Of a stretch of 64,000 nucleotides of DNA, positions 1 to 64,000 are shown in pieces (position 1 is the first letter of the stretch; every line of letters begins with the position of its first letter). The position numbers were made by a program, and so were the translations under genes. The stretch covers positions 62,001 to 126,000 of the forward strand of contig NZ_JANUCT010000005.1 in assembly GCF_024808875.1 (NCBI RefSeq), given 5' to 3'. Under the pieces are notes generated by a model that ran no database searches, was not told the DNA's origin, and saw only the letters and a list, made by a program, of their open reading frames with translations. The stretch is from Methylohalomonas lacus. GTDB lineage: Bacteria; Pseudomonadota; Gammaproteobacteria; Methylohalomonadales; Methylohalomonadaceae.

Positions 1-124
1 AGCAGGCCGGACTGCACGATGGATATCACCGAACTCGTATTCGTCCCATGGGCAGGACCGGTCGGAATAATAATCCGATAGACTGGCAGCGCGTCGACGC
101 TGAGCTGTGAGCATTTAAGCGCCA
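1..124. other. left edge upstream of nuoA, no gene recognised
   Basis: A frame open from base 1 ends at TAG 79-81 and could be the tail of a gene cut by the window, but its 26 codons resemble nothing I know. It does not look like the secG or tRNA-Leu that often precedes nuoA. The promoter of the nuo operon must lie here or further left; no convincing -35/-10 pair is visible. Confidence 0.3.
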
Positions 125-481
125 ATGTTAAGTAATTATCTGCCCATCCTGATTTTCCTGATCATCGGTTTGTTGATGGGCGTGGTTATGCTGGCGCTGG
201 GCTTCATTCTCAGTCCGCGCCGTCCCGATGCCGAGAAGCAGTCGCCGTATGAGTGCGGTTTCGAGGCGTTCGAGGATGCGCGCATGCAATTCGACGTGCG
301 TTATTACCTGGTCGCGATCCTTTTTATCATTTTCGATCTGGAAATCGCGTTCCTGTTTCCCTGGGGCGTGGTGCTGGATCAGATCGGCTGGGCCGGTTTC
401 TGGGCCATGATGGTGTTTCTCGGCCTGCTGACCGTCGGCTTTGTTTATGAATGGAAGAAGGGGGCACTCGAATGGGAGTAG
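125..481 (+). CDS. nuoA: NADH-quinone oxidoreductase subunit A
   Basis: Small membrane subunit of respiratory complex I, at the junction of the hydrophilic arm and the membrane arm near the quinone site. The 118 residues have the expected three transmembrane segments (about 8-30, 62-82, 88-110) and the family signature [10 protein letters not shown] in the first loop, followed by the conserved [15 protein letters not shown] stretch with acidic residues inside the membrane. Length is typical. First gene of a complete nuoA-N operon; its end overlaps the nuoB start by ten bases, which suggests translational coupling. Confidence 0.97.
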
Positions 482-981
482 CCGCTGAGAGAATGAATAC
501 CGGCCAGATCCACGAACAGGTGCACGAACACGGCATCGTTACCACTACCGTGGACAACCTGGTCAACTGGGCACGCACGGGGTCGCTTTGGCCGATGACC
601 TTCGGTCTGGCTTGCTGCGCGGTGGAAATGATGCACGCCGGTGCCGCACGCTACGACATGGATCGCTTCGGTGTTATTTTCCGTCCCAGTCCGCGCCAGT
701 CGGACGTCATGATCGTTGCCGGTACGCTGGTCAACAAGATGGCGCCGGCACTGCGCAAGGTCTATGACCAGATGTCCGAACCACGCTGGGTGATCTCGAT
801 GGGGTCCTGTGCCAACGGCGGCGGTTACTATCACTATTCCTACTCCGTCACGCGTGGCTGTGATCGCATCGTGCCGGTAGACATCTACGTGCCGGGTTGC
901 CCGCCGACTGCCGAGGCACTGCTGTTCGGTATTATGCAGCTGCAGAACAAGATCCGCCGCACCAATAGTATTGCCCGTTAA
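472..981 (+). CDS. nuoB: NADH-quinone oxidoreductase subunit B
   Basis: Subunit carrying iron-sulfur cluster N2, the last cluster before ubiquinone in complex I. The 169-residue product has the ligands in the usual places: adjacent C48-C49 (in LACCAVEMM), C113 (GSCANGGG) and C143 (VPGCPP). I chose ATG 472 because a purine-rich GAAGAAGGGGG lies just upstream; an in-frame ATG at 451 would lengthen the overlap with nuoA and add residues unlike the family. The gene shares ten bases with nuoA and is followed closely by nuoC. Confidence 0.96.
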
Positions 982-997
982 GTCGCCACTGATTGCC

Positions 998-1699
998 ATG
1001 ACGACAGCCACCGAACAACTCGCCAGCCAACTGCAGGAGCGCTTCACGGATGCGCTCAGCACGGTCCGTATCGAGCGCCGTCAGGTTACGGTCGAACTGC
1101 CCGCAGCACGTTTGCTGGAAGTCTGCCGGGCCCTGCGCGACGAGGCAGCGTTTCACTTCGAACAGCTGATGGACGTCTGCGGCGTCGATTACCTGCACTA
1201 CGGCCAGGCCGATTGGGAAACCGAGGAGACGACGTCGACCGGTTTCAGCCGCGGTGTCAGCATCGGCGTGTACCAGGAATCCACGGACAAGCCGCAGCGC
1301 TTCGCGGTGGTTTACCACCTGCTGTCGTTGAAGCACAACCGGCGTCTGCGCCTGCGTTGCTATACCGAGGGCAATCCGCCGCGCATCGATTCGGTGGTGG
1401 ACGTCTGGAATTCCGCCAACTGGTTCGAACGCGAGGCGTTTGACCTGTTCGGCATCCTGTTCGACGGTCACCCGGATCTGCGCCGCATCCTGACCGACTA
1501 CGGTTTCGTCGGTCACCCGTTCCGCAAGGATTTCCCGCTGCACGGCAACGTCGAGGTGCGCTACGACCCGGACAAGGGCCGCGTCATCTACCAGCCGGTG
1601 ACGATCGAGAATCGCGTGCTGGTGCCGAAAGTCATCCGCCATGACAATCGTTACATGATTGGCGAGCCGCAAGTCGAGGATCCCAGGGTCAATGCCTGA
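998..1699 (+). CDS. nuoC: NADH-quinone oxidoreductase subunit C (30 kDa)
   Basis: Peripheral-arm subunit that packs against NuoD near the quinone pocket; it has no cofactor. The 233-residue product carries the 30-kDa signature [20 protein letters not shown] about three fifths along. It is a separate gene from nuoD, unlike the fused nuoCD of Escherichia coli. ATG 998 is chosen over an in-frame TTG at 971 that lies inside nuoB. The stop TGA (1697-1699) overlaps the start of nuoD. Confidence 0.95.
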
Positions 1700-2945
1700 A
1701 ATCCGTAACATGACCATGAATTTCGGGCCGCAGCACCCGGCGGCGCACGGTGTGCTGCGTCTGGTGCTGGAAATGGACGGCGAGGTCATCGAGCGTGCCG
1801 ACCCGCACATCGGTCTGCTGCACCGGGCGACGGAAAAGCTGGCCGAGAGCAAGCCGTACAACCAGAGCATCGGTTACATGGACCGGCTCGACTACGTCTC
1901 GGAAATGGCCAACGAGCATGCCTACGTGCTGGCCATCGAGAGGCTGCTCGGCATTACGCCGCCGATCCGCGCCCAGTACATTCGCGTCATGTTCGACGAG
2001 ATCACGCGCATTCTGAACCATCTCATGTGGCTGGGGGCGCACGGCCTCGACATCGGCGCGATGACGATGTTCCTGTACTGCTTCCGCGAACGCGAGGACC
2101 TGATGGACTGCTACGAAGCGGTCTCCGGTACGCGCATGCATGCGACCTATTACCGCCCGGGCGGTGTTTATCGCGATCTGCCGGATTCGATGCCGAAATA
2201 CGAGCCGTCGAAGTGGCACAGCGCGAAGGAAGTCGAGAAAATGAACGAAAACCGGCGGGGCTCGCTGCTGGATTTCATCGAGGACTTCACCCGCCGCTTC
2301 CCGGAGCGCATCGACGAATACGAAACGCTGCTGACCGACAACCGCATCTGGAAGCAGCGCACCGTCGGCATCGCCAGCGTCTCGCCCGAGCGCGCGCTGC
2401 AACTCGGTTTTAGCGGCCCGATGCTGCGCGGCTCCGGCATCGAATGGGATCTGCGCAAGAAGCAGCCCTACGAGGTCTACGATCGCATCGATTTCGATAT
2501 CCCGGTGGGCAGCAACGGTGACTGTTATGATCGCTACCTGGTGCGTATCGAGGAAATGCGCCAGTCGAACCGCATCATCAAGCAGTGCGTCGACTGGCTG
2601 CGCAACAATCCGGGCCCGGTGATCATTGACGATCACAAGCTGGTGCCGCCGCGGCGTGAAGAGATGAAGGACGACATGGAATCGCTGATTCATCACTTCA
2701 AGCTGTTTACCGAAGGCTACTGCGTGCCGGAAGGCGAGATCTACGCCGCGGTCGAACACCCGAAGGGCGAGTTCGGTGTCTACATGATTTCCGATGGTGC
2801 CAACAAACCCTATCGCGTCAAGATTCGCGCCGCCGGCTTTGCCCACCTCGCGGCGATGGACGAGATGGTGCGCGGTCACATGCTGGCCGACGTGGTCGCG
2901 GTGATTGGCACGCAGGACATCGTCTTCGGCGAAGTTGACCGATGA
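1692..2945 (+). CDS. nuoD: NADH-quinone oxidoreductase subunit D (49 kDa)
   Basis: The 49-kDa subunit forms the quinone-binding cavity with NuoB and descends from the large subunit of NiFe hydrogenases. The 417 residues start with the family hallmark [15 protein letters not shown] and finish with DIVFGEVDR, as usual. ATG 1692 gives the standard length, has GAGGATCCC upstream and overlaps the nuoC stop by eight bases; an in-frame start at 1659 would add residues not seen in the family. It is followed by an unusual repeat-rich gap before nuoE. Confidence 0.97.
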
Positions 2946-3095
2946 ATATGCGTATCTCGTCGTTCGTGAAGCGTGGCGCCAAGGCGCGTATCTCGTCATT
3001 CGTGAAGCGTATCTCGCGGACGGGATTCGGGCATTGCAGGATCATGTCGGCGATAAAACTTCGTCGAGATACGAGATACGAGATACGGTTTTCTC
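2946..3095. repeat. nuoD-nuoE spacer with short direct and inverted repeats
   Basis: This 150-base gap inside an otherwise tight operon is built from repeats. A 23-base unit occurs at 2951-2973 and again, with one mismatch, at 2987-3009. Its first nine bases, CGTATCTCG, occur a third time at 3008-3016. The reverse complement CGAGATACG then appears as an overlapping seven-base-period run at 3065-3087, immediately before the nuoE start. The left and right groups can pair in RNA to form a long-range stem. No protein is evident. Confidence 0.75.
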
Positions 3096-3596
3096 ATGTC
3101 TGAATCTAACGAATCAATTGAATTGTCCGCGCACGTGCGCGAGCAGATCGACGCCTGGGTGGCGAAGTATCCGCCGGAGCAGAAACGTTCGGCGGTGCTG
3201 TCGGCGCTGCGCGAGGTGCAGCACGAGAACGACGGTTACCTGACCGTGGCGTTGATGGATGCGGTAGCCGGGTACCTGGAGCTGCCGAAGATCGCGGTTT
3301 ATGAAGTCGCGACCTTTTATTCCATGCTCGAGACGCAGCCGGTGGCGCGCAACAGCGTATCGGTGTGCACGAACATCTCCTGCATGCTGCGCGGCGCCGA
3401 TGACATCGTCGAGCATATCGAGAAAAAGCATGGCCTCAAGCTCGGCGAGTCGAGCGCCGATGGCCGCATTTACCTGAAAAAGGAAGAGGAATGCCTGGCG
3501 GCCTGCTGCGGCGCGCCGATGATGATGGTCAATCACAAGTATTACGAGAACCTGACACCGGAAAAGGTGGACGAGGTTCTGGACGCTCTGGAATAG
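3096..3596 (+). CDS. nuoE: NADH-quinone oxidoreductase subunit E (24 kDa)
   Basis: Thioredoxin-fold subunit of the NADH dehydrogenase module that binds the [2Fe-2S] cluster N1a. The 166-residue product has the four ligands C91, C96, C133 and C137 in the classical CxxxxC and ECLAAC patterns. ATG 3096 follows the repeat-rich spacer directly, so its ribosome-binding region is formed partly by the last CGAGATACG unit. Gene order nuoD-E-F is conventional. Confidence 0.96.
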
Positions 3597-3607
3597 ACGG
3601 AACGGTA

Positions 3608-4906
3608 ATGTTACTGAACGAAGTCTGCTACGCGACGCTGAAGTTTGATACGCCCTGGTCGCTGGATACCTACCGCCAGGTTGGCGGCTATCAGGCGTGG
3701 CAGAAGCTTCTCAATGACGGCATTACGCCGGAACAGGTGACCGAGGAGATCAAGACCTCGGGCCTGCGCGGCCGCGGTGGCGCCGGTTTCCCGACGGGCC
3801 TGAAGTGGAGCTTCATGCCGAAACAGACCGACGGTCCCAAGTATGTCGTCTGCAACTCCGATGAAAGCGAACCCGGCACCTGCAAGGACCGCGACATTCT
3901 GCGCTACAACCCGCACGCGCTGGTCGAGGGCATGGCTATCGCCTGCTATGCCATGGGCGCGCGCACCGGCTACAACTACATCCGTGGCGAGTTCATGGAC
4001 GAGCCGTTCGAACGTTTCGAGACCGCCCTGAAAGAAGCCTACGCCGAGGGCTACCTGGGGCAGAACATTCTCGGTAGCGGCGTCGATATCGACATCTACA
4101 GTTCGCTCGGCGCCGGCGCCTATATATGTGGCGAGGAAACCGCCCTGCTGGAATCGCTGGAGGGCAAGAAAGGCCTGCCGCGATTCAAGCCGCCGTTTCC
4201 GGCCAATGTCGGTCTCTATGGCCGGCCGACGACGATCAACAACACCGAGACCTATGCCTCGGTACCCACCATCATGCGTAACGGCGGCGCGTGGTTCCTG
4301 GAACTCGGCAAGCCGAACAACGGCGGCACCAAGTGCTTTTCCGTCAGTGGTCATGTCGCGAAACCGGGCAACTTCGAGGTGCCGCTGGGTATTCCGTTCA
4401 GCGAACTGCTCGAACTGGCCGGCGGTATGCGTGATGGTCGTGCGCTCAAAGCGGTGATCCCGGGCGGTTCCTCGGTTCCGGTCGTGCCCGGCGAGGTCAT
4501 GATGCAGACCGACATGGATTACGATGCCATCAAGGAGGCCGGTTCCATGCTCGGTTCCGGCGCCGTGATCGTGATGGATGACGGCACCTGCATGGTGCGG
4601 GTGCTGCGGCGCATTTCGCAGTTCTACTATTCCGAATCCTGCGGCCAGTGCACACCGTGCCGCGAGGGGACCGGCTGGCTGTATCGTATGCTGGATCGCC
4701 TCGTTCGTGGCGAGGGCCGGATGGAAGACCTGGACAAGCTCGACGACATCGCCAGCAAGATCGAGGGCCGTACCATCTGTGCCCTGGGTGATGCCGCTGC
4801 CATGCCGGTGCGCAGCTTCATCAAGCACTTCCGCGACGAGTTCGAATACGCGGTGATCAACAAGCGTACCAAGTACGGCCCGGAAAACCCGGCCGCTGCC
4901 GCCTGA
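3608..4906 (+). CDS. nuoF: NADH-quinone oxidoreductase subunit F (51 kDa)
   Basis: NADH- and FMN-binding subunit where electrons enter complex I; it also holds cluster N3. The 432 residues contain the nucleotide-binding glycine loop [10 protein letters not shown] (55-64) and the [4Fe-4S] ligands C345, C348, C351 ([11 protein letters not shown]) and C391. ATG 3608, eleven bases after nuoE, gives the family length; upstream in-frame codons lie inside nuoE. It forms the NADH module with NuoE and NuoG. Confidence 0.97.
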
Positions 4907-4938
4907 CGTCGGCCCCGCTGAAGGCAAATGAATCAAGC

Positions 4939-7317
4939 ATGAGTGAAGATAGCGTCACAATCGAGGTTAACGGCACACCGATGCAGGCCCGCAAGGGGCA
5001 GATGCTGATCGAGGTGACGGACGCCAATGACATCTACGTACCGCGTTTCTGTTATCACAAGAAGCTGACGGTGGCGGCCAACTGCCGCATGTGCCTGGTG
5101 GAAGTCGAAAAGGCACCGAAGCCGTTGCCCGCTTGTGCGACACCGGTGGCCGACGGCATGAAAGTATTCACGCGTTCGCAGCTGGCGCTTGATGCGCAGA
5201 AGTCGGTGATGGAGTTCCTGCTGATCAACCATCCGCTGGATTGCCCGATCTGCGACCAGGGCGGCGAGTGCGAACTGCAGGATCTGGCCATGGGCTACGG
5301 CCGTGACGTATCGCGCTACAGCGAGGGCAAGCGCGTCGTCAAGGACAAGAACATCGGTCCGCTGGTGCAGACCGAGATGACCCGCTGCATTCACTGCACC
5401 CGCTGCGTGCGCTTTGGCGACGAGATCGCGGGGCTGCGTGAGCTCGGTGCGACTGGTCGTGGCGAGCACATGGAAATCGGCACCTACGTTGAAAAGACCA
5501 TGACCTCGGAGCTGTCCGGCAACGTCATCGACATCTGCCCGGTCGGTGCGCTGACCAACAAGCCGTTTCGTTATTCGGCGCGCACCTGGGAAATGGTGCA
5601 GCGGCCGACGATAGCACCGCATGACAGCGTCGGCTCGAACATGGATCTGCACGTCAAGGGGCATACGGTCAAACGCGTCGTCCCGGCCGAGAATGAGGCG
5701 GTAAACGAGGTCTGGCTGGCGGATCGCGATCGCTATAGCTGCGAGGGACTGCAAAGTCCGGATCGCCTGCAGGCACCGATGATCAAGCAGCATGGTGAGT
5801 GGCACGAGGTCGACTGGGAGGTGGCACTGGAGCAGGTCCACGATCGTCTGCAGGCTGTCATCGATCGCGATGGTGCCGACGAACTGGCCGGCCTGGCTGC
5901 GCCGTGGGCAACGCTGGAAGAACTCTACCTGTTCCAGAAATGGTTGCGCGGTCTCGGCAGCGCGAACATCGATCACCGCCTGCGCCAGCATGATTTTCGC
6001 GATGATGATGTCGCGCCGGCATTCCCCTGGCTGGGTGAATCGCTGGTCGACCTTGAACACGTCGACGCCGCATTGCTGGTGGGCGCCTATCCGCGCAAGG
6101 AACAGCCGTTGATCAACCACCGCCTGCGCAAGGCGGCACTGGGCGGTGCGGCGATCATGGCCGTGAACCCGGCGGCCTACGCGCAGAACTTCGAGTTTGC
6201 CGAGACCTGTGTTGTCGCGCCGTCACAGATGGCACAGACGCTGGCGGCAGTTGCCGCGGCGCTGGTCGAGCAGGGCGCGGTCGCCGGTGATGCACTGCGT
6301 GGCCTCATTAATAATGTCAGCGTTGATGATCAGCACCGCCGCCTGGCCGAGGCCTTACGGCGCGCGGACAACGCTACCGTCCTGCTCGGCGTGCAGGCGC
6401 AGGCCCATCCGGAATTCGCGACGCTGCGGGCATTGGCCGGCGAGATCGCGACGCTGACCGGTGCACGGCTCGGCTACCTGGGCGAATCGGCCAACAGCAG
6501 CGGTGCCTGGCTCGCCGGCGTCCTGCCACAGCGCGGCCCCCTGATGGGCACAACGCCGGGCCCGGGCCTCGACGCCCGCGCCATGTTCGAACAGCCGCGC
6601 CGCGCCTACTGCCTGTTTAACCTGGAACCGGAACGCGATTGCTGGAACGGCCGTGAGGTGATCCGGGCGTTGACCCAGGCCGATTGCGTGGTCGCCTTCA
6701 GCGCCTACGACAGCGCCAGCCTGAGAGAATACGCCGACGTCATCCTGCCGCTGGCCCTGTATGCCGAAACCGCCGGCAGCTATGTCAATGTCGAGGGCCG
6801 CTTGCAAAGCTTCAACGGCGCGGTTGCGCCGCCCGGACAGGCGCGACCGGGCTGGAAGATCCTGCGCGTGCTCGGCAATCGCTTCGACCTGGCGGACTTC
6901 GATTACGACAGCGCCGAGCAGGTGCGGGCGGAACTGGCGGATGCGATCACGTCACTGCGACCGGGCAATCATCACTGGCAGCTTCCCGGATCATTGCCGC
7001 AGGCCGCGGCGGGTTCGCTCGAGCGGGTGACGCGCATGCCGACCAACAGTCTCGACCCGCTGGTACGGCACGCACCGGCCCTGCAACAGACCGTTGATGT
7101 CGCCGATGGCCACGCCCACATGCATCCGGATACCGCCGCGCGCCTTGGCCTTGCCGCTGGTGCGCATGTGCGGCTGCAGAATGATGGCGGCAGCGTTGAA
7201 CTGCCGCTGGCGCTGGATGATTCACTGGCGCCGGGCTGCGTGCTGATCCATGCCACGCACCCGGATGCGATCGAACTCGGTGGCTGGTTCGGCAACCTGG
7301 AAGCGGGCGGGCGCTAG
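4939..7317 (+). CDS. nuoG: NADH-quinone oxidoreductase subunit G (75 kDa)
   Basis: Largest peripheral subunit, carrying the electron wire from NuoF towards NuoI. The 792 residues begin with a ferredoxin-like domain whose [2Fe-2S] ligands are C38, C49, C52 and C66, followed by the His-Cys-bound cluster region (HPLDCPICDQGGEC) and a CIHCTRC [4Fe-4S] site. The remainder is a molybdopterin-oxidoreductase-like fold with no molybdenum role in this enzyme. A TGAAGG motif precedes ATG 4939. The next gene begins six bases after its stop. Confidence 0.96.
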   Translation: MSEDSVTIEVNGTPMQARKGQMLIEVTDANDIYVPRFCYHKKLTVAANCRMCLVEVEKAPKPLPACATPVADGMKVFTRSQLALDAQKSVMEFLLINHPLDCPICDQGGECELQDLAMGYGRDVSRYSEGKRVVKDKNIGPLVQTEMTRCIHCTRCVRFGDEIAGLRELGATGRGEHMEIGTYVEKTMTSELSGNVIDICPVGALTNKPFRYSARTWEMVQRPTIAPHDSVGSNMDLHVKGHTVKRVVPAENEAVNEVWLADRDRYSCEGLQSPDRLQAPMIKQHGEWHEVDWEVALEQVHDRLQAVIDRDGADELAGLAAPWATLEELYLFQKWLRGLGSANIDHRLRQHDFRDDDVAPAFPWLGESLVDLEHVDAALLVGAYPRKEQPLINHRLRKAALGGAAIMAVNPAAYAQNFEFAETCVVAPSQMAQTLAAVAAALVEQGAVAGDALRGLINNVSVDDQHRRLAEALRRADNATVLLGVQAQAHPEFATLRALAGEIATLTGARLGYLGESANSSGAWLAGVLPQRGPLMGTTPGPGLDARAMFEQPRRAYCLFNLEPERDCWNGREVIRALTQADCVVAFSAYDSASLREYADVILPLALYAETAGSYVNVEGRLQSFNGAVAPPGQARPGWKILRVLGNRFDLADFDYDSAEQVRAELADAITSLRPGNHHWQLPGSLPQAAAGSLERVTRMPTNSLDPLVRHAPALQQTVDVADGHAHMHPDTAARLGLAAGAHVRLQNDGGSVELPLALDDSLAPGCVLIHATHPDAIELGGWFGNLEAGGR

Positions 7318-7323
7318 GCAACC

Positions 7324-8442
7324 ATGCTGGAAATGATACGCCAGATGTTGAATGCCACCGTCGGTCAGATCGTGCCTGCCGCCTGGCAGGCGCAGACGGT
7401 CGAGGTAATGCTGATCGTGATGCAGATCACGATCATTCTGACGCCGCTGATGCTGTGCGTGGCCTATATGGTCTATGCCGAGCGCAAGGTGATCGGTTCC
7501 ATCCAGGGCCGCATCGGTCCGAACCGGGTTGGCGCCTTCGGCTACCGTCTCGCCGGTCTCGGCCAGCCGATCGCCGACGCGCTGAAACTGATTCTGAAAG
7601 AGATCATCATCCCGACGGGTTCGAACAAGTTCCTGTTCGTGATCGCGCCGATCCTGTCGATGGCCCCGGCGGTCGCTGCCTGGGCGGTGATACCGTTCGC
7701 TGCCGATACCGTGCTGGCTGACATTAATGCCGGCCTGCTGTATGTGCTGGCGCTGACCTCGCTGGCGGTCTACGGTGTGATCATCGCCGGCTGGGCGTCG
7801 AATTCGAAGTATGCCTTCCTCGGCGCCATGCGCTCGGCAGCGCAGATCGTCGCCTACGAGATCGCCATGGGCTTTGCGCTGGTCGGTGTCGTGGTTGCTG
7901 CCGGCAGCCTCAATCTGGGCCAGATCATCAACGCCCAGTCCGGCAGCCTGCTGCACTGGTACTGGCTGCCGCTGCTGCCGTTTTTCGTGGTCTACTTCAT
8001 TTCCGGTGTCGCCGAAACCAACCGCGCACCGTTCGACGTCGCCGAAGGTGAGTCGGAAATTGTTGCCGGTTTCCACGTCGAATATTCCGGCATGGCGTTC
8101 TCGCTGTTTTTCCTGGCCGAATACGCGAATATCATTCTGATTTCGGTGCTGAGCGCCGTACTGTTTCTCGGTGGCTGGCTGTCGCCGTTCGAAGGCGTGC
8201 TGCCGAAGTCGGCATTTACGCTGCCGGTGATCGGCAGCGTGCTGGGCGGCGGCATTCACTGGCTGCTCCTGAAAACGTCGCTGTTCATTTTCGTGTTCCT
8301 GTGGCTGCGGGCAACGTTCCCGCGCTATCGCTACGATCAGATCATGCGGCTGGGCTGGAAGGTGTTCATCCCGATCACGCTGGTCTGGCTGGTGGTTATC
8401 GCGACGCTGGCCAAGCTGCAGATCACACCGTGGTTTAACTGA
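7324..8442 (+). CDS. nuoH: NADH-quinone oxidoreductase subunit H
   Basis: Membrane subunit that closes the quinone tunnel and links it to the proton pumps. The 372 residues form about eight transmembrane helices and carry the conserved acidic loop [16 protein letters not shown] near the middle as well as the early motif [19 protein letters not shown]. Length and motifs are normal. It lies six bases after nuoG and eleven before nuoI, consistent with one transcript. Confidence 0.97.
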
Positions 8443-8453
8443 CAGAAAGATTT

Positions 8454-8945
8454 ATGTTTGCGAACGTCCATCGTATCGGCAAAAGCCTGCTGTTACTTGA
8501 ATTGCTCAAGGGTCTGCGTCTGACCGGCCGCAACCTGTTCAAGCGCAAGGTGACGGTACAGTACCCGGAAGAGAAGACGCCGCAGTCGCCGCGTTTTCGC
8601 GGGCTGCATGCGCTGCGTCGCTATCCGAACGGCGAGGAACGCTGTATCGCCTGCAAGCTCTGCGAGGCGGTCTGCCCGGCGGTGGCGATCACCATCGAGT
8701 CGGAACAGCGCGACGACGGTACGCGGCGGACGACGCAGTACGATATCGACCTGACCAAGTGCATTTTCTGCGGTTTCTGCGAGGAATCCTGCCCGGTCGA
8801 TTCGATCGTCGAGACGCGGATCTACGAATATCACGGCGAAGAGCGCGGCGATTTGCTCATGACCAAGGAACGGCTGCTGAAGATCGGTGACCTGGCCGAG
8901 CCGCAGATCGCCGCCGACCGCGCGGCGGATGCGGCTTACAGGTAG
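8454..8945 (+). CDS. nuoI: NADH-quinone oxidoreductase subunit I
   Basis: Ferredoxin-like subunit that passes electrons through clusters N6a and N6b to NuoB. The 163 residues contain two CxxCxxCxxxCP motifs: C64, C67, C70, C74 ([12 protein letters not shown]) and C103, C106, C109, C113 ([12 protein letters not shown]). The first 30 residues are an amphipathic helix that would dock on the membrane. The gene is followed by an unusual 145-base gap before nuoJ. Confidence 0.97.
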
Positions 8946-9017
8946 CTAAAAGCTGATGGCCTGAAGCCGATAGCCGGCGGCCATCACGGGAATAATCGGG
9001 GACAGGAAAAATAATAA

Positions 9018-9098
9018 ATGTCGGATAGAGCCATAAAAACGGAACTGTGTTTTGCTGGTGGTGATCCGCTACAGGCCGCGGGTTTAGCCAGTGTTTGA
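9018..9098 (+). CDS. possible 26-residue leader peptide in the nuoI-nuoJ gap
   Basis: An ATG at 9018, preceded by ACAGGAAAAATAATAA, opens a 26-codon frame that ends eight bases inside nuoJ, so termination could couple to the GTG start of nuoJ at 9091. The peptide contains LCFAGGDPLQAAGLASV, which resembles the N-terminal substrate-site motif of ThiD-type hydroxymethylpyrimidine kinases (LCFSGxDPxGGAGLxA). It may be a gene remnant, a coupling leader, or chance. I cannot decide from sequence alone. Confidence 0.25.
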   Translation: MSDRAIKTELCFAGGDPLQAAGLASV

Positions 9099-9696
9099 AC
9101 AGATCATCTTTTACAGTTTCGGAACGATGCTGCTGTTGTCGGCGCTGATGGTGATCAGTGTGCGCAACCCGGTGTATGCGGCACTGTTTCTGGTGCTGGC
9201 GTTCTTTTCCACGTCAGCCATCTGGCTGCTGCTGCGCGCCGAGTTTCTCGCCATCGTGCTGGTGCTCGTCTATGTCGGCGCAGTCATGGTGCTGTTCCTC
9301 TTTGTAGTCATGATGCTGGACATCAACCTGGCGCGACTGCGCGCCGGTTTCATGCGTTACCTGCCGGCAGGCGCGCTGGTGGCACTGGTGCTGGCGGCGT
9401 CGATGGTGCTGGTGGTCGGCGGCGAGGGCTTCAATGAGATCCGCGAAAGCGGCCTGGCTGAACGCGGGCCGGCTTACAGCAACACTGCCGAGCTCGGCGA
9501 GGCGCTGTTTACCGCCTACCTGTACCCGTTGGAGATCGCCGGTGCGATCCTGCTGGTGGCGATCATCGCGGCGATTGCGCTGACCCAGCGCGCCAAGCGT
9601 GAAACCAAGGCACAGAATCCCGACGCCCAGGTGGCGGTACGCCGTCAGGACCGGGTGCGGCTGGTCAAGATGTCCAGCGAACGCGACAGCGAATGA
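9091..9696 (+). CDS. nuoJ: NADH-quinone oxidoreductase subunit J
   Basis: Membrane subunit lying between NuoH and the antiporter-like subunits; helix 3 rearranges during the coupling cycle. The 201 residues have five hydrophobic helices, including the conserved LVLVYVGAVMVLFLFVVMML stretch. The start is GTG at 9091, the only start matching the family N-terminus (MFEQIIFYSFG). The hydrophilic, basic C-terminal tail (about 169-201) is somewhat long. It is separated from nuoI by 145 bases that may encode a short leader. Confidence 0.95.
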   Translation: MFEQIIFYSFGTMLLLSALMVISVRNPVYAALFLVLAFFSTSAIWLLLRAEFLAIVLVLVYVGAVMVLFLFVVMMLDINLARLRAGFMRYLPAGALVALVLAASMVLVVGGEGFNEIRESGLAERGPAYSNTAELGEALFTAYLYPLEIAGAILLVAIIAAIALTQRAKRETKAQNPDAQVAVRRQDRVRLVKMSSERDSE

Positions 9697-9734
9697 CAAT
9701 CCAGAAACGATAACCGGAAACGAAAGCGACTGCC

Positions 9735-10040
9735 GTGCTGACATTGTCCCATTTTCTGATTCTCGCCGCGGTGCTGTTCTGTATCAGCATCGCCGGGATA
9801 TTCATTAACCGCAAGAACGTGCTGTTGTTGCTGATGTGCATCGAGCTGATGCTGCTGGCGGTGAATATAAACTTCGTCGCGTTCTCGCATTTCCTCGGTG
9901 ATATACACGGCCAGGTGTTCGTGTTCTTCATCCTGACGGTGGCCGCAGCCGAATCGGCGATTGGGCTGGCCATCCTGGTGGTACTGTTCCGCAATCGCGA
10001 CACGATCAATGTCGAAGACCTCGACTCGATGAAGGGCTAG
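9735..10040 (+). CDS. nuoK: NADH-quinone oxidoreductase subunit K
   Basis: Small membrane subunit of the proton-translocating arm, homologous to MrpC. The 101 residues form three transmembrane helices with two buried glutamates: [10 protein letters not shown] in helix 2 and [11 protein letters not shown] in helix 3, both needed for coupling in studied homologues. The start is GTG 9735. The stop is four bases before the nuoL ATG. Confidence 0.96.
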
Positions 10041-10044
10041 GGCG

Positions 10045-12051
10045 ATGGCGGATTACCTTACAACCCTGTGCCTGATTGTGGTACTGGCGCCGTTGACCGG
10101 TTCGATGCTGGCCGGTCTGTTCGGTTCGGCGCTGGGGCGTGCCGGTGCGCACTGGGTCACAATCATTGGCGTCGCCATTGCCACGCTGGCGTCGGCGCTG
10201 GTGTTCAAGGCCCAGGTGTTCGACGGTGCCGCGGTGCTGAACGTTAACCTGTACGAATGGGCGGCACTGGGCGGCATCAGTTTCAACATCGGTTTCCTGG
10301 TCGACAGCCTGACCGCGACCATGATGCTGGTGGTGACGTTCGTTTCCTGGATGATTCACGTCTACACCATCGGCTACATGCACGACGATCCGGGCTACCA
10401 GCGTTTCTTCAGTTATATTTCGCTGTTCACCTTCGCCATGCTCATGCTGATCATGGCCAACAATTTCCTCCAGCTGTTCTTTGGCTGGGAAGCCGTGGGC
10501 CTGGTGTCGTACCTGCTGATCGGTTTCTGGTTCAAGCGCGAGTCGGCCATATTCGCCAACATGAAAGCGTTCCTGGTCAATCGCGTCGGTGATTTCGGCT
10601 TCCTGATCGGTATCGCCGCGATACTGTTCTATACCGGCAGCCTCAACTATACGACGGTTTTTGCTGTTGTACCGTCACTGACCGGTACTACCATCAATGT
10701 GTTTGGTAATGCCGACTGGTCGGTGCTGAGTTTCATCTGTATCGCGCTGTTCATTGGTGCAATGGGCAAGTCCGCGCAGGTGCCGCTGCACGTCTGGTTG
10801 CCGGACTCGATGGAAGGCCCGACGCCGATTTCGGCATTGATTCATGCCGCGACCATGGTTACCGCCGGCATCTTCATGGTGGCGCGCATGTCGCCGCTGT
10901 TCGAGCTGAGTGAAGCGGCGCTCACTTTCATCCTGGTCATCGGTGCGACCACGGCGCTGTTCATGGGCCTGTTGGGCGTGGTTCAGCACGACATCAAGCG
11001 GGTTATCGCCTACTCGACGCTGTCGCAGCTCGGTTACATGACCGTCGCGCTCGGCGCCTCGGCGTACTCGGCGGCTATTTTCCACCTGGTCACGCATGCC
11101 TTCTTCAAGGCGTTGCTGTTCCTCGGTGCCGGTTCGGTGATTATTGCCCTGCATCACGAACAGGACATGCGCCGCATGGGCCGGCTCAGCCGCTTCATGC
11201 CGTTCACCTGGCTGACCATGCTGGCCGGTACGCTGGCGCTGGTCGGTTTCCCCGGTACTTCCGGATTCTTCTCCAAGGACGCGATCATCGAGGCCGTGCA
11301 TCTGTCGGAGCTGCCGGGTGCCGGTTATGCCTATTTCTGTGTGCTCGCCGGGGTGTTCATCACCTCGCTGTACAGCTTCCGTCTGCTGTTTCTGGTCTTC
11401 CACGGCCGTGACAATGTCGACTCGCATGCCAAGGGTCACCTGTTCGAGTCGCCGCCAGTGGTCGTGCTGCCGCTGTTGATCCTGGCCGTGCCGTCGCTGC
11501 TGCTGGGTCTGGTCGCCATCGGTCCGCTGCTGTTCGGCGGCTACTTCGCCGATGCCATCCACGTCGCCCCGGCGCATGACGTGCTCGCCCGGCTCGGTGA
11601 GGATTATCACGGCGTGCTCGGTTTCATGCTGCACGGTCTGATGACACCGCCGCTGTGGCTGGCGGTCGCCGGTTTCATCGTCGCCTGGTACTGCTACCAG
11701 TTGCGGCCGGAACTGCCGGGCCGCATTGCCGCGGCCAGCGGCGGGCTTTACCGCCTGCTGCTGAACAAGTACGGCTTCGACGATTTCAACCAGGCGGTTT
11801 TCGCCCGCGGTGCGCGTGGCCTGGGCGGTCTGCTGTGGCGGATCGGCGACGTGCGCCTGATCGACGGCCTGATCGTCAACGGTTCCGCCAACAGCGTGCG
11901 CCGCTTTTCCGGCCTGATCCGTCACGCGCAGTCCGGCTTCCTGTATCACTACGCCTTTGCCATGATCGTTGGCCTGGTGCTGTTACTGGCGCTGTTCGTC
12001 CAGGACTGGCCGGCGCTGCTGGCACAGTACGGCCTCATGCAACCACGCTAG
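10045..12051 (+). CDS. nuoL: NADH-quinone oxidoreductase subunit L
   Basis: Distal antiporter-like proton pump of complex I. The 668 residues contain the Proton_antipo_N and Proton_antipo_M domains and a long C-terminal part expected to form the lateral helix that runs along the membrane arm. Channel residues are present: glutamate in FGWEAVGLVSYLL, lysine in MGKSAQVPLHVWLPD, and lysine/aspartate in GFFSKDAII. The motif DIKRVIAYSTLSQLGYM is the family hallmark. Confidence 0.97.
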   Translation: MADYLTTLCLIVVLAPLTGSMLAGLFGSALGRAGAHWVTIIGVAIATLASALVFKAQVFDGAAVLNVNLYEWAALGGISFNIGFLVDSLTATMMLVVTFVSWMIHVYTIGYMHDDPGYQRFFSYISLFTFAMLMLIMANNFLQLFFGWEAVGLVSYLLIGFWFKRESAIFANMKAFLVNRVGDFGFLIGIAAILFYTGSLNYTTVFAVVPSLTGTTINVFGNADWSVLSFICIALFIGAMGKSAQVPLHVWLPDSMEGPTPISALIHAATMVTAGIFMVARMSPLFELSEAALTFILVIGATTALFMGLLGVVQHDIKRVIAYSTLSQLGYMTVALGASAYSAAIFHLVTHAFFKALLFLGAGSVIIALHHEQDMRRMGRLSRFMPFTWLTMLAGTLALVGFPGTSGFFSKDAIIEAVHLSELPGAGYAYFCVLAGVFITSLYSFRLLFLVFHGRDNVDSHAKGHLFESPPVVVLPLLILAVPSLLLGLVAIGPLLFGGYFADAIHVAPAHDVLARLGEDYHGVLGFMLHGLMTPPLWLAVAGFIVAWYCYQLRPELPGRIAAASGGLYRLLLNKYGFDDFNQAVFARGARGLGGLLWRIGDVRLIDGLIVNGSANSVRRFSGLIRHAQSGFLYHYAFAMIVGLVLLLALFVQDWPALLAQYGLMQPR

Positions 12052-12061
12052 CTGCCCAGAC

Positions 12062-13588
12062 ATGATTTCCAGTCAATTACCCCTGTTAAGTCTGCTCATC
12101 TGGACGCCGATACTTGGCGGTGTCTGGGTATTGATCGCCGGTGATAACAAGCCGCAGACGGTGCGTTACCTGGCACTGTTTGTCAGCCTGCTGGTGTTCG
12201 CGCTGGCGACCCTGCTGTACCTGGGCTTCGACAGCAGCCGCGGCAACATGCAGTTCGTCGAGTTCGGCCGCTGGATCGAGGCCTTCAACATCAATTACCA
12301 CCTCGGTGTGGATGGTATCGCGCTGCCGCTTATCCTGCTGACCGCGTTCACCACGATCCTGGTGGTGTTGGCCAGTTGGGAAGTGATCGAGCGGCGCCTG
12401 TCGCAGTACATGGCCGCGTTCCTCGTCCTCGAGGGGTTAATGATCGGCGTGTTCTCGGCGCTGGATGCGGTGCTGTTCTATGTCTTCTGGGAAGCGATGC
12501 TGATCCCGATGTTCCTGATCATCGGCATCTGGGGCGGACCGCGCCGCGTCTACGCGACCATCAAGTTCTTCCTGTACACCTTTTTCGGTTCGGTGTTCAT
12601 GCTGGTGGCGTTCCTGTATTTGTACGGCCAGACCGGCACGTTCGCCATTCAGGCGTTTCACGAGCTGGCGTTGCCGCTGGATGTGCAGAAACTGATCTTC
12701 ATCGCCTTTTTGCTGGCCTTTGCCGTCAAGATTCCGATGTGGCCGGTACACACCTGGTTGCCGGACGCGCACGTCGAGGCGCCGACCGGCGGCTCGGTGA
12801 TCCTGGCGGCGATCATGCTGAAGATGGGCGGCTACGGTTTTCTGCGCTTCAGCCTGCCCATCACGCCGGACGCCAGCATGGCCCTGGATGGTCTCATGAT
12901 CGCGCTGTCGCTGATCGCCGTGGTCTACATTGGCTTTGTCGCGCTGGTTCAGCAGGACATGAAAAAGCTGATCGCCTACTCGTCGATCGCGCACATGGGA
13001 TTCGTCACGCTGGGTTTCTTTGTCATCTACGCCATCGTGCAGAACACCGGATCGACCAGCGGCGCGACCCTGGCCCTGGGCGGCGCCATGGTGCAGATGA
13101 TTTCGCACGGCTTTATTTCCGGCGCACTGTTTCTGTGCGTCGGCGTTCTCTATGATCGCATGCACAGTCGCGAGATCGGTGATTATGGCGGCGTCGCCAA
13201 CCCGATGCCGCAGTTTGCCGCGTTCATGATGCTGTTCGCCATGGCCAACGCCGGACTGCCCGGCACGTCCGGTTTCGTCGGCGAATTTATGGTCATACTC
13301 GCAAGCTTCCAGGCCAGCTTCTGGATCGCGTTCCTGGCCGCAACCACGCTGATCCTCGGCGCCGCCTACACGCTGTGGATGTACAAGCGGGTGATATTCG
13401 GTGACATCGCCAACAGCAGCGTGGCCGCGCTCAAGGACATCAGCCCGCGCGAGAAACTGATCCTGATCCTGGTGGCCGTGCCGGTGCTGTTGTTTGGCCT
13501 GTGGCCGCAACCGCTGTTTGAAATCATGAACCCGACGCTGGAAGTCCTGCTGGACACGGTCACGCGCAGCAAGCTGGGAGGAATCTAG
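12062..13588 (+). CDS. nuoM: NADH-quinone oxidoreductase subunit M
   Basis: Middle antiporter-like proton pump of complex I. The 508 residues make about fourteen helices, with the key glutamate in YVFWEAMLIPM, lysine in AVKIPMWPVHTWLPDA, lysine in AIMLKMGGYGFLR and glutamate in GTSGFVGEFMV. ATG 12062 lies ten bases after the nuoL stop and gives the usual N-terminus; a longer frame would run into nuoL. These four charges are a useful contrast with the paralogue at 25740-27428. Confidence 0.97.
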   Translation: MISSQLPLLSLLIWTPILGGVWVLIAGDNKPQTVRYLALFVSLLVFALATLLYLGFDSSRGNMQFVEFGRWIEAFNINYHLGVDGIALPLILLTAFTTILVVLASWEVIERRLSQYMAAFLVLEGLMIGVFSALDAVLFYVFWEAMLIPMFLIIGIWGGPRRVYATIKFFLYTFFGSVFMLVAFLYLYGQTGTFAIQAFHELALPLDVQKLIFIAFLLAFAVKIPMWPVHTWLPDAHVEAPTGGSVILAAIMLKMGGYGFLRFSLPITPDASMALDGLMIALSLIAVVYIGFVALVQQDMKKLIAYSSIAHMGFVTLGFFVIYAIVQNTGSTSGATLALGGAMVQMISHGFISGALFLCVGVLYDRMHSREIGDYGGVANPMPQFAAFMMLFAMANAGLPGTSGFVGEFMVILASFQASFWIAFLAATTLILGAAYTLWMYKRVIFGDIANSSVAALKDISPREKLILILVAVPVLLFGLWPQPLFEIMNPTLEVLLDTVTRSKLGGI

Positions 13589-13590
13589 AG

Positions 13591-15024
13591 ATGTCGATCG
13601 ATAACCTGTCGCTGCTGCTGCCCGAGATCGCACTGCTGACGCTCGCCTGTGCCACCCTGATGGTGGATATTTTCAGCAATGATCCGAAACACGGCCCGGG
13701 CTACTGGCTGGCGCAGCTGACGCTGCTGGTGACCGCCGTGCTGGTACTGGTTACCTACACTGGTGACAGCCAGTATGCCATGGCCGGCATGTTCGTCAGC
13801 GATGCCATGAGCGGTCTGCTGAAGTTCGCCATCTGCATCATCAGCCTGTTCGCGCTGTTTTATTCGCGCGAGTACCTGCTGCGTCATGACATCATCAAGG
13901 GCGAATATTTCGTGCTCGGTCTGTTTGCCGTCCTTGGCATGCTGGTCATGGTCTCGGCCAACAACCTGCTGACGGTGTACCTGGGTCTCGAGCTGCTGTC
14001 GCTGTCGCTGTACGCCATGGTCGCGATCCACCGTGACTCGAGCAGCGCCTCCGAGGCCGCGATCAAGTACTTCGTGCTCGGCGCGATCGCCTCGGGCATG
14101 CTGCTGTATGGTATATCGATTCTCTATGGCGTGACCGGCAGCCTCGAACTCGGCGCCGTCGCGCAGGTACTCGAGGGGCAGAGCGACTATCCGACGCTGG
14201 CCATATTCGGCCTGGTATTCGTGCTGATCGGTGTCGCCTTCAAGCTCGGCGCGGTGCCGTTTCACATGTGGTTGCCGGACGTCTACCAGGGCGCCCCGAC
14301 CGCGGTGACGCTGTTCATCGGCAGCGCGCCGAAGCTGGCTGCCTTTGCCATGGCCATCCGGCTGTTGGTCGACGGACTCGGCCCATTGCTGCCGGATTGG
14401 CAGCAGATGCTGATGATCCTGGCGGTGCTGTCGATGGCGACCGGTAATCTGATCGCCATCGCGCAGACGAATATCAAGCGCATGCTGGCATACTCGACCA
14501 TCGCCCATATCGGTTTTCTGTTACTCGGCCTGGTGGCCGGCAACGCCGGCGGATACGCCGGTGCCATGTTCTATGTCATCACCTACGCGCTGATGAGCAT
14601 GGGCGGTTTTGCCATGATCATTCTGCTTGGCCGCAAGGGCGCGGAGGCCGATCAGCTTGATGACTTCAGCGGTCTGGCGGAACGCAGTCCCTGGCTGGCT
14701 TTCCTCATGCTGATTCTGATGTTCTCCATGGCCGGTATTCCACCGTTTCTCGGTTTCTGGGCCAAATGGTTCGTATTGCGCGAGGTCATCCAGGCCGGTT
14801 TCGTCTGGATCGCGTTGCTGGCGGTGGCTTTCGCCATTGTTGGCGCGTTCTACTACCTGCGGGTGGTCAAGCTGATGTACTTCGATGAACCACGCGAGCC
14901 GGATGAACCGCAATGCTCGACACCGTTGCGCACGGTGCTGAGTGTGAATGGCCTCAGCCTGCTGTTGTTGGGCTTAAGCCCGGGACTGTTGATGTCCCTG
15001 TGCATGGCGGCTTTCAGTCCCTGA
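13591..15024 (+). CDS. nuoN: NADH-quinone oxidoreductase subunit N
   Basis: Proximal antiporter-like proton pump of complex I, next to NuoK. The 477 residues contain the conserved YLGLELLSLSLYAMV (helix-5 glutamate) and AFKLGAVPFHMWLPDVYQG (helix-7 lysine) motifs. The start lies two bases after the nuoM stop, and its own TGA overlaps the ATG of the DUF2818 gene (ATGA), so the transcript continues beyond complex I. Confidence 0.97.
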   Translation: MSIDNLSLLLPEIALLTLACATLMVDIFSNDPKHGPGYWLAQLTLLVTAVLVLVTYTGDSQYAMAGMFVSDAMSGLLKFAICIISLFALFYSREYLLRHDIIKGEYFVLGLFAVLGMLVMVSANNLLTVYLGLELLSLSLYAMVAIHRDSSSASEAAIKYFVLGAIASGMLLYGISILYGVTGSLELGAVAQVLEGQSDYPTLAIFGLVFVLIGVAFKLGAVPFHMWLPDVYQGAPTAVTLFIGSAPKLAAFAMAIRLLVDGLGPLLPDWQQMLMILAVLSMATGNLIAIAQTNIKRMLAYSTIAHIGFLLLGLVAGNAGGYAGAMFYVITYALMSMGGFAMIILLGRKGAEADQLDDFSGLAERSPWLAFLMLILMFSMAGIPPFLGFWAKWFVLREVIQAGFVWIALLAVAFAIVGAFYYLRVVKLMYFDEPREPDEPQCSTPLRTVLSVNGLSLLLLGLSPGLLMSLCMAAFSP

Positions 15025-15356
15025 TGTCGATCGGACTCGCGATCTGGCTGTTGTTGGCGCTGGCGCTGGTGGCCGCCAATCTGCCCTGGCTGAGCGAGCG
15101 GTTTCTGTTTGTCTGGACGCCGCGTGGCGGCCACAAGCAGTTCTGGATGCGGCTGCTCGAGTGGCTGCTGATGGCATTACTGGTCGGTGTGCTGGCGACC
15201 GCCATCGAGCGCAAGGCCACCGGCGGCACGCACGCCCAGGACTGGGAGTTCTACTGGGTCGGTCTGTGCCTGTTCATGGTTTTCGCCATTCCCGGTTTTG
15301 TCTGGCGCCACCAGTGGCTGCCGTTCAGTCGGCGTGGCCGGCGCCGGTCAGGCTAG
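15024..15356 (+). CDS. DUF2818 family membrane protein
   Basis: A 110-residue protein of unknown function with about three hydrophobic segments (3-20, 44-62, 80-97), each separated by short charged loops, and a basic C-terminus (RRGRRRSG). I recognise it as the DUF2818 type found directly after nuoN in many beta- and gammaproteobacteria. The ATGA overlap with nuoN implies co-translation with complex I, which makes an assembly or accessory role plausible but unproven. The TAG stop lies in CTAG 15353-15356, which is also the stop of psd on the other strand. Confidence 0.8.
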   Translation: MSIGLAIWLLLALALVAANLPWLSERFLFVWTPRGGHKQFWMRLLEWLLMALLVGVLATAIERKATGGTHAQDWEFYWVGLCLFMVFAIPGFVWRHQWLPFSRRGRRRSG

Positions 15357-16270
15357 GCGGGTTGCGTTAACGGGTCATCCGCGTTCAGCAAACGACCGAG
15401 GGTCTGGCCGAAATGCATAGGGCGCCCCGGCTGTACCGCCGTCAGCCATTCCACCTGTTGCCATCCGGTCAGCAGTATGACCGTCGATCCCATGTTGAAG
15501 CGGCCCATCTCGGCGCCGCGGCGCAAATGGATGCGTGCGTTGTGGTAATCATAGTCACCGAGCTCGCCGCTGGCGCGGGCCGCCAGCGTGTCCGTCCACA
15601 CTGTTTCCATCGAACCGACGAACAGTGCGCCAACCATCACCAGCGCCAGCGGCCCCGCCGGGGTGGTGAAAATGTTCACCAGGCGTTCGTTCCGCGCGAA
15701 CAGGCCGGGGATGCCGGCGGCACTGGTTTCATTGACCGCAAAGCGACGCCCGGGGACATGGATCATGCGTTCCAGGCGGCCGTCGCAGGGCATGTGGATG
15801 CGGTGGTAGTCACGCGGCGCCAGGTAGATGGTGACAAAGCCGCCGTTCTGGAAACGACCGGCGAGTTGCGCGTCGGCGGCCAGCAGCTGTTCGACCGTGT
15901 AATCATGGCCCTTGGCCTGGATAAGGCGATTGCCGTGAATCGTGCCGATCTGGCTGATGCGGCCGTCTACCGGTGACACCAGTGCCTGGGTATCGTCGGG
16001 CATGGGGCGCACCCCGGGTCGCAGGGCGCGGGTGAAGAAGGCATTGAAGTGCGGATAGGCCCGGGCTTGCGGTTGCTCGGCTTCGGCCATATTGACCCCA
16101 TAACGGCGAATGAACCAGTTGATCTGCCAGTTCTTCCACGGTTGCCAGGTCCAGCGTGTCGCGTGATACATCAGCCGCGACAGCCACTGTTGCGGCAACC
16201 AGGACTGCAGTCGGTTGAAACAGCGCGATCGCCGGTCCATGCCCGCAGGCGGTGAAACATCAACAGGCAT
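15353..16270 (-). CDS. psd: phosphatidylserine decarboxylase proenzyme
   Basis: Makes phosphatidylethanolamine from phosphatidylserine at the inner membrane. The proenzyme cleaves itself and the new N-terminal serine becomes a pyruvoyl group. The 305-residue product carries the processing motif NMGSTVI, with the cut expected between G261 and S262. It also has the aspartate of VSPVDG (D102) and the histidine motif YHRIHMP (about 155-161). The usual motif is LGST, so methionine before GST is a mild variant. It is convergent with the nuo operon, sharing a CTAG stop palindrome. An alternative start is M11. Confidence 0.95.
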   Translation of the reverse strand: MPVDVSPPAGMDRRSRCFNRLQSWLPQQWLSRLMYHATRWTWQPWKNWQINWFIRRYGVNMAEAEQPQARAYPHFNAFFTRALRPGVRPMPDDTQALVSPVDGRISQIGTIHGNRLIQAKGHDYTVEQLLAADAQLAGRFQNGGFVTIYLAPRDYHRIHMPCDGRLERMIHVPGRRFAVNETSAAGIPGLFARNERLVNIFTTPAGPLALVMVGALFVGSMETVWTDTLAARASGELGDYDYHNARIHLRRGAEMGRFNMGSTVILLTGWQQVEWLTAVQPGRPMHFGQTLGRLLNADDPLTQPA

Positions 16271-16281
16271 GCCGATCCGGT

Positions 16282-16767
16282 TCAGTGATGATGGTGATGC
16301 GAATGATCGCTGCTGCCATGCGAGTCATCGTTGTTGTCGCGTGCCGAGCGCACGCGTGCCTCGATTTCCAGTGGCGGCTGGTCCTTGAAACTGAAAGTGA
16401 GTGCAACCGGATCACCGTCTTTCATTGGTCGCCCGGGCTGGAACAGCATCAGGTGATAACCACCCGGTTCGAAAACTACGCTCTCGTCCGCTTTCAGGCT
16501 CAGGCTGTCCTTTTGCTCCATTTTCGCGACGTCACCCTCGATGCGCGTACGATGGATTTCGACGCGCTTGAAGTCGGGACTGCTGACGCCGGTCAGTACC
16601 ATCGTTTCGCGACCGGTATTGTCCAGCTGCAGGTAGCCGGCCAGCGGGCTGACACCCGGCGGCGCTTCGCGTATCCAGGCATCGCTGATGGTGACGGGAT
16701 GATCGGCCGAACCGGCCAGTGCTGAGCTCATGCCGGCCAGCAGCAGTAATGTCGATAGCGCGCGCAT
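16282..16767 (-). CDS. PCu(A)C-type periplasmic copper chaperone
   Basis: Exported copper carrier that delivers Cu(I) to cytochrome oxidase, working with SCO proteins. The 161-residue protein begins with a signal peptide (about 1-19, ending ALA-GS) and shows the exact H-x10-M-x21-HxM copper site (HRTRIEGDVAKM through YHLM). The C-terminus is an unusual acidic, histidine-rich tail ending in five histidines. That tail probably adds metal-binding capacity. It lies one base after the SCO gene, so both are one operon. ATG 16767 is chosen because only this start gives a signal peptide. Confidence 0.93.
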   Translation of the reverse strand: MRALSTLLLLAGMSSALAGSADHPVTISDAWIREAPPGVSPLAGYLQLDNTGRETMVLTGVSSPDFKRVEIHRTRIEGDVAKMEQKDSLSLKADESVVFEPGGYHLMLFQPGRPMKDGDPVALTFSFKDQPPLEIEARVRSARDNNDDSHGSSDHSHHHHH

Positions 16768-16768
16768 G

Positions 16769-17416
16769 TCAGAGGGCCTGTTGTTCGATGAAGTCGTGGA
16801 TGGCGACGAACTGCTCGCGCATCGACGGGACTTCATGCGGTGTGGTGAAAACGCTGACCATCCGTGCCTGCGGATCGAACAGGAACACCGACGCCGAATG
16901 ATCGACCTGATAGTCGCCGTCCTCGTCGGCTTCGGCAATATGATAGACCGCGCCGATGGAACGCGTCAGCCGGTCGATGGCCTCCTTGTCACCGCTGGCA
17001 CCGACGAAATCCCTGTTGAAGTATTCAACGTATTCGGCCAGTCGTTCCGGTGTGTCGCGTTCCGGGTCGACGCTGATGAAAACGACCTGAAGTTCGGAAT
17101 CGTCAATGCCATTGTCGGCAAGCTGCTTCTGCAGACGGTCGAGCTGGGACAGGGTGTTCGGACAGATGTCCGGACAGTGGGTGAAACCGAAGAACACCAG
17201 CGACCACTGATCCTTGAAATCGGCGGTGGTGAAATCATCGCCGTTGTGATCATAAAGCGTCACGTCGGGGAAGGTTTTCGGGTTCGGCCACAGCAGACCG
17301 TCGGGGGTGTCCGGTTCGCTACCGGCCTGCTGGGCGACGTAGCTGCCGATACCGGCACCCAGCGCGGCGAGGCCGGCCAGCACGAGCACGACAATGGTCA
17401 GGCGTTGATTGTTCAT
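16769..17416 (-). CDS. SCO1/SenC family copper-binding protein
   Basis: Thioredoxin-fold assembly factor for the CuA or CuB centre of cytochrome c oxidase, anchored by one N-terminal transmembrane segment (about 6-28) with the domain in the periplasm. The 215 residues contain the copper/redox motif CPDIC (C81 and C85) and the partner histidine H173 (VDHSASVFLFDP). It is the first gene of a two-gene unit with the PCuAC chaperone. A TATAAT-like -10 lies 30 bases upstream of the start. Confidence 0.94.
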   Translation of the reverse strand: MNNQRLTIVVLVLAGLAALGAGIGSYVAQQAGSEPDTPDGLLWPNPKTFPDVTLYDHNGDDFTTADFKDQWSLVFFGFTHCPDICPNTLSQLDRLQKQLADNGIDDSELQVVFISVDPERDTPERLAEYVEYFNRDFVGASGDKEAIDRLTRSIGAVYHIAEADEDGDYQVDHSASVFLFDPQARMVSVFTTPHEVPSMREQFVAIHDFIEQQAL

Positions 17417-17445
17417 AAAATTAGGCTGCTCCGAATGATGGCCGG

Positions 17446-17451
17446 ATTATA
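17446..17451 (-). promoter_or_regulatory. putative -10 element of the SCO-PCuAC unit
   Basis: Reading leftwards the six bases are TATAAT, a perfect -10 hexamer 30 bases before the SCO start codon in the divergent gap to the S9 peptidase gene. No good -35 is seen at 17 bases (GCGCGA), so an activator may be needed or the match may be chance. Confidence 0.35.
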
Positions 17452-17532
17452 CCGAAGCCGGTGGCTGTTCGCGCGACCCGTTGCTGCTGCTATAGTCGCA
17501 GCCATGATCATGCCAGTTAAGACACGCGGCCG

Positions 17533-19458
17533 ATGGCTTTAATTCCCCGGCGCATACTGTTCGGCAACCCGCAGCGCGCGTTTGCGCTGATCAGCCCGAA
17601 CGGCCGGCAACTGGCCAGCCTGGCGCCGGTCGACGGTGTCATGAACATTGTCGTTGCGCCGATCGACGCCCCGGACAGCGAACAGCCACTGACTTCTGCC
17701 CGCGGACGCGGTATCGGCCATTGTGTCTGGGCCTACGATAATGAATCGCTGCTGTATCTGGCCGATCACGACGGTGATGAAAACTGGCACCTGTATCGCT
17801 TGCGGCTGGCCGACGCCGCGGTCACCGACCTGACGCCAGGTGCCGGTGTGCGTGCCCGGCTGCTGGAACTGTCACCGCGTCACCCGGATGCCGCGCTGGT
17901 CGAGATCCAGTCGCCGGACGCCGAAGCCTGCGGCCTGTTTCGCATTCGCCTGGCCGATGCTACACGGGAAGCATTGCCGCCGTTGCCGGACTTCCAGCGG
18001 CTGCTGACCGATGATTTCCGGCCGGTCCTCGGCAGCCGACCACGTGCCGACGGCGGCAGCGACTGGTATCAGCCGGGCGCGGATGTCAGCGCCGAGTGGA
18101 ACCCGGCCTTCAGTGTGCCGCCGGAAGACAATCTGACCACGTACCCGGTCGGTCTGGCCGGCGATCAGCTGTATCTCGTTGACAGTCGCGGCCGAGACCG
18201 CGCGGCGCTGGTGCAACAATCACTCACGGATGGCCGGCAGCAGCTGCTGTTCGAGCCGGCGGAGGCCGACGTCAGCGACGTGCTGCTGGATGCGCGCGGC
18301 CGCCAGCCGCTGGCGGTGGCGGTCACCGGCCGGCGCAAGCAGTGGCACGCCCTGGACGCCGGCGTTGCCGCCGAATTCGACTACCTGGCCGGCCGTGCCC
18401 ACGGCGACATCAGCATTGCCAGCCGCTCGGCCGATGATCACCACTGGATCATCGGCTACCAGGCCGATACCGCGCCGGTGAATTTCTATCACTACGATCG
18501 CCGTCGCGGTACGGCACGTTACCTGTTCAACAACAGCGACAGCCTTGCGGCGCAGCCGCTGGCAGCCATGCATACCGCAACGCTGGCGGCCCACGACGGT
18601 CTGCCATTGCATGTCTATTACACGCAACCGCCGGCCGCAGAGGGGCCGGGGCCGACGCTGCTACTGGTGCACGGCGGTCCGTGGGCACGCGATGAATGGG
18701 GCTTCAATCCCTGGCACCAGTGGCTGGCCAACCGCGGTTACACGGTTCTCAGCGTCAATTACCGCGGTTCGGCCGGTTACGGCAAGGCCTTTCTCAACGC
18801 CGGCGATCGCGAATGGGGCCGGGCAATGCAGCAGGATCTGCATGACTGTGTCGACTGGGCGGTGGCGCAGGGACTCAGCGATCCGGCACGGATCGCGCTC
18901 ATGGGGACCAGCTACGGTGGCTATGCAACGCTGGCGGGACTGGCATTCACGCCGACGCGCTTTGCCTGCGGCATCGACCTGATGGGGCCCAGCCACCTGC
19001 CGTCATTGCTGGCGGCGATCCCGCCGCAGTGGCAGGCGCAGCGGGACTTTTTCCGCCAGCGGCTGGGCGATCCCGATACCGAGGCCGGTCGCGCGCTGCT
19101 CGAGGCGCGTTCACCGCTGGGCCAGGCGCATAATATTCGCCGGCCATTGCTGATCGCCCAGGGCGCGCACGATCCGCGCGTGCCACGCAGCGAGTCCGAT
19201 CGGCTTGTCGAGACGCTCCGCGCGCATGACATTCCCGTCATCTACCTGCTGTTCCCGGATGAAGGCCACGGCATTGCGCGGCCGGCCAACCGGCTGGCGC
19301 TGTGTACCATCGCCGAAGCTTTTCTGGCGCGCTGTCTTGGCGGCGCGATGGAACCGGCGGCGGGCGAGTTCGATGACAGCGCCGTCGAGGTTCTGGCGGG
19401 CGCCGAACTGCTGGCGGATTACCCGGGACTGGCCGAGCTGCATCGTCGTACGCAGTGA
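17533..19458 (+). CDS. S9 family prolyl oligopeptidase-type serine peptidase
   Basis: Cytoplasmic serine peptidase cleaving short peptides or acylated amino acids; no signal peptide is seen. In 641 residues, an N-terminal beta-propeller-like region (about 1-330) is followed by an alpha/beta-hydrolase domain. The triad is clear: S460 in GTSYGGY, D547 in AHDPRVP and H579 in DEGHGI. The oxyanion region LLVHGGPWARDEWGF is typical of the acylaminoacyl-peptidase branch. It is a single gene divergent from the SCO unit. The substrate cannot be told from sequence. Confidence 0.9.
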   Translation: MALIPRRILFGNPQRAFALISPNGRQLASLAPVDGVMNIVVAPIDAPDSEQPLTSARGRGIGHCVWAYDNESLLYLADHDGDENWHLYRLRLADAAVTDLTPGAGVRARLLELSPRHPDAALVEIQSPDAEACGLFRIRLADATREALPPLPDFQRLLTDDFRPVLGSRPRADGGSDWYQPGADVSAEWNPAFSVPPEDNLTTYPVGLAGDQLYLVDSRGRDRAALVQQSLTDGRQQLLFEPAEADVSDVLLDARGRQPLAVAVTGRRKQWHALDAGVAAEFDYLAGRAHGDISIASRSADDHHWIIGYQADTAPVNFYHYDRRRGTARYLFNNSDSLAAQPLAAMHTATLAAHDGLPLHVYYTQPPAAEGPGPTLLLVHGGPWARDEWGFNPWHQWLANRGYTVLSVNYRGSAGYGKAFLNAGDREWGRAMQQDLHDCVDWAVAQGLSDPARIALMGTSYGGYATLAGLAFTPTRFACGIDLMGPSHLPSLLAAIPPQWQAQRDFFRQRLGDPDTEAGRALLEARSPLGQAHNIRRPLLIAQGAHDPRVPRSESDRLVETLRAHDIPVIYLLFPDEGHGIARPANRLALCTIAEAFLARCLGGAMEPAAGEFDDSAVEVLAGAELLADYPGLAELHRRTQ

Positions 19459-19679
19459 CTGCGTATCGCGTAAATGCGTCTGGGCCGTCTTGCCAACCCC
19501 GACGGCGTTCGTTAATCTTGCGCGACTTGCACGGCAATCATGCAAGCGGATGGCCGACAGCCCATTCGCCGGTTTGTCGTAACTTGCCCCGCATCGTAGG
19601 GCTGTAATCCATCGAGAATAACAAGCCGGGCGCGGCCGCGGTCGCCGGGCCGGGTACAATGTGGGGTGATTGACCAACC

Positions 19680-21980
19680 ATGCTGCTCGCCGTCCTGTCC
19701 GGCTTTATTCTTGCTGCCTGCGCGCCCTGGCTGACCCGGCTGTTAGGCGATCGGGCCGGTTGGGTGCTGGCGCTGTTGCCGGCGGCATTGTTCGTCTACT
19801 TTCTCAGCTGGATTCCGCTCACCGCCGGTGGTGCGGCCGAGGTGGTTCACTACAGCTGGATCCCCGGGCTCGATATCAACCTGTCGTTTCTCGTCGATGG
19901 CCTGAGCCTGCTGTTCGCGCTGCTGATCAGCGGCATCGGTACCTTTATCATCATCTATTCCGGCGGTTACCTGCACGGCCACGAATACCTGCCGCGTTTC
20001 TACGGCATCATGTTCGCGTTCATGGCGGCGATGCTGGGTGTGGTGCTGTCGAATAACATCATCAGCCTGTTCGTGTTCTGGGAGCTGACCAGCATCACGT
20101 CCTACCTGCTGATCGGCTTTAATCATGAGGACAAGCAGGCGCGCTGGTGCGCCCTGCAGGGTCTGTTCGTGACCGTCGCCGGCGGTCTGGCGCTGCTCGC
20201 CGGCCTGATCATGCTGGCCGGTGCCGGCGGCAGTTTCGAATTGTCGGAATTGCTCAACAGTGGCGACGTGCTGCGCGACTACCCGCTGTATACCGGCATG
20301 CTGATCCTCATTCTGTTCGGCACGTTCACCAAGTCGGCGCAGGTGCCGTTCCACTTCTGGCTGCCCAACGCCATGGCCGCACCAACGCCGGTGTCGGCCT
20401 ACCTGCACTCGGCGACCATGGTCAAGGCTGGCATCTACCTCATGGCGCGTCTGAATCCCGGCCTCGGCGGTACCGACCAGTGGCTGTACACGCTGGGCCT
20501 GTTTGGTGCCGTGACCATGTTTACCGGCTCGTTCATGGCGCTGCGCAGCACCGATGTGAAGGCGATGCTCGCCTACAGCACGATCATGGCGCTGGGCACG
20601 CTGACCATGCTGATCGGCATCGGTACCGAGGCGGCGATTATTGCGGCGCTGGCGTTTCTGCTCGCGCACGCGCTCTACAAGGCGGCGCTGTTCATGCTCG
20701 CCGGTGGTCTCGATCACGAAACCGGCACCAAAAACATCCTCAATATGGGCGGGTTGCGCCGGCTGATGCCGGTCAGTTTCATTACCGCCTGTGTCGCCGC
20801 GCTGTCGCTGGCCGGTCTGCCGCCGCTGTTCGGTTTCATCGCCAAGGAACTGATGTTCGAGGCGACTCTGCACGCGCCGGCCATCGCCACTGTCACCACG
20901 GTACTGGCCGTGATCTCGGCGATCATGATCATGGCGGTGGCCGCGCTATTCGCACTGCGGCCGTACACCGGTAAGTTGAAGGAAACACCGAAACAGCCGC
21001 ACGAGGCGCCGCCGTCGATGCTCGCCGGTCCGGTGGTGCTGGCCGCGCTCAGCCTGGTGTTCGGCGTCGCCGGTTTTCTGCCGGTGCAGGGTATTCTCCA
21101 CAGTGCCGTCGCCGCCGTGCACGGCAGCCCGCTGGAGTTCAAGCTTTACCTCTGGCATGGCGTCAACACGCCGCTGCTGCTCAGCCTGCTGGCCGTGGTA
21201 ACCGGTCTACTGGTGTTTGCCGGCTGGGATCGTGTCCTCGCCGTGTACCGGCGCCTGACTTTCATCGATCGCTTTGGCCCGGAACGCGGTTACGAGCGGG
21301 TCATGGCGGCGCTGGTCTGGGTCGCCGAGTGGCAGACGCGCGTGCTGCAGAACGGCTACATGCGCAATTATCTCATTACTATCCTGCTGACTGCAGTAGC
21401 ACTGGCCGGCGGTACGTTCTTTATCTATACCGGCAACACGGTGCCGTTCGGCACGGTCGATATTACTTTCTACGAGGCGGTGATCGCCGCGCTGATCATC
21501 GCCGGTGCAATCGTCGTGTCGCTGATGCAGTCACGCCTCGGCGCGGTGGCCACGGTGGGCATGGTCGGCTTCGGTGTGGCGCTCATCTACGTGCTGTTCA
21601 GCGCGCCGGATTTGGCGATCACCCAGATCATGGTGGAGACGTTGACCGTCATCCTGTTGGTGCTGGTGCTGTACCGTCTGCCGCGTTTCCTCAACCTGTC
21701 GAGTACCGCGGCGCGCATTCGCGATGCGCTGGTTGCGTTGCTGTTCGGCGGTATGATGACGGTGCTGATCCTGGCGGTGCTCGATGTCGAGGTTGTCGCG
21801 CCGATCTCGGATCAGCTGGTGGCCTGGAGCTACGACGAGGGCCACGGCCGCAACATCGTCAACGTCATACTGGTCGACTTTCGCGCCCTCGATACGCTGG
21901 GCGAGATTTTCGTTGTCGGCCTGGCGGCGATCGGCGTCTACGCCATGATCCGGCTGCGGGCGGAGGATAAAAGGTCATGA
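19680..21980 (+). CDS. mrpA: Mrp-type Na+/H+ antiporter subunit A
   Basis: Largest subunit of the multi-subunit Mrp antiporter, which exchanges Na+ for H+ across the inner membrane and is homologous to NuoL. The 766 residues begin with a NuoL-like antiporter domain that keeps the glutamate in [15 protein letters not shown] and the lysine in [14 protein letters not shown]. They continue into a C-terminal MbhD/DUF4040-like segment (about 595-680, with [15 protein letters not shown]) and a short MbhE-like end. The start ATG 19680 has a weak GGGGTGA upstream. First gene of a seven-gene set; its stop overlaps mrpB. Confidence 0.93.
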
Positions 21981-22402
21981 TGGGCTCGTTGATCCTGCGC
22001 ACCGCGGCGCGCTTTCTGCTGCCGCTGCTGCTGCTGTTTTCGCTGTTCATGCTGCTGCGTGGCCATGACGAACCGGGGGGTGGCTTTATTGCCGGCCTGA
22101 TTGCCGCGGTGGCGTTCGCACTGTATTTGTTCGCCTTCGATGCCGCGCGTACGCGCCAGTTACTGGGCGTTGATCCGCGGCTGTTGCTGGGACTCGGGCT
22201 GCTGGCCGCGACCGTCAGCGGTCTGCCATCGATACTGCTGGGAGAGGCATTCTTTACCGCCATATGGTGGCCCATCGACGTTCCCGGCTTCGGCGAAGTG
22301 AAACTGTCGACACCGTTGCTGTTCGACATCGGCGTCTACCTGCTGGTGCTTGGCGCCATCATGACCATTGTCCTGGCCCTGGACGAGGCAGAGGAGGAAT
22401 GA
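21977..22402 (+). CDS. mrpB: Mrp-type Na+/H+ antiporter subunit B
   Basis: Small membrane subunit of the Mrp complex with an MnhB domain. The 141 residues contain about four helices and the family motif [17 protein letters not shown], where the charged residues form part of the proposed ion path. It overlaps the end of mrpA by four bases (ATGA) and runs into mrpC, as expected for a stoichiometric complex. Confidence 0.93.
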
Positions 22403-22403
22403 A

Positions 22404-22751
22404 TTGGAACCGGTAATGGCCATTGTCGTCGGCGCACTGTTCGCCACGTCCATATACATGATGCTGCGGCGTTCGATCGTCAAGCTGGTGATCGGCCTGA
22501 TACTGCTGAGTAACGCCGCCAATCTGTTGATCTTTACCGTTGGCGGCATGAAGCGCGGTCTGCCGCCGCTGATCGATGAAGGCATGAAAATGCCGACCGG
22601 CGGTTGGGCCGATCCGCTGCCCCAGGCGCTGATCCTGACCGCGATCGTGATCAGCTTCGGCGTGCTCGCGTTTGCGGTGGTGCTGATTCACCGTGCCTAC
22701 GAGGTGGTGCAGGAAGACGATCTGGACAAGATGCGGAGCACCGATACGTGA
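22404..22751 (+). CDS. mrpC: Mrp-type Na+/H+ antiporter subunit C
   Basis: NuoK-like subunit of the Mrp complex: three transmembrane helices in 115 residues. The start is taken as TTG 22404, six bases after a strong GAGGAGG and directly after the mrpB stop; ATG 22416 is the alternative and would drop four residues. The segment [20 protein letters not shown] and the helix-3 region [16 protein letters not shown] match the family. The stop overlaps the GTG start of mrpD (GTGA). Confidence 0.92.
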
Positions 22752-24262
22752 ATCCCGACGTCGCCCTGCCTGTTCTGATTCCGTTCATCGCCGGTGCTTT
22801 GTCGCTGGTGTTTTACCGATCGCTCAGCGTCCAGCGCTGGATCGGCATATTGGGCACCGGTGCATTGCTGGTTGCCAGTATCTACCTGCTGTATATGACC
22901 TATACCCAGGGGATTCGGGTGATGGCCATGGGTGAGTGGGCGGCGCCATTCGGCATCGTCCTGGTCGCCGATTTGCTCGGTGCGATCATGACCGTGCTGG
23001 CGGCGATCCTCGGTTTTGCCGTCGCCGTCTATTCGCTGGCGACGATCAGCCGCGACAATATCGCCTACGGTCATTTCCCGCTGATTCACCTGCTGCTGGC
23101 CGGTGTCTGCGGTGCCTTTCTGACCGGCGACATCTTCAACCTGTATGTCTGGGTCGAGGTATTGCTGGTGTCGTCGTTTGCCTTGCTGATCCTCGGCGGC
23201 GAGCGTGCGCAGATGGAAGGCGCAATCAAGTATGTCACGCTCAACCTGTTGTCCTCGATTCTGCTGCTGGTGGCGGTAGGCCTGACTTATGGCATGACCG
23301 GGACGCTGAACATGGCCGACCTGGTCGGCAAGCTGGCGGCGGTGGAAAACCAGGGACTGGTGACGGTTATCGCGATGCTGTTTCTGGTGTCGTTCGGCAT
23401 TAAGTCGGCGGCGTTTCCATTGTTTTTCTGGTTACCGGCGTCCTATCACACGCCGCCGGTGGCGGTGTCGGCATTGTTTGCCGGCCTGCTGACCAAGGTC
23501 GGCGTCTACGCGCTATTCCGCTTTTTCACTTTGCTGTTCGACCACGATGTCGGCTACACCCACGAGATTCTGTTGTGGATGGCCGGCTTCACGATGATCA
23601 CCGGCGTCCTCGGCGCCGCCGCCCAGTACGAAATCCGGCGTATACTGTCATTCCATATCGTCAGCCAGATCGGCTACATGATCATGGGGCTGGCATTGTT
23701 TACGCCTCTGGCGCTTATCGGCGGGGTGTTCTATATCATGCACCACATCATCGTGAAGGCGAACCTGTTCCTGGTCGGTGGCGTGGTGTATTTCCTGCGC
23801 GGCAGCTACGACCTCAAACAGATCGGCGGATTGTGGCGCGAGAAACCGTGGTTGGGCCTGTTGTTCCTGGTGCCAGCGCTGTCACTGGCCGGGGTACCGC
23901 CGTTGTCCGGTTTCTTCGGCAAATTCATTATTATACGCGCTGGTATCGAGCAGCAGAGCTGGGGTATTGTCGCGGTGGCACTGGTGGTCGGCCTGCTGAC
24001 GCTGTATTCGATGATCAAGATATGGGCCGAGGCTTTCTGGAAGGCGCAGCCCGAGGCGCATGCCGAGCGCGCGGCACAGTTTACCGCGGCACTGCCCACG
24101 CGCTCGCTGGTATTGATGCTGATGCCGATCAGCGCACTGGCACTGCTGACCCTGTTTATCGGTATCGGCGCCCAGCCGGTCTATGAGCTGGCGAGCGCTG
24201 CCGCCGAGCAGATGCAGAACCCGCAGATCTATGTTCAGGCGGTGCTGGGAGACAGCCAATGA
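22748..24262 (+). CDS. mrpD: Mrp-type Na+/H+ antiporter subunit D
   Basis: NuoM/NuoN-like subunit that forms the second antiporter channel of the Mrp complex. The 504 residues keep the channel charges: glutamate in [14 protein letters not shown], lysine in [18 protein letters not shown], lysine in [12 protein letters not shown], and lysine in [12 protein letters not shown]. The start is GTG 22748, overlapping the mrpC stop; upstream in-frame codons lie inside mrpC. It overlaps mrpE through ATGA. Confidence 0.94.
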
Positions 24263-24732
24263 GGCTCTTTATCTGGAACATCATGCTGGCGCTGGCCTGG
24301 GTGTCGCTGACCGGCAATTTCTCCGGCAGTGGCATGCTCACCGGTTTTGCTTTCGGTTACCTGATGCTGGCTTTTGTCACCCGCATGAGCGGCGAGACGC
24401 GCAGCTATACCCGCAAGATACCGCAGGTGGTCGGTTTTACCCTGTTTTATATCTGGGAAATCATTCGCTCGAATGTGCGCGTTGCCTACGAGGTGTTGAC
24501 GCCGACGCATTACATGAAGCCGGGCGTGATTGGCTTGCCGCTGGACAGCGACAGCGATGCCGTTATTTCATTGTTAGCCAACCTGATCACCATGACGCCC
24601 GGGACGCTGAGTCTGGACGTTTCCAATGATCGGCGCATGCTGTTCATACATGCCATGTATATTGATGACGAAGAGGCGCTGCGCCGCGATCTGAAAGACC
24701 TGGAACGGCGCGTGATCGAGCTGCTGAGTTGA
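24259..24732 (+). CDS. mrpE: Mrp-type Na+/H+ antiporter subunit E
   Basis: MNHE-domain subunit of the Mrp complex, 157 residues, with two or three N-terminal helices and a cytoplasmic C-terminal domain. The region ITMTPGTLSLDVSNDRRMLF followed by HAMY is the family hallmark. Start overlaps the mrpD stop (ATGA). It is needed for activity in studied systems, though its exact role is not known. Confidence 0.92.
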   Translation: MRLFIWNIMLALAWVSLTGNFSGSGMLTGFAFGYLMLAFVTRMSGETRSYTRKIPQVVGFTLFYIWEIIRSNVRVAYEVLTPTHYMKPGVIGLPLDSDSDAVISLLANLITMTPGTLSLDVSNDRRMLFIHAMYIDDEEALRRDLKDLERRVIELLS

Positions 24733-24737
24733 GGTGA

Positions 24738-25013
24738 ATGAAAATGGAATGGGTTGTTACGCTTACCTTTATCATGCTGGCGCTGTCACTGCTGCTGGCT
24801 TTTGTCCGGCTGGTGCTGGGCCCGAGTCTGCCGGATCGGGTCGTCGCGCTGGAACTTCTCGCGCTCATCACCGTGGCGTTCAGTGTTGTCTACGCGGTCC
24901 ATGTCGATGTGGCCCATTTTCTTGACGTTGCCCTCGTACTGGCATTGACCGGGTTCATGGCGGCGGTGGGTTTTTCGCGTTTCCTGGAACGGGGCGGCAC
25001 CCGCGATGAGTGA
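24738..25013 (+). CDS. mrpF: Mrp-type Na+/H+ antiporter subunit F
   Basis: MrpF/PhaF subunit: 91 residues with three transmembrane helices. The signature RLVLGPSLPDRVVALELL and an aspartate in the third helix region (AHFLDVALVLALTGF) fit the family, where this aspartate is implicated in ion binding. Five bases separate it from mrpE, and it overlaps mrpG by eight bases. Confidence 0.92.
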   Translation: MKMEWVVTLTFIMLALSLLLAFVRLVLGPSLPDRVVALELLALITVAFSVVYAVHVDVAHFLDVALVLALTGFMAAVGFSRFLERGGTRDE

Positions 25014-25380
25014 ACTCGTGGTATCAATACTGTTACTGCTTGGCGCGGCACTGATTCTGATCGCCGCGATCGGTGTCGTGCGCATGCCGGACCTGATGCT
25101 GCGCATGCATGCCACCAGCAAGGCCGGTGCGCTGGGCGGGGGCTTGCTGGCGGTGGCCGGCGGTCTGCATTTTGCTGATACCGATGTCATGGTCCGGGCG
25201 ATTGCCATCGTTGTCTTTGTCGTCATGACCGCGCCGATCGCCGCACATGCCATCGCCCGGGCCGGGTATTTCGTCGGTGTGCCGTTCTGGGATCGAACCC
25301 TCAAGGATGAACTGCGCGAGCGGCTGGATACGCGCGATCATATGCTGCGCAGCGGCCTAGAGGACAAGCCGCGCGAGTGA
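25006..25380 (+). CDS. mrpG: Mrp-type Na+/H+ antiporter subunit G
   Basis: MnhG/PhaG subunit: 124 residues, three helices. The motif GVVRMPDLMLRMHATSKAGALGG is split here as RMPDLMLRMHATSK in the first loop and is diagnostic of the family. It is the last of the canonical seven subunits. The next gene starts 127 bases downstream with its own strong ribosome-binding site, so the extra genes may be in the same transcript but are less tightly coupled. Confidence 0.92.
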   Translation: MSELVVSILLLLGAALILIAAIGVVRMPDLMLRMHATSKAGALGGGLLAVAGGLHFADTDVMVRAIAIVVFVVMTAPIAAHAIARAGYFVGVPFWDRTLKDELRERLDTRDHMLRSGLEDKPRE

Positions 25381-25507
25381 GTGGCCGTATCAGGGCCTGT
25401 TCGCCTGCATGTATCGAGGCTGACCGTTACAATCGTCGGCAGGATTCAGGTCGCCGTACGGCTGTAGCAACAGCAAACAGTACGCAGAGCAGAGGAGGTC
25501 CGCATCG

Positions 25508-25750
25508 ATGAATTCACCGGCCTTATTGCAGCAGCTGCGGCCGCACCTGCCGTGGCTGGCCGCTGCGGTCGCCGCACTTGTTGTCCTGCTGGCGGAGCTC
25601 GTCCTGGCGGACAAGCCCGCACCGGCGCTCGCCGGTGGTTTTGCCAGTCACGCGCTCATCGCTATCGTCGCCGTCCTTGCACCGCTGTTGCTGGCACGCA
25701 CTATCGGACGGCTGTTGCCCGCTGAGCCAGCGGAACGCGATGTCGATTGA
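25508..25750 (+). CDS. small two-helix membrane protein beside the Mrp operon
   Basis: An 80-residue protein I do not recognise, with two predicted transmembrane helices (about 15-33 and 43-64) and a short acidic tail. A strong GAGGAGGT lies upstream of ATG 25508. Its stop overlaps the ATG of the following antiporter-like gene by eleven bases, so the two are almost surely co-translated and may form one unit. Codon use resembles the neighbours. The function is unknown; an accessory subunit of an antiporter-like complex is a guess. Confidence 0.7.
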   Translation: MNSPALLQQLRPHLPWLAAAVAALVVLLAELVLADKPAPALAGGFASHALIAIVAVLAPLLLARTIGRLLPAEPAERDVD

Positions 25751-27428
25751 TTCCCTGTTAAACAATTTGCCGCCGGGACTCTGGTTACTCGGCGGCGCCC
25801 TGTTGTTGCCGCTGGCACGCGGCTGGGCGCGTACGGCCCTGGCCGTGCTGGTGTCCTTGTGGACGCTGTACGCGATCACACAGCTGCCGACGGGCCTCGG
25901 GCCGGGCTGGCAATGGTACGGTTATCAGTTCACGCCGTTGCTGGCCGATCAACTGGCCCGCCTGCTGGCACTGGCATTGGCCCTCACCATTGCCGCGGCG
26001 ATGCTGTTCTGTGCCGCGCGAACGCCGGACCGCGTCCTGCTGCCGGCCCTGTGGGCCGGTGGTGCCGCGCTCGGCGTGATCCTGGCCGGCGACTTCGTCA
26101 GCCTGTTTCTGGCCTGGCAAATCCTGATCCTGGCGACGGCGCTGGTGATCGTTGCCGCTGGCGCCGCCAGCCTGCGCTACCTGTGGTTGCAGTGCCTGGC
26201 CAGTCTGCTGCTGCTCGCGGCGATTATGGTGCATGTGCATGCCGGCCACGGTCTCAACCTGAATGGCCTGACACCCGGTAGCCCGGCCGGCCTGCTGCTG
26301 CTCGCGGCGATGCTGATCAATGTCGCGGGCTGGCCATTATCGAGCTGGCTGACTGATGCGCAAGACAGTCCGGAGGTCGGCCTGATCCTGCTGCCAGTGC
26401 TGCTGATCTACAGCGCACTGTATGTCTTGCTGCGCCTGTTTCCCGGCCACGAGGCATTGCCGGTCATCGGTTTTATCCTGACCGGTTATGCGCTCGTCAA
26501 TGCGGTGCTCGAAAACGATCTCCGTCGCCTGCTGCTGGATGCGATGGTGGCCCAGGCGGGACTGACCCTGGTTGCCCTCGGCCTGGGCAGCGAGTTGTCC
26601 CTGAACGCCGCGGTGGCCTGGAGCGTTGCGCAAATCCTCTATTTCGGCCTGCTGTGGCTGACCGCGGCGGCGGTGATCCGGCAAACCGGGCAGTATCGGC
26701 TGACCCGGCTCGGCGGCCTGTTTGCGAGCATGCCGCTGACCGCCGCCGTTGCCAGCATCGGCGCCCTGGCGGTACTGGCGGTCCCGCTGACCAGTGGTTA
26801 TGTCACGACTATCATGCTACCGACTGCGGCGCTGGATCTCGGTCGTGACGGCGTCTGGTTCCTGCTCGTCGCCGCCAGCGCCGCGGCGGTGCTGCATGCC
26901 GGTTTGCGCTATCCCTGGCTGGTTTTCTTCCGCCGCGCCGCCGCGGCGCCGGCTGCGGTTAGCGAAGTGGCCCTGCCGGCACGCCTGGCCATGCTGGGAC
27001 TCGCCTTTCTGACGCTCATCATCGGTATGGCGCCGTGCGCGCTGTACCGATTGCTGCCCTATGGCGCCACCTGCGCACCCTACACCGCGGCGCAGCTGTT
27101 GCCCTGGCTGCAGTTGCTGGTCTTCGCCGTACTCACCTTCGCCCTGTGTGCGCACCTGCACGCTGCCCGGCCACGCACGCCGGTCAGCGGTGACTGGCTG
27201 TGTCGCCGCGGGCTGGCGCTGCTCGGGCCGCTGGCTGCAGCGACGGCCCGTACGCTGGTCCGCGGCGTGCAGCGCAGCGGCTTCTGGTTGCTGGCCCGGT
27301 GCCGGGCGCTGGCGGGCGCCGCCGGCTACCGAACGGCGGAACTGAACAGCCGCGCCGTGCTGGCGCTGACCGCCTGGCTGCTATTATGGCTGCTGGCGGT
27401 GGTCGGCCTCGGTGTGTTGGCCCGCTGA
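25740..27428 (+). CDS. NuoM/MrpD-like membrane protein lacking the channel charges
   Basis: A 562-residue polytopic protein of the complex I/Mrp antiporter superfamily. Alignment by eye with NuoM of this genome is easy: AVKIPMWPVHTWLPDA corresponds to LINVAGWPLSSWLTDA, and YVFWE to FLAWQ. The four residues that carry protons in NuoL/M/N and MrpA/D are replaced: helix-5 Glu by Gln, helix-7 Lys by Asn, helix-8 Lys by Tyr, helix-12 Glu/Lys by Thr. The frame is intact and the start ATG 25740 overlaps the upstream small gene. It probably does not pump by itself; a structural or regulatory role is inferred. Confidence 0.8.
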   Translation: MSIDSLLNNLPPGLWLLGGALLLPLARGWARTALAVLVSLWTLYAITQLPTGLGPGWQWYGYQFTPLLADQLARLLALALALTIAAAMLFCAARTPDRVLLPALWAGGAALGVILAGDFVSLFLAWQILILATALVIVAAGAASLRYLWLQCLASLLLLAAIMVHVHAGHGLNLNGLTPGSPAGLLLLAAMLINVAGWPLSSWLTDAQDSPEVGLILLPVLLIYSALYVLLRLFPGHEALPVIGFILTGYALVNAVLENDLRRLLLDAMVAQAGLTLVALGLGSELSLNAAVAWSVAQILYFGLLWLTAAAVIRQTGQYRLTRLGGLFASMPLTAAVASIGALAVLAVPLTSGYVTTIMLPTAALDLGRDGVWFLLVAASAAAVLHAGLRYPWLVFFRRAAAAPAAVSEVALPARLAMLGLAFLTLIIGMAPCALYRLLPYGATCAPYTAAQLLPWLQLLVFAVLTFALCAHLHAARPRTPVSGDWLCRRGLALLGPLAAATARTLVRGVQRSGFWLLARCRALAGAAGYRTAELNSRAVLALTAWLLLWLLAVVGLGVLAR

Positions 27429-27627
27429 CGGCGCGTCTGAACCGGCCGGAGGCCGGGAACCCTTCCCGAGCAAAAAAATACCCTATATGGGGGACGAAAT
27501 GGCCGTCCCGCGCACTTATAGTATCGCCCCAGGACTGCAGGGATTGCTCCAACGGATTGGGGTTTTCACGGATGAACGAATGAGTTTCAGGGAAGGTGAC
27601 CGCAGCCAGGGACGGCTTCTCCTTCCA
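27429..27627. other. convergent gap between the antiporter genes and hpnN
   Basis: Two converging operons meet here. A GC-rich hairpin CCGGCC-GGA-GGCCGG lies at 27442-27456, 14 bases after the antiporter-like gene, followed by a second small stem GGGAA-CCC-TTCCC. Neither has a clear T-run on the + strand, so factor-independent termination is uncertain. No gene is evident. Confidence 0.35.
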
Positions 27628-30252
27628 TTATTCGGTTCGACCTTTCAGCAGCGCCAACAGGCTTGGCAGCAGCAACAGCGCACACACCAGGCTGATGCTG
27701 ATGCCGAGTGTCAGCAGCAAGCCCATACTCGCAGTGCCCGCGTGGGCGGAAAACGCCAGGTTACCGATACTGCAGATGGTGGTCAGTGCGCTGATCAGCA
27801 CCGCCTGCGATGTACTGCTGCGCAATAAAGCACCGTCTGCCGGTGCCGTCCGCTGCCGTTGCAGTAGGTGAATACTGTTGTCGATACCGATACCGAGCAG
27901 CAGCGGCAGGGCAATGATGTTGGCGAAGTTGAACGGTATCTCCAGCAGCACCGTGCCCGCCGCCGTCAACAGGGCCGCCAGTGCGATCGGCGCCAGTGCC
28001 AGCAGGGTGTCACGCAGACTGCGTAACAGCAGCAGCAACAGCAGGCCGATGACCGTGAAAGCCAGTATGAACGCCTCGGTAAAGGCATCGACCACCGAGT
28101 CGCCGGCTTCCAGCTGAATCACCGGTGCGCCGATCAGGTCATCGGTTTGCGCGCGCAATGCCGTAACGAAGTCGCGCATGGCCGCTTCCGAGTCGAGCGC
28201 CTCGCTCGGCTGGATATCGACCAGGTACCAGCCATCGGGGCTCAACCAGCGATCGCGCAGTACCGCCGGCAGGCTTGCCTTATCCACGTTCTCGGCGCCG
28301 AGCGCCTCGTTCAACTGCTGCAGCCGCCCGGGCAGGTTCTGCAATAACCGGTTTTCCAGCGTTGCCAGCCGCGCGGCGGCCTCATCGGGCTGTTGTTCGA
28401 TCTGCCGGTCGAAGGCCAGCAGTTGCTGATGGAAATCCCGCAGTAACGGCTCGGATGTTTGCGGTGGCGCCGCCTCCAGATAGGCCAGCAGATCCGTGAG
28501 TGCCTGGCGACGTGCGGCCGCGCCGATGTCCGCCGTGTCTGTCGGGGTCATGAGCGTCGGCCCCAGCAGCAGGCTCAAATCATCGATAATAGCCAGCTTG
28601 TCGGCCTGGTTGGCGGGAATGAAGTCCCACAGGGTTCGTACGTCGCGGACCTCGGGCAGGGTCTCGAGCTCGCGTGCCCATTGTTTCGCCGCGCCGGCGT
28701 CACGGGTCAGCAGAATGCCGCTCAGCGGTGAAGCGTCGCTGTCGTCGATCAGGTCGCGATAGGTCTGTACCGATTCCTTGGAATCAGCCTGGAGGTTCAG
28801 GGTGTTGGCGTCGAAACGTACAGCCGGCAACAGGCTGGCAGCCACCACGGCCAGCAGCAGGGCGATCAGGCAGATACGCTGGCCGTGGCTTTGTGGCAGT
28901 CGCGCCAGGCGATCAAGCAGCGGCTGCGGTCGCTGCGGCCGGGGCCGTTCGCCGGCCGGGGCGAGGATGGCGAGCAGCGCTGGCAATAGAGTCAGCGTGA
29001 CGAACAGGCTGATGAACATACCGGTGCCCGATATCCAGCCGAGCTCGGCAATGCCGCGGTAATCGGTGGGAATGAAGGCGTACAGGCCAATGGCTGTGGT
29101 CAGTGCGCAGATAAACAATGACTGGCCGACGCTGGTGCCGGTTCGGCGCAGGGCCGCGGGGATATCCATCTCGGCATGCAGTTCACGGAAACGTAGGCAG
29201 AAATGGATGGCGAAATCGACGCCCAGGCCGATATACAGAACGGCGAAGGCCACCGAGATCAGGTTCAGTTCGCCGACCGTCAGGGTCGCCATACCGGCGG
29301 TCAGCAGCAGACCGCATAACAGCGTCACTACCGCGGCGAAGACCATGCGCACCGAACGCAGGCCAACGATCAGGATCAGGGTGACCACGATCAGCGCGGC
29401 CAGGGCGGCAATACCGGCGCCCTCGCTGACGCTTTCCAGTTCCTCGTAGGCGAGCGTGGCATTGCCGGTCAGCCGGGCACGCGCGCCGTAACGTTCATCG
29501 AGTTCCGCATCCCGGATCATTGCGCGCAAAGACTGGATGGCTGCTTCGCCCGGCAGCAGACTGTTGTAGTCGATGTGCGGCTTGATGAACAGGTATTCGC
29601 GTGCCGTGCCGCCGCTGTCCGCGTCCCCGCTGATCAGGCGCTGCCACGACAGGTGGCGGCGCTCGCCGGCCAGGTCGGCCTCGATGACCGCAGTCATCTG
29701 GCGTAACAGCGGCTCGATCGCGACATCGTCACCATCACGACGCGCTTCAACGGCCTGCTGTACCAGGCCGAACAGGCCGCGCAGGCTCGGGTCGTCGGTC
29801 AGCTGGCCGAGAAACGGCTGAATGCGTGCCAGTCGATCCGCCAGCGCCTGCAGTTCGTCCCGGTCGAGGTACAGCAGTGAACCGGTGCGAAAGAATTCGA
29901 GTTCACCGGGCTGGTATATTTCCTCGTATTCGCCGCCGTCGGCATGCAATTGTTGACCGAGGTGGCGTGCGGCGTCGGTAGCCTGATCCGGCGTCGGTGC
30001 CTCGACGACAACCACGATGTTGTTGACGTACATCGGAAACGCGTCTTCGTAGGCCAGGTCGAGCTGGCGCCAGCCGAGATCGCGCGACAGCATGTCGCGG
30101 GTATCCGTGTTCACGGTCAGGTTATTGACTGTATAAGCGAGACTGAGGCCGCTGGCGACGATCATCAGCAGGACAATGATCAGGCGGTAATGCAGGGCAT
30201 ACTGCATCCAGCGCGTAAGGATGCGATCGGTCAGGCTATTGGAATCGGGCAT
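27628..30252 (-). CDS. hpnN: hopanoid-associated RND transporter HpnN
   Basis: RND/MMPL-type inner-membrane transporter that moves hopanoids to the outer membrane in studied bacteria. The 874 residues have the usual duplicated plan: one helix, a large periplasmic domain, then five helices, repeated. The helix-4 motifs GLGVDFAIHF and GIGIDNSIHLLQR mark the two halves. ATG 30252 is chosen because the preceding residues of a longer frame overlap hpnG and are not hydrophobic. It is the last gene of the operon hpnO-sqs-shc-hpnG-hpnN, 58 bases after hpnG. Confidence 0.93.
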   Translation of the reverse strand: MPDSNSLTDRILTRWMQYALHYRLIIVLLMIVASGLSLAYTVNNLTVNTDTRDMLSRDLGWRQLDLAYEDAFPMYVNNIVVVVEAPTPDQATDAARHLGQQLHADGGEYEEIYQPGELEFFRTGSLLYLDRDELQALADRLARIQPFLGQLTDDPSLRGLFGLVQQAVEARRDGDDVAIEPLLRQMTAVIEADLAGERRHLSWQRLISGDADSGGTAREYLFIKPHIDYNSLLPGEAAIQSLRAMIRDAELDERYGARARLTGNATLAYEELESVSEGAGIAALAALIVVTLILIVGLRSVRMVFAAVVTLLCGLLLTAGMATLTVGELNLISVAFAVLYIGLGVDFAIHFCLRFRELHAEMDIPAALRRTGTSVGQSLFICALTTAIGLYAFIPTDYRGIAELGWISGTGMFISLFVTLTLLPALLAILAPAGERPRPQRPQPLLDRLARLPQSHGQRICLIALLLAVVAASLLPAVRFDANTLNLQADSKESVQTYRDLIDDSDASPLSGILLTRDAGAAKQWARELETLPEVRDVRTLWDFIPANQADKLAIIDDLSLLLGPTLMTPTDTADIGAAARRQALTDLLAYLEAAPPQTSEPLLRDFHQQLLAFDRQIEQQPDEAAARLATLENRLLQNLPGRLQQLNEALGAENVDKASLPAVLRDRWLSPDGWYLVDIQPSEALDSEAAMRDFVTALRAQTDDLIGAPVIQLEAGDSVVDAFTEAFILAFTVIGLLLLLLLRSLRDTLLALAPIALAALLTAAGTVLLEIPFNFANIIALPLLLGIGIDNSIHLLQRQRTAPADGALLRSSTSQAVLISALTTICSIGNLAFSAHAGTASMGLLLTLGISISLVCALLLLPSLLALLKGRTE

Positions 30253-30310
30253 GGCTTTGAGGCTGACTACCGAGGCGTGGTTATTAGTGTTGTCGAAATG
30301 TCGGACGTGA

Positions 30311-31021
30311 TTATCGCAAACCCAGCGTGATATCGCAGGCACGTACGTTGGCAAGACTGCGCCGCGCCCGACTGAACGCGCGCCCGAGTTGCAACAGTTG
30401 TGGCAGCAGTTGCGGCTGGCGCAGTAGCAACGCGGTCAGTTGCCTGAGATCGGCCTGACCGTAATCGTTCAGCACGCTGGTCAGTGCCGCCGGAACGGTC
30501 ATCGTGTAATTGTCGGCGACCGCGCGAATACATAAAAACGGTAACGCATGCTCTCTGGCAACGTCTGCTATGGCGGCGCTTTCCATGTCTGCAACAGCTG
30601 CGTCGGTTTGTTGTGCCAGTTCCTGTTTGCCAGTCGGGTCGGTCAGTAGTTTTTCGACACCGATCAATGCAGCGTCGTCAAAGGCAATACCGTGCGCTTG
30701 CAGGCATGTGGCCAGATGCGTATGCCATTCCGGATCAACCGGCAATTGCCGTGCACCAGCGTCAGTGAGTATCCGCCGTGGCAGAAACAGATCGCCGGGC
30801 CGGGTAGCGGCCCGCAGACCGGCGGCACAGCCCCAGCTCAACAGGTGATCAGCACCGGCCTCGATGAGTGTACAAGCCGCACGCGCAGCCGCCCTGGCGC
30901 CGATACCGCAGACCAGCAATGACTGCTGATCGGGCAGGGGCTGGATTTTGCCGGGACTGAACTGTCGGCACAGCAGCCGGCCTTCGGCCGGTAATGCCGC
31001 GATAATACCGAGATTGCTCAC
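30311..31021 (-). CDS. hpnG: hopanoid-associated nucleoside phosphorylase HpnG
   Basis: Phosphorylase-superfamily enzyme that removes adenine from adenosylhopane on the way to ribosylhopane and C35 bacteriohopanepolyols. The 236 residues show the nucleoside phosphorylase pattern: GIIAALPAEGRLL at the N-terminus, VCGIGARAAARA, and DMESAAIADVA near the ribose-binding glutamate. The start is GTG 31021, overlapping the shc stop (GTGA). The radical SAM partner HpnH that makes its substrate is not in this window. Confidence 0.9.
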   Translation of the reverse strand: MSNLGIIAALPAEGRLLCRQFSPGKIQPLPDQQSLLVCGIGARAAARAACTLIEAGADHLLSWGCAAGLRAATRPGDLFLPRRILTDAGARQLPVDPEWHTHLATCLQAHGIAFDDAALIGVEKLLTDPTGKQELAQQTDAAVADMESAAIADVAREHALPFLCIRAVADNYTMTVPAALTSVLNDYGQADLRQLTALLLRQPQLLPQLLQLGRAFSRARRSLANVRACDITLGLR

Positions 31022-33033
31022 ACGGCTGACTGTGGCAGTGGCAGCTCTGACTCGGGGAATGTCGCTGTCTCGTCACGGCCGAGCAGGGTGCGGTAACGCG
31101 CCAGCGCCCAGAACGGGAATATCTTCGCGTAACCGTGGTACTTGAGATAGAACACTCGCGGGAAGCCGGGTGCGGTGAAACTGTCGTCCGACCACAGGCC
31201 ATCGTTCTGCTGGTGTTGTACCAGATACTCGATGCCGCGGCGGACACTGTCCGAACCGGCCTCGCCGGCGGCCATCAGGGCGAGCAGTGCCCAGCCGGTC
31301 TGGTAGGGGGTGCTCGGGTGCGGCGCGCCGATGCCGTCCGGATCGTGATAGGTGTCGTTGCCTTCGCCCCAGCCGCCGTCATCGTGCTGGATCGACTTGA
31401 GCCAGTCGACGGCACGACGGATATAGTTCTGTTGCATGTCCTCGCCGGCGACTTCCAGCGCGGTCAGCACCGACCAGGTGCCGTAGATGTAATTGGTGCC
31501 CCAGCGGCCGAACCACGAGCCGTTGGCTTCCTGTTCGTTTTTTAGAAACTCGATGGCTCGCCGGCGTGCCGGGCGGTATTCCGGTTTATCCAGCAACGAC
31601 AGCTGGATGACACAGCGGCCGGTGACATCGCTGGTTGGCGGGTCGAGCAGCGCGCCGTGGTCGGCAAATGGAATGTAGTTCAGGTAATGGCAGGTGTTGT
31701 CGGAATCGAACGCGCCGTAGCCGCCATTTCTCGATTGCATGCCGCAGATCCAGTCGCCGGCCCGTTCGATATTCTCGCGATAGCGATCGGCATCGAAGTA
31801 GTGCATTGCCCAGGCCACCGCGGGTGTGTCATCGAGGTCGGGGTAGTGATCGTTGCGGTACTGGAACGCCCAGCCGCCGCCGGCGAGATCGGGGTGATTG
31901 TCCTGCCAGTCGCCGGGCTCGTCGCTGAGCTGGCGCTCGGCCAGCCAGTCGAGTGACTGGCGGATGGCATCGCTGTTCGTGCAACCGCTTTCCGTCAATG
32001 CGAAAGCCGCCCAGGCGGTATCCCAGACCGGCGAGACGCACGGCTGGCAATAGGCATAGTCGGCCTCGTCATCGATGATCAGCAGGCGCCGGATTGCCTC
32101 GCGCTGTTCGACCCGGTAGGGATGGTCGGCCGGGTAGCCGAGCAGGGCCAGAGCCTCGTAGGCGTTGACCATGGCCGGGAAAATGGCGCCGAGGCCGTCG
32201 ACACCGTTGAGACGTTCAATGAACCAGGCCTCCGACTTGCGCGTGGCGTGCTGGCGTATGAATCTCGGAATCAGCGGTTCGAACGTGCGGGCGACGATGT
32301 CCCAGATACGAAACACCTGGCCGAGCAGGGTATCCGGGCGGAAGTAGTGTTTCTCCTCTTCCGGCGGAATAGTGAACAGTTCGCGGATATCGACCCGGCG
32401 CGGATTGGCGGCACGCGGCTTGTAGCTGCACAGGATCGACAACGGGATCATGACCGTGCGCGACCAGTACGACACCTTGCTGATGTGAAACGGGAACCAG
32501 CGCGGCAGCAGCATCTGCTCGACCGGCACGAACGGTGTGCCGCGCCACGGGATCTGCTCGAACAGCGCCAGTGCGATACGCGTGAAGACATTGCAGCGCG
32601 CGGCGCCGCCGTGGGCAAGGATCGCCTCGCGGGCGCGCTGCATGTGCGGGGCGTCCGGGCTATCGCCGATGAGCTTCAGCGCGAAGTAGGCCTTGACCGA
32701 ACAGCTGAGGTCGAAATCGCCACCGTGGAATAGCGGCCAGCCGTCGTGTTCAGCGGACTGGCGCGACCGAATGTAGTTGCCGAGCTTGCGCTCCAGCTCC
32801 GGTTCGAGTTCATCCATGAAGTGATTCATCATGATGTACTCGGCCGGGATCGTGCAGTCGGCCTCCAGCTCGTAACACCAATGGCCGTCGCTGTGCTGGT
32901 CGGCCAGCAGTCCGGCTTCGGCGTGATCGATGACGCGATCGAGCCGCACGCCCGGTGGGGTCTCTGCCGCGGTATCGGCATGCGCCAGACCGGCTTCCGC
33001 TTCAGTCAGTCGATATCGCGTTTCCATCAGCAT
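31018..33033 (-). CDS. shc: squalene-hopene cyclase
   Basis: Monotopic membrane enzyme that cyclises squalene to hopene and diplopterol in one proton-started cascade. The 671 residues have the catalytic DxDDT motif as D399-L-D401-D402-T403 and several QW repeats (for example QHDDGGWGE and QQNDGLW). Length is within the family range. The start MLMETRYRL has GGAG about eleven bases upstream; METR is a possible alternative. The squalene synthase gene lies just upstream. Confidence 0.96.
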   Translation of the reverse strand: MLMETRYRLTEAEAGLAHADTAAETPPGVRLDRVIDHAEAGLLADQHSDGHWCYELEADCTIPAEYIMMNHFMDELEPELERKLGNYIRSRQSAEHDGWPLFHGGDFDLSCSVKAYFALKLIGDSPDAPHMQRAREAILAHGGAARCNVFTRIALALFEQIPWRGTPFVPVEQMLLPRWFPFHISKVSYWSRTVMIPLSILCSYKPRAANPRRVDIRELFTIPPEEEKHYFRPDTLLGQVFRIWDIVARTFEPLIPRFIRQHATRKSEAWFIERLNGVDGLGAIFPAMVNAYEALALLGYPADHPYRVEQREAIRRLLIIDDEADYAYCQPCVSPVWDTAWAAFALTESGCTNSDAIRQSLDWLAERQLSDEPGDWQDNHPDLAGGGWAFQYRNDHYPDLDDTPAVAWAMHYFDADRYRENIERAGDWICGMQSRNGGYGAFDSDNTCHYLNYIPFADHGALLDPPTSDVTGRCVIQLSLLDKPEYRPARRRAIEFLKNEQEANGSWFGRWGTNYIYGTWSVLTALEVAGEDMQQNYIRRAVDWLKSIQHDDGGWGEGNDTYHDPDGIGAPHPSTPYQTGWALLALMAAGEAGSDSVRRGIEYLVQHQQNDGLWSDDSFTAPGFPRVFYLKYHGYAKIFPFWALARYRTLLGRDETATFPESELPLPQSAV

Positions 33034-33153
33034 TGGGTCAGAATCTCCGATTCCGGGTTACCTGATCTGTTACAAACGGGTTGTTCACAGCAGCCGCATT
33101 GGCCTGTCGGTCAGGCTACCGGCGTTCCGGCCAGCCAAATTCTTTCTATCTTC

Positions 33154-34224
33154 TCACGCCGAGGGACTGCGCGGCAATCGGCGGGCGGCCAGCTTAAAGA
33201 GTAAATTCAGCAACTTGTCGTTTTTGACCGTGAGATTGGTCACGGCAATCGTGGTCTTGACGCTGGTGCGCGAGATCTTTACCTCGCGGGCGTCAGCAAA
33301 ACCCGGTCGCGCATGGATGTTGCGCAGGGTCAGGACGGCCATGCCGATGGCCCACAGGCAGAACCGGCGCAGGCCGGTTTCACCGGCCGGCAGCAGCAGG
33401 GTGTAGCGCATGGCGTTTTGCAGGTGACCGTGGGCGATGCCGACCAGTTCGCGCAGGCACTGCTCGAAGGCAGCGCCGCCTTCGCCCGGCCGGACCGCGC
33501 TCAGGGTGAGGCCGGCGGCGGCAAAACGGTCACGCGGCAGCCAGCAGGCGCCGCGGGCGCGATCATCCCAGACATCCTTGAGGATGTTGGTCATCTGCAG
33601 ACCCTGGCCGAACGACACCGCCAGCGGCATGAGTTCATCGTAGTGCGCATCGATGGCTGGCGAATAATCGCAGAACAGCTCGGTGAGCATTTCGCCGACC
33701 ACGCCGGCGACGTAGTAGCAATAGCGATCCATGTCCGCCTGATCGGCGAGGCCGTCCAGCGTTTCGGCTTCCTGGTAGTGCGCCATGCCGTCGGCCATGA
33801 TGCGCACGCAACGTTCCAGCGCGCCGCGCTGGCGCTCGTTGAAACCATGGGTGATGCGAATGACGGCGGCCGTATTGGCGACCAGGTCGCGTTCCGCTGC
33901 CAGTGTCTGCGGCGCCAACCGCGGTGCCAGTTCGTCGGCGAATGCCGCCGCCGGTGTCCGCCCGGCGACGACGTCGATGAAGTGCTGGGCATAGTCGCAC
34001 TTGGCGGTTGCCGGCAGATCCTTGTCGTCCTCAATAGTGTCGGCAATGCGGCACAGCAGATAGGCATTGCCGACGACCTCACGCAGATCGCCGGGCAGTT
34101 GCGGTATCGTCAGGGCGAAGGTGCGCGAAACATCCTGCAGGATGTCGTCCTGATAATGCCGATCGGCGACGCTGGCCGGGTGGCTGTCGGTATTGGCGTG
34201 TTCGCTGGCGATAACGGATGACAT
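33154..34224 (-). CDS. sqs: squalene synthase, eukaryote-like type
   Basis: Condenses two farnesyl diphosphates and, in the eukaryote-like type, reduces presqualene diphosphate to squalene with NADPH. The 356 residues carry aspartate motif I as ADTIEDD (61-67), motif II as NILKDVWDD (213-221), the SRTFALTIPQLP opening and YCYYVAGVVG. These are closer to human or Methylococcus single-enzyme squalene synthases than to the HpnC/HpnD pair. No hpnC, hpnD or hpnE is present, which fits a single-enzyme route. Function is inferred from motifs and context; a phytoene synthase is less likely. Confidence 0.88.
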   Translation of the reverse strand: MSSVIASEHANTDSHPASVADRHYQDDILQDVSRTFALTIPQLPGDLREVVGNAYLLCRIADTIEDDKDLPATAKCDYAQHFIDVVAGRTPAAAFADELAPRLAPQTLAAERDLVANTAAVIRITHGFNERQRGALERCVRIMADGMAHYQEAETLDGLADQADMDRYCYYVAGVVGEMLTELFCDYSPAIDAHYDELMPLAVSFGQGLQMTNILKDVWDDRARGACWLPRDRFAAAGLTLSAVRPGEGGAAFEQCLRELVGIAHGHLQNAMRYTLLLPAGETGLRRFCLWAIGMAVLTLRNIHARPGFADAREVKISRTSVKTTIAVTNLTVKNDKLLNLLFKLAARRLPRSPSA

Positions 34225-34275
34225 GGGCCGCGATTATCCCTGATAGGGCCTTGCAGTGACAGTCCTGTGACCGCG

Positions 34276-35682
34276 TCAGGCGGAGGCCTTGTGCTTCTTG
34301 CCCCAGCCGATGGACGAACGCCCCATGCGCGACAGCGTTTCCCAGACCGGGCCGGGAAAGCGGTGCAGGCCTTTCATGACCTGGGCGAACGCGCGGATGA
34401 ATTCGTCGACGTCGGCGTCGGACAGCACCATCGGCGGTAGCAGCTTGACCACGTCGATGTGGTGGCCGGCGACCTGGGTGATCATACCGTGTTCCTGCAA
34501 AAGCGGCATGGTGATCGCCTGCGGGAACAGGCTCTTGTCCATGCGGTGGGCGATCTCCCAGCCGCTGCGCAGGGCGAACGACTCCGGCTTGGCGAATTCG
34601 ATCGCCACCATCAGGCCGCGCCAGCGGACTTCCTTCATGAATTCGTATTGCGGCACCAGCGCCTGCAGCCCCTGGCCGATGCGATCGCCGAGATCGGCCG
34701 CGCGGGCGATGTAGTTGCCCTCGTCGAGCACGTGCAGGGTCGCCAGGCCGGCGACCATGGCCAGGCTGCCCTGGCCGAAGGTCGACGAGTGCACCACCGA
34801 TTTTTCCAGCGACGGAAACACGCGATCGAAGATCCACTGGCGCGTCAGCACTGCGCCGACCGGCACGTAACCGCCGGACAGCGACTTTGACAGGATGACG
34901 ATGTCCGGGTCGACGTCGCCGTCGTGTTCACAGGCCAGGAAGCGACCGGTACGGCCCATGCCCGACTGCACCTCGTCGGCGACGAACAGCGCGCCGTGCT
35001 TGCGGCATAGCGCTGCCGCCTCGCGCAGGTAACCCGGCGACGGGATGTTCACGCCCTTGCCCTGCACCGGCTCGATGATAAATGCGGCGACGTCGCCGGC
35101 GGCCAGCGCCTGTTCCAGCGCCGCGAGATCATTGAACGGTACCATGCGGCATTCCGGCAGCAGGGGCTCGAAAGTCTCGCGGAAGACCGTATCGCCGTTC
35201 AGCGACAGGGCGCCGTTGCTGAGGCCATGGAAGGCTTTTTTGGCATGCAGTATGGCCGGCTTGCCGGTGGCGGCGCGGGCATACTTGATCGCCGCCTCGA
35301 CGCCCTCGGCACCGGAATTGGTGAAGAATACGTAATCGAGCTGATTCGGCATGCGCGCTTTCAGCTCTTTCGCCAGCAGCCCGGACAGCAGCGGCGCCTC
35401 CATCTGTACCAGCGACGGATAGTCTTCCTGCAGGAAATCGATCAGGGCCTGGCGAATGGTCGGGTTGTTGCGGCCGAGATTGAATACACCGTAGCCGGAC
35501 AGCATGTCGATGTAGCGGCGGCCCTCGTGATCCCACAGGTAGGGGCCCTGGGCACGGGTATAGCAGCGGTCGAAGCCGATGGTGCGCAGCGTCTTGGCGA
35601 AGCGCGGATTGACGTGTTCGTCGTGCAACTCGTAGTTGCGGCCCTCGGCTTCACGGATCAGGCCAAGAATGTCGAATGACAT
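34276..35682 (-). CDS. hpnO: PLP-dependent aminotransferase HpnO of hopanoid side-chain synthesis
   Basis: Class III aminotransferase thought to form aminobacteriohopanetriol from ribosylhopane. The 468 residues contain the PLP lysine K266 in LSKSLSGGYVP, the ring-pairing aspartate D236 in VADEVQSGMGRTG, and the phosphate-binding TNSGAEG (121-127). Homologous ornithine aminotransferases share these motifs, so the HpnO call rests on its place as first gene of the hopanoid operon. The next gene starts 51 bases downstream. A minus-strand terminator-like hairpin lies 180 bases upstream. Confidence 0.87.
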   Translation of the reverse strand: MSFDILGLIREAEGRNYELHDEHVNPRFAKTLRTIGFDRCYTRAQGPYLWDHEGRRYIDMLSGYGVFNLGRNNPTIRQALIDFLQEDYPSLVQMEAPLLSGLLAKELKARMPNQLDYVFFTNSGAEGVEAAIKYARAATGKPAILHAKKAFHGLSNGALSLNGDTVFRETFEPLLPECRMVPFNDLAALEQALAAGDVAAFIIEPVQGKGVNIPSPGYLREAAALCRKHGALFVADEVQSGMGRTGRFLACEHDGDVDPDIVILSKSLSGGYVPVGAVLTRQWIFDRVFPSLEKSVVHSSTFGQGSLAMVAGLATLHVLDEGNYIARAADLGDRIGQGLQALVPQYEFMKEVRWRGLMVAIEFAKPESFALRSGWEIAHRMDKSLFPQAITMPLLQEHGMITQVAGHHIDVVKLLPPMVLSDADVDEFIRAFAQVMKGLHRFPGPVWETLSRMGRSSIGWGKKHKASA

Positions 35683-36805
35683 AGTGTTATATCCCGGTAT
35701 GGAGTCAGCCAGCTGGAAACCGCATTATTCTATCAGCGCCCGCGGCCGGCTTATAGCAGCCGCGTGCCGGAGTGGTTCCTGTACTCAGACCGGCGCGGGG
35801 CGGAAACTATCCGGCCGGGACAAAGCGTGTCTGGTACTTATTTGTACCCGCCGGTACGCGGATAAAAATAGGCGCCCGGGTGGGCGCCTGTTAAGGGAGT
35901 TGAGGATACAGTCGCTCGCCATCGGGAGTGATGAGACGACGGTGATAATTCCTGCAGTAATCGTGCCGAATTCTGGATTCATTAAGAATCAAGCAGTTAT
36001 TTATAATTCTGCCGTTGATGGGCACCTTTATGCCTATTTAGGGTGCAAACGGGTTGCTTCTCTGGTGCAGAAACCTTTTTTATGGATAGTGCGTAAGCCC
36101 GTATACCTGCATGTGTACCGGGTCATACATGCCGCTGCTACTGACTGGCAACCGGATTTAGGACGGGTATTGACAAGCATATAGAGCCTTTGGCAGAGTA
36201 ATACTGTCTAGCGACGGAGCCGCCCTGCTCAGCCCACGGCGAAAACGGGCACAAGAAAATGGCTGGTCGGTTAAAGACCGATTATCCCTCCCAATTGTTG
36301 CATGGCCGCTTCACGGCCAAGCCAACTCCTTTAATGATGATATAGCGCACCTTGGCTTACGGGCCAGATGTAGCGACCTGTGTATGTGCGTTCGGTGGAA
36401 CATTGGCTGTGTCAATCGTTCCGCTCAGAGCCCGTATACACCAAACCAGATGCACACGCCGGATGGCAGTTCTTCGCTGCCATAAGACATGTGCACCCAC
36501 CCAACCGTCCAGTGCGGCTGTATTGGCGTGCGTTCCGCGCGCCCAAATACGGCCCGCTGTGACACTCGAATTGCGCTCTACCGAGCGCGGTATCCCCGTA
36601 CTCTTATGCCAGTTTTATTGCCCATCAGCCCACTCCCGGGTGGCGGCCGCCTATGGCCGGTCGTCGGGCCCAGAGTTCAGCCAGTACCGATCGCGACGGG
36701 CTGGGTAGGAGACGGTATGCCGTAGGTCTGCCAGGTCAGACCCGTTCATCAAATTGTGACGTTGCGATCATTTTATTTTCAAACAGAACAACGAGAGGGA
36801 TTTAC
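35683..36805. other. 1.1-kb region without a recognisable gene
   Basis: Apart from the minus-strand terminator at 35862-35889, I see no convincing coding sequence. Open frames of up to 182 codons exist but show no domain, no good ribosome-binding site and no family resemblance. Small hairpins occur at 36303-36319 (TGGCCG-CTTCA-CGGCCA) and at 36724-36741 (GGTCTG/CAGACC), the latter 65 bases before the recombinase gene. A minus-strand frame ends in TAA right before the terminator, which could be the 3' end of a decayed gene. Base composition is slightly lower in GC than the operons around it. Confidence 0.4.
35862..35889 (-). terminator. rho-independent terminator-like hairpin upstream of hpnO
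   Basis: On the minus strand a perfect eight-base stem AGGCGCCC / GGGCGCCT with loop ACCC is followed by ATTTTTAT. It lies 180 bases before the hpnO start in the same direction, so it either ends an unrecognised transcript from the right or acts as an attenuator in the leader of the hopanoid operon. A second small stem (GTACC-CGCC-GGTAC, 35844-35857) lies just beyond it. Confidence 0.6.
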
Positions 36806-37765
36806 ATGAAAACCAATCAGCTGTATCAATCAATGAAAGGGGAGGCAACCCGCAAACGCGTCGGCCGTGGCAGTAAAACCAGGACCGGCTATATTTTTGC
36901 CGCCAAGCATTTCACCAAAGTCATGCAGCTGCAAAATATTCAGTGCGGCCGGGCAGGAGAAGTGAAGAACAAGCATGTCAGGCCCTATGTGGATTATTGC
37001 CTGGAAAACGGTCTTGAGGTTTCGACCATTCGGACAACGCTCAGCCGTATCAGGGGGATGTGTGAGAATGTGACAATCACGAACAAGGAACTGGGTCTGG
37101 ATGACGTCGATTACCTGGGCAAGCACGTGGCACCAAGCCATGATTTTATTGCCCGGTGCTACGACAATATCAAGGACGAGGGCGTAAAAGTCCTTTGTAC
37201 AATCCAGTGGTATACGGGCGCACGCAACGAAGAGTTGCTTTTATGTGTTCAGTCCATTGATTCGTGGATCGTTACGTTGAGGTTGAGTGGTCTGATTTAT
37301 ATGCCTCATGGGACCAAAGGGGGGAAGCCCAGAAATATCATTATCCCGCATTGCTTCCACGAACCCCTGCTAAATGAACTGTGGCGCGCCAAGGAGATTA
37401 TGCGGTTGCGAGGCGGTTATCTGCTCAGGGGGACGAATCTCGATCTTTCAATCAAGCGATATCAGGACAAAATGTATCGGGCCGGTTTCAAGGGCGTATT
37501 CTCACCACACTCTTTGCGCAGCCGTTTTGCCCAGGACCTGATGGCCGACTTCGAGCGGCAGGGTGTGCCGTATAAGGAAGCCATCGCCCTTGTTTCCACA
37601 TCCCTTGGCCATGGTGACGGCGGCGACCGATGCCGCTGGGCCAGAAATAATTATCTGATTGGTTGGCAGGGCTATGGCAGGCATTTTCACCCCAAACACC
37701 ATATCAAATTGCTGGAAAAGCATTATCAGCGGTACGGATTTATAGACGAGTGGGCTCCCAGGTAA
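36806..37765 (+). CDS. tyrosine recombinase (Integrase_1-like)
   Basis: Site-specific DNA integrase of the tyrosine recombinase superfamily, 319 residues. A helical N-terminal core-binding part (about 1-105) precedes the catalytic domain with R140 (YTGARNEELL), K171, H235-xx-R238 (HSLRSRF) and H269 (SLGHG). The likely nucleophile is Y283 (NNYL), about five residues further from H269 than usual because of a basic insert. ATG 36806 has GAGAGG upstream. No tRNA, partner phage genes or clear attachment repeats are nearby, so this looks like a lone or remnant island integrase. Confidence 0.8.
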   Translation: MKTNQLYQSMKGEATRKRVGRGSKTRTGYIFAAKHFTKVMQLQNIQCGRAGEVKNKHVRPYVDYCLENGLEVSTIRTTLSRIRGMCENVTITNKELGLDDVDYLGKHVAPSHDFIARCYDNIKDEGVKVLCTIQWYTGARNEELLLCVQSIDSWIVTLRLSGLIYMPHGTKGGKPRNIIIPHCFHEPLLNELWRAKEIMRLRGGYLLRGTNLDLSIKRYQDKMYRAGFKGVFSPHSLRSRFAQDLMADFERQGVPYKEAIALVSTSLGHGDGGDRCRWARNNYLIGWQGYGRHFHPKHHIKLLEKHYQRYGFIDEWAPR

Positions 37766-37933
37766 GCCGGAACAGCTTTGTGGCCGATGTTAAACTAAAG
37801 TGGCCGGGTGTAATAGCAGGCAGTCACAGCGGCCCAATGACATGACAAGGCCCGACTGTTGGCAACATGCCGAACTCTGCATCGTATGTTTCCGGCTGAT
37901 CGCATCTTGAACGGCGCCCATCCACTTTGTCTA

Positions 37934-37961
37934 CGCCATCGGCGCCAAGGCGCCGATGGCG
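37934..37961. repeat. perfect 28-base palindrome
   Basis: CGCCATCGGCGCC (37934-37946) and its exact reverse complement (37949-37961) are separated by AA. This 13-base-pair perfect hairpin sits between the recombinase gene and the endonuclease remnant. It has no T-run on either side, so it is not an ordinary terminator. It could be a recombination or protein-binding site, or a folded single-strand target. Confidence 0.8.
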
Positions 37962-38174
37962 ACATGCCGGACCAGGAAATTGTCGACCGGACTGAGCTGG
38001 CCGATGCACCCCATATCGGCTGGCTGTACACGCTGCTCGACTGGCACAACCGGTACGGGCCCCGACTTCGAGCAATACCGCAATGACCGGGTCCATGCCA
38101 TCCAGGGTAACCGCAACCCCTTCATCGACGAGCCCGGCTGGGCGAACCTCAGCCATGCAAGTAATCATGGTTGA
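37962..38174 (+). pseudogene. frameshifted 3' fragment of an endonuclease I (EndA-like) gene
   Basis: One frame reads HIGWLYTLLDWHNRYG up to about 38059, and the next frame continues with PDFEQYRNDRVHAIQGNRNP and then FIDEPGWANL to a stop at 38172-38174. Joined, this matches the C-terminal end of secreted endonuclease I proteins (WH...W/F..RND.I..IQGNRNPFID). The shift lies in the run GGGCCCC at 38057-38063, where one base is extra. The catalytic N-terminal part is missing: upstream lies the palindrome and then unrelated sequence. So the gene is both truncated and frameshifted. Confidence 0.7.
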
Positions 38175-38189
38175 GCTCGACCGCGCTGC

Positions 38190-38205
38190 CCACTAGAATT
38201 AGTGG
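38190..38205. promoter_or_regulatory. inverted repeat CCACTA-GAAT-TAGTGG
   Basis: A perfect six-base inverted repeat with a four-base centre, 120 bases upstream of the RHH-like gene. The size fits a dimeric DNA-binding protein site. There is no T-run for termination. Regulatory meaning is inferred. Confidence 0.35.
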
Positions 38206-38236
38206 TCAGTTATCCGGGCCGCTCCAGCCGTAGCCC

Positions 38237-38310
38237 GTCACGTGGTCCAAGCGCCGCCCGGCGTAACAGGCTTTTTGTGCCCGTTACCGGTGGCCGTTCA
38301 TTCACGTGAC
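38237..38310. promoter_or_regulatory. paired GTCACGTG / CACGTGAC sites upstream of the RHH-like gene
   Basis: GTCACGTG at 38237-38244 and its reverse complement CACGTGAC at 38303-38310 flank 58 bases that should contain the promoter. The right copy ends three bases before the AGGAG ribosome-binding site (38314-38318) of the RHH-like gene. The arrangement suggests a pair of operator half-sites, possibly for autoregulation by the gene product. This is inference from position and symmetry. Confidence 0.4.
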
Positions 38311-38325
38311 GACAGGAGTATGCCC

Positions 38326-38910
38326 ATGAGTACCTACCATCCCCGTACCCGTCTGCAAATCTTTTTCGACGACGGCGATGCCCCCGAGCTGCTGTTCCAC
38401 CTCGACAGCGAAACCCTGGTCGAACTCGCCGCCCACTTCGGCGTAACCGCGCCCCGCGCGGCCAAGCTGGCCGTGCGTTGCCTCCACGCGGTCTTGGTCG
38501 AGGCCGGCCACTACGACTCGCCGGCGCTGGCGGCCCATCTGCAGCGAACCAACGGGCCCGACCCCGAGATGGCCGCAACCATCGCGCGTGACTCGCTCGA
38601 CACGGCCTACGACCGACCGGCCATCACCCTACGTTTCGCCGACGGCGCCGACGGCGACAGCCTGTTCCGGCTGCATAGCCGGATCCTGTTCGATCTGGCC
38701 CGCCAGCTGCGGGTGTCCCAGCCGATGGCGGTCAACGCCGCCATAGATGCCCTGCACCGGGCGCTGGTGCGCGACATCACCTATCTGAGTCCGGGTCTGC
38801 AGGAGCATATCTGCACCGAGGCCGAGCGTGTGGCCGCCGGTCCGACCCGTACAATCGACAGCCTGTACACCCGGTTAGGGCTTGAGGACCGCCAACCCTG
38901 GGAGGTGTGA
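38326..38910 (+). CDS. protein with two tandem ribbon-helix-helix-like repeats
   Basis: A 194-residue protein of unknown family. Two halves align with each other: residues 8-73 (RTRLQIFFDDG ... LVELAAHFGVTAPRAAKLAV) and 97-162 (RPAITLRFADG ... LFDLARQLRVSQPMAVNAAI). Each has a beta strand, a short loop, then two helices with the spacing of a ribbon-helix-helix DNA-binding motif, followed by AL-VxA and a shared YxSPxLxxHL end. One chain could thus fold as a pseudo-dimer. ATG 38326 is chosen over 38320 because AGGAG sits seven bases upstream. A small membrane protein gene follows after one base. Confidence 0.65.
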   Translation: MSTYHPRTRLQIFFDDGDAPELLFHLDSETLVELAAHFGVTAPRAAKLAVRCLHAVLVEAGHYDSPALAAHLQRTNGPDPEMAATIARDSLDTAYDRPAITLRFADGADGDSLFRLHSRILFDLARQLRVSQPMAVNAAIDALHRALVRDITYLSPGLQEHICTEAERVAAGPTRTIDSLYTRLGLEDRQPWEV

Positions 38911-38911
38911 C

Positions 38912-39037
38912 ATGAGCTGGCTTACCGCCTATTGGCTGACCATTGCTCTGATGTTCGGATCCGTGGCCGGCCTGTTCGGCTGGCTCCATTGGCTGAAACG
39001 TCAACCAGTTCGCCAGCGCCGTGATCATGATAGATAA
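38912..39037 (+). CDS. 41-residue single-helix membrane protein
   Basis: ATG 38912 follows the RHH-like gene stop by one base and has GGGAGG (38900-38905) at good spacing. The product has one clear transmembrane helix (about 5-28, rich in Trp, Leu and Gly) and a strongly basic cytoplasmic tail RQPVRQRRDHDR. Close coupling with the RHH-like gene suggests joint action, such as a membrane tether or a toxin-like peptide, but nothing in the sequence proves it. Confidence 0.5.
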   Translation: MSWLTAYWLTIALMFGSVAGLFGWLHWLKRQPVRQRRDHDR

Positions 39038-39251
39038 AGCGGATATACGAACAAGTATAGTTTGGTCACGCCGAGTTTGACGTGGAATTTGCAAGGACCA
39101 TGGACTGGTATCGTTATCAGGATGACTGTAGAGGGCCGGAGGCGGTGGTTGTGTTGATTGAACCGGCTGGGAGACTGGTAGGTACGGGACGACAGCACCG
39201 TACATAATCGGTATCCTCAGCCCGGTTTCTCAGTACCAAGGAATACCGCAT

Positions 39252-41729
39252 ATGTCCACAAGGCTCGTCAAAGCCTACTATAATCTTGCGCTCGGCCGCC
39301 CACTCGTCGTGATTGCGGCCGTCGCCGTTCTGCTCGCCGCGGCCCTGTATCAAGCACAATATTTCGAACTCGATGCCTCCGCCGAGTCGCTCATGCTGGA
39401 AGGCGACGAGAATCTCGAGGAATACAGGGTTATCCGCCAGCGCTACGGTTCCGATGATGTATTGTTCGTGACTTTTACACCGGATGCCCCGCTCTTTAGT
39501 GAGGCAAGCCTGGATAAAATTGATGCCCTGCGGGCAGAACTCGCCGCGGTCGACCGGGTCGCCTCGGTGACCAGCCTCCTGAATGTGCCGCTGGTGCAGG
39601 GCGAGGACGTGACCTTTGATACGCTGCGTAAGGGACCACCGACGCTGCGCGATCCGGACGTGACGGTAGAACAGGCGCGCGCGGAATTCCTGACGAGCCC
39701 GATCTACAAGGACCTCATTCTCAACGCCGACGCCGATACCACCGCGTTGCTGGTCCGATTCCGCAAGGACGAGCGTTTCGCGCAACTGTTCGAGCGCCGG
39801 CGTGAACTCCGCGCCAGCCAGGATGCCGGTGGACTGGACACGGCAGGCCGGGCGGAACTCGCGCAGGTGGAACAGGCTTTCAGCCAACAGAGCGACCGGA
39901 TCCAGGTGCAGATGGAGGCGGATATCGCGGAAATCCGTTCGATTCTGGAACGCTATCGCGACCCGCCGACGATCCATCTGGGCGGTGTTCCCATGATTGC
40001 CGTGGACATGATCGACTTCGTCCGCAGCGATATACGGACATTCGGTATCGGCGTCGGGCTGTTCATCATTATCCTGCTTACGCTAGCCTTTCGCCGGACC
40101 CGCTGGGTCGTGATCCCGACCACCATCTGTGCCGGCGTGGTTCTGGCCATGGTGGGCTGGATCGGCTTCATGGGCTGGCCGGTAACGGTGGTTTCGTCGA
40201 ATTTCATTTCGCTGGTGCTCATCATCACGCTGTCGCTGATCGTTCACCTCATCGTGCGTTACCGCGAGTTGCAGGCAGGTAACGAGACCGCCGGCCAGAC
40301 TGAACTCGTCGAACAGACACTGCGCAGCAAATTCAAGCCGTCCTTCTTCACGTCGCTGACCACGGCGATTTCATTCGGCTCGCTGATGTTTGCCGGTATC
40401 CGGCCCGTGATGGACTTTGGCCTGATGATGGTGTGCGCCGTCGTCGCCGGCTTCGTATTCACATTCATCCTGTTCCCTTCACTGCTGGCCCGGCTGAAGC
40501 CGGAATCGGTCCCGCAATCGCGACGCGACCGGGCCGGAACGCTGAATCTCGGCATCGCGCACGTCGTCCACCGCCACCCAGGCCGAACCGCGATTGCTTT
40601 CATAGTGCTGACAACGCTCGGCATCGCCGGCGCGTTACAACTGACGGTCGAGAATCGTTTCATCGACTATTTCCACGAAGATACCGAGATCTATCAGGGC
40701 ATGGCGCTGATCGATCGCGAGCTGGGCGGAACGACACCCCTCGATGTCGTGATCGACGCGCCGGATAACTTCATGGAGGATTACAAAGAAGCCCGGGCCT
40801 TCGACGCGGAAATGGGGCTTGAGTCTGAGCCAACGCCGGCCCAGGGCTACTGGTACAATGCCGGCGGCATCGAGCTGGTCACTGAAATCCAGGATTACCT
40901 GGAAAGCCTCGACGCGACGGGGAAGATCCTGTCCCTTGGTACAACCTGGGAGGTGGTGCGCCAACTCAATGACGGCGAGCCGCTTGAACCCTTCGAACTC
41001 GCGATTCTTTACAATCAGGCGCCGGAAGAGATCCGTCAGCAGCTGATCGATCCGTACATGACTGCGGATGGCAACCAGATCCGCTTTGATATCCGTGTTA
41101 TCGATTCGCTCCCCGGCTTGAACCGCGACCGCCTGCTCGAACGGATTCGAACGGAACTGCCGGAGAAGTTTGATCTGCAACCGGAACAGCTCACGCTGTC
41201 AGGCATGCTTGTACTCTACAACAATGTCATGCAGAGCCTGCTTCACTCGCAGATCGTGACACTGGTGGTGGTCTTTGCGGCTATCATGCTGATGTTCGGT
41301 ATCCTTTACCGGTCCCTGCGCATGGCGCTCATTGGCCCAATCCCGACGGCTGCTGCTGCCAGTATGGTGCTCGGCATCATGGGCTGGGTGGGTCTGCCAC
41401 TCGACATCATGACCATGACCATTGCCGCGATCGCCATTGGTATCGGCGTGGACGACACCATCCATTATGTCGACCGCTATCGGACGGAAGTGAACCTGGG
41501 GGCGGATAATGCTGCCGCGGCGGCAACCGCCCACCACTCGGTGGGTCGGGCAATGGTCTATACGACCGTGATCATCACCCTCGGTTTTTCCATACTGACC
41601 CTGTCCAACTTCATGCCGACCATCTACTTCGGTCTTCTGACCGGACTCGCTATGGTACTGGCGCTGGTCAGTAACCTGGCGCTACTGCCGGTACTGCTGG
41701 AGCGACTGCGGCCGTTTGGCAAGCAATGA
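39252..41729 (+). CDS. RND/MMPL superfamily transporter
   Basis: Proton-driven inner-membrane exporter of the RND superfamily, MMPL/hydrophobe branch, 825 residues. The plan is one helix (about 18-37), a periplasmic domain, five helices, then a repeat of the same. The second half has GIGVDDTIHYVDRY with the aspartate pair in helix 10; the first half has SLVLIITLSLIVHLIVRY without it. It is not HpnN-like in detail and has no membrane-fusion partner beside it. Such proteins often move lipids or hydrophobic compounds; a FadL-type porin gene lies next to it on the other strand. Confidence 0.88.
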   Translation: MSTRLVKAYYNLALGRPLVVIAAVAVLLAAALYQAQYFELDASAESLMLEGDENLEEYRVIRQRYGSDDVLFVTFTPDAPLFSEASLDKIDALRAELAAVDRVASVTSLLNVPLVQGEDVTFDTLRKGPPTLRDPDVTVEQARAEFLTSPIYKDLILNADADTTALLVRFRKDERFAQLFERRRELRASQDAGGLDTAGRAELAQVEQAFSQQSDRIQVQMEADIAEIRSILERYRDPPTIHLGGVPMIAVDMIDFVRSDIRTFGIGVGLFIIILLTLAFRRTRWVVIPTTICAGVVLAMVGWIGFMGWPVTVVSSNFISLVLIITLSLIVHLIVRYRELQAGNETAGQTELVEQTLRSKFKPSFFTSLTTAISFGSLMFAGIRPVMDFGLMMVCAVVAGFVFTFILFPSLLARLKPESVPQSRRDRAGTLNLGIAHVVHRHPGRTAIAFIVLTTLGIAGALQLTVENRFIDYFHEDTEIYQGMALIDRELGGTTPLDVVIDAPDNFMEDYKEARAFDAEMGLESEPTPAQGYWYNAGGIELVTEIQDYLESLDATGKILSLGTTWEVVRQLNDGEPLEPFELAILYNQAPEEIRQQLIDPYMTADGNQIRFDIRVIDSLPGLNRDRLLERIRTELPEKFDLQPEQLTLSGMLVLYNNVMQSLLHSQIVTLVVVFAAIMLMFGILYRSLRMALIGPIPTAAAASMVLGIMGWVGLPLDIMTMTIAAIAIGIGVDDTIHYVDRYRTEVNLGADNAAAAATAHHSVGRAMVYTTVIITLGFSILTLSNFMPTIYFGLLTGLAMVLALVSNLALLPVLLERLRPFGKQ

Positions 41730-42000
41730 ACGAGTTGTTCAGGAGACCGGTTTGAATGGCAATAGGTCAATCTGTTTGCAATGATTGCCAGTGTTGGCCC
41801 GGTAGAATCGCCCGTCGAAGAAGGCGTTGCCGGGCGGCTGGCGCTATCAGAGGAACACCGAAAGCAGAATAGACTAACATCCGGGATTTACTCTTAACTA
41901 AACCGACCATGAAACGCGTTAGAATTTTTTAAACTGTTTAAAATCCTCAGAAGCCGCCACCAGATCGAAGAACCAAGTCGCTAACCAGGAAATTGTGTGG
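41730..42000. other. convergent gap between the RND gene and the FadL-type gene
   Basis: No gene is seen. An AT-rich palindrome TTTTAAA-CTG-TTTAAAA lies at about 41928-41944 and could end transcription from one or both sides. The rest has no notable structure. Confidence 0.35.
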
Positions 42001-43362
42001 TTAGCGGACGAATGGATTAACAAATGAAATATTGAATGTCAGCCAATGTGTGCTGACAGCGACCCTGCTGTTGTCATATTCACCGGACAGTAGCGCGCTG
42101 CGGTTAACGCTTTGCGATGCTGGCAAGTTCCATTGGTAAGACAGATCGAGCTGGTAATTGCCGACCCGCTGTCCAATCCCGATCCCCAGGATATGCTCGC
42201 TGATTGCTGCGGTTAGTGGTGTTAGCGTTGATGACGGGACCGGGCTTTCACCATAGCTATAGCCGGCCCGCAACAGGGTGTTATCGGACACGGCATACTC
42301 GGCACCGAAGCGGAATACCCAGCTGTCACTCCAGTCCAGCGGTACATTATCGTACAAGCGGTCGCTGCCTACGATGTTGTTGATCGCACTATTGCTGCCG
42401 TTGCTGAGCGCAACAGGCAGTGCATCGAAAGCCCGATCCCAGCCGAGCCAGTCAATCTGGCTGTTTAATTTTAGTTGAGGCTGCGCCTGCCATTCGATGC
42501 CAATACTGGCCACATCAGGCAGACGTGTTTTCACGTCTGCATCATAGGTAAACAATACCGGCGCACCAAACTCGCCGCTGACATCCCCGCGAGCCGTGCC
42601 ATCCGTATGAAATGTTGTCGGCGTGGTGTAGCGCATCCCAAGCGTTACATCCGGGTCCGGCTTCACCATCAGGCCAAAGGTGGCATTGACACCTAAACCC
42701 TCCGTTTCCATGTCCAGCAGCGTTTTAAAACCTGCCAGATCAGGCTGCGACTGAAACACATACGGGGCCTGTAGCCGATTTTCGTTATAAATAACACCTA
42801 GTGAAGCGCCGAGATGAACGCCGTCGGAAATCTCTCTAGCCACACCCAGTGCGGCGCGCAGAGCCAGAAAACGGGAACGATGTTTTTGCCGACCATAGCT
42901 TATAGAGCCGTCAGAGCCCCCTGCCGCGTCAACATACTGCCAGTTGGATTCGGCCACGGCGATCGGGCTCAGGCTTAAACCGAAACCTGTGTCGCCAAGT
43001 TTATAATTCAGTGCGATATCGGCCAGAATGCCGGGATCGGTGTCGTCAGAAACCTGATTATTCGCACTATTGCTAAATTCAGCATCGAGAATGGCCACGC
43101 CGCCACCGATCTGAATAGCTGAATATGGCAGTGTGCTGAGACCGGCTGGGTTGCCTGTCATGGCATCAATGGGGCCCTGCGTAGAGGCCGTATTCGTGCC
43201 GCCCAGCGCGGCGGCACCGGCACCATGACCATTTCTGAGCACCCCATTGGCCTGTGATTCAGAGCTCATCAGGAACAGGCATAGTGCGATCAAGGCGCAT
43301 AATTTAACGGAAAACTGTGCAAAATTGCAGTTGACTACTGCACCGATGACATATGACCGCAT
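42001..43362 (-). CDS. OmpP1/FadL family outer membrane transport protein
   Basis: Outer-membrane beta-barrel that takes up long-chain fatty acids or other hydrophobic molecules. The 453 residues start with a signal peptide (about 1-38, ending SQA-NG) followed by the FadL-type plug region NGHGAGAAALGGTNTA and the conserved GNPAGLS. The rest alternates amphipathic strands and ends NISFVNPFVR; the final residue is not the common phenylalanine. ATG 43362 is used; a TTG one codon earlier is less likely. Substrate is unknown. Confidence 0.85.
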   Translation of the reverse strand: MRSYVIGAVVNCNFAQFSVKLCALIALCLFLMSSESQANGVLRNGHGAGAAALGGTNTASTQGPIDAMTGNPAGLSTLPYSAIQIGGGVAILDAEFSNSANNQVSDDTDPGILADIALNYKLGDTGFGLSLSPIAVAESNWQYVDAAGGSDGSISYGRQKHRSRFLALRAALGVAREISDGVHLGASLGVIYNENRLQAPYVFQSQPDLAGFKTLLDMETEGLGVNATFGLMVKPDPDVTLGMRYTTPTTFHTDGTARGDVSGEFGAPVLFTYDADVKTRLPDVASIGIEWQAQPQLKLNSQIDWLGWDRAFDALPVALSNGSNSAINNIVGSDRLYDNVPLDWSDSWVFRFGAEYAVSDNTLLRAGYSYGESPVPSSTLTPLTAAISEHILGIGIGQRVGNYQLDLSYQWNLPASQSVNRSALLSGEYDNSRVAVSTHWLTFNISFVNPFVR

Positions 43363-43765
43363 CAAGTCCTCCCCATCAATATTCCTGATAGCAATAATAG
43401 CAGAATAGGATTAATCGAAAACATTGCCTGTTGAAAAAAATGAAGGGGCAAAGATGAACATGGTGCGTGGGCGCTGAGCATAGCAGTGGTGTCGTCCGCG
43501 ATGCGATGGCAGATATTGGCCGGGTGAGGCGTTGAGAGCGCGAAGCTGGACAAGGCGATCAACAGTTCTGGCCTGGCGATGCATTTTGAACTTACCTGCG
43601 GCAACCTCCATGACAGCACTCGGGTTAATCGCTGCTGCGTCGGCCACGCCCGGGGTAGAGGTGGCAAGCGACAACCGCTACGTGGTACATCAAACGCTAG
43701 TAATAATATGCAAGAATAGTGCGATGGACTAAGCAAGACTGCCTGTTTGAAAAAAACAACAAGCC
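43363..43765. other. 400-base region without a clear gene
   Basis: Open frames of 66 to 124 codons exist on both strands, but none has a good start site or family resemblance. Near-identical strings occur at about 43425-43439 (TTGCCTGTTGAAAAA) and 43738-43752 (CTGCCTGTTTGAAAA), 313 bases apart. They could mark a small decayed mobile element, but I see no transposase. Confidence 0.35.
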
Positions 43766-43781
43766 CTAGGCTAGCAGGGGC
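43748..43781 (-). terminator. weak terminator candidate for the cyclase gene
   Basis: Reading leftwards, CCCT-GCTAGCCT-AGGG followed by CTTGTTGTTTTTTT spans the cyclase stop codon. The stem is only four to five base pairs, so confidence is low. Confidence 0.3.
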
Positions 43782-45013
43782 GAGCGTTTAAGCAGGTAAG
43801 TGCGCATGGGCGATTTGCCCTTCACTGGTATTTCTCCGCGATAAAGAAAAATAAATTCACTGCGTAAAAGCCAATAAACAGTTTCTGAAACCTGTATTTC
43901 ACCGGTAATGCCATGGGATTCCATGCGGCTGGCAATATTGACGGTGTCGCCCCAAACATCGTAAGAAAATTTTTGCCTGCCTATGACGCCGGCTACCAGG
44001 GGGCCTATATGTATACCGATACGTAAATAGACTTTGTTACGGCCGATGTGGATTTGTTCCATGTAGTCCTGTGCATCAAGCGCGAAGTTGGCAATATTCC
44101 GAGCATGTTGACTATCGGGTACGGGGATGCCGCCTGCAATCATGTATGAATCACCAATCGTCTTTATTTTCTCAAGACCATAATGTTCGGCAAGCCGATC
44201 CAGGTAAGAAAAAAAATCATTCAGAATCGAAATAATCTGCTCGGGGGCAAGCTGATCGGATATGCGAGTGAATCCGACGATGTCACAAAATAAAACGCTT
44301 ACGGAATCATGTCGTTCTGCAATTACTTTTGCGTCATCTTTAAGCTGTCTGGCAACATCTGCAGGTAATATATTCAATAATAATGATTCGGCCCGATCAT
44401 ATTCTAACGATTGCAGCCGCTCCGCACGCTTTACCTCAACATGAAACAGGTGAAGAAATAGAATAACTAGTGCAAAGACGCTAATGGATACAGTCATGAA
44501 AAGGGTGCTAAGAAACAAAGTATCTAGTGCAATAAGATTCTTTCCAGAAGAGAAAGAAAAGTACGATAAGATGTAAAATAGAATGGGTATGATAACGAAG
44601 ATAGCACGTATATAAATACGATCATTAATAGCCAGTAGCAACGGGAAGCTGGCCATCATTATATGTAAAAGCTGCATCCCCGAAGCGGTTCCGAGATAAT
44701 AGGTTAGCGCGAAAATCTGCAGATTAGGTGCTAATACCAGCGTCCATTTTGCTGCATTGTGTTTATGGAGTTTGTTGAGCAGAAGAATGCCGGCAAAGAA
44801 AATCATGCCGATTATATTGATTGATATGGCAGGAAATAGAAGATGCAGATCGTATAAAGCATATAAAATATTATAAACTAGTGATGTAATAAGTCCGCAG
44901 AAAGCAATCTGATTAACTAAAATAATACTGCGCTTTATATCCGTATCGAAGGTGTCGAGGCCATTCGCAGAGATGCTTTCCCAAATATTTATTGGATATT
45001 TAATTATCAGCAT
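43766..45013 (-). CDS. membrane class III adenylate cyclase
   Basis: Makes cyclic AMP in the cytoplasm from a membrane-anchored catalytic domain. The 415 residues start with about six hydrophobic segments (30-190), then a short linker and a class III cyclase domain. Metal-binding D244 (LFCDIVGFT) and D288 (IGDSYM) are present. Specificity residues K284 and D352 (YDVWGDTVN) are those of adenylate, not guanylate, cyclases; N359 and R363 bind the transition state. The gene is clearly more AT-rich than the operons around it, which suggests acquisition by transfer. Confidence 0.9.
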   Translation of the reverse strand: MLIIKYPINIWESISANGLDTFDTDIKRSIILVNQIAFCGLITSLVYNILYALYDLHLLFPAISINIIGMIFFAGILLLNKLHKHNAAKWTLVLAPNLQIFALTYYLGTASGMQLLHIMMASFPLLLAINDRIYIRAIFVIIPILFYILSYFSFSSGKNLIALDTLFLSTLFMTVSISVFALVILFLHLFHVEVKRAERLQSLEYDRAESLLLNILPADVARQLKDDAKVIAERHDSVSVLFCDIVGFTRISDQLAPEQIISILNDFFSYLDRLAEHYGLEKIKTIGDSYMIAGGIPVPDSQHARNIANFALDAQDYMEQIHIGRNKVYLRIGIHIGPLVAGVIGRQKFSYDVWGDTVNIASRMESHGITGEIQVSETVYWLLRSEFIFLYRGEIPVKGKSPMRTYLLKRSPLLA

Positions 45014-45158
45014 ATATACGAGGGGATCTTACTTCTTTATTTGCATAGATTGATCGGAATTTGCATACCATTGATAAAAATGAGAACGTGTATGCGAAAA
45101 CAATAAAGTGCTCATGATAGTTTATTTGTTTCTTGTTTTTATTATAGGTGTTTTAATA

Positions 45159-45560
45159 TTACTTAGTTGCTACAACTTCGCTAATACCAAATATGTGTGT
45201 TAGCACTTCTTCCTCGCTATAGCATCCTTTGCCATAGGTTTTAACTACTCTTGTAGTGCCATCAGGCAGTACTACACGATATTTGATAGTTGTTTCTTTC
45301 TTTTTACATAAAGTTAAATCTTTTATATGCTTGTCCACATAAGCGCGATCGTCGGCATGAATTCTTTTCAATAATTGATACATTCTATAGCCGTCTTTTC
45401 TATATTCGAGTCCAAAAATATCAAATGCACCTGCGCTTGCGGTAATCAGGTTTAGTTGTACATCCCATTCCCAGACACCGCCACATGCCTGTGATTTTTT
45501 ATTAGATGTGGTGTTTGGGAAATATAGTATCTTCGCGGTTTGTTTCGATTCTTTACGCAT
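45159..45560 (-). CDS. single PAS-domain protein
   Basis: A 133-residue soluble protein made of one PAS_3-like domain (about 27-128). It shows GGVWEWDVQLNLITAS, the central IHADDRAYV helix motif and YRVVLPDGTTRVV, typical of sensors fused to kinases or cyclases. No output domain is attached. It is AT-rich like the cyclase gene 145 bases downstream on the same strand, so it may feed signals to that cyclase; this is inference. A truncated sensor is the alternative. Confidence 0.75.
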   Translation of the reverse strand: MRKESKQTAKILYFPNTTSNKKSQACGGVWEWDVQLNLITASAGAFDIFGLEYRKDGYRMYQLLKRIHADDRAYVDKHIKDLTLCKKKETTIKYRVVLPDGTTRVVKTYGKGCYSEEEVLTHIFGISEVVATK

Positions 45561-45784
45561 TGTTATTGATCCGCAATTCTCATTCTTTTATGCAATTCTG
45601 ATGTTAAAGAAAACTTCACGGGCTTCCTGAGATTCAGCCCATTCTGAGTTATTATTTAGCTTGTAGATGATTTGGTTGACCTCTTCCATAGCTATACTTT
45701 ATCAGATCGTCCGGCCAGCCGGCATTAGGCCAGTTTTGCAGCTATCATATGAAATGAGTAGCCTAAGCGGGGGTGTCCGGCTGT
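45561..45784. other. AT-rich gap, no gene seen
   Basis: Between the PAS gene and the thioredoxin-like fragment I see no coding sequence, no clear hairpin with T-run and no repeat. It probably contains the promoter of the PAS gene, but no strong -35/-10 pair stands out. Confidence 0.3.
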
Positions 45785-46162
45785 TCATGGTGCCACGGGT
45801 TCAGAACCCCTCGGTGAGCTCGTCGTGCATGGTATCGTCGTTATACTGTTTATGAATGTTGTGATCTTGCCGGCATTGATCGGCCACGGCCAGCTGGCCA
45901 CGAGTTCATCAGTCGGGGTAATCATCGCGATCATCGGGATGTTGGGGTGGCGTTGGTGAAAATGGATCACGTCAGCCGTTTCGCGCACGCATAGGCCGCA
46001 GCCCGGGCTCCAGATATGGACGAGAACCCAGTTATCCTGACCGATGGTATCGGCTAGTGATAATATATACCTCATCAGGGCCAGTACTCGGCTCAGTTTG
46101 ATTTTCACCATAGTAGGCTTCGGAGTGTATTGCTCTTTGACGTAAAGGTGTCTTAATTTCAT
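45785..46162 (-). CDS. thioredoxin-like protein, possibly degraded
   Basis: The middle of this 125-residue frame, WVLVHIWSPGCGLCVRETAD (45-64), has the thioredoxin/TlpA fold pattern with redox pair C55 and C58. It is followed by PNIPMIAMITPTDE, matching the next beta strand. The N-terminal 40 residues contain no signal peptide. The C-terminus (TTIPCTTSSPRGSEPVAP) looks unnatural, and a second frame gives YNDDTMHDELTEGF instead, so a frameshift near 45845 is possible. It could be a short intact protein or a pseudogene. Confidence 0.5.
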   Translation of the reverse strand: MKLRHLYVKEQYTPKPTMVKIKLSRVLALMRYILSLADTIGQDNWVLVHIWSPGCGLCVRETADVIHFHQRHPNIPMIAMITPTDELVASWPWPINAGKITTFINSITTIPCTTSSPRGSEPVAP

Positions 46163-46307
46163 CAGTGTATCCTGCGCTGCAACAATGCTGATACGTTGAA
46201 TTGATCATCCTGCCACGACAGGAACTCACTATTTCATCATGTGTCACCCGTTATGGCGATATAAAACGCCACGAATATTGATCAGATATTGATTAAAGAG
46301 GAGATAG

Positions 46308-46580
46308 ATGAAAAATCTACTGATGACAATACTGGTCCTTCTAACTTTTGCCATTGTCGGTCCCGTGATGGCCAAGGAGTATCCGGAGTTCGGTGGCCGT
46401 TGTACCATGGGCGTGGCCATGGGTACGGAAGTGGAAACCGACTGCTCCGTCAACTGGGTCGGTCCGAACGGCAACCTGTACTGTTTTGGCAACGAGCAGG
46501 CCAAAAAGGACTTTCTAGAAAATGAACAGGAAAACCTGGACAAGGCTTTCCGAAAGTATGATCAGGTTGTAAAGAGCTAA
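46308..46580 (+). CDS. small exported YHS-like protein
   Basis: A 90-residue protein with a signal peptide (about 1-22, ending VMA-KE). The mature part has C32, C46 and C59 and the segment LYCFGNEQAKKDFLENEQEN, which resembles the metal-binding YHS fold (YxFCSxExKxxFLxNPE) found in periplasmic proteins. A strong AGAGGAG precedes the start, and a classical terminator follows 39 bases after the stop, so it is a single-gene unit. Metal binding is inferred, not shown. Confidence 0.7.
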   Translation: MKNLLMTILVLLTFAIVGPVMAKEYPEFGGRCTMGVAMGTEVETDCSVNWVGPNGNLYCFGNEQAKKDFLENEQENLDKAFRKYDQVVKS

Positions 46581-46619
46581 ATCGGACCACTCGTTAAAAC
46601 CAGTAACGCAACCGTACAA

Positions 46620-46645
46620 TGCCGGGCCTAAGCCCGGCATTTTTC
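46620..46645 (+). terminator. rho-independent terminator of the YHS-like gene
   Basis: TGCCGGGC-CTAA-GCCCGGCA forms a perfect eight-base-pair stem with a four-base loop, followed by TTTTT. It lies 39 bases after the stop codon of the exported protein gene. Confidence 0.9.
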
Positions 46646-46852
46646 ATCGGCAGGCGTATCGCTGTTACGAGAAGAACGCGATGAGCAGGGAGTGCTTATG
46701 TCTAATGAACTTGCTGGGGAAGGGTGGATTGTCTGGAAAACGGCACGATAGGGCTGCGATGGCCGTTCCTTGTAACAAGCTAACAAGCAGGAAATGGCAG
46801 AATAAAAATGCGTACAGCAGATGGCAGAGGGTAATTGTAAGATATTGATAAT

Positions 46853-46929
46853 TGGTCGGGGTAACAGGATTTGAACCTGTGACCTCTGCCTCCCGAAGGC
46901 AGCGCTCTACCAAGCTGAGCTACACCCCG
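46853..46929 (-). tRNA. tRNA-Pro (CGG)
   Basis: The minus strand folds as a 77-base tRNA with CCA encoded. It has acceptor stem CGGGGTG/TACCCCG with a closing G-T pair, a D-arm GAGC-type stem around AGCTTGGTA, anticodon arm CTGCC-TTCGGGA-GGCAG and T-arm ACAGG-TTCAAAT-CCTGT. The anticodon is CGG, reading CCG proline codons. Discriminator A73 and C1-G72 are as in bacterial proline tRNAs. It lies 54 bases downstream of ispB on the same strand. Confidence 0.95.
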
Positions 46930-46983
46930 ATGGTGGTCCTGCGTGCAACACTGGGGATGTGTTGCGGATTCCGGTTTATTGCG

Positions 46984-48033
46984 TCAGTACTGGCGGTCGA
47001 CGGCGAAAGCGGCCAGTTCATGCATGGCGTCGCGGTGGGCAGAAACCGGCAGAACCTGTAATGCCTGCATGGCCTGCTGCACCTGCTCCTGAGCAAGGGC
47101 GGCAGTGTAGGCAATTGCGCCGCTACTTTCAATGGCTTCACTGATCGCGTCGATGTTGGTCAGGCCGCCCTGGCTGATGGCCTCGGCGATTTGTTCGGCC
47201 TGCTGTTCGCTGCCATGCCAGTAGGCGTACAGCAGCGGCAGGGTCGGTTTGCCCTCGGCCAGGTCGTCGCCGATATTCTTGCCCAGGGTGTCGGCGCTGG
47301 CACTGTAGTCGAGCACGTCGTCGATGAGCTGGAAAGCGGTGCCGATGTGCAGGCCGTAGTTGGCCAGGGCCTGTTCCTCGGCCGGTGGCCGGTCGGTGAG
47401 TATGGCGCCGATCTGGCTGGCGGCCTCGAACAGCTTGGCGGTCTTGTTGCGGATGACCTGCAGGTAGCGTTCCTGGGTGGTTTCCGGGTCATGGCGGTTC
47501 AGGAGTTGCTGCACCTCGCCCTCGGCTATGACATTGGTGGCATCGGACAGCACTTCCATGATGCGGATCGAGCCGACGTCGACCATCATCTGGAAGGCAC
47601 GCGAATAGAGAAAGTCGCCGACCAGCACACTGGCCTCGTTGCCCCAGCGCTGGTTGGCGGTCTGGTGGCCGCGGCGCAGTTTCGAGGCGTCGACGACGTC
47701 GTCATGCAGCAGCGTGGCGGTGTGGATGAACTCGATGATCGCGGCCAGCTCGATATGCTGGCTGCCCTGGTAGCCGCAGGCACGGGCGCTGAGCAGCACC
47801 AGGGCCGGGCGCAGGCGCTTGCCGCCGCTGTTGATGATGTAATGGCCAAGCTGGTTGATCAGCCCGACCTCGGAGTACAGGCGCCGCTCGATCAGCTCGT
47901 CGACCTGCTGCATGTCCTCGCGGACGAGGCTGCGCAGGGTCTCGATGCCGGGGCGGGCGCTGGATGGGGCGGTGGCGTTGGACTGGTTCACAAACTGGGG
48001 CCGGGACAGCCGTGGATGAAGTAAGATCGGCAT
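46984..48033 (-). CDS. ispB: octaprenyl diphosphate synthase
   Basis: Elongates farnesyl diphosphate with isopentenyl diphosphate to the ubiquinone side chain. The 349 residues have both aspartate-rich motifs: LLHDDVVDASKLRRG (first, DDxxD) and FQLIDDVLDYSASA (second). The GGKRLRPALVLL motif binds the diphosphate. Start taken at ATG 48033 (MPILLHPRL); a GTG at about 47991 (VNQSNATA) is also possible, since no clear ribosome-binding site marks either. It is divergent from rplU, as in many proteobacteria. The exact chain length is inferred. Confidence 0.93.
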   Translation of the reverse strand: MPILLHPRLSRPQFVNQSNATAPSSARPGIETLRSLVREDMQQVDELIERRLYSEVGLINQLGHYIINSGGKRLRPALVLLSARACGYQGSQHIELAAIIEFIHTATLLHDDVVDASKLRRGHQTANQRWGNEASVLVGDFLYSRAFQMMVDVGSIRIMEVLSDATNVIAEGEVQQLLNRHDPETTQERYLQVIRNKTAKLFEAASQIGAILTDRPPAEEQALANYGLHIGTAFQLIDDVLDYSASADTLGKNIGDDLAEGKPTLPLLYAYWHGSEQQAEQIAEAISQGGLTNIDAISEAIESSGAIAYTAALAQEQVQQAMQALQVLPVSAHRDAMHELAAFAVDRQY

Positions 48034-48113
48034 TTTGCCAATAGCGGCCGGCAAATGCCATGAAAATGTCCGCCGAAATGGTGATTTAGACCCGGCCGGG
48101 ACGCATTTAAGGC

Positions 48114-48142
48114 TTGTCTGATGGCGCGGAATTCCTTAGAAT
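48114..48142 (+). promoter_or_regulatory. sigma-70-type promoter of rplU-rpmA
   Basis: TTGTCT (48114-48119), a 17-base spacer and TAGAAT (48137-48142) lie 81 bases before the rplU start. The -10 followed by TTGCGCC resembles the usual strong ribosomal promoter in this position. Confidence 0.7.
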
Positions 48143-48222
48143 TTGCGCCCTTTACCGGCAGTCGGTTCCAGCCGACCCGCCCGGCACACAAGCATTGTGG
48201 CAGATTTTTGGAGATTTTGGCG

Positions 48223-48540
48223 ATGTATGCGGTGATCAAGACAGGTGGCAAACAGTATCGCGTGGCTGAAGGCGCCACCCTCAAGGTCGAACGGCTCGAG
48301 GCCGAGGCCGGTAGCACGGTCGACCTGACCGACGTGCTGATGGTCGTCGACGGCGACAACGTCAAGGTCGGCAGCCCGATGGTCAAGGGCGCCAAGGTCA
48401 CCGCCAAGGTGGTCGGTCACGGTCGCGGCCCGAAAATCCGCATCGTCAAATTCCGCCGCCGCAAGCATCACCAGAAGTCTACCGGTCACCGTCAGGCCTA
48501 CACCGAGATCAGCATCGACAAGATCGCTGCCGGTGCGTAA
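48223..48540 (+). CDS. rplU: 50S ribosomal protein L21
   Basis: Ribosomal protein that binds 23S rRNA domain II near L20. The 105 residues open with the family signature [14 protein letters not shown] and contain [16 protein letters not shown], a basic loop. ATG 48223 has TTGGAG upstream and matches the family start. It is followed 24 bases later by rpmA, the usual L21-L27 pair. Confidence 0.98.
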
Positions 48541-48564
48541 TTGAGCAGCTGGAGGACGTAAGAG

Positions 48565-48822
48565 ATGGCACATAAGAAAGCAGCGGGCAGTTCCCGCAAC
48601 GGTCGCGATTCCGAATCAAAGCGCCTGGGCGTGAAACGCTTCGGCGGCCAGAGCGTTATCCCGGGCAACATCCTCGTGCGCCAGCGCGGTACGCATTTTC
48701 ATGCCGGCACTAACGTCGGTATCGGCAGCGACCATACGCTGTTCGCCAAGAGCGAAGGCCAGGTGAAGTTTGAAACCAAGGGCCCGCGCAAGCGGACTTT
48801 TGTCAGCGTCGTGGCAAGTTGA
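48565..48822 (+). CDS. rpmA: 50S ribosomal protein L27
   Basis: Ribosomal protein whose N-terminal tail reaches the peptidyl transferase centre. The 85 residues start [16 protein letters not shown] with the usual conserved glycines and contain [20 protein letters not shown] lies upstream of ATG 48565. A strong terminator follows 25 bases after the stop, so the L21-L27 unit ends before obgE. Confidence 0.98.
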
Positions 48823-48839
48823 CGGCCACAAGCTGGTGA

Positions 48840-51120
<2,281 letters not shown>

Positions 51121-51147
51121 AACCTTGGAGGTGAGTCCGCTGTTTCC

Positions 51148-51233
51148 GTAGGAGGTTCGACCACGGGCCGAACAGGAAACCGATTATGGCGTGGTATCTG
51201 AACCTTCTTTCGCGGCGGGGTCGCCGCTCCTAC
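51148..51233. repeat. REP-like bipartite palindromic element, copy 2
   Basis: Perfect seven-base terminal inverted repeat GTAGGAG ... CTCCTAC encloses a left stem (GTTCG-ACCACGGGC-CGAAC), about 40 unrelated bases, and a right stem GCGGCG-GGGT-CGCCGC. The ends and stems match the element at 48888-48940 with a longer spacer. It lies in the convergent gap between proB and rpsT. Confidence 0.65.
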
Positions 51234-51376
51234 TGGAGCGCAGCTTGCTGCGCGAATGAATCAGCCTGTACCGATACCAGAGATTCCGGCTCGCCCTGCG
51301 GTCGGCCGGAATGACGGATATAAACCAGGATTGCGGGCGCGGACTACAGTCCGCGCGCAACACTAACGGGGGTGTA
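51234..51376. repeat. cluster of inverted repeats between proB and rpsT
   Basis: Three further hairpins follow the REP-like element: GCGCAGC-TT-GCTGCGC (51238-51253), ATTCCGGC/GCCGGAAT (51283-51290 and 51305-51312), and GCGCGGACT-AC-AGTCCGCGC (51337-51356). The last lies 20 bases after the rpsT stop on the minus strand and may serve as its terminator, although no T-run follows. Confidence 0.55.
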
Positions 51377-51637
51377 TTACAGCGCGCGGATCTGGCTGTT
51401 CAGACGGCTCTTGTGGCGGGCGGCCTTGTTCTTGTGGATCAGGCCCTTGTCGGCCATGCTGTCGATCACCGGAACGGCAGCCTTGTAAGCCGCGCTGGCC
51501 GCTTCCTTGTCCTTCTTCTCGATGGCCGTGACGACCTTCTTGATCTGCGTGCGCAGCATGGAACGCTGGCCGGTGTTCTGCTTGCGGGCCACTTCGGACT
51601 GCCGGGCGCGCTTTTTCGCTGAGGCGATGTTAGCCAA
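51377..51637 (-). CDS. rpsT: 30S ribosomal protein S20
   Basis: Primary rRNA-binding protein of the small subunit. The 86 residues are a basic helical bundle starting [18 protein letters not shown]. The start codon is TTG at 51637, preceded by AGGAG; the same non-ATG start is used by the Escherichia coli gene, where it takes part in translational feedback by S20. No upstream ATG fits. It is divergent from murJ, as in many gammaproteobacteria. Confidence 0.97.
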
Positions 51638-51696
51638 GACTGAAAACTCCTGAAATCAATTCGTCGGTGGACAGACACCTGTCCGTAAGGCGCGAC

Positions 51697-51725
51697 ATCA
51701 TGCTGATTTGGCGGACATTTGTCAA
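51697..51725 (-). promoter_or_regulatory. sigma-70-type promoter of rpsT
   Basis: On the minus strand a consensus TTGACA (51720-51725), a 17-base spacer and CATGAT (51697-51702) lie 60 bases before the rpsT start. The spacing and perfect -35 support a real promoter. Confidence 0.65.
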
Positions 51726-51741
51726 TCCTGTGCGGTGTCTG

Positions 51742-51750
51742 TGGTATGCT
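51742..51750 (+). promoter_or_regulatory. extended -10 promoter candidate of murJ
   Basis: TGGTATGCT contains an extended -10 (TGnTATGCT) about 80 bases before the murJ start, in the divergent gap with rpsT. No strong -35 is needed for this class. Assignment is tentative. Confidence 0.4.
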
Positions 51751-51828
51751 ACGCCGTTTTTGAATACTGTATCGAAAACAACCAGTTAGCTGGTCAGCCC
51801 GGAAAACCGGTCCACCGAGGTCGCCGCC

Positions 51829-53373
51829 CTGAGCAAACGCCTGCTGAAATCCACCGCCACCGTCGGCAGCATGACCCTGCTGTCGCGGATTTTCGGGCTG
51901 ATCCGTGACATCGTCATCGCGCGTGCCTTTGGTGCCGACGTCGGTACCGACGCGTTCTTCGTCGCCTTTCGTATCCCCAATTTCTTCCGCCGCCTGTTCG
52001 GCGAAGGCGCATTCGCCCAGGCTTTCGTGCCGGTGCTGACCGAATACAAGGAGCAGCGCGACGAAGAACAGGTTCGCAACCTGATCGATCATACCACCGC
52101 GACTCTGGCGCTGATCCTGATCGCCGTGACCCTGATCGGTATTGTCGCCGCCCCGATTGTCATTCTCGGTTTCGCGCCGGGCTTTAGTGGTGACGGCGGC
52201 CGTTATGAACTGGCCGTGTCCATGTTGCAGCTGACGTTTCCGTATCTGTTGTTCATTTCGTTGACCGCGCTGGCTGGTGCCATTCTGAATGCTTACCGGC
52301 AGTTTGCCGTGCCGGCGTTTACACCGGTGCTGCTGAATCTGGCGATGATCGCCGCGGCGATCTGGTGGGCGCCTTATTTCGAGCGGCCCATCATCGCACT
52401 GGCCTGGGGCGTATTGCTCGCTGGCGTCGTGCAATTGCTATTTCAGTTGCCGTTTCTGCTGAAACTGCGACGTCTGCCGCGCCCGTTCAAGGGGCGCGAC
52501 AAAGAGGGTGTGAAAAGGATATTCAAACTGATGCTGCCGACGCTGTTCGGTGTCTCGGTGGCGCAGATCAATACGATTGTTGATACGCTGATGGCATCGT
52601 TTCTGGTCAGTGGCAGCATCTCCTGGCTGTACTATTCGGATCGCATGATGGAGTTTCCGCTCGGCGTGTTCGGTATCGCGTTGGCCACCGTCATCCTGCC
52701 GCAGCTGTCCGAGAAGCACAGCCAGGGCAATAGCGCGGACTATTCCGCCACGCTGGACTGGGGGCTGCGACTGGTCTGGCTGGTGTGTCTGCCGGCGGCA
52801 CTCGGTCTGGCGCTGCTCGCCGGACCGATCATGGTCACACTGTTCCAGTATGGCAGTTTCACGCCCGGTGACGCGGCGATGGCGGCACGCAGCCTGATGG
52901 CCTTTGCGCTCGGTTTGCCGGCTTTCGTGTTGATCAAAGTGCTCGCCAGTGCCTTTTTCTCGCGCCAGGATACGAAAACCCCGGTCAAGGCCGGTGTCGC
53001 CGCCATGCTGACCAACATTGTCCTGAACCTGGCATTGATTCAGGCGCTGGCACATGTTGGTCTGGCATTGGCAACATCGATCGCCGCCATGGTGAACGCC
53101 GGCCTGTTGTATGTGTGGTTGCAGCGCAGCGGCGCATTTCAATCGCAGTCGGGGTGGGGCGTGTTCGCCTTGCGGATTGCCATTGCGGCGATCGTGATGA
53201 CGGCATTGCTGATTTACTATGTGCCGGCCATCGACCATTGGGTGAACCTGGATCTGTGGCAGCGTGTACTGCAATTGACCGCCTGGGTACTGGCAGGGGC
53301 GTTGCTCTATCCGCTGGTGTTGTTGATCGCCGGTCTGCGGCTGCGGCATTTTCGCGGCCAGGGAGCGAATTGA
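51829..53373 (+). CDS. murJ: lipid II flippase MurJ
   Basis: Flips the peptidoglycan precursor lipid II across the inner membrane; MOP superfamily with about fourteen helices. The conserved N-terminus SKRLLKSTATVGSMTLLSRI lies partly upstream of the first ATG (51871). The residues before that ATG fit the family, and the only start available is CTG 51829, eight bases after GAGG (51817-51820). No ATG, GTG or TTG is in frame there. This gives 514 residues; from ATG 51871 it would be 500. Arginines needed for flipping are seen in DAFFVAFRIPNFFRRLF. Confidence 0.92.
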   Translation: MSKRLLKSTATVGSMTLLSRIFGLIRDIVIARAFGADVGTDAFFVAFRIPNFFRRLFGEGAFAQAFVPVLTEYKEQRDEEQVRNLIDHTTATLALILIAVTLIGIVAAPIVILGFAPGFSGDGGRYELAVSMLQLTFPYLLFISLTALAGAILNAYRQFAVPAFTPVLLNLAMIAAAIWWAPYFERPIIALAWGVLLAGVVQLLFQLPFLLKLRRLPRPFKGRDKEGVKRIFKLMLPTLFGVSVAQINTIVDTLMASFLVSGSISWLYYSDRMMEFPLGVFGIALATVILPQLSEKHSQGNSADYSATLDWGLRLVWLVCLPAALGLALLAGPIMVTLFQYGSFTPGDAAMAARSLMAFALGLPAFVLIKVLASAFFSRQDTKTPVKAGVAAMLTNIVLNLALIQALAHVGLALATSIAAMVNAGLLYVWLQRSGAFQSQSGWGVFALRIAIAAIVMTALLIYYVPAIDHWVNLDLWQRVLQLTAWVLAGALLYPLVLLIAGLRLRHFRGQGAN

Positions 53374-54306
53374 ATGCAGCTGATACGGGGTCTGCAGAAC
53401 CTGACGCAAGCATTGACAGGCTGTGTGGCCACGATCGGTAACTTCGATGGCCTGCACCGTGGCCATCAGTACCTGCTGGCTGAAGTCGAGCGCCAGGCCA
53501 AAAGTGCCGGCTTGCCAAGCGTGCTGGTCACGTTCGAGCCGCAGCCACTGGAATATTTCAAACCGGCGATCGCGCCGGCACGGCTGACGACACTGCGCGA
53601 GAAGGCACTGGTACTCAGCCACATGCAGCTGGATCACCTTGTGTGTCTGCACTTTGATGCCAGACTGGCGAGCCTGACGGCGCGTGAGTTCGTGCAACAG
53701 CTGCTGATTGAACGGCTCGGACTGAGGAGCCTGGTCATTGGTGACGATTTCCGCTTCGGCAGAGGCCGCGACGGTGACCATACAACGCTGAAGGAACTGG
53801 GTGCGGAGTTCGGCTATACGGTAACCGCCATGGACACGCACGATGTCGGTACCGAACGGGTCAGCAGTACCCGGGTACGCGAGGCACTGGCAGCCGGCGA
53901 CCTGCAAGCGGCCGCCGCTCTGCTGGGTCGGCCGTTTTCCCACGTCGGTCGTGTTATCCACGGCGAGAAGCGCGGCCGTGACCTGGGTGTGCCGACACTG
54001 AACATGGATCTGAAGCGCCTGCAGTCACCGTTGCAGGGTGTGTTCGCCACGCGCGTGCATCGGCTCGCGGATACGCCACTGCCGGCGATCAGTTATATCG
54101 GTACGCGGCCGGTCTTCAACGGTCGTAAATTATTGCTGGAAACGCATATCTTCGATTTCGATGCCGACTGTTATGGTCGTCTGATCGAGATCGAATTCGT
54201 CGAACGCGTGCGCGGGGATCGCAATTTCGACAGCGCTGATGAACTTGTCAAACAAATGCATATCGATATGGACAATGCCAGACAACGGCTGGGACGGGCG
54301 GAATGA
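53374..54306 (+). CDS. ribF: bifunctional riboflavin kinase/FAD synthetase
   Basis: Makes FMN from riboflavin and then FAD. The 310 residues have an N-terminal nucleotidyltransferase domain (CVATIGNFDGLHRGHQYLL, then the ISSTR-like ERVSSTRVREAL) and a C-terminal riboflavin kinase domain from about 185 (GRVIHGEKRGRDLGVPTLNM, SYIGTRPVFNG). GGGAG lies upstream of ATG 53374, which directly abuts the murJ stop. It overlaps lspA by four bases (ATGA). Confidence 0.97.
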   Translation: MQLIRGLQNLTQALTGCVATIGNFDGLHRGHQYLLAEVERQAKSAGLPSVLVTFEPQPLEYFKPAIAPARLTTLREKALVLSHMQLDHLVCLHFDARLASLTAREFVQQLLIERLGLRSLVIGDDFRFGRGRDGDHTTLKELGAEFGYTVTAMDTHDVGTERVSSTRVREALAAGDLQAAAALLGRPFSHVGRVIHGEKRGRDLGVPTLNMDLKRLQSPLQGVFATRVHRLADTPLPAISYIGTRPVFNGRKLLLETHIFDFDADCYGRLIEIEFVERVRGDRNFDSADELVKQMHIDMDNARQRLGRAE

Positions 54307-54815
54307 ACACGGGTACTGACAATAACCGGATGCCGGGCATGCTGCCATGGCTGCTGTTGGCCGCCGTGGTGATAACGCTGGACCTGGGCAGCAAATACCT
54401 GGTCCTGCAGGTGCTGGAATATCACCGGCCGCTCGCGGTCACGCCCGGTTTCAACCTGACATTGACGTATAATACCGGTGCGGCATTCAGCTTCCTCAGT
54501 GAGGCGGGTGGCTGGCAGCGCTGGTTCTTCGCCGCCTTCGCGCTGGCCGTGAGTGCAGTGCTGCTGGTCTGGCTGTACCGCCTGCCGCGCGGCGCCCGCT
54601 GGTTGCCGACGGCACTGGCACTGATCCTGGGCGGCGCGCTGGGCAACCTGTATGACCGCCTGGTTCATGGTTATGTGGTTGATTTCATACAGGTTTACTA
54701 TCAGCAGTGGTACTGGCCGGCGTTCAATATCGCGGATTCGGCCATCACCGTGGGTGCGGTCATGCTGATTATCGACGCCATCTGGCTGAGCCGTGACGAT
54801 CGCAAACAGGCCTAG
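54303..54815 (+). CDS. lspA: lipoprotein signal peptidase II
   Basis: Membrane aspartyl protease that removes signal peptides from diacylated lipoproteins. The 170 residues have four helices and the catalytic dyad D127 (GYVVDF) and D145 (FNIADSAI), with the conserved NTGAAFS and GNLYDRLVHG. Start overlaps ribF. In many relatives fkpB follows and precedes ispH; here it is absent. Confidence 0.97.
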   Translation: MNTGTDNNRMPGMLPWLLLAAVVITLDLGSKYLVLQVLEYHRPLAVTPGFNLTLTYNTGAAFSFLSEAGGWQRWFFAAFALAVSAVLLVWLYRLPRGARWLPTALALILGGALGNLYDRLVHGYVVDFIQVYYQQWYWPAFNIADSAITVGAVMLIIDAIWLSRDDRKQA

Positions 54816-54927
54816 TCCAACCCCTGCGGGCGAACCTGTCTTGATGACGGACATGGCCTTTGCCAACCTGGATTGAGGTCGGGATCACGACCCCGGTCCG
54901 GGCTGGGCTAGAATACTGGCCGGGCGG

Positions 54928-54956
54928 TTGACACCGTCGTGACCGGGACGTAGTGT
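54928..54956 (+). promoter_or_regulatory. sigma-70-type promoter of ispH
   Basis: TTGACA (54928-54933), a 17-base spacer and TAGTGT (54951-54956) lie 95 bases before the ispH start in the 236-base lspA-ispH gap. The -35 is perfect; the -10 matches at four positions. Confidence 0.55.
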
Positions 54957-55051
54957 GCAGGGCAACAATTGATTATGGTTGCTTTATGTTCAAGGACTTA
55001 TGACCCTTTTCGGGGCGTCCGATCAGAACCCCAGGCAATCGGAGAAGCAAG

Positions 55052-56041
55052 ATGGAAGCAGTTTTGAAACCGATGGAATTATTGCTCGCCAACCCGCGCG
55101 GTTTTTGTGCGGGTGTCGACCGGGCGATCGAAATCGTCGAGCGCGCGCTCGACCAGTTCGGCGCACCGGTCTACGTGCGCCACGAGGTCGTCCATAACAA
55201 GTACGTAGTCGACGGACTGCGCGAGAAGGGCGCCATCTTCGTCGAGGAACTCGACGAAGTGCCAGACGACTCGATCGTGATCTTCAGCGCCCACGGCGTT
55301 TCCAAAGCGGTGCGCGAGGAAGCCGCGCGTCGCAACCTGCGCATCTTCGATGCCATCTGCCCGCTGGTGACCAAGGTGCATATGGAAGTCGGCCGTTACC
55401 AGGACGAGGGCCGCGAATGCATTCTCATCGGCCACGCCGGTCATCCGGAAGTCGAGGGCACGCTCGGCCAGTACCGACCGGCCGACGGCAAGGGCGGCAT
55501 CTACCTGGTCGAATCGATCGACGATGTCTGGAAGCTTCAGGTCAAGAACCCGGAATTTATTGCCTATGTAACGCAGACGACGCTGTCGATGGATGACACC
55601 GCCGGTATTATCGATGCCCTGCGTCAGCGTTTTCCGAAAATCGCCGGGCCGCGCAAGGACGACATCTGTTATGCCACCCAGAACCGCCAGGACGCGGTCA
55701 AGAAGATGGCCGAGCAGTGCGACATGGTCCTCGTCGTCGGTTCGCCGAACAGCTCCAATTCGACCCGGCTCAAGGAGCTGGCGCAGAAGTTCGGTATCCC
55801 CGCCTATCTGATCGATTCCGCCGATCAAATCCAGCGCGAATGGCTGGACGGTAAAACCAACGTCGGCATCACCGCCGGTGCCTCGGCGCCGGAAGTGCTG
55901 GTCGAACGCGTGGTCAAGCAGCTCAAGGAGTGGGGTGCCAATGTCGCCAGCGAAGTACCGGGCAAGCAGGAGAAAGTGATGTTCTCGCTGCCGCGCGAAC
56001 TGATGAGCGAGCCCGAGCAGGATACGGCGACCTCCCACTGA
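55052..56041 (+). CDS. ispH: 4-hydroxy-3-methylbut-2-enyl diphosphate reductase
   Basis: Last enzyme of the MEP pathway; makes IPP and DMAPP, the building units for the ispB, squalene and hopanoid products of this window. The 329 residues contain the three [4Fe-4S] cysteines C19 (NPRGFCAGV), C103 ([10 protein letters not shown]) and C206 ([11 protein letters not shown]). ATG 55052 has GGAGAAG upstream; M8 is an alternative start. The long C-terminus after [12 protein letters not shown] is normal. Confidence 0.97.
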
Positions 56042-56063
56042 GCATTCACAGGATTAAAACTTA

Positions 56064-56522
56064 ATGTACCGGGTTCAGACAGTCATTCCATCGATACTGG
56101 CACTGCTGATGCTGAATACGCCGGTACTGGCCACGAATATGTACAAGTGGACGGACGAAGAGGGCAACGTCCACTATACGCAAAACCCACCCCCGGAAGA
56201 TGCCCAAGGCGTGCGCATGGATCCGCCCGCCGACGTAGACACCGAACAGGCGCGCGAGGAACTGCAGCGCAAACAGGAAAAGCTCGAGGCAATGGAGCAA
56301 CAGCGCGAACAGGCCCGTGAAGAGGCGGAGAAAGAACAGGAGCGCGCCGCGCTCTACGAAAAGAACTGCCGCCTGGCCCGGGAAAGACTGCAGAGGCTGG
56401 AAAACAGTGGCATGGTCCGCGCGATTGATGAAGATGGCAACATGTCGCGCATTGGTCCGGAAGAACAGGCCGAACGCATTAACGAAGTGAAGGAGAAGGT
56501 TAAGAAGTACTGCGAGAGTTAA
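56064..56522 (+). CDS. DUF4124 domain-containing exported protein
   Basis: A 152-residue protein with a signal peptide (about 1-23), a DUF4124 domain (NMYKWTDEEGNVHYTQNPPP, 25-44) and a long charged coiled coil (about 75-150) rich in Glu, Lys and Gln. A conserved pair of cysteines (in KNCRLAR and KKYCES) may form a disulfide. This family is common beside type IV pilus and envelope genes, with no established function. It lies 22 bases after ispH and is convergent with the pilin operon. Confidence 0.85.
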   Translation: MYRVQTVIPSILALLMLNTPVLATNMYKWTDEEGNVHYTQNPPPEDAQGVRMDPPADVDTEQAREELQRKQEKLEAMEQQREQAREEAEKEQERAALYEKNCRLARERLQRLENSGMVRAIDEDGNMSRIGPEEQAERINEVKEKVKKYCES

Positions 56523-56568
56523 GACCTTTCTGGGCCTCCTTTCTTTCTAATCAACCTTTCCTGAAACC

Positions 56569-57042
56569 TCACCAGCACTCATCAACCGCCTTACGCACGG
56601 CGGAATCCGTGCTGTCGGAGCATTTGCTACCGCCCAGTATGCACTTGGCGCCGGTCGAGTCGAGAGTCAATGTCGCGCAAGCCGTGTCGTTGGCTGCCTG
56701 GGGACCGACAGGTACCGCTTCCAGAACAAAGGTGGTACTGGTCGGTTCACCACTGGCAAAGCCGAGATTATAAAATGTTGAATTTCCTTCCTTTGGCGAT
56801 TCGGTGAAGGGTAGGTCTACGTCATCACCGCCGGTATCTTCATCATAACGACCATTCTCGGTAAAGAAGCGTTCCATATACTGCGACAGCTCCAGCAGAT
56901 TGCCCTCCGCATCCACGCGCCGCGTCTTGGTAACGTAATTCTGATAGGAAGGGTAAGCAATCGCAGCCAACAGGCCGATAATGGCCACCGTGATCATAAG
57001 TTCAATAAGCGTAAAACCCAGTATTTTTGTCTGTTTGATCAT
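56569..57042 (-). CDS. pilE: type IV minor pilin PilE
   Basis: Minor pilin that primes pilus assembly with the FimU-PilVWX group. The 157 residues start with a short leader MIKQTKILG, then [20 protein letters not shown], the class III signal cut by prepilin peptidase after glycine, with the usual glutamate at mature position 5. The C-terminal region has four cysteines that could form two disulfides. ATG 57042 gives the short leader; an earlier frame adds unrelated residues. It is the last gene of the operon. Confidence 0.9.
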
Positions 57043-57070
57043 ATATATAACTCGATTTTGATGGCTGTTA

Positions 57071-57397
57071 TTAACGCACAGGAATACTGATCTCTTCAGG
57101 TGAGGCCAGTTCATCAAGGATCCAGACCTCGGTTATCAGGCTACTATTATTCATCGTCTGCATCTTGTAGCCAATTGGCTTGCCCAATTCTAGATGCTGA
57201 ATGCCTATGGCAGTACTGCCATTGTGAACCTGTACATAGGATGCAATATTGAAGGTGCGGTCACTAATGACCACCTGACCATCATCGGGATATATGAAAT
57301 CTACTATACCCGTACCCTGATACTTGGGTGTCTGCGCGTGTAAGGGCAAGATACCCAAAAGTATCAGCAGGAGTATACATGATTTAATTACTCTCAT
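57071..57397 (-). CDS. PilY2-like small exported protein
   Basis: A 108-residue protein with a signal peptide (about 1-21, ending LHA-QT) and a mature part of short beta strands ([20 protein letters not shown] and others). I do not recognise a domain. Its place between pilY1 and pilE is exactly that of pilY2 in Pseudomonas aeruginosa, so the name rests on synteny. The gene lies 21 bases after pilY1 and 28 before the pilE start. Confidence 0.65.
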
Positions 57398-57417
57398 TGC
57401 CTTGTCTCCTGTCTGTA

Positions 57418-60400
57418 TCAGCGCAGCTGGCGCCAGGACTGTCGACCGACGGTTGTGCCACCGGTACTTTCCTTGGTGGTGGTAATGTCAGTTTCTATAC
57501 CTGAGGTCTGCTTGTATTCCATGCTTGCATCCTCTGCCGAGATCACTGCCGGTGAGGCGATGGTCGGCGGAATGAAGATGCCAGAACCCGGTACACCATT
57601 GCCGCTGGGGTCATTGACAAAGTCCGAGGCATCAATGATGCCGTCATCATTATAGTCGAATACCGAGTTTTCAAGCCGGGCGCCACTGACCGCATCAAGC
57701 TCCATGATGACTGAGGCGCCACCGCGATCACAGGGAGATACGCCCGGTATGAAAGTCGTGAAAATGATACGGCCGAAACGGGTCAGGGGGTTGGCGATAA
57801 CGCGCTCCGCCTGGGCACCCTCGATCGGCGAGATCAGGTCAATGTACCAGCCATCCTTGTTGGCATAATCGACCGTATTTTCGCTGACGATTCTGGCTTT
57901 GCCGGTCGTATCGCCGTTCTCGTCGACAATGTCGGGTTCTGACAGGATTTCCTGTTCCTGTAGCTTATTACGGCCACTGCCCACGTCGTCATTATTGTCG
58001 CGAATACCGTAGAAGGTCTGTACCTGCGGGTTCTCGGGGATGCTGTTATCGCTGTTTTCGATATATTTGCCGCTACCGAACAGAACCACAAAACCGCCAT
58101 CCGGGTGGTTGACGACTACGGGCCGGGTGGTGATGGGCTGTGGGTCGCCGTTCGTATCTTCAGCACTGTAAAGCGGCAGCTTATTATTGCCCTGCTTGTA
58201 GGCTACATCCCAGTTATTAACATTGCCCGTCAGGTCGAATTTCCACATGTTACCGTGCAGATCGCCAGCATATACGGTGTCTGCGATCAGGTCGGAGTTT
58301 TCATCCAGGATGAATGGCATGGAAAGCCCGTTGGTGTTGGTGGGGTTGCCGGTCTCAGTATCAATGACCTTGATGACGGAACCGTTTTCGGCATTCAGGA
58401 TGAACAGCTGGGCCTTTTCGCTGTCACTGTTGAAGCCATTGCCGACGATAACGCCCCATTCACCATTGTTCAGACGCACAATCTGTGGCTGGTGATAGAT
58501 GAAACCCAGCTCAGCATGATCAGCGCTGGTGAATTCCCAAAGTACGTCGTCGCTGCCGAAAGCAAACGGATTAGTAATGTCCAGGGTGAAAATGCCGCGA
58601 CCGCCGGCGCCCTGTGTACCGGCGAGAAGAGTTTTCCAACCGCCACCGACATAGGCATCGGAAGCCCCGGCCGTGGCATCGACAAAGAATTTATGACCAT
58701 AGCTCGGCTTGGCCAGTTGCTTCAGGTTCTGATGCACGGTGCTGGGTATATAGGCGAATTCCTCGCCGCCATCCCGCGAGTCAAAGGCATGCAGCATGCC
58801 GTCATTACTGCCTACATAAACAACACTGAACGGATCGCCGCCACTGGTGAAACGACTGATTTTATCCGACAGGAAAGCAGGATATTCGTCGCCCTCGTCA
58901 CCCGGCAGCATTTCATAGAGTTGGTCAGACTGCCCAACGGATAGCGGTGATGAATTGACAATATCACCCAGCAGCTCATCACGATCACGTAACAGACCGT
59001 TGTTCTGTTCTTCTTCTGACTGATCACCACGAACATAATTGATGATCTCGCTTGAGGTGACCGTGGTTCCATCGATATCAAGGGTGCCCACGGCTGCCTG
59101 GAGATCGGCGTCAGTATCATCAAACGATATCGCCGTTGGTGTGCCGGCTTTGTCGACCGTGGTAAATATTTCCCTGCTGGTCGCGGCCGGGATGTTGCTT
59201 GTGGCCTGCCAGACCTGTTCGTCCAGGGTGCCATCGGCGTTTAGACTGAAGGCATTGAGTTCGCCCGTATAGTTGCTGCTGTCAAAACGAGCCTGGAACA
59301 GCAGGGAGCTGGTGCGCAGCACTGTGCTGTTGATGGCGACTGACGATGCGGAAAAAGTTGTCCGCTCCTCAATATCGCCGATTGAGTTGGCTAAGGAATC
59401 AATCAGTTCTTGCGGATTAGATGCGTTAAGAAAAAGACCGCGACCATTGAATGCAGCATGTTGCATGTCATCCAGGGTTTCTGGTGTGTCTGCATCAATA
59501 TTATTCGGCCATGGCGGTGGAGGGGTCGAGGGATCGTGATTCTCCGGTGTTGTCAGGTTATTCCCGGTAAGACCAAAAGCCACTGTATAAGTAACCATAT
59601 GCTGTGCTTCATTTTCATCGACCCCCTCAATTACGGGTACAGCGTCAGGTAAATTTGACAGGTCGCTCTCGTAATATTTCATGGCTACGTCGGCTAGCGT
59701 GTTTGAGAGATCGTCGGCATGCGGTCCGCCGTCAAAATCGGTATTGTTGTCACCGTCCGTATTGCCGGTGCCGGAATGACTACCATTCCAGAAACCATCA
59801 GACATGAGAACAGTAAAATTCTGCTGGCAGGCGCCGCCCTCTGTCTCTGAGAGAATAGGGCTTTGTTCTGAAAAGCCCAGTGCGCTGGGGGACCCGCTAC
59901 CATCAGTATCGTCATAATATCGGCCAACATTATCTAACAAATTACGTAATGGCGTGCCACCAACTGGTTCCATTCTGGACAACTGGTTCAGAAGGTTATC
60001 TTTGTTCGTCTGCTCGCTCATATCGCGTATGGGTGTTCCGACATCATTGTTATCATGCAGTGTCGCAAGGCCCATGTAGGCCTGTGAGTCATTTATAAGG
60101 TTTGAGGTCGCGCGCTTGAGCGTAAAATCTCTTAACCGGTAGTAAACAAACCAGTTAGCAAAATTCTGGATTTCTTCAGCATAGGTACAGGCATTTGGGT
60201 TGGCGCAGTCAACCCGGTCGGGTCCGCCGGCAAAAGGGGCATTGCCCGGTTTGATTTCAATCTTGGTATGGTCGTCATCAGCATCGGGTTCTTCACCAGC
60301 TACTTTTTCGTCCCATGTATAGTAGAAAGCAGGAAAATAAGTGCTTGTGGTGGAGAATAGACAACAACCAGGATTACTATTAGGGATTTCAGGATGATAA

Positions 60401-60942
60401 CTGACATAGCTTTCGGTTCGATCAGATGTTAGATCAATTGTGCCAATATCAGGATTATAAGGGTTATAACGAGCCGCCGATGCATTGGCATCCGTGTACT
60501 CGTTGCCATCCTCGTCCTTGCCTGACCAGGGGGTATAGTTTACTCCTGGATTGTAATAGATTCGATTGTAGTCAGAATTACGTGCTCGCCATACGCCTAA
60601 TGGGCTATTACCACGATTTGTAAGCCATTCTTCGAAAGGAACAACACGATCGAATGGATCCAGATTGTTCGGGGCGGGGAACGTATAATAAAGCTCGACA
60701 TTACCTCTAAAACCACTGACAGGATATCTAAACGTACCGCCATTACCTGAAGTCAGCAGTGCAAATGCCATACTGCCTGAATCGTCCAGAGCAAAGAAGA
60801 TGTTCGGTTGTGGGCCGGAGTCTATGATCAGGGGATCATCAGGCAACACCAACGCGCTGTGTGCGGACTGGCTGACGCCAGTTAGGAATGTCAGCAGCAG
60901 TACCGACAGGCTCAGTCTGAGTTTGTTAGTGATGGTTTCCAT
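57418..60942 (-). CDS. pilY1: type IV pilus tip and adhesin protein PilY1
   Basis: Large pilus-associated protein that controls extension, retraction and surface sensing. The 1174 residues have a signal peptide (about 1-30), an N-terminal von Willebrand A-like domain with DDSGSM (53-58), a Cys-bearing middle, and a C-terminal beta-propeller (VVYVGSNDGMLHAFD, AYVGGGWKTLLAGTQG). An EF-hand-like calcium loop DYNDDGIID begins near residue 1096, closer to the C-terminus than the site known in Pseudomonas. ATG 60942 is preferred over 60948 because AGG lies eight bases before it. Confidence 0.93.
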   Translation of the reverse strand: METITNKLRLSLSVLLLTFLTGVSQSAHSALVLPDDPLIIDSGPQPNIFFALDDSGSMAFALLTSGNGGTFRYPVSGFRGNVELYYTFPAPNNLDPFDRVVPFEEWLTNRGNSPLGVWRARNSDYNRIYYNPGVNYTPWSGKDEDGNEYTDANASAARYNPYNPDIGTIDLTSDRTESYVSYHPEIPNSNPGCCLFSTTSTYFPAFYYTWDEKVAGEEPDADDDHTKIEIKPGNAPFAGGPDRVDCANPNACTYAEEIQNFANWFVYYRLRDFTLKRATSNLINDSQAYMGLATLHDNNDVGTPIRDMSEQTNKDNLLNQLSRMEPVGGTPLRNLLDNVGRYYDDTDGSGSPSALGFSEQSPILSETEGGACQQNFTVLMSDGFWNGSHSGTGNTDGDNNTDFDGGPHADDLSNTLADVAMKYYESDLSNLPDAVPVIEGVDENEAQHMVTYTVAFGLTGNNLTTPENHDPSTPPPPWPNNIDADTPETLDDMQHAAFNGRGLFLNASNPQELIDSLANSIGDIEERTTFSASSVAINSTVLRTSSLLFQARFDSSNYTGELNAFSLNADGTLDEQVWQATSNIPAATSREIFTTVDKAGTPTAISFDDTDADLQAAVGTLDIDGTTVTSSEIINYVRGDQSEEEQNNGLLRDRDELLGDIVNSSPLSVGQSDQLYEMLPGDEGDEYPAFLSDKISRFTSGGDPFSVVYVGSNDGMLHAFDSRDGGEEFAYIPSTVHQNLKQLAKPSYGHKFFVDATAGASDAYVGGGWKTLLAGTQGAGGRGIFTLDITNPFAFGSDDVLWEFTSADHAELGFIYHQPQIVRLNNGEWGVIVGNGFNSDSEKAQLFILNAENGSVIKVIDTETGNPTNTNGLSMPFILDENSDLIADTVYAGDLHGNMWKFDLTGNVNNWDVAYKQGNNKLPLYSAEDTNGDPQPITTRPVVVNHPDGGFVVLFGSGKYIENSDNSIPENPQVQTFYGIRDNNDDVGSGRNKLQEQEILSEPDIVDENGDTTGKARIVSENTVDYANKDGWYIDLISPIEGAQAERVIANPLTRFGRIIFTTFIPGVSPCDRGGASVIMELDAVSGARLENSVFDYNDDGIIDASDFVNDPSGNGVPGSGIFIPPTIASPAVISAEDASMEYKQTSGIETDITTTKESTGGTTVGRQSWRQLR

Positions 60943-60960
60943 AGTCATTACCTGGTGCTG

Positions 60961-61473
60961 TCAGAGTTGCTTGTAGGTGGACTGCAGCATGGTTTCGGCG
61001 TTGGTGTTCTGGCCCCACCCCTTAGCCGTTACTCGGTAAATCGGCAGCATGCAGCCGGGCGGTGGCGGCAGTTCCAGCATGCAGTTCTTGTCCCTCGGCG
61101 CATTGCTGAAATCCTCGACAACATACACGGGATCTTGAACGACACCCTTGACGCCACTAACGCCTTGCCAGTTGATACCGCTGGTCTGCATCCAGATTGG
61201 ATAGTTGGTGTCACCGACCTCAGTACGCGGATAAAGGCCGCTTGCCCCATTAAAAGTCGTGTCCGGATCGAGGTTGGCAGCAACCTGTTCGCCAGCACGC
61301 AGTGCTGTTTCAGCTGCCTGAAATGACACATGCTTGTTGCGGATGTTGCCAGCCATTTTCTCTTCCATTGTCGTGGTCGTCACCGCACTGATGCCAAGCA
61401 GCGTCATGACCAGCAACAGCAGGAGACTGACGATCAGCGCGGCGCCTTTCTGATGGTTATTCAATGATGCCAT
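60961..61473 (-). CDS. pilX: type IV pilus assembly protein PilX
   Basis: Minor pilin of the PilX type, 170 residues. The N-terminus MASLNNHQKGAALIVSLLLL shows the PilX-like class III leader (QKGAALI instead of GFTLIE), followed by a long hydrophobic helix and the segment TTTTMEEKMAGNIRNK typical of the family. Two cysteines lie near the C-terminus (NCMLE, PGCMLP). It lies between pilW and pilY1 as in Pseudomonas. Confidence 0.92.
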   Translation of the reverse strand: MASLNNHQKGAALIVSLLLLLVMTLLGISAVTTTTMEEKMAGNIRNKHVSFQAAETALRAGEQVAANLDPDTTFNGASGLYPRTEVGDTNYPIWMQTSGINWQGVSGVKGVVQDPVYVVEDFSNAPRDKNCMLELPPPPGCMLPIYRVTAKGWGQNTNAETMLQSTYKQL

Positions 61474-61486
61474 TGCTATCTCCTTA

Positions 61487-62563
61487 TTATTGCAAGCGAT
61501 TGCGCAGTGTCACAGTTGATGTGAACGTCATGCGCAAACGACGGTCATTGCCCGGGTTGGCTTCAGCGCCGTTAAACATGTAGCTGCGCGATTCGCTAGT
61601 CAGATTATCGTCGCTCTGTAACAATAAACTGATCCGGGCGCTTCTCACGTCATTCCAGTCGGTAACATTGTTGGCTGTAACATAGTTATCCGCGTATTCA
61701 TCACCCCCCGCGTTATCGATTCCATAGAGAATCTGCATATCAACGACACCATCAGCCAGTTCAATTATGGTGTAATCATCAGGGTCGACTGGATTCCACT
61801 GGGCCATGTAAAGAGCGGGTTCGCCGGTTTCTCCAGTGGCGATAAAAAATATGTTTGAACGAAATATGAATGCCTGCGAATCCGTGCCGTAGGTCTGTGA
61901 TAATCTATTATCAGTGTTGCCGCTGTTTGAGTGCGCCAGATTTTGCCGGCCACTGGATTCGTTAGACGTCACGTTGGTAATCGAGAAAATATCAGCCGTC
62001 CGACAGTTGGTGACCATTACCGTCTGATCCTGTTGAAAATCGCAGGTGTTGGGGTAATTGATCTTGATGTTTGCATTGGCAACATCGATCTCGTCAACCG
62101 TGCCACCACATTCGTCAGCTCTCTGGATAATCACGAAATCGGTGCCACTGATAATGTCCTTGGATGCATCGCCATCAATGTCATTTATGGCGTTCTCTAT
62201 AATGGTAGGGAAGGTCGGCGACCATGAACCTCCACCGGTTGCCTCATAACCGAGAATGGCATTTTCACCAGTAGGATCGAACGGCGGCGGATTGTTGGAT
62301 ATTGTATTCATATCAATATTGCCGCGGCTCGAGCAGCCGGTGTAGCCAGCCATGCGGACTTCTTTGCTGATCGTGTCAACGATGAATCGGCCGGTTTCCT
62401 GCATCCGTGATAGTTCTGATTCCAGCCGATAAGTCTGTTTGTTACTGATGAAAATCTGGATGGCGCCGGCGGTCAACACCAGACCGATGACCAGTGCAAC
62501 CATGAGTTCAATCATGGACAGGCCTGATTGCCGTTTTTTTAGTTTGTTATGTGGTTTATTCAT
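61487..62563 (-). CDS. pilW: type IV pilus minor pilin PilW
   Basis: Large minor pilin, 358 residues, with leader and helix RQSGLSMIELMVALVIGLVL (processing after SG) and the PilW family region SELSRMQETGRFIVDTISKE followed by VRMAGY. It helps prime pilus assembly together with PilX and PilY1. The start is five bases before pilV ends, fitting a coupled operon. Confidence 0.92.
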   Translation of the reverse strand: MNKPHNKLKKRQSGLSMIELMVALVIGLVLTAGAIQIFISNKQTYRLESELSRMQETGRFIVDTISKEVRMAGYTGCSSRGNIDMNTISNNPPPFDPTGENAILGYEATGGGSWSPTFPTIIENAINDIDGDASKDIISGTDFVIIQRADECGGTVDEIDVANANIKINYPNTCDFQQDQTVMVTNCRTADIFSITNVTSNESSGRQNLAHSNSGNTDNRLSQTYGTDSQAFIFRSNIFFIATGETGEPALYMAQWNPVDPDDYTIIELADGVVDMQILYGIDNAGGDEYADNYVTANNVTDWNDVRSARISLLLQSDDNLTSESRSYMFNGAEANPGNDRRLRMTFTSTVTLRNRLQ

Positions 62564-62568
62564 GGCGG

Positions 62569-63039
62569 TTAAATCTCTGCCTCAAGCTCGAATTCGGCTG
62601 TGTCATCGCCTCCTGTTGCTGTGCCACCGGCACGTGACTCGTCCCATTGCACGATAACCAGGCACATTCCTTGGTTATCACAATTGATGGAACCGTCACC
62701 GGCCGGCAGAAGTTGGGCAACATGGTTGTTGACCCAGTCCGAGACGTCATTGGCAGCAAGGCTCCCGCTGCCACTGGGGTTGGCGCCCATTTCGACGTTA
62801 TAATTGCCCGCTTTGGCTGCATTCTTGTTAGCGCGCATGCGATCCATGATGTCGTAGGCCAGAAACGTGGCCTGGGAACGATGGTAGGCACTGTGGTTGC
62901 TTTTCAAAGCAACCGATTGAAGGGCCGCCAGCCCGAGCAATCCTATCGATAGGACAAACAGTGCAATCATGACTTCAAGTAATGAGAATCCTGAGTTGAT
63001 GCTTTTTATGCGATAAATGGATGTGTTTCTTGATTTCAT
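62569..63039 (-). CDS. pilV: type IV pilus modification protein PilV
   Basis: Minor pilin, 156 residues, with NSGFSLLEVMIALFVLSIGL as class III leader and helix, and the PilV-like LAALQSVALKSNHSAYHRSQ stretch. ATG 63039 overlaps the stop of the upstream FimT/FimU gene (ATGA); a TTG two codons earlier is less likely. The remainder ends with an acidic tail (ELEAEI). Confidence 0.92.
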   Translation of the reverse strand: MKSRNTSIYRIKSINSGFSLLEVMIALFVLSIGLLGLAALQSVALKSNHSAYHRSQATFLAYDIMDRMRANKNAAKAGNYNVEMGANPSGSGSLAANDVSDWVNNHVAQLLPAGDGSINCDNQGMCLVIVQWDESRAGGTATGGDDTAEFELEAEI

Positions 63040-63536
63040 GGGCAATCCCTGTCGTTTTCATCCAGCCAGACATGGCCCGAGGGCTTTACGTTGATGACTC
63101 GTTTATGTTCGCCGGTACACTTATCAGCCAGCAGGGTCAGCGTTGCGCCGGTATCTACCTGGCCGTTTGGCATATAGATTATATTGTTCTCGCTGCTTGT
63201 CAGACTGCTGGATTTAACTTCGTCAAAGGTGCGGGTGATGACGTCTTCACTGTCGGAAAAGTCGCCGTCATTGTTGCCATCTATCCGGACGCGCCAGCCG
63301 GCGGACCAGTCGGTGCCGGCGACTATCGGTTCGACCCTGACATCGACGCCGCGATTGATGGCTTCACTGCGGGCGTAGTGGAGCGCCGTAATGGCAGAAT
63401 TGGCTTGTGCGGTGATTCGATTATTCTTGACCAAGTCGCCAAACATCGGGATACCGGCCACGGCCAGGATTGCCACGATGGCCATCGTGACCAGCAGTTC
63501 AATCAGCGTGAAGCCGTTAGCAGGTTTGTCCGTCAT
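63036..63536 (-). CDS. GspH/FimT family pseudopilin (FimT/FimU-like)
   Basis: First gene of the minor pilin operon, 166 residues. The leader MTDKPANG-FTLIELLVTMAIVAILAVAG is cut after glycine; the following GspH domain includes NRITAQANSAITALHYARSE. A calcium-like loop DGNNDGDFSDSED is present in the middle. Whether it is FimT or FimU cannot be decided without comparison; operon position matches fimU. A TATATATA-rich segment upstream may contain the promoter. Confidence 0.88.
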   Translation of the reverse strand: MTDKPANGFTLIELLVTMAIVAILAVAGIPMFGDLVKNNRITAQANSAITALHYARSEAINRGVDVRVEPIVAGTDWSAGWRVRIDGNNDGDFSDSEDVITRTFDEVKSSSLTSSENNIIYMPNGQVDTGATLTLLADKCTGEHKRVINVKPSGHVWLDENDRDCP

Positions 63537-63731
63537 CGGTATTGCTCTTGTCCCTTTATATATACCCGTGGATTTTCATGCGTCATAATCACGGCTGAAT
63601 AAGATTACCCAGCCTTGAATTTAGGCAAGCTTGCGGCGAATGTCAGGCCTGTTCAGACCAGCGGTCCTTGCTGGCGGATGGGCGGCGGCAATTGCTCGTT
63701 GATTGGCTTTTGAAGACTTTTGCAGAGACTT

Positions 63732-64000
63732 ATGACGACACCGGACTGCTTGATCGCGGGAGATGGTGCCGCCGGGCTGTTCCTGGCCCGTGAGCTGCTG
63801 GGACGTGGCCTGCAGGTGGTGGTCTGCGGCAAGGCCGTTGCTGGGCCGGCCGCCAGCTGGGCAGCGGGGGGTATCCTATCGCCGCTGGAACCCTGGCTGG
63901 AGCCCGAACCGATTACGCAGCTTGCCCGGCGCAGCCAGCAGCTGTTTCCAGGTCTGGTGGCCGCGCTCAAGCGGGATACGGGCATTGATGCCGAGTACGA
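63732..64000 (+). CDS. ThiO-like FAD-dependent oxidase, 5' part
   Basis: The window ends inside this gene after 89 codons. The N-terminus has the FAD-binding GDGAAGLFLARELLGRG, an unusual GxGxxG with an alanine pair, and the ThiO hallmark AASWAAGGILSPLEPW. This family of glycine oxidases makes dehydroglycine for the thiazole ring of thiamine. ATG 63732 is the first suitable start and is divergent from the pilin operon. Full identity depends on sequence beyond the right edge. Confidence 0.8.
   Translation, partial: MTTPDCLIAGDGAAGLFLARELLGRGLQVVVCGKAVAGPAASWAAGGILSPLEPWLEPEPITQLARRSQQLFPGLVAALKRDTGIDAEY

Follow-up and report, generated by a model that had tools for sequence, protein, structure and literature searches.

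A third antiporter-like subunit without its ion-pathway charges, located behind a canonical mrp operon in Methylohalomonas lacus

The window, meaning the whole stretch of 64,000 nucleotides that was analysed, carries nuoL-M-N, a canonical mrpABCDEFG operon (19680-25380), a small gene designated here X80, and finally a further antiporter-like gene, D3. The complete mrpA-G set had been recognised in an earlier note made from the sequence alone, and is indeed present. That note also described an intact 562-codon antiporter paralogue sitting directly after mrpG. The paralogue is confirmed: the frame is open from its ATG start over 562 amino acids, and the product matches Proton_antipo_M (PF00361) with an E value of 1.5e-17 and a score of 64.2 bits, against a Pfam gathering cut-off of 21.5. 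Its placing was nearly right, except that X80 intervenes. The features are listed in Table 1.

Table 1 Genes and pathway positions at the mrp-X80-D3 locus, in coordinates of the window
Feature	Coordinates	Strand	Basis
mrpA, charges intact	19680..21980	+	
mrpB	21977..22402	+	
mrpC	22416..22751	+	
mrpD, charges intact	22748..24262	+	
mrpE, sole genome copy	24259..24732	+	
mrpF	24738..25013	+	
mrpG	25006..25380	+	
X80, 80-residue two-helix partner, C-terminal K/R..YYD motif lost	25508..25750	+	position, phmmer, profile
D3, third antiporter-like subunit, charge-stripped (562 residues)	25740..27428	+	Proton_antipo_M; nearest NF009310/PRK12668
D3 codon 127, TM5 Glu to Gln	26118..26120	+	homologues: E in 167/167
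D3 codon 194, TM7 Lys to Asn, common to clade	26319..26321	+	homologue alignments
D3 codon 224, TM8 Lys to Tyr	26409..26411	+	homologues: K in 167/167
D3 codons 294-302, TM11 His/His/Lys to Trp/Gln/Phe	26619..26645	+	homologue alignments
D3 codon 357, TM12 Lys to Thr	26808..26810	+	homologues: K in 167/167
D3 lateral helix and last TM helix, residues 485-561, D485-W486...R489 kept	27192..27422	+	AlphaFold model, conserved columns

The best curated family for D3 is NF009310/PRK12668, which is widespread in Proteobacteria under the name "Na(+)/H(+) antiporter subunit D" and represents the D3 of Group-3 Mrp operons. D3 scores 330.8 bits against it, below the equivalog cut-off of 564. Homologues with 30-41% identity turned up in 66 of the 369 genomes sampled from its class and in 104 of 385 from another class of the phylum (a few of these being weak), and more than 560 candidate stretches were located in named species, mostly Proteobacteria. 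Neither the class and phylum samples nor the 80 best named loci contain a relative above 41% identity; a contig search with peptides derived from the open reading frame found no close homologue, and a search of the order found none either. In the tree, D3 is placed with a support of 0.975 inside a clade of homologues that have asparagine in TM7, one member of which (L074) scores 700 bits on NF009310. Another homologue (L082, G227, 8385-10076) is split by an in-frame stop and gives a piece of 397 residues, a possible case of decay or of assembly error.

In the neighbourhoods examined, the homologues stand at the end of operons with the order mrpE-F-G-A'-B-C-D1-D2-[small gene]-D3, one example being confirmed by Pfam. 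This agrees with the published definition of Group 3, which is without mrpA and sometimes has several mrpD (Group 3: PMC8415708). It may be that D2 and A' together correspond to MrpA; if so, even the Group-3 operons would have D3 as an add-on, a third antiporter-like subunit. Wherever a homologue locus has enough upstream sequence the gene before D3 is D2, except at L167, which has no recognisable upstream hit, and mrpG directly precedes D3 at none of the homologue loci. The M. lacus gene has canonical mrpABCDEFG upstream in place of the Group-3 series lacking mrpA. D1 and D2 are absent from the genome, its six PF00361 proteins being NuoL, NuoM, NuoN, MrpA, MrpD and D3, and there is one mrpE.

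In nearly all homologue operons a two-helix gene of about 80 residues, ending in K/R-x-D/E-x-YY-D, overlaps the start of D3, in most cases by 8-11 nt; it was recognised in the gaps between D2 and D3 of L027-L082. The overlap of X80 with D3 is 11 nt, and the locus thus shares this feature, which was found here and lies outside the curated definition of NF009310. The similarity of X80 to its counterparts is weak (phmmer 2.9e-5 to the L067 copy), and by the family profile it is the best among the 518 open reading frames of the window (E 0.013). In the alignment its tail now reads LLPAEPAERDVD, and the conserved K/R..YYD motif is lost. X80 has no significant family in Pfam or PHROGs, and its homologues are likewise without a Pfam family. 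X80 and D3 are divergent descendants of a widespread Group-3 add-on pair, normally charged and ending the operon. Two things are new here: the ion path has been lost completely, and the pair is attached to a canonical Group-1 mrpABCDEFG. The earlier suggestion that this may be a new type of Mrp-associated complex goes too far, since the pair is a variant of a known Group-3 add-on module.

The acidic residue of TM5 (E5) and the lysines of TM8 (K8) and TM12 (K12), which together serve to recognise a proton-translocating antiporter-like subunit, are invariant in the homologues (167/167, drawn in three samples that possibly share a few species), while D3 has Q127, Y224 and T357; these losses are therefore unique to the M. 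lacus protein. The retention of K8 is partly selected for in the 80 named loci, which were found with the peptide FLSAFTTK that contains it, the genome samples of class and phylum being free of this bias. In TM11, where the family has His, His/Asp and Lys, D3 has W294, Q298 and F302. The position in TM7 is different in kind. N194 replaces a lysine, and asparagine is found here in 26/58, 80/80 and 21/29 homologues of the three samples, so that it is an inherited trait of the whole clade and no new loss. The clade is large and extends across Proteobacteria (L038-L050, L107-L186). Its asparagine stands in the motif FLINAGA and its TM5 glutamate is kept, a natural rewiring of the Lys/Glu pair.

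An alignment with 58 homologues upholds the replacement of the helix-5 Glu by Gln and of the helix-8 Lys by Tyr, as had been proposed by eye. For helix 7 the proposed asparagine is correct, its status as a new loss is not. For helix 12 the threonine is correct, and the family residue that it replaces is lysine, glutamate being a feature of NuoM. The count of four replaced charges holds as far as it goes, and missed those of TM11 (H294 to W, H298 to Q, K302 to F). The framework residues said to be kept are present (W203-L-T-D206-A, P349 and G353). D3 is devoid of lysine, whereas none of the 80 named homologues has fewer than five lysines. The charges that D3 has acquired in comparison with its family are in loops or close to helix ends of the predicted model. 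D267, the one that reaches deepest into a core helix, is six residues into TM10. Being peripheral, the gained charges do not restore the axis. With the titratable residues of both half-channels and of the central axis all replaced, D3 should not carry protons in the normal way.

TM11 is relaxed in some homologues too (L068, L098, L120, L134, L137, L164 and L173), with the rest of the path intact, and to judge from these few it seems to be the first part of the pathway to go. A remoter relative (L103, G686; 28% identity) has M/G/I in TM11 and keeps E5, K8 and K12.

An AlphaFold model of D3, built with 46 homologues, gives the full 16-helix fold with a mean pLDDT of 86.9 and a pTM of 0.86. In the 14-helix core TM7 and TM12 are broken; residues 485-512 form a lateral helix and residues 532-561 the last helix. 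Searched with Foldseek, the model gives as its top matches the A and D subunits of Mrp, together with MBS chain X and subunits of complex I.

Conservation was assessed over the 96 columns that are at least 95% conserved in 138 homologues. D3 keeps 60 of these (62%), and every other homologue at least 89%. None of the five pathway columns is kept, against 60 of the 91 others, giving a hypergeometric P of 0.006 that rests on few residues. Eight of the eleven other conserved charged residues remain (D118, R146, D206, E258, D260, R262, R263 and R489), and a ninth, K390, is now arginine. The tip branch of D3 is 2.07 against a median of 0.31, about 6.6-fold longer. GC1 and GC2 are above those of its own mrpA and mrpD by 0.106 and 0.090, a shift toward the GC bias of the genome that lies 4.4 and 3.9 standard deviations beyond 27 homologue operons; this composition indicates that constraint has relaxed under GC pressure. 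GC3 (0.82) and codon usage are within the range of the neighbours.

The interpretation that we favour, with a probability of about 0.58, is that D3 is a proton-dead but structurally retained third subunit of the canonical Mrp complex, evolving under relaxed constraint. It would descend from the third antiporter-like subunit (NF009310/PRK12668) of a Group-3 Mrp antiporter, of which D1 and D2, and presumably the rest of the operon, have gone from the genome, leaving the X80-D3 pair behind the fully charged mrpABCDEFG. The protein is predicted still to fold, with its 16 helices, broken TM7 and TM12, lateral helix and final clamp helix, and proton carriage by the normal route would have been lost. 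As the operon context suggests, D3 would dock on Mrp in a structural or assembly role and presumably still be useful there, with ion exchange performed by MrpA and MrpD. In support of this proposal, the MrpD mutants E137A and K219A assemble the complex and lose antiport (PMC5703873), which indicates that a charge-stripped D3 could still assemble; together with the description of LysTMH7, LysTMH8 and LysTMH12 as key residues (PMC7419157), this favours a subunit that is dead for protons and kept for its structure. Among the roles offered earlier (structural, regulatory or differently coupled), a structural or accessory one is the best reading. A more specific version, tentative and somewhat short of even odds, is that this is a canonical seven-subunit Mrp with maintained eighth and ninth subunits (D3 and X80), D3 being null for all pathway charges and kept for architecture or regulation.

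The main competitor, which we consider unlikely though it is the strongest of the alternatives, is simple decay: X80-D3 would be a functionless remnant of the lost Group-3 core, a pre-pseudogene before its first stop or frameshift. Decay and simplification are equally compatible with the long tip branch, the GC1/GC2 drift and the missing X80 tail, and the loss of 31 of the 91 other conserved residues and the separation of D3 from D1 and D2 also point this way. Against it, about two substitutions per site have accumulated and yet 562 codons remain without stop or frameshift, where a random sequence of the same composition would stay open with a probability of about 3e-5 (indels ignored). The GC pattern by codon position (0.71/0.51/0.82) and the 11-nt overlap with X80 are likewise kept, as are most conserved residues outside the pathway, including the ENDLRR loop and the C-terminal DW..R motif.

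Changed transport is improbable. Here the polar uncharged path (Q127, N194, Y224, Q298, T357) would conduct something other than protons, or would gate Mrp. Five of the seven replacements are polar and the fold is predicted by AlphaFold to be intact, and DabB2 offers a precedent of a repurposed PF00361 subunit, although one with its proton residues kept (PMC13144422). However, the other two replacements (W294 and F302) are large and hydrophobic, the composition of D3 follows the GC drift, and a conserved new motif cannot be demonstrated from a single sequence. That the gene is an artefact of sequencing or assembly, or that the contig is chimeric, is very improbable: the variant is seen in one genome and nowhere else, but the changes are substitutions rather than frameshifts, the codon usage fits the host, and the contig measures 190 kb in a genome that is 99% complete with 0.5% contamination. 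Least credible of all is the reading that D3 is an ordinary, active antiporter subunit and that its charges have only moved in the alignment. Nothing was found in its favour; it is refuted by a protein that lacks lysine and has gained no charge in the middle of a TM helix, and contradicted by homologue motifs that align without gaps at the pathway sites.

Whether all antiporter-like subunits of Mrp and complex I have to carry protons has been debated chiefly on the basis of engineered mutants. A subunit found in nature that lacks the pathway residues and still has its fold and docking elements would put this question to an evolutionary experiment. The gene described here offers a natural way to ask whether a subunit of this kind can be retained purely for its structure. 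A literature search for natural charge-less Mrp subunits found none. The survey also exposes an unnamed and widespread third subunit of Group-3 Mrp, and a natural TM7 Lys-to-Asn clade in which a Lys/Glu pair described as essential has been rewired across many Proteobacteria.

Compared with known systems, D3 resembles the members of NF009310/PRK12668 in clade, length, the small overlapping upstream gene and the C-terminal DW..R motif. It differs in that typical members keep E5, K8, K12 and the TM11 H/H/K, and in that their normal site is behind D2, whereas D3 stands behind mrpG of a canonical operon. The MrpD and MrpA subunits of canonical Mrp (7qru, 6z16) have the same fold (Foldseek E 1e-14 to 1e-17) and the same framework; those of the M. 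lacus operon are separate genes and, unlike D3, keep all their charges. By profile, the best solved relative of the D3 family is chain X of the MBS complex (6u8y; E 2.3e-53), which we identify as MbsH'. MbsH' is an extra antiporter-like subunit with a lateral helix and a 16th TM helix, in which it resembles D3; it differs in carrying the charges E128, K217, K248 and K399, and has been described as a pump (PMC7684303). In HycC of formate hydrogenlyase the TM7 lysine is Leu208, the TM5 glutamate is kept and there is an alternative proton route (PMC9474812). HycC is therefore a natural PF00361-type subunit whose path is partly altered, whereas in D3 the whole path has gone.

Follow-up and report, generated by a model that had tools for sequence, protein, structure and literature searches.

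The window, a stretch of 64,000 nucleotides from the genome of Methylohalomonas lacus, carries on its minus strand a squalene synthase gene (sqs, 33154-34224), identified by its ORF, family models, alignment, trees and predicted fold. According to the ORF call, the gene reads from an ATG at 34224 to a stop at 33154 and encodes 356 amino acids. The preliminary description had given the length and the coordinates exactly; the strand is minus, and the plus-strand translation of 33154-34224 is a different protein, not the sqs product. The gene is located between an aminotransferase gene and the squalene-hopene cyclase (SHC) gene, both also on the minus strand, with gaps of 51 bp and 120 bp, respectively. 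The class-III aminotransferase (34276-35682, minus strand, PF00202 at 299.1 bits) reaches no specific NCBIfam cut-off and matches no HpnO model among the 25 matches listed; we take it to be a candidate HpnO. On the other side, the SHC (hpnF, 31018-33033, minus strand, 671 amino acids) scores 806.5 bits with TIGR01507 (cut-off 431.1). It overlaps by 4 bp an HpnG-like nucleoside phosphorylase (30311-31021, minus strand), whose 176.7 bits with TIGR03468 lie below the cut-off of 187.1. The last member is HpnN, a hopanoid-associated RND transporter-like protein (27628-30354, minus strand) with a mechanically called TTG start, which scores 953.8 bits with TIGR03480 (cut-off 751.85) and 689.8 bits with a second HpnN model, NF052374, below its cut-off of 1100. 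Membership of sqs in a hopanoid cluster is indicated by the SHC and HpnN beside it, both above the TIGR cut-offs.

A scan for promoters and terminators remains at chance level (2 promoters for 2.5 expected, 3 terminators for 4.6), and none of the terminator-like sites falls on the minus strand in the interval from sqs to SHC. The GC content of the operon, 0.61-0.64, is similar to that of the window surroundings upstream of it. Just upstream of the operon, at 36653-37765, is a 370-residue integrase (Pfam Integrase_1, 60.1 bits), around which the GC content drops over 2 kb (0.53 vs about 0.62). Farther away, 39252-43365 harbors a transporter of the RND/MMPL type that matches the Pfam Sterol-sensing model at 26.7 bits (cut-off 22.3), adjoining a FadL-type outer-membrane protein (94.3 bits); both are possibly involved in lipid transport.

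The three motifs named in the preliminary description are all found in the protein. The first Asp-rich motif, ADTIEDD (residues 61-67, 34024-34044), aligns with human D80-D85, the segment YCYYVAGVVG (residues 168-177, 33694-33723) brings Y168 to the position of human Tyr171, and the second Asp-rich motif, NILKDVWDD (residues 213-221, 33562-33588), aligns with human N215-D223. The F288 codon (33361-33363) is the equivalent of human Phe288, and VKISR (residues 315-319, 33268-33282) occupies the place of human VKIRK; all of these segments are encoded on the minus strand. In the accessible part of PMC10378455, a change of Phe288 is described to cause the loss of the second half-reaction in human SQS, and VKIRK (314-318) is suggested to be the NADPH site. 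With D62/E65/D66, Y168, D217/D221, F288 and V315-R319, the window SQS exhibits the equivalents of both Asp-rich motifs, Tyr171, Phe288 and VKI-x-R.

The alignment further reveals that the human SQS residues S51, R52, F54, Y73, R77, D80, E83, D84, Y171, Q212, N215, D219, D223, F288, C289 and K315 are identical in the window protein, while K45 is replaced by Asp, S53 by Thr, R218 by Lys, R228 and P292 by Ala, and R317 by Ser. The Lys at the position of human R218 is common to 18/18 bacterial SQS rows, and 97 of the 108 distinct SQS ORFs share the VKI[ST]R signature. Conservation of S51, R52, E83, F288 and K315 does not extend to the nine HpnD and eight HpnC rows, K315 being matched in a single one of the eight HpnC rows.

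Identification of sqs is more than a chance match because the protein scores 200.4 bits with Pfam SQS_PSY (cut-off 26) and is 44-62% identical to the 17 other SQS rows picked for the trees. Among the compared specific models, the ranking is SQS, HpnD, HpnC and CrtB, none attaining its curated cut-off: TIGR01559, the curated SQS model, gives 114.6 bits for 286.75, HpnD (TIGR03465) 77.3 bits over residues 144-322 for 278.6, HpnC (TIGR03464) 57.3 bits for 250.45, and CrtB (NF042419) 48.7 bits for 480. The SQS of N. europaea and Methylovulum also stay below the TIGR01559 cut-off, with 127.1 and 118.5 bits; the curated model misses bacterial SQS proteins, hence the usefulness of the finding for annotation. 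A grouping with CrtB, which the preliminary description had named as a refuting outcome, is contradicted by these scores, the trees being built without a characterised CrtB.

Sequence comparison with the PDB gives eukaryotic SQS as the top matches, and no bacterial one-enzyme SQS is found among the PDB matches listed. The AlphaFold2 model of the window protein (mean pLDDT of 93.8) superimposes on the 22 listed eukaryotic SQS entries with Z values of 34.6-37.5, and is aligned through its last residue, 356. With CrtM-type enzymes Z is at most 27.7, with HpnC 24.4, and those alignments stop at or before residue 336. Eukaryotic SQS possess a C-terminal membrane anchor. The window protein ends where the human catalytic domain does (human residue 362) and therefore has no space for such an anchor.

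In a tree of 54 rows, the bacterial SQS form one clade (99/94) adjoining the eukaryotic chains and one long bacterial row, while the FDFT-like and HpnD groups are each not a single clade. Removal of six long-branch rows yields a tree of 48 rows in which the bacterial SQS are again one clade (99/88), joined with eukaryotes at 97/92. In both trees the SQS clade is distant from HpnC and HpnD. Using the 48-row tree, a constraint uniting SQS and HpnD is rejected (p-AU 0.008), contrary to the HpnD grouping named as a refuting outcome in the preliminary description, whereas one that moves SQS away from eukaryotes to the FDFT-like proteins passes the test (p-AU 0.415). On model scores, residues and trees together, an HpnD or HpnC identity is rejected.

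The rest of the genome, a 38-contig draft of 2.76 Mb that is 98.97% complete, contains no HpnC, HpnD or HpnE above cut-off, and the three genes are likely absent from it. The sole match of the HpnC model in the whole genome is sqs itself (40.3 bits), the HpnD search gives no match at 1e-30, and the best HpnE match reaches 46.1 bits for a cut-off of 283.05. This last match (L003) is a 414-amino-acid FAD oxidoreductase-like ORF and was rejected as a hidden hpnE; it adjoins two ORFs resembling, by eye, a DUF1365 protein and a fatty-acid desaturase. One other SQS_PSY protein (L002, 34.6 bits) was rejected as a second SQS: no Asp-rich motif is visible by eye, and its neighbours look like gph and ubiG. 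Proteins of this type are presumably NDUFAF6-like. Among other pathway genes, HpnH (551.9 bits, contig C2) lies together with HpnB (411.7 bits) and Dxs (902.9 bits) on another contig than sqs, and two polyprenyl synthases are present. The proposal that a single SQS stands in place of HpnC, HpnD and HpnE is hence supported, neither an HpnD or CrtB grouping nor an HpnE above cut-off elsewhere having been found.

Related stretches are widespread: 206 have been confirmed in prokaryote genomes. According to record titles, the 80 of the 206 that were kept comprise 34 Nitrosomonadales, 11 Methylococcales and 5 Legionellales, and also include Hydrogenedentota (4), Myxococcota (2) and Opitutales (1). 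In 22 of these 80 kept loci the next gene downstream, in the same orientation, encodes SHC, and in 24 SHC is present anywhere in the locus; among them, loci titled Nitrosomonas display no SHC, some loci ending short. An aminotransferase gene is found in 9/80. A plasmid search returned 20 records, all below 60% identity, and there is therefore no close mobile copy among them.

Co-occurrence was examined in 229 genomes of the class, treated as one set across searches since number and handles agree. A threshold of at least 290 bits defines SQS (39 genomes) and a range of 73-131 bits the FDFT-like proteins (10 genomes); neither count includes the weaker or partial matches of G024, G020 and G203 or the HpnD/HpnC-like rows. 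SHC, HpnE and HpnD exceed their cut-offs in 30, 47 and 58 genomes, respectively. SHC is accompanied by SQS in 28 of its 30 genomes (Fisher p 9e-25), by HpnD in 1/30 and by HpnE in 0/30. The two SHC genomes devoid of SQS are G070, which is 78% complete and whose SHC is truncated where a contig begins, and G121, which has HpnD and an FDFT-like protein. No SQS genome has HpnD or HpnE above cut-off (0/39 each). The generalisation that HpnC, HpnD and HpnE serve most hopanoid clusters thus fails in this class, none of the SHC genomes having HpnE above cut-off. The arrangement of the window is normal for its class, and the finding corrects HpnC/D/E as the default there: in the sample, it is the one-enzyme SQS that accompanies SHC. 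Conversely, 11 of the 39 SQS genomes are without SHC above cut-off (G014, G032, G064, G086, G104, G144, G176, G179, G216, G220 and G227; in G179 a cyclase is matched weakly, at 260.6 bits), and SQS is therefore not tied to hopanoids alone. To note, none of the 47 HpnE genomes has SHC above cut-off, so that squalene made by HpnC/D/E there seems to serve a non-hopanoid use.

Judged from its sequence and gene context, the sqs product is very probably a one-enzyme squalene synthase, soluble and of the Methylococcus/Nitrosomonas type, feeding SHC and the synthesis of hopanoids, sterol-like membrane lipids built from squalene. Evidence on the other side consists of the score below the TIGR01559 cut-off, the replacements at human K45, R218, R228, P292 and R317, and the draft state of the genome. 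Given its place in the SQS clade, its SQS residues and the lack of HpnC/D/E above cut-off in the genome, one-enzyme synthesis of squalene from farnesyl diphosphate is likely, catalysis and cofactor being assigned by analogy with relatives and from conserved residues. Two farnesyl diphosphates would be joined at both Asp-rich motifs to yield presqualene diphosphate, which would be kept bound, rearranged and reduced, probably with NADPH, to squalene within one active site. SHC, the product of the next gene, would cyclise squalene to hopene, as the gene set suggests. The side chain would then be built by HpnH and HpnB, encoded elsewhere in the genome, by HpnG and perhaps by the aminotransferase, and HpnN probably moves the product.

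Alternatively, the window protein might be, like HpnD, a presqualene diphosphate synthase only, with reduction left to another enzyme. The partial HpnD match reported above would accord with such a role, as would the two-step split raised in section 16 of PMC5462960 for distant FdfT proteins co-occurring with HpnD. This reading is nevertheless very improbable: the Phe288 equivalent and VKISR, both associated with the second step, are retained, the genome has neither HpnC nor HpnE above cut-off, none of the 39 SQS genomes of the class sample has HpnD or HpnE above cut-off, and the tree uniting SQS and HpnD is rejected. It is also highly unlikely that the hopanoid link is incidental and that the squalene (or dehydrosqualene) goes into C30 carotenoids or some other compound. 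The 11 SQS genomes without SHC attest that other uses exist somewhere, and for Methylomonas, in the part of PMC10745290 at hand, it has been suggested that squalene is a precursor of C30 carotenoids. However, sqs is followed on one strand by the SHC, HpnG-like and HpnN genes, and HpnH and HpnB are present in the genome, in which carotenoid genes were looked at through the SQS_PSY and HpnE models only.

The preferred assignment, a one-enzyme SQS serving SHC, has close counterparts. The SQS of Methylococcus capsulatus is a characterised gammaproteobacterial enzyme (Ohtake et al. 2014, as cited in the available part of PMC5462960). The accessible text of PMC517821 places the M. capsulatus SHC and squalene synthase homologues among MCA0812, MCA0813 and MCA2873, and that of PMC10745290 describes, for every Methylomonas genome it covers, one SQS_PSY gene in a cluster with SHC and the absence of hpnCDE; the sections of PMC8172173 and PMC7839719 that could be consulted contain nothing on bacterial one-enzyme SQS. 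Methane-oxidising relatives are already known to have this arrangement, and given these published cases of SQS beside SHC, the window SQS is another case of it. Like Methylohalomonas lacus, Methylococcales and Nitrosomonadales with a one-enzyme SQS have one SQS gene and no hpnCDE in the genome. In Methylococcales SQS directly precedes SHC, as in the window (in the Methylovulum locus L118, 25 bp separate them). The window SQS is 55-60% identical to the Methylovulum and N. europaea proteins, and there is no difference of kind, the upstream aminotransferase gene being unusual. With eukaryotic SQS (FDFT1, TIGR01559), the window protein shares the fold, the Asp-rich motifs, Tyr171, Phe288 and VKI-x-R, but differs by its low identity (26-29%), a Lys for R218 and an Ala for R228. 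The HpnC/HpnD/HpnE route leads to the same product, and HpnC and HpnD belong to the same superfamily; it differs by clade and residues and by employing three genes instead of one. The finding settles the probable squalene route of Methylohalomonas lacus and by itself opens no new question.

As to origin, a tree of 44 rows, in which haloarchaeal and Burkholderiales sequences were added and HpnC and HpnD-like rows omitted, shows the bacterial SQS as one clade (99/96), sister of eukaryotes plus haloarchaea. Support is 98/93 for the whole group and 97/89 for the eukaryote and haloarchaea pair; the program flags the eukaryote branch and the haloarchaea branch as long. A recent transfer of sqs from a eukaryote might be evoked by the eukaryotic nature of the top PDB matches, but a bacterial one-enzyme SQS is lacking among the PDB matches listed. 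Such a transfer can be set aside as exceedingly unlikely in view of the 44-62% identity within the bacterial clade against 26-29% to the three eukaryotic chains, the separation of this clade from eukaryotes and haloarchaea, the many related prokaryote stretches and the GC content shared by the operon and its upstream surroundings. By these sequence comparisons, the window sqs is no recent import from eukaryotes. Of the designation as eukaryote-type, the membership in the SQS clade and not in HpnD stands, but the protein belongs to a separate bacterial clade, with low identity to the eukaryotic chains and a score below the TIGR01559 cut-off. Since the bacterial clade is sister of eukaryotes plus haloarchaea, it is better designated as a one-enzyme type that bacteria share with haloarchaea and eukaryotes.

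The question of the origin of SQS has reportedly already been posed in print, by Santana-Molina et al. in 2020; our literature search found no wide phylogeny of bacterial SQS. The trees raise the tentative and rather doubtful idea that eukaryotic SQS, which catalyses the first committed step towards sterols, has its origin in a prokaryotic one-enzyme SQS lineage now serving hopanoids. The reverse direction may also be compatible with the sampling, which comprises 3 eukaryotic chains, 3 haloarchaea and no cyanobacteria.

Bacterial FdfT-like proteins, from Burkholderiales and others, are SQS-like and branch further out than the window SQS, outside both the proteobacterial hopanoid-cluster SQS clade and the eukaryote and haloarchaea branch. 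This FDFT-like group consists of L173-L182 (G205, G128, G101, G077, G178, G071, G075, G200, G121 and G033), L201 and L202, and displays 22-30% identity to the window SQS. In the 12 aligned rows, human E83 is replaced by Ala in 10 and F288 by Ala in 9. By eye, no hopanoid cluster is seen among the larger ORFs of L174, L176, L178, L181 and L182. The 10 sample genomes, chosen by score and not sampled for HpnD co-occurrence, have HpnD above cut-off in 10/10, HpnE in 0/10 (G101 has 245 bits, below it) and SHC in 1/10 (G121). Acidobacterial FdfT proteins have been proposed, in the available part of PMC5462960, to convert HpnD-made presqualene diphosphate to squalene; a two-enzyme HpnD and FdfT route would fit the co-occurrence, which is not proof of it.

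Two other sets of sequences lie close to the eukaryotic enzymes. L198, L199 and L200 are one-enzyme SQS genes carried by haloarchaeal plasmids, and join eukaryotic SQS (97/89, long branches). A 329-residue SQS-like protein with bacterial-looking neighbours (L184:7091-8080, genome G020; TIGR01559 at 125.5 bits) groups with eukaryotic SQS in the 54-row tree (100/98) on a very long branch, a position that may reflect transfer, fast evolution or an artefact.
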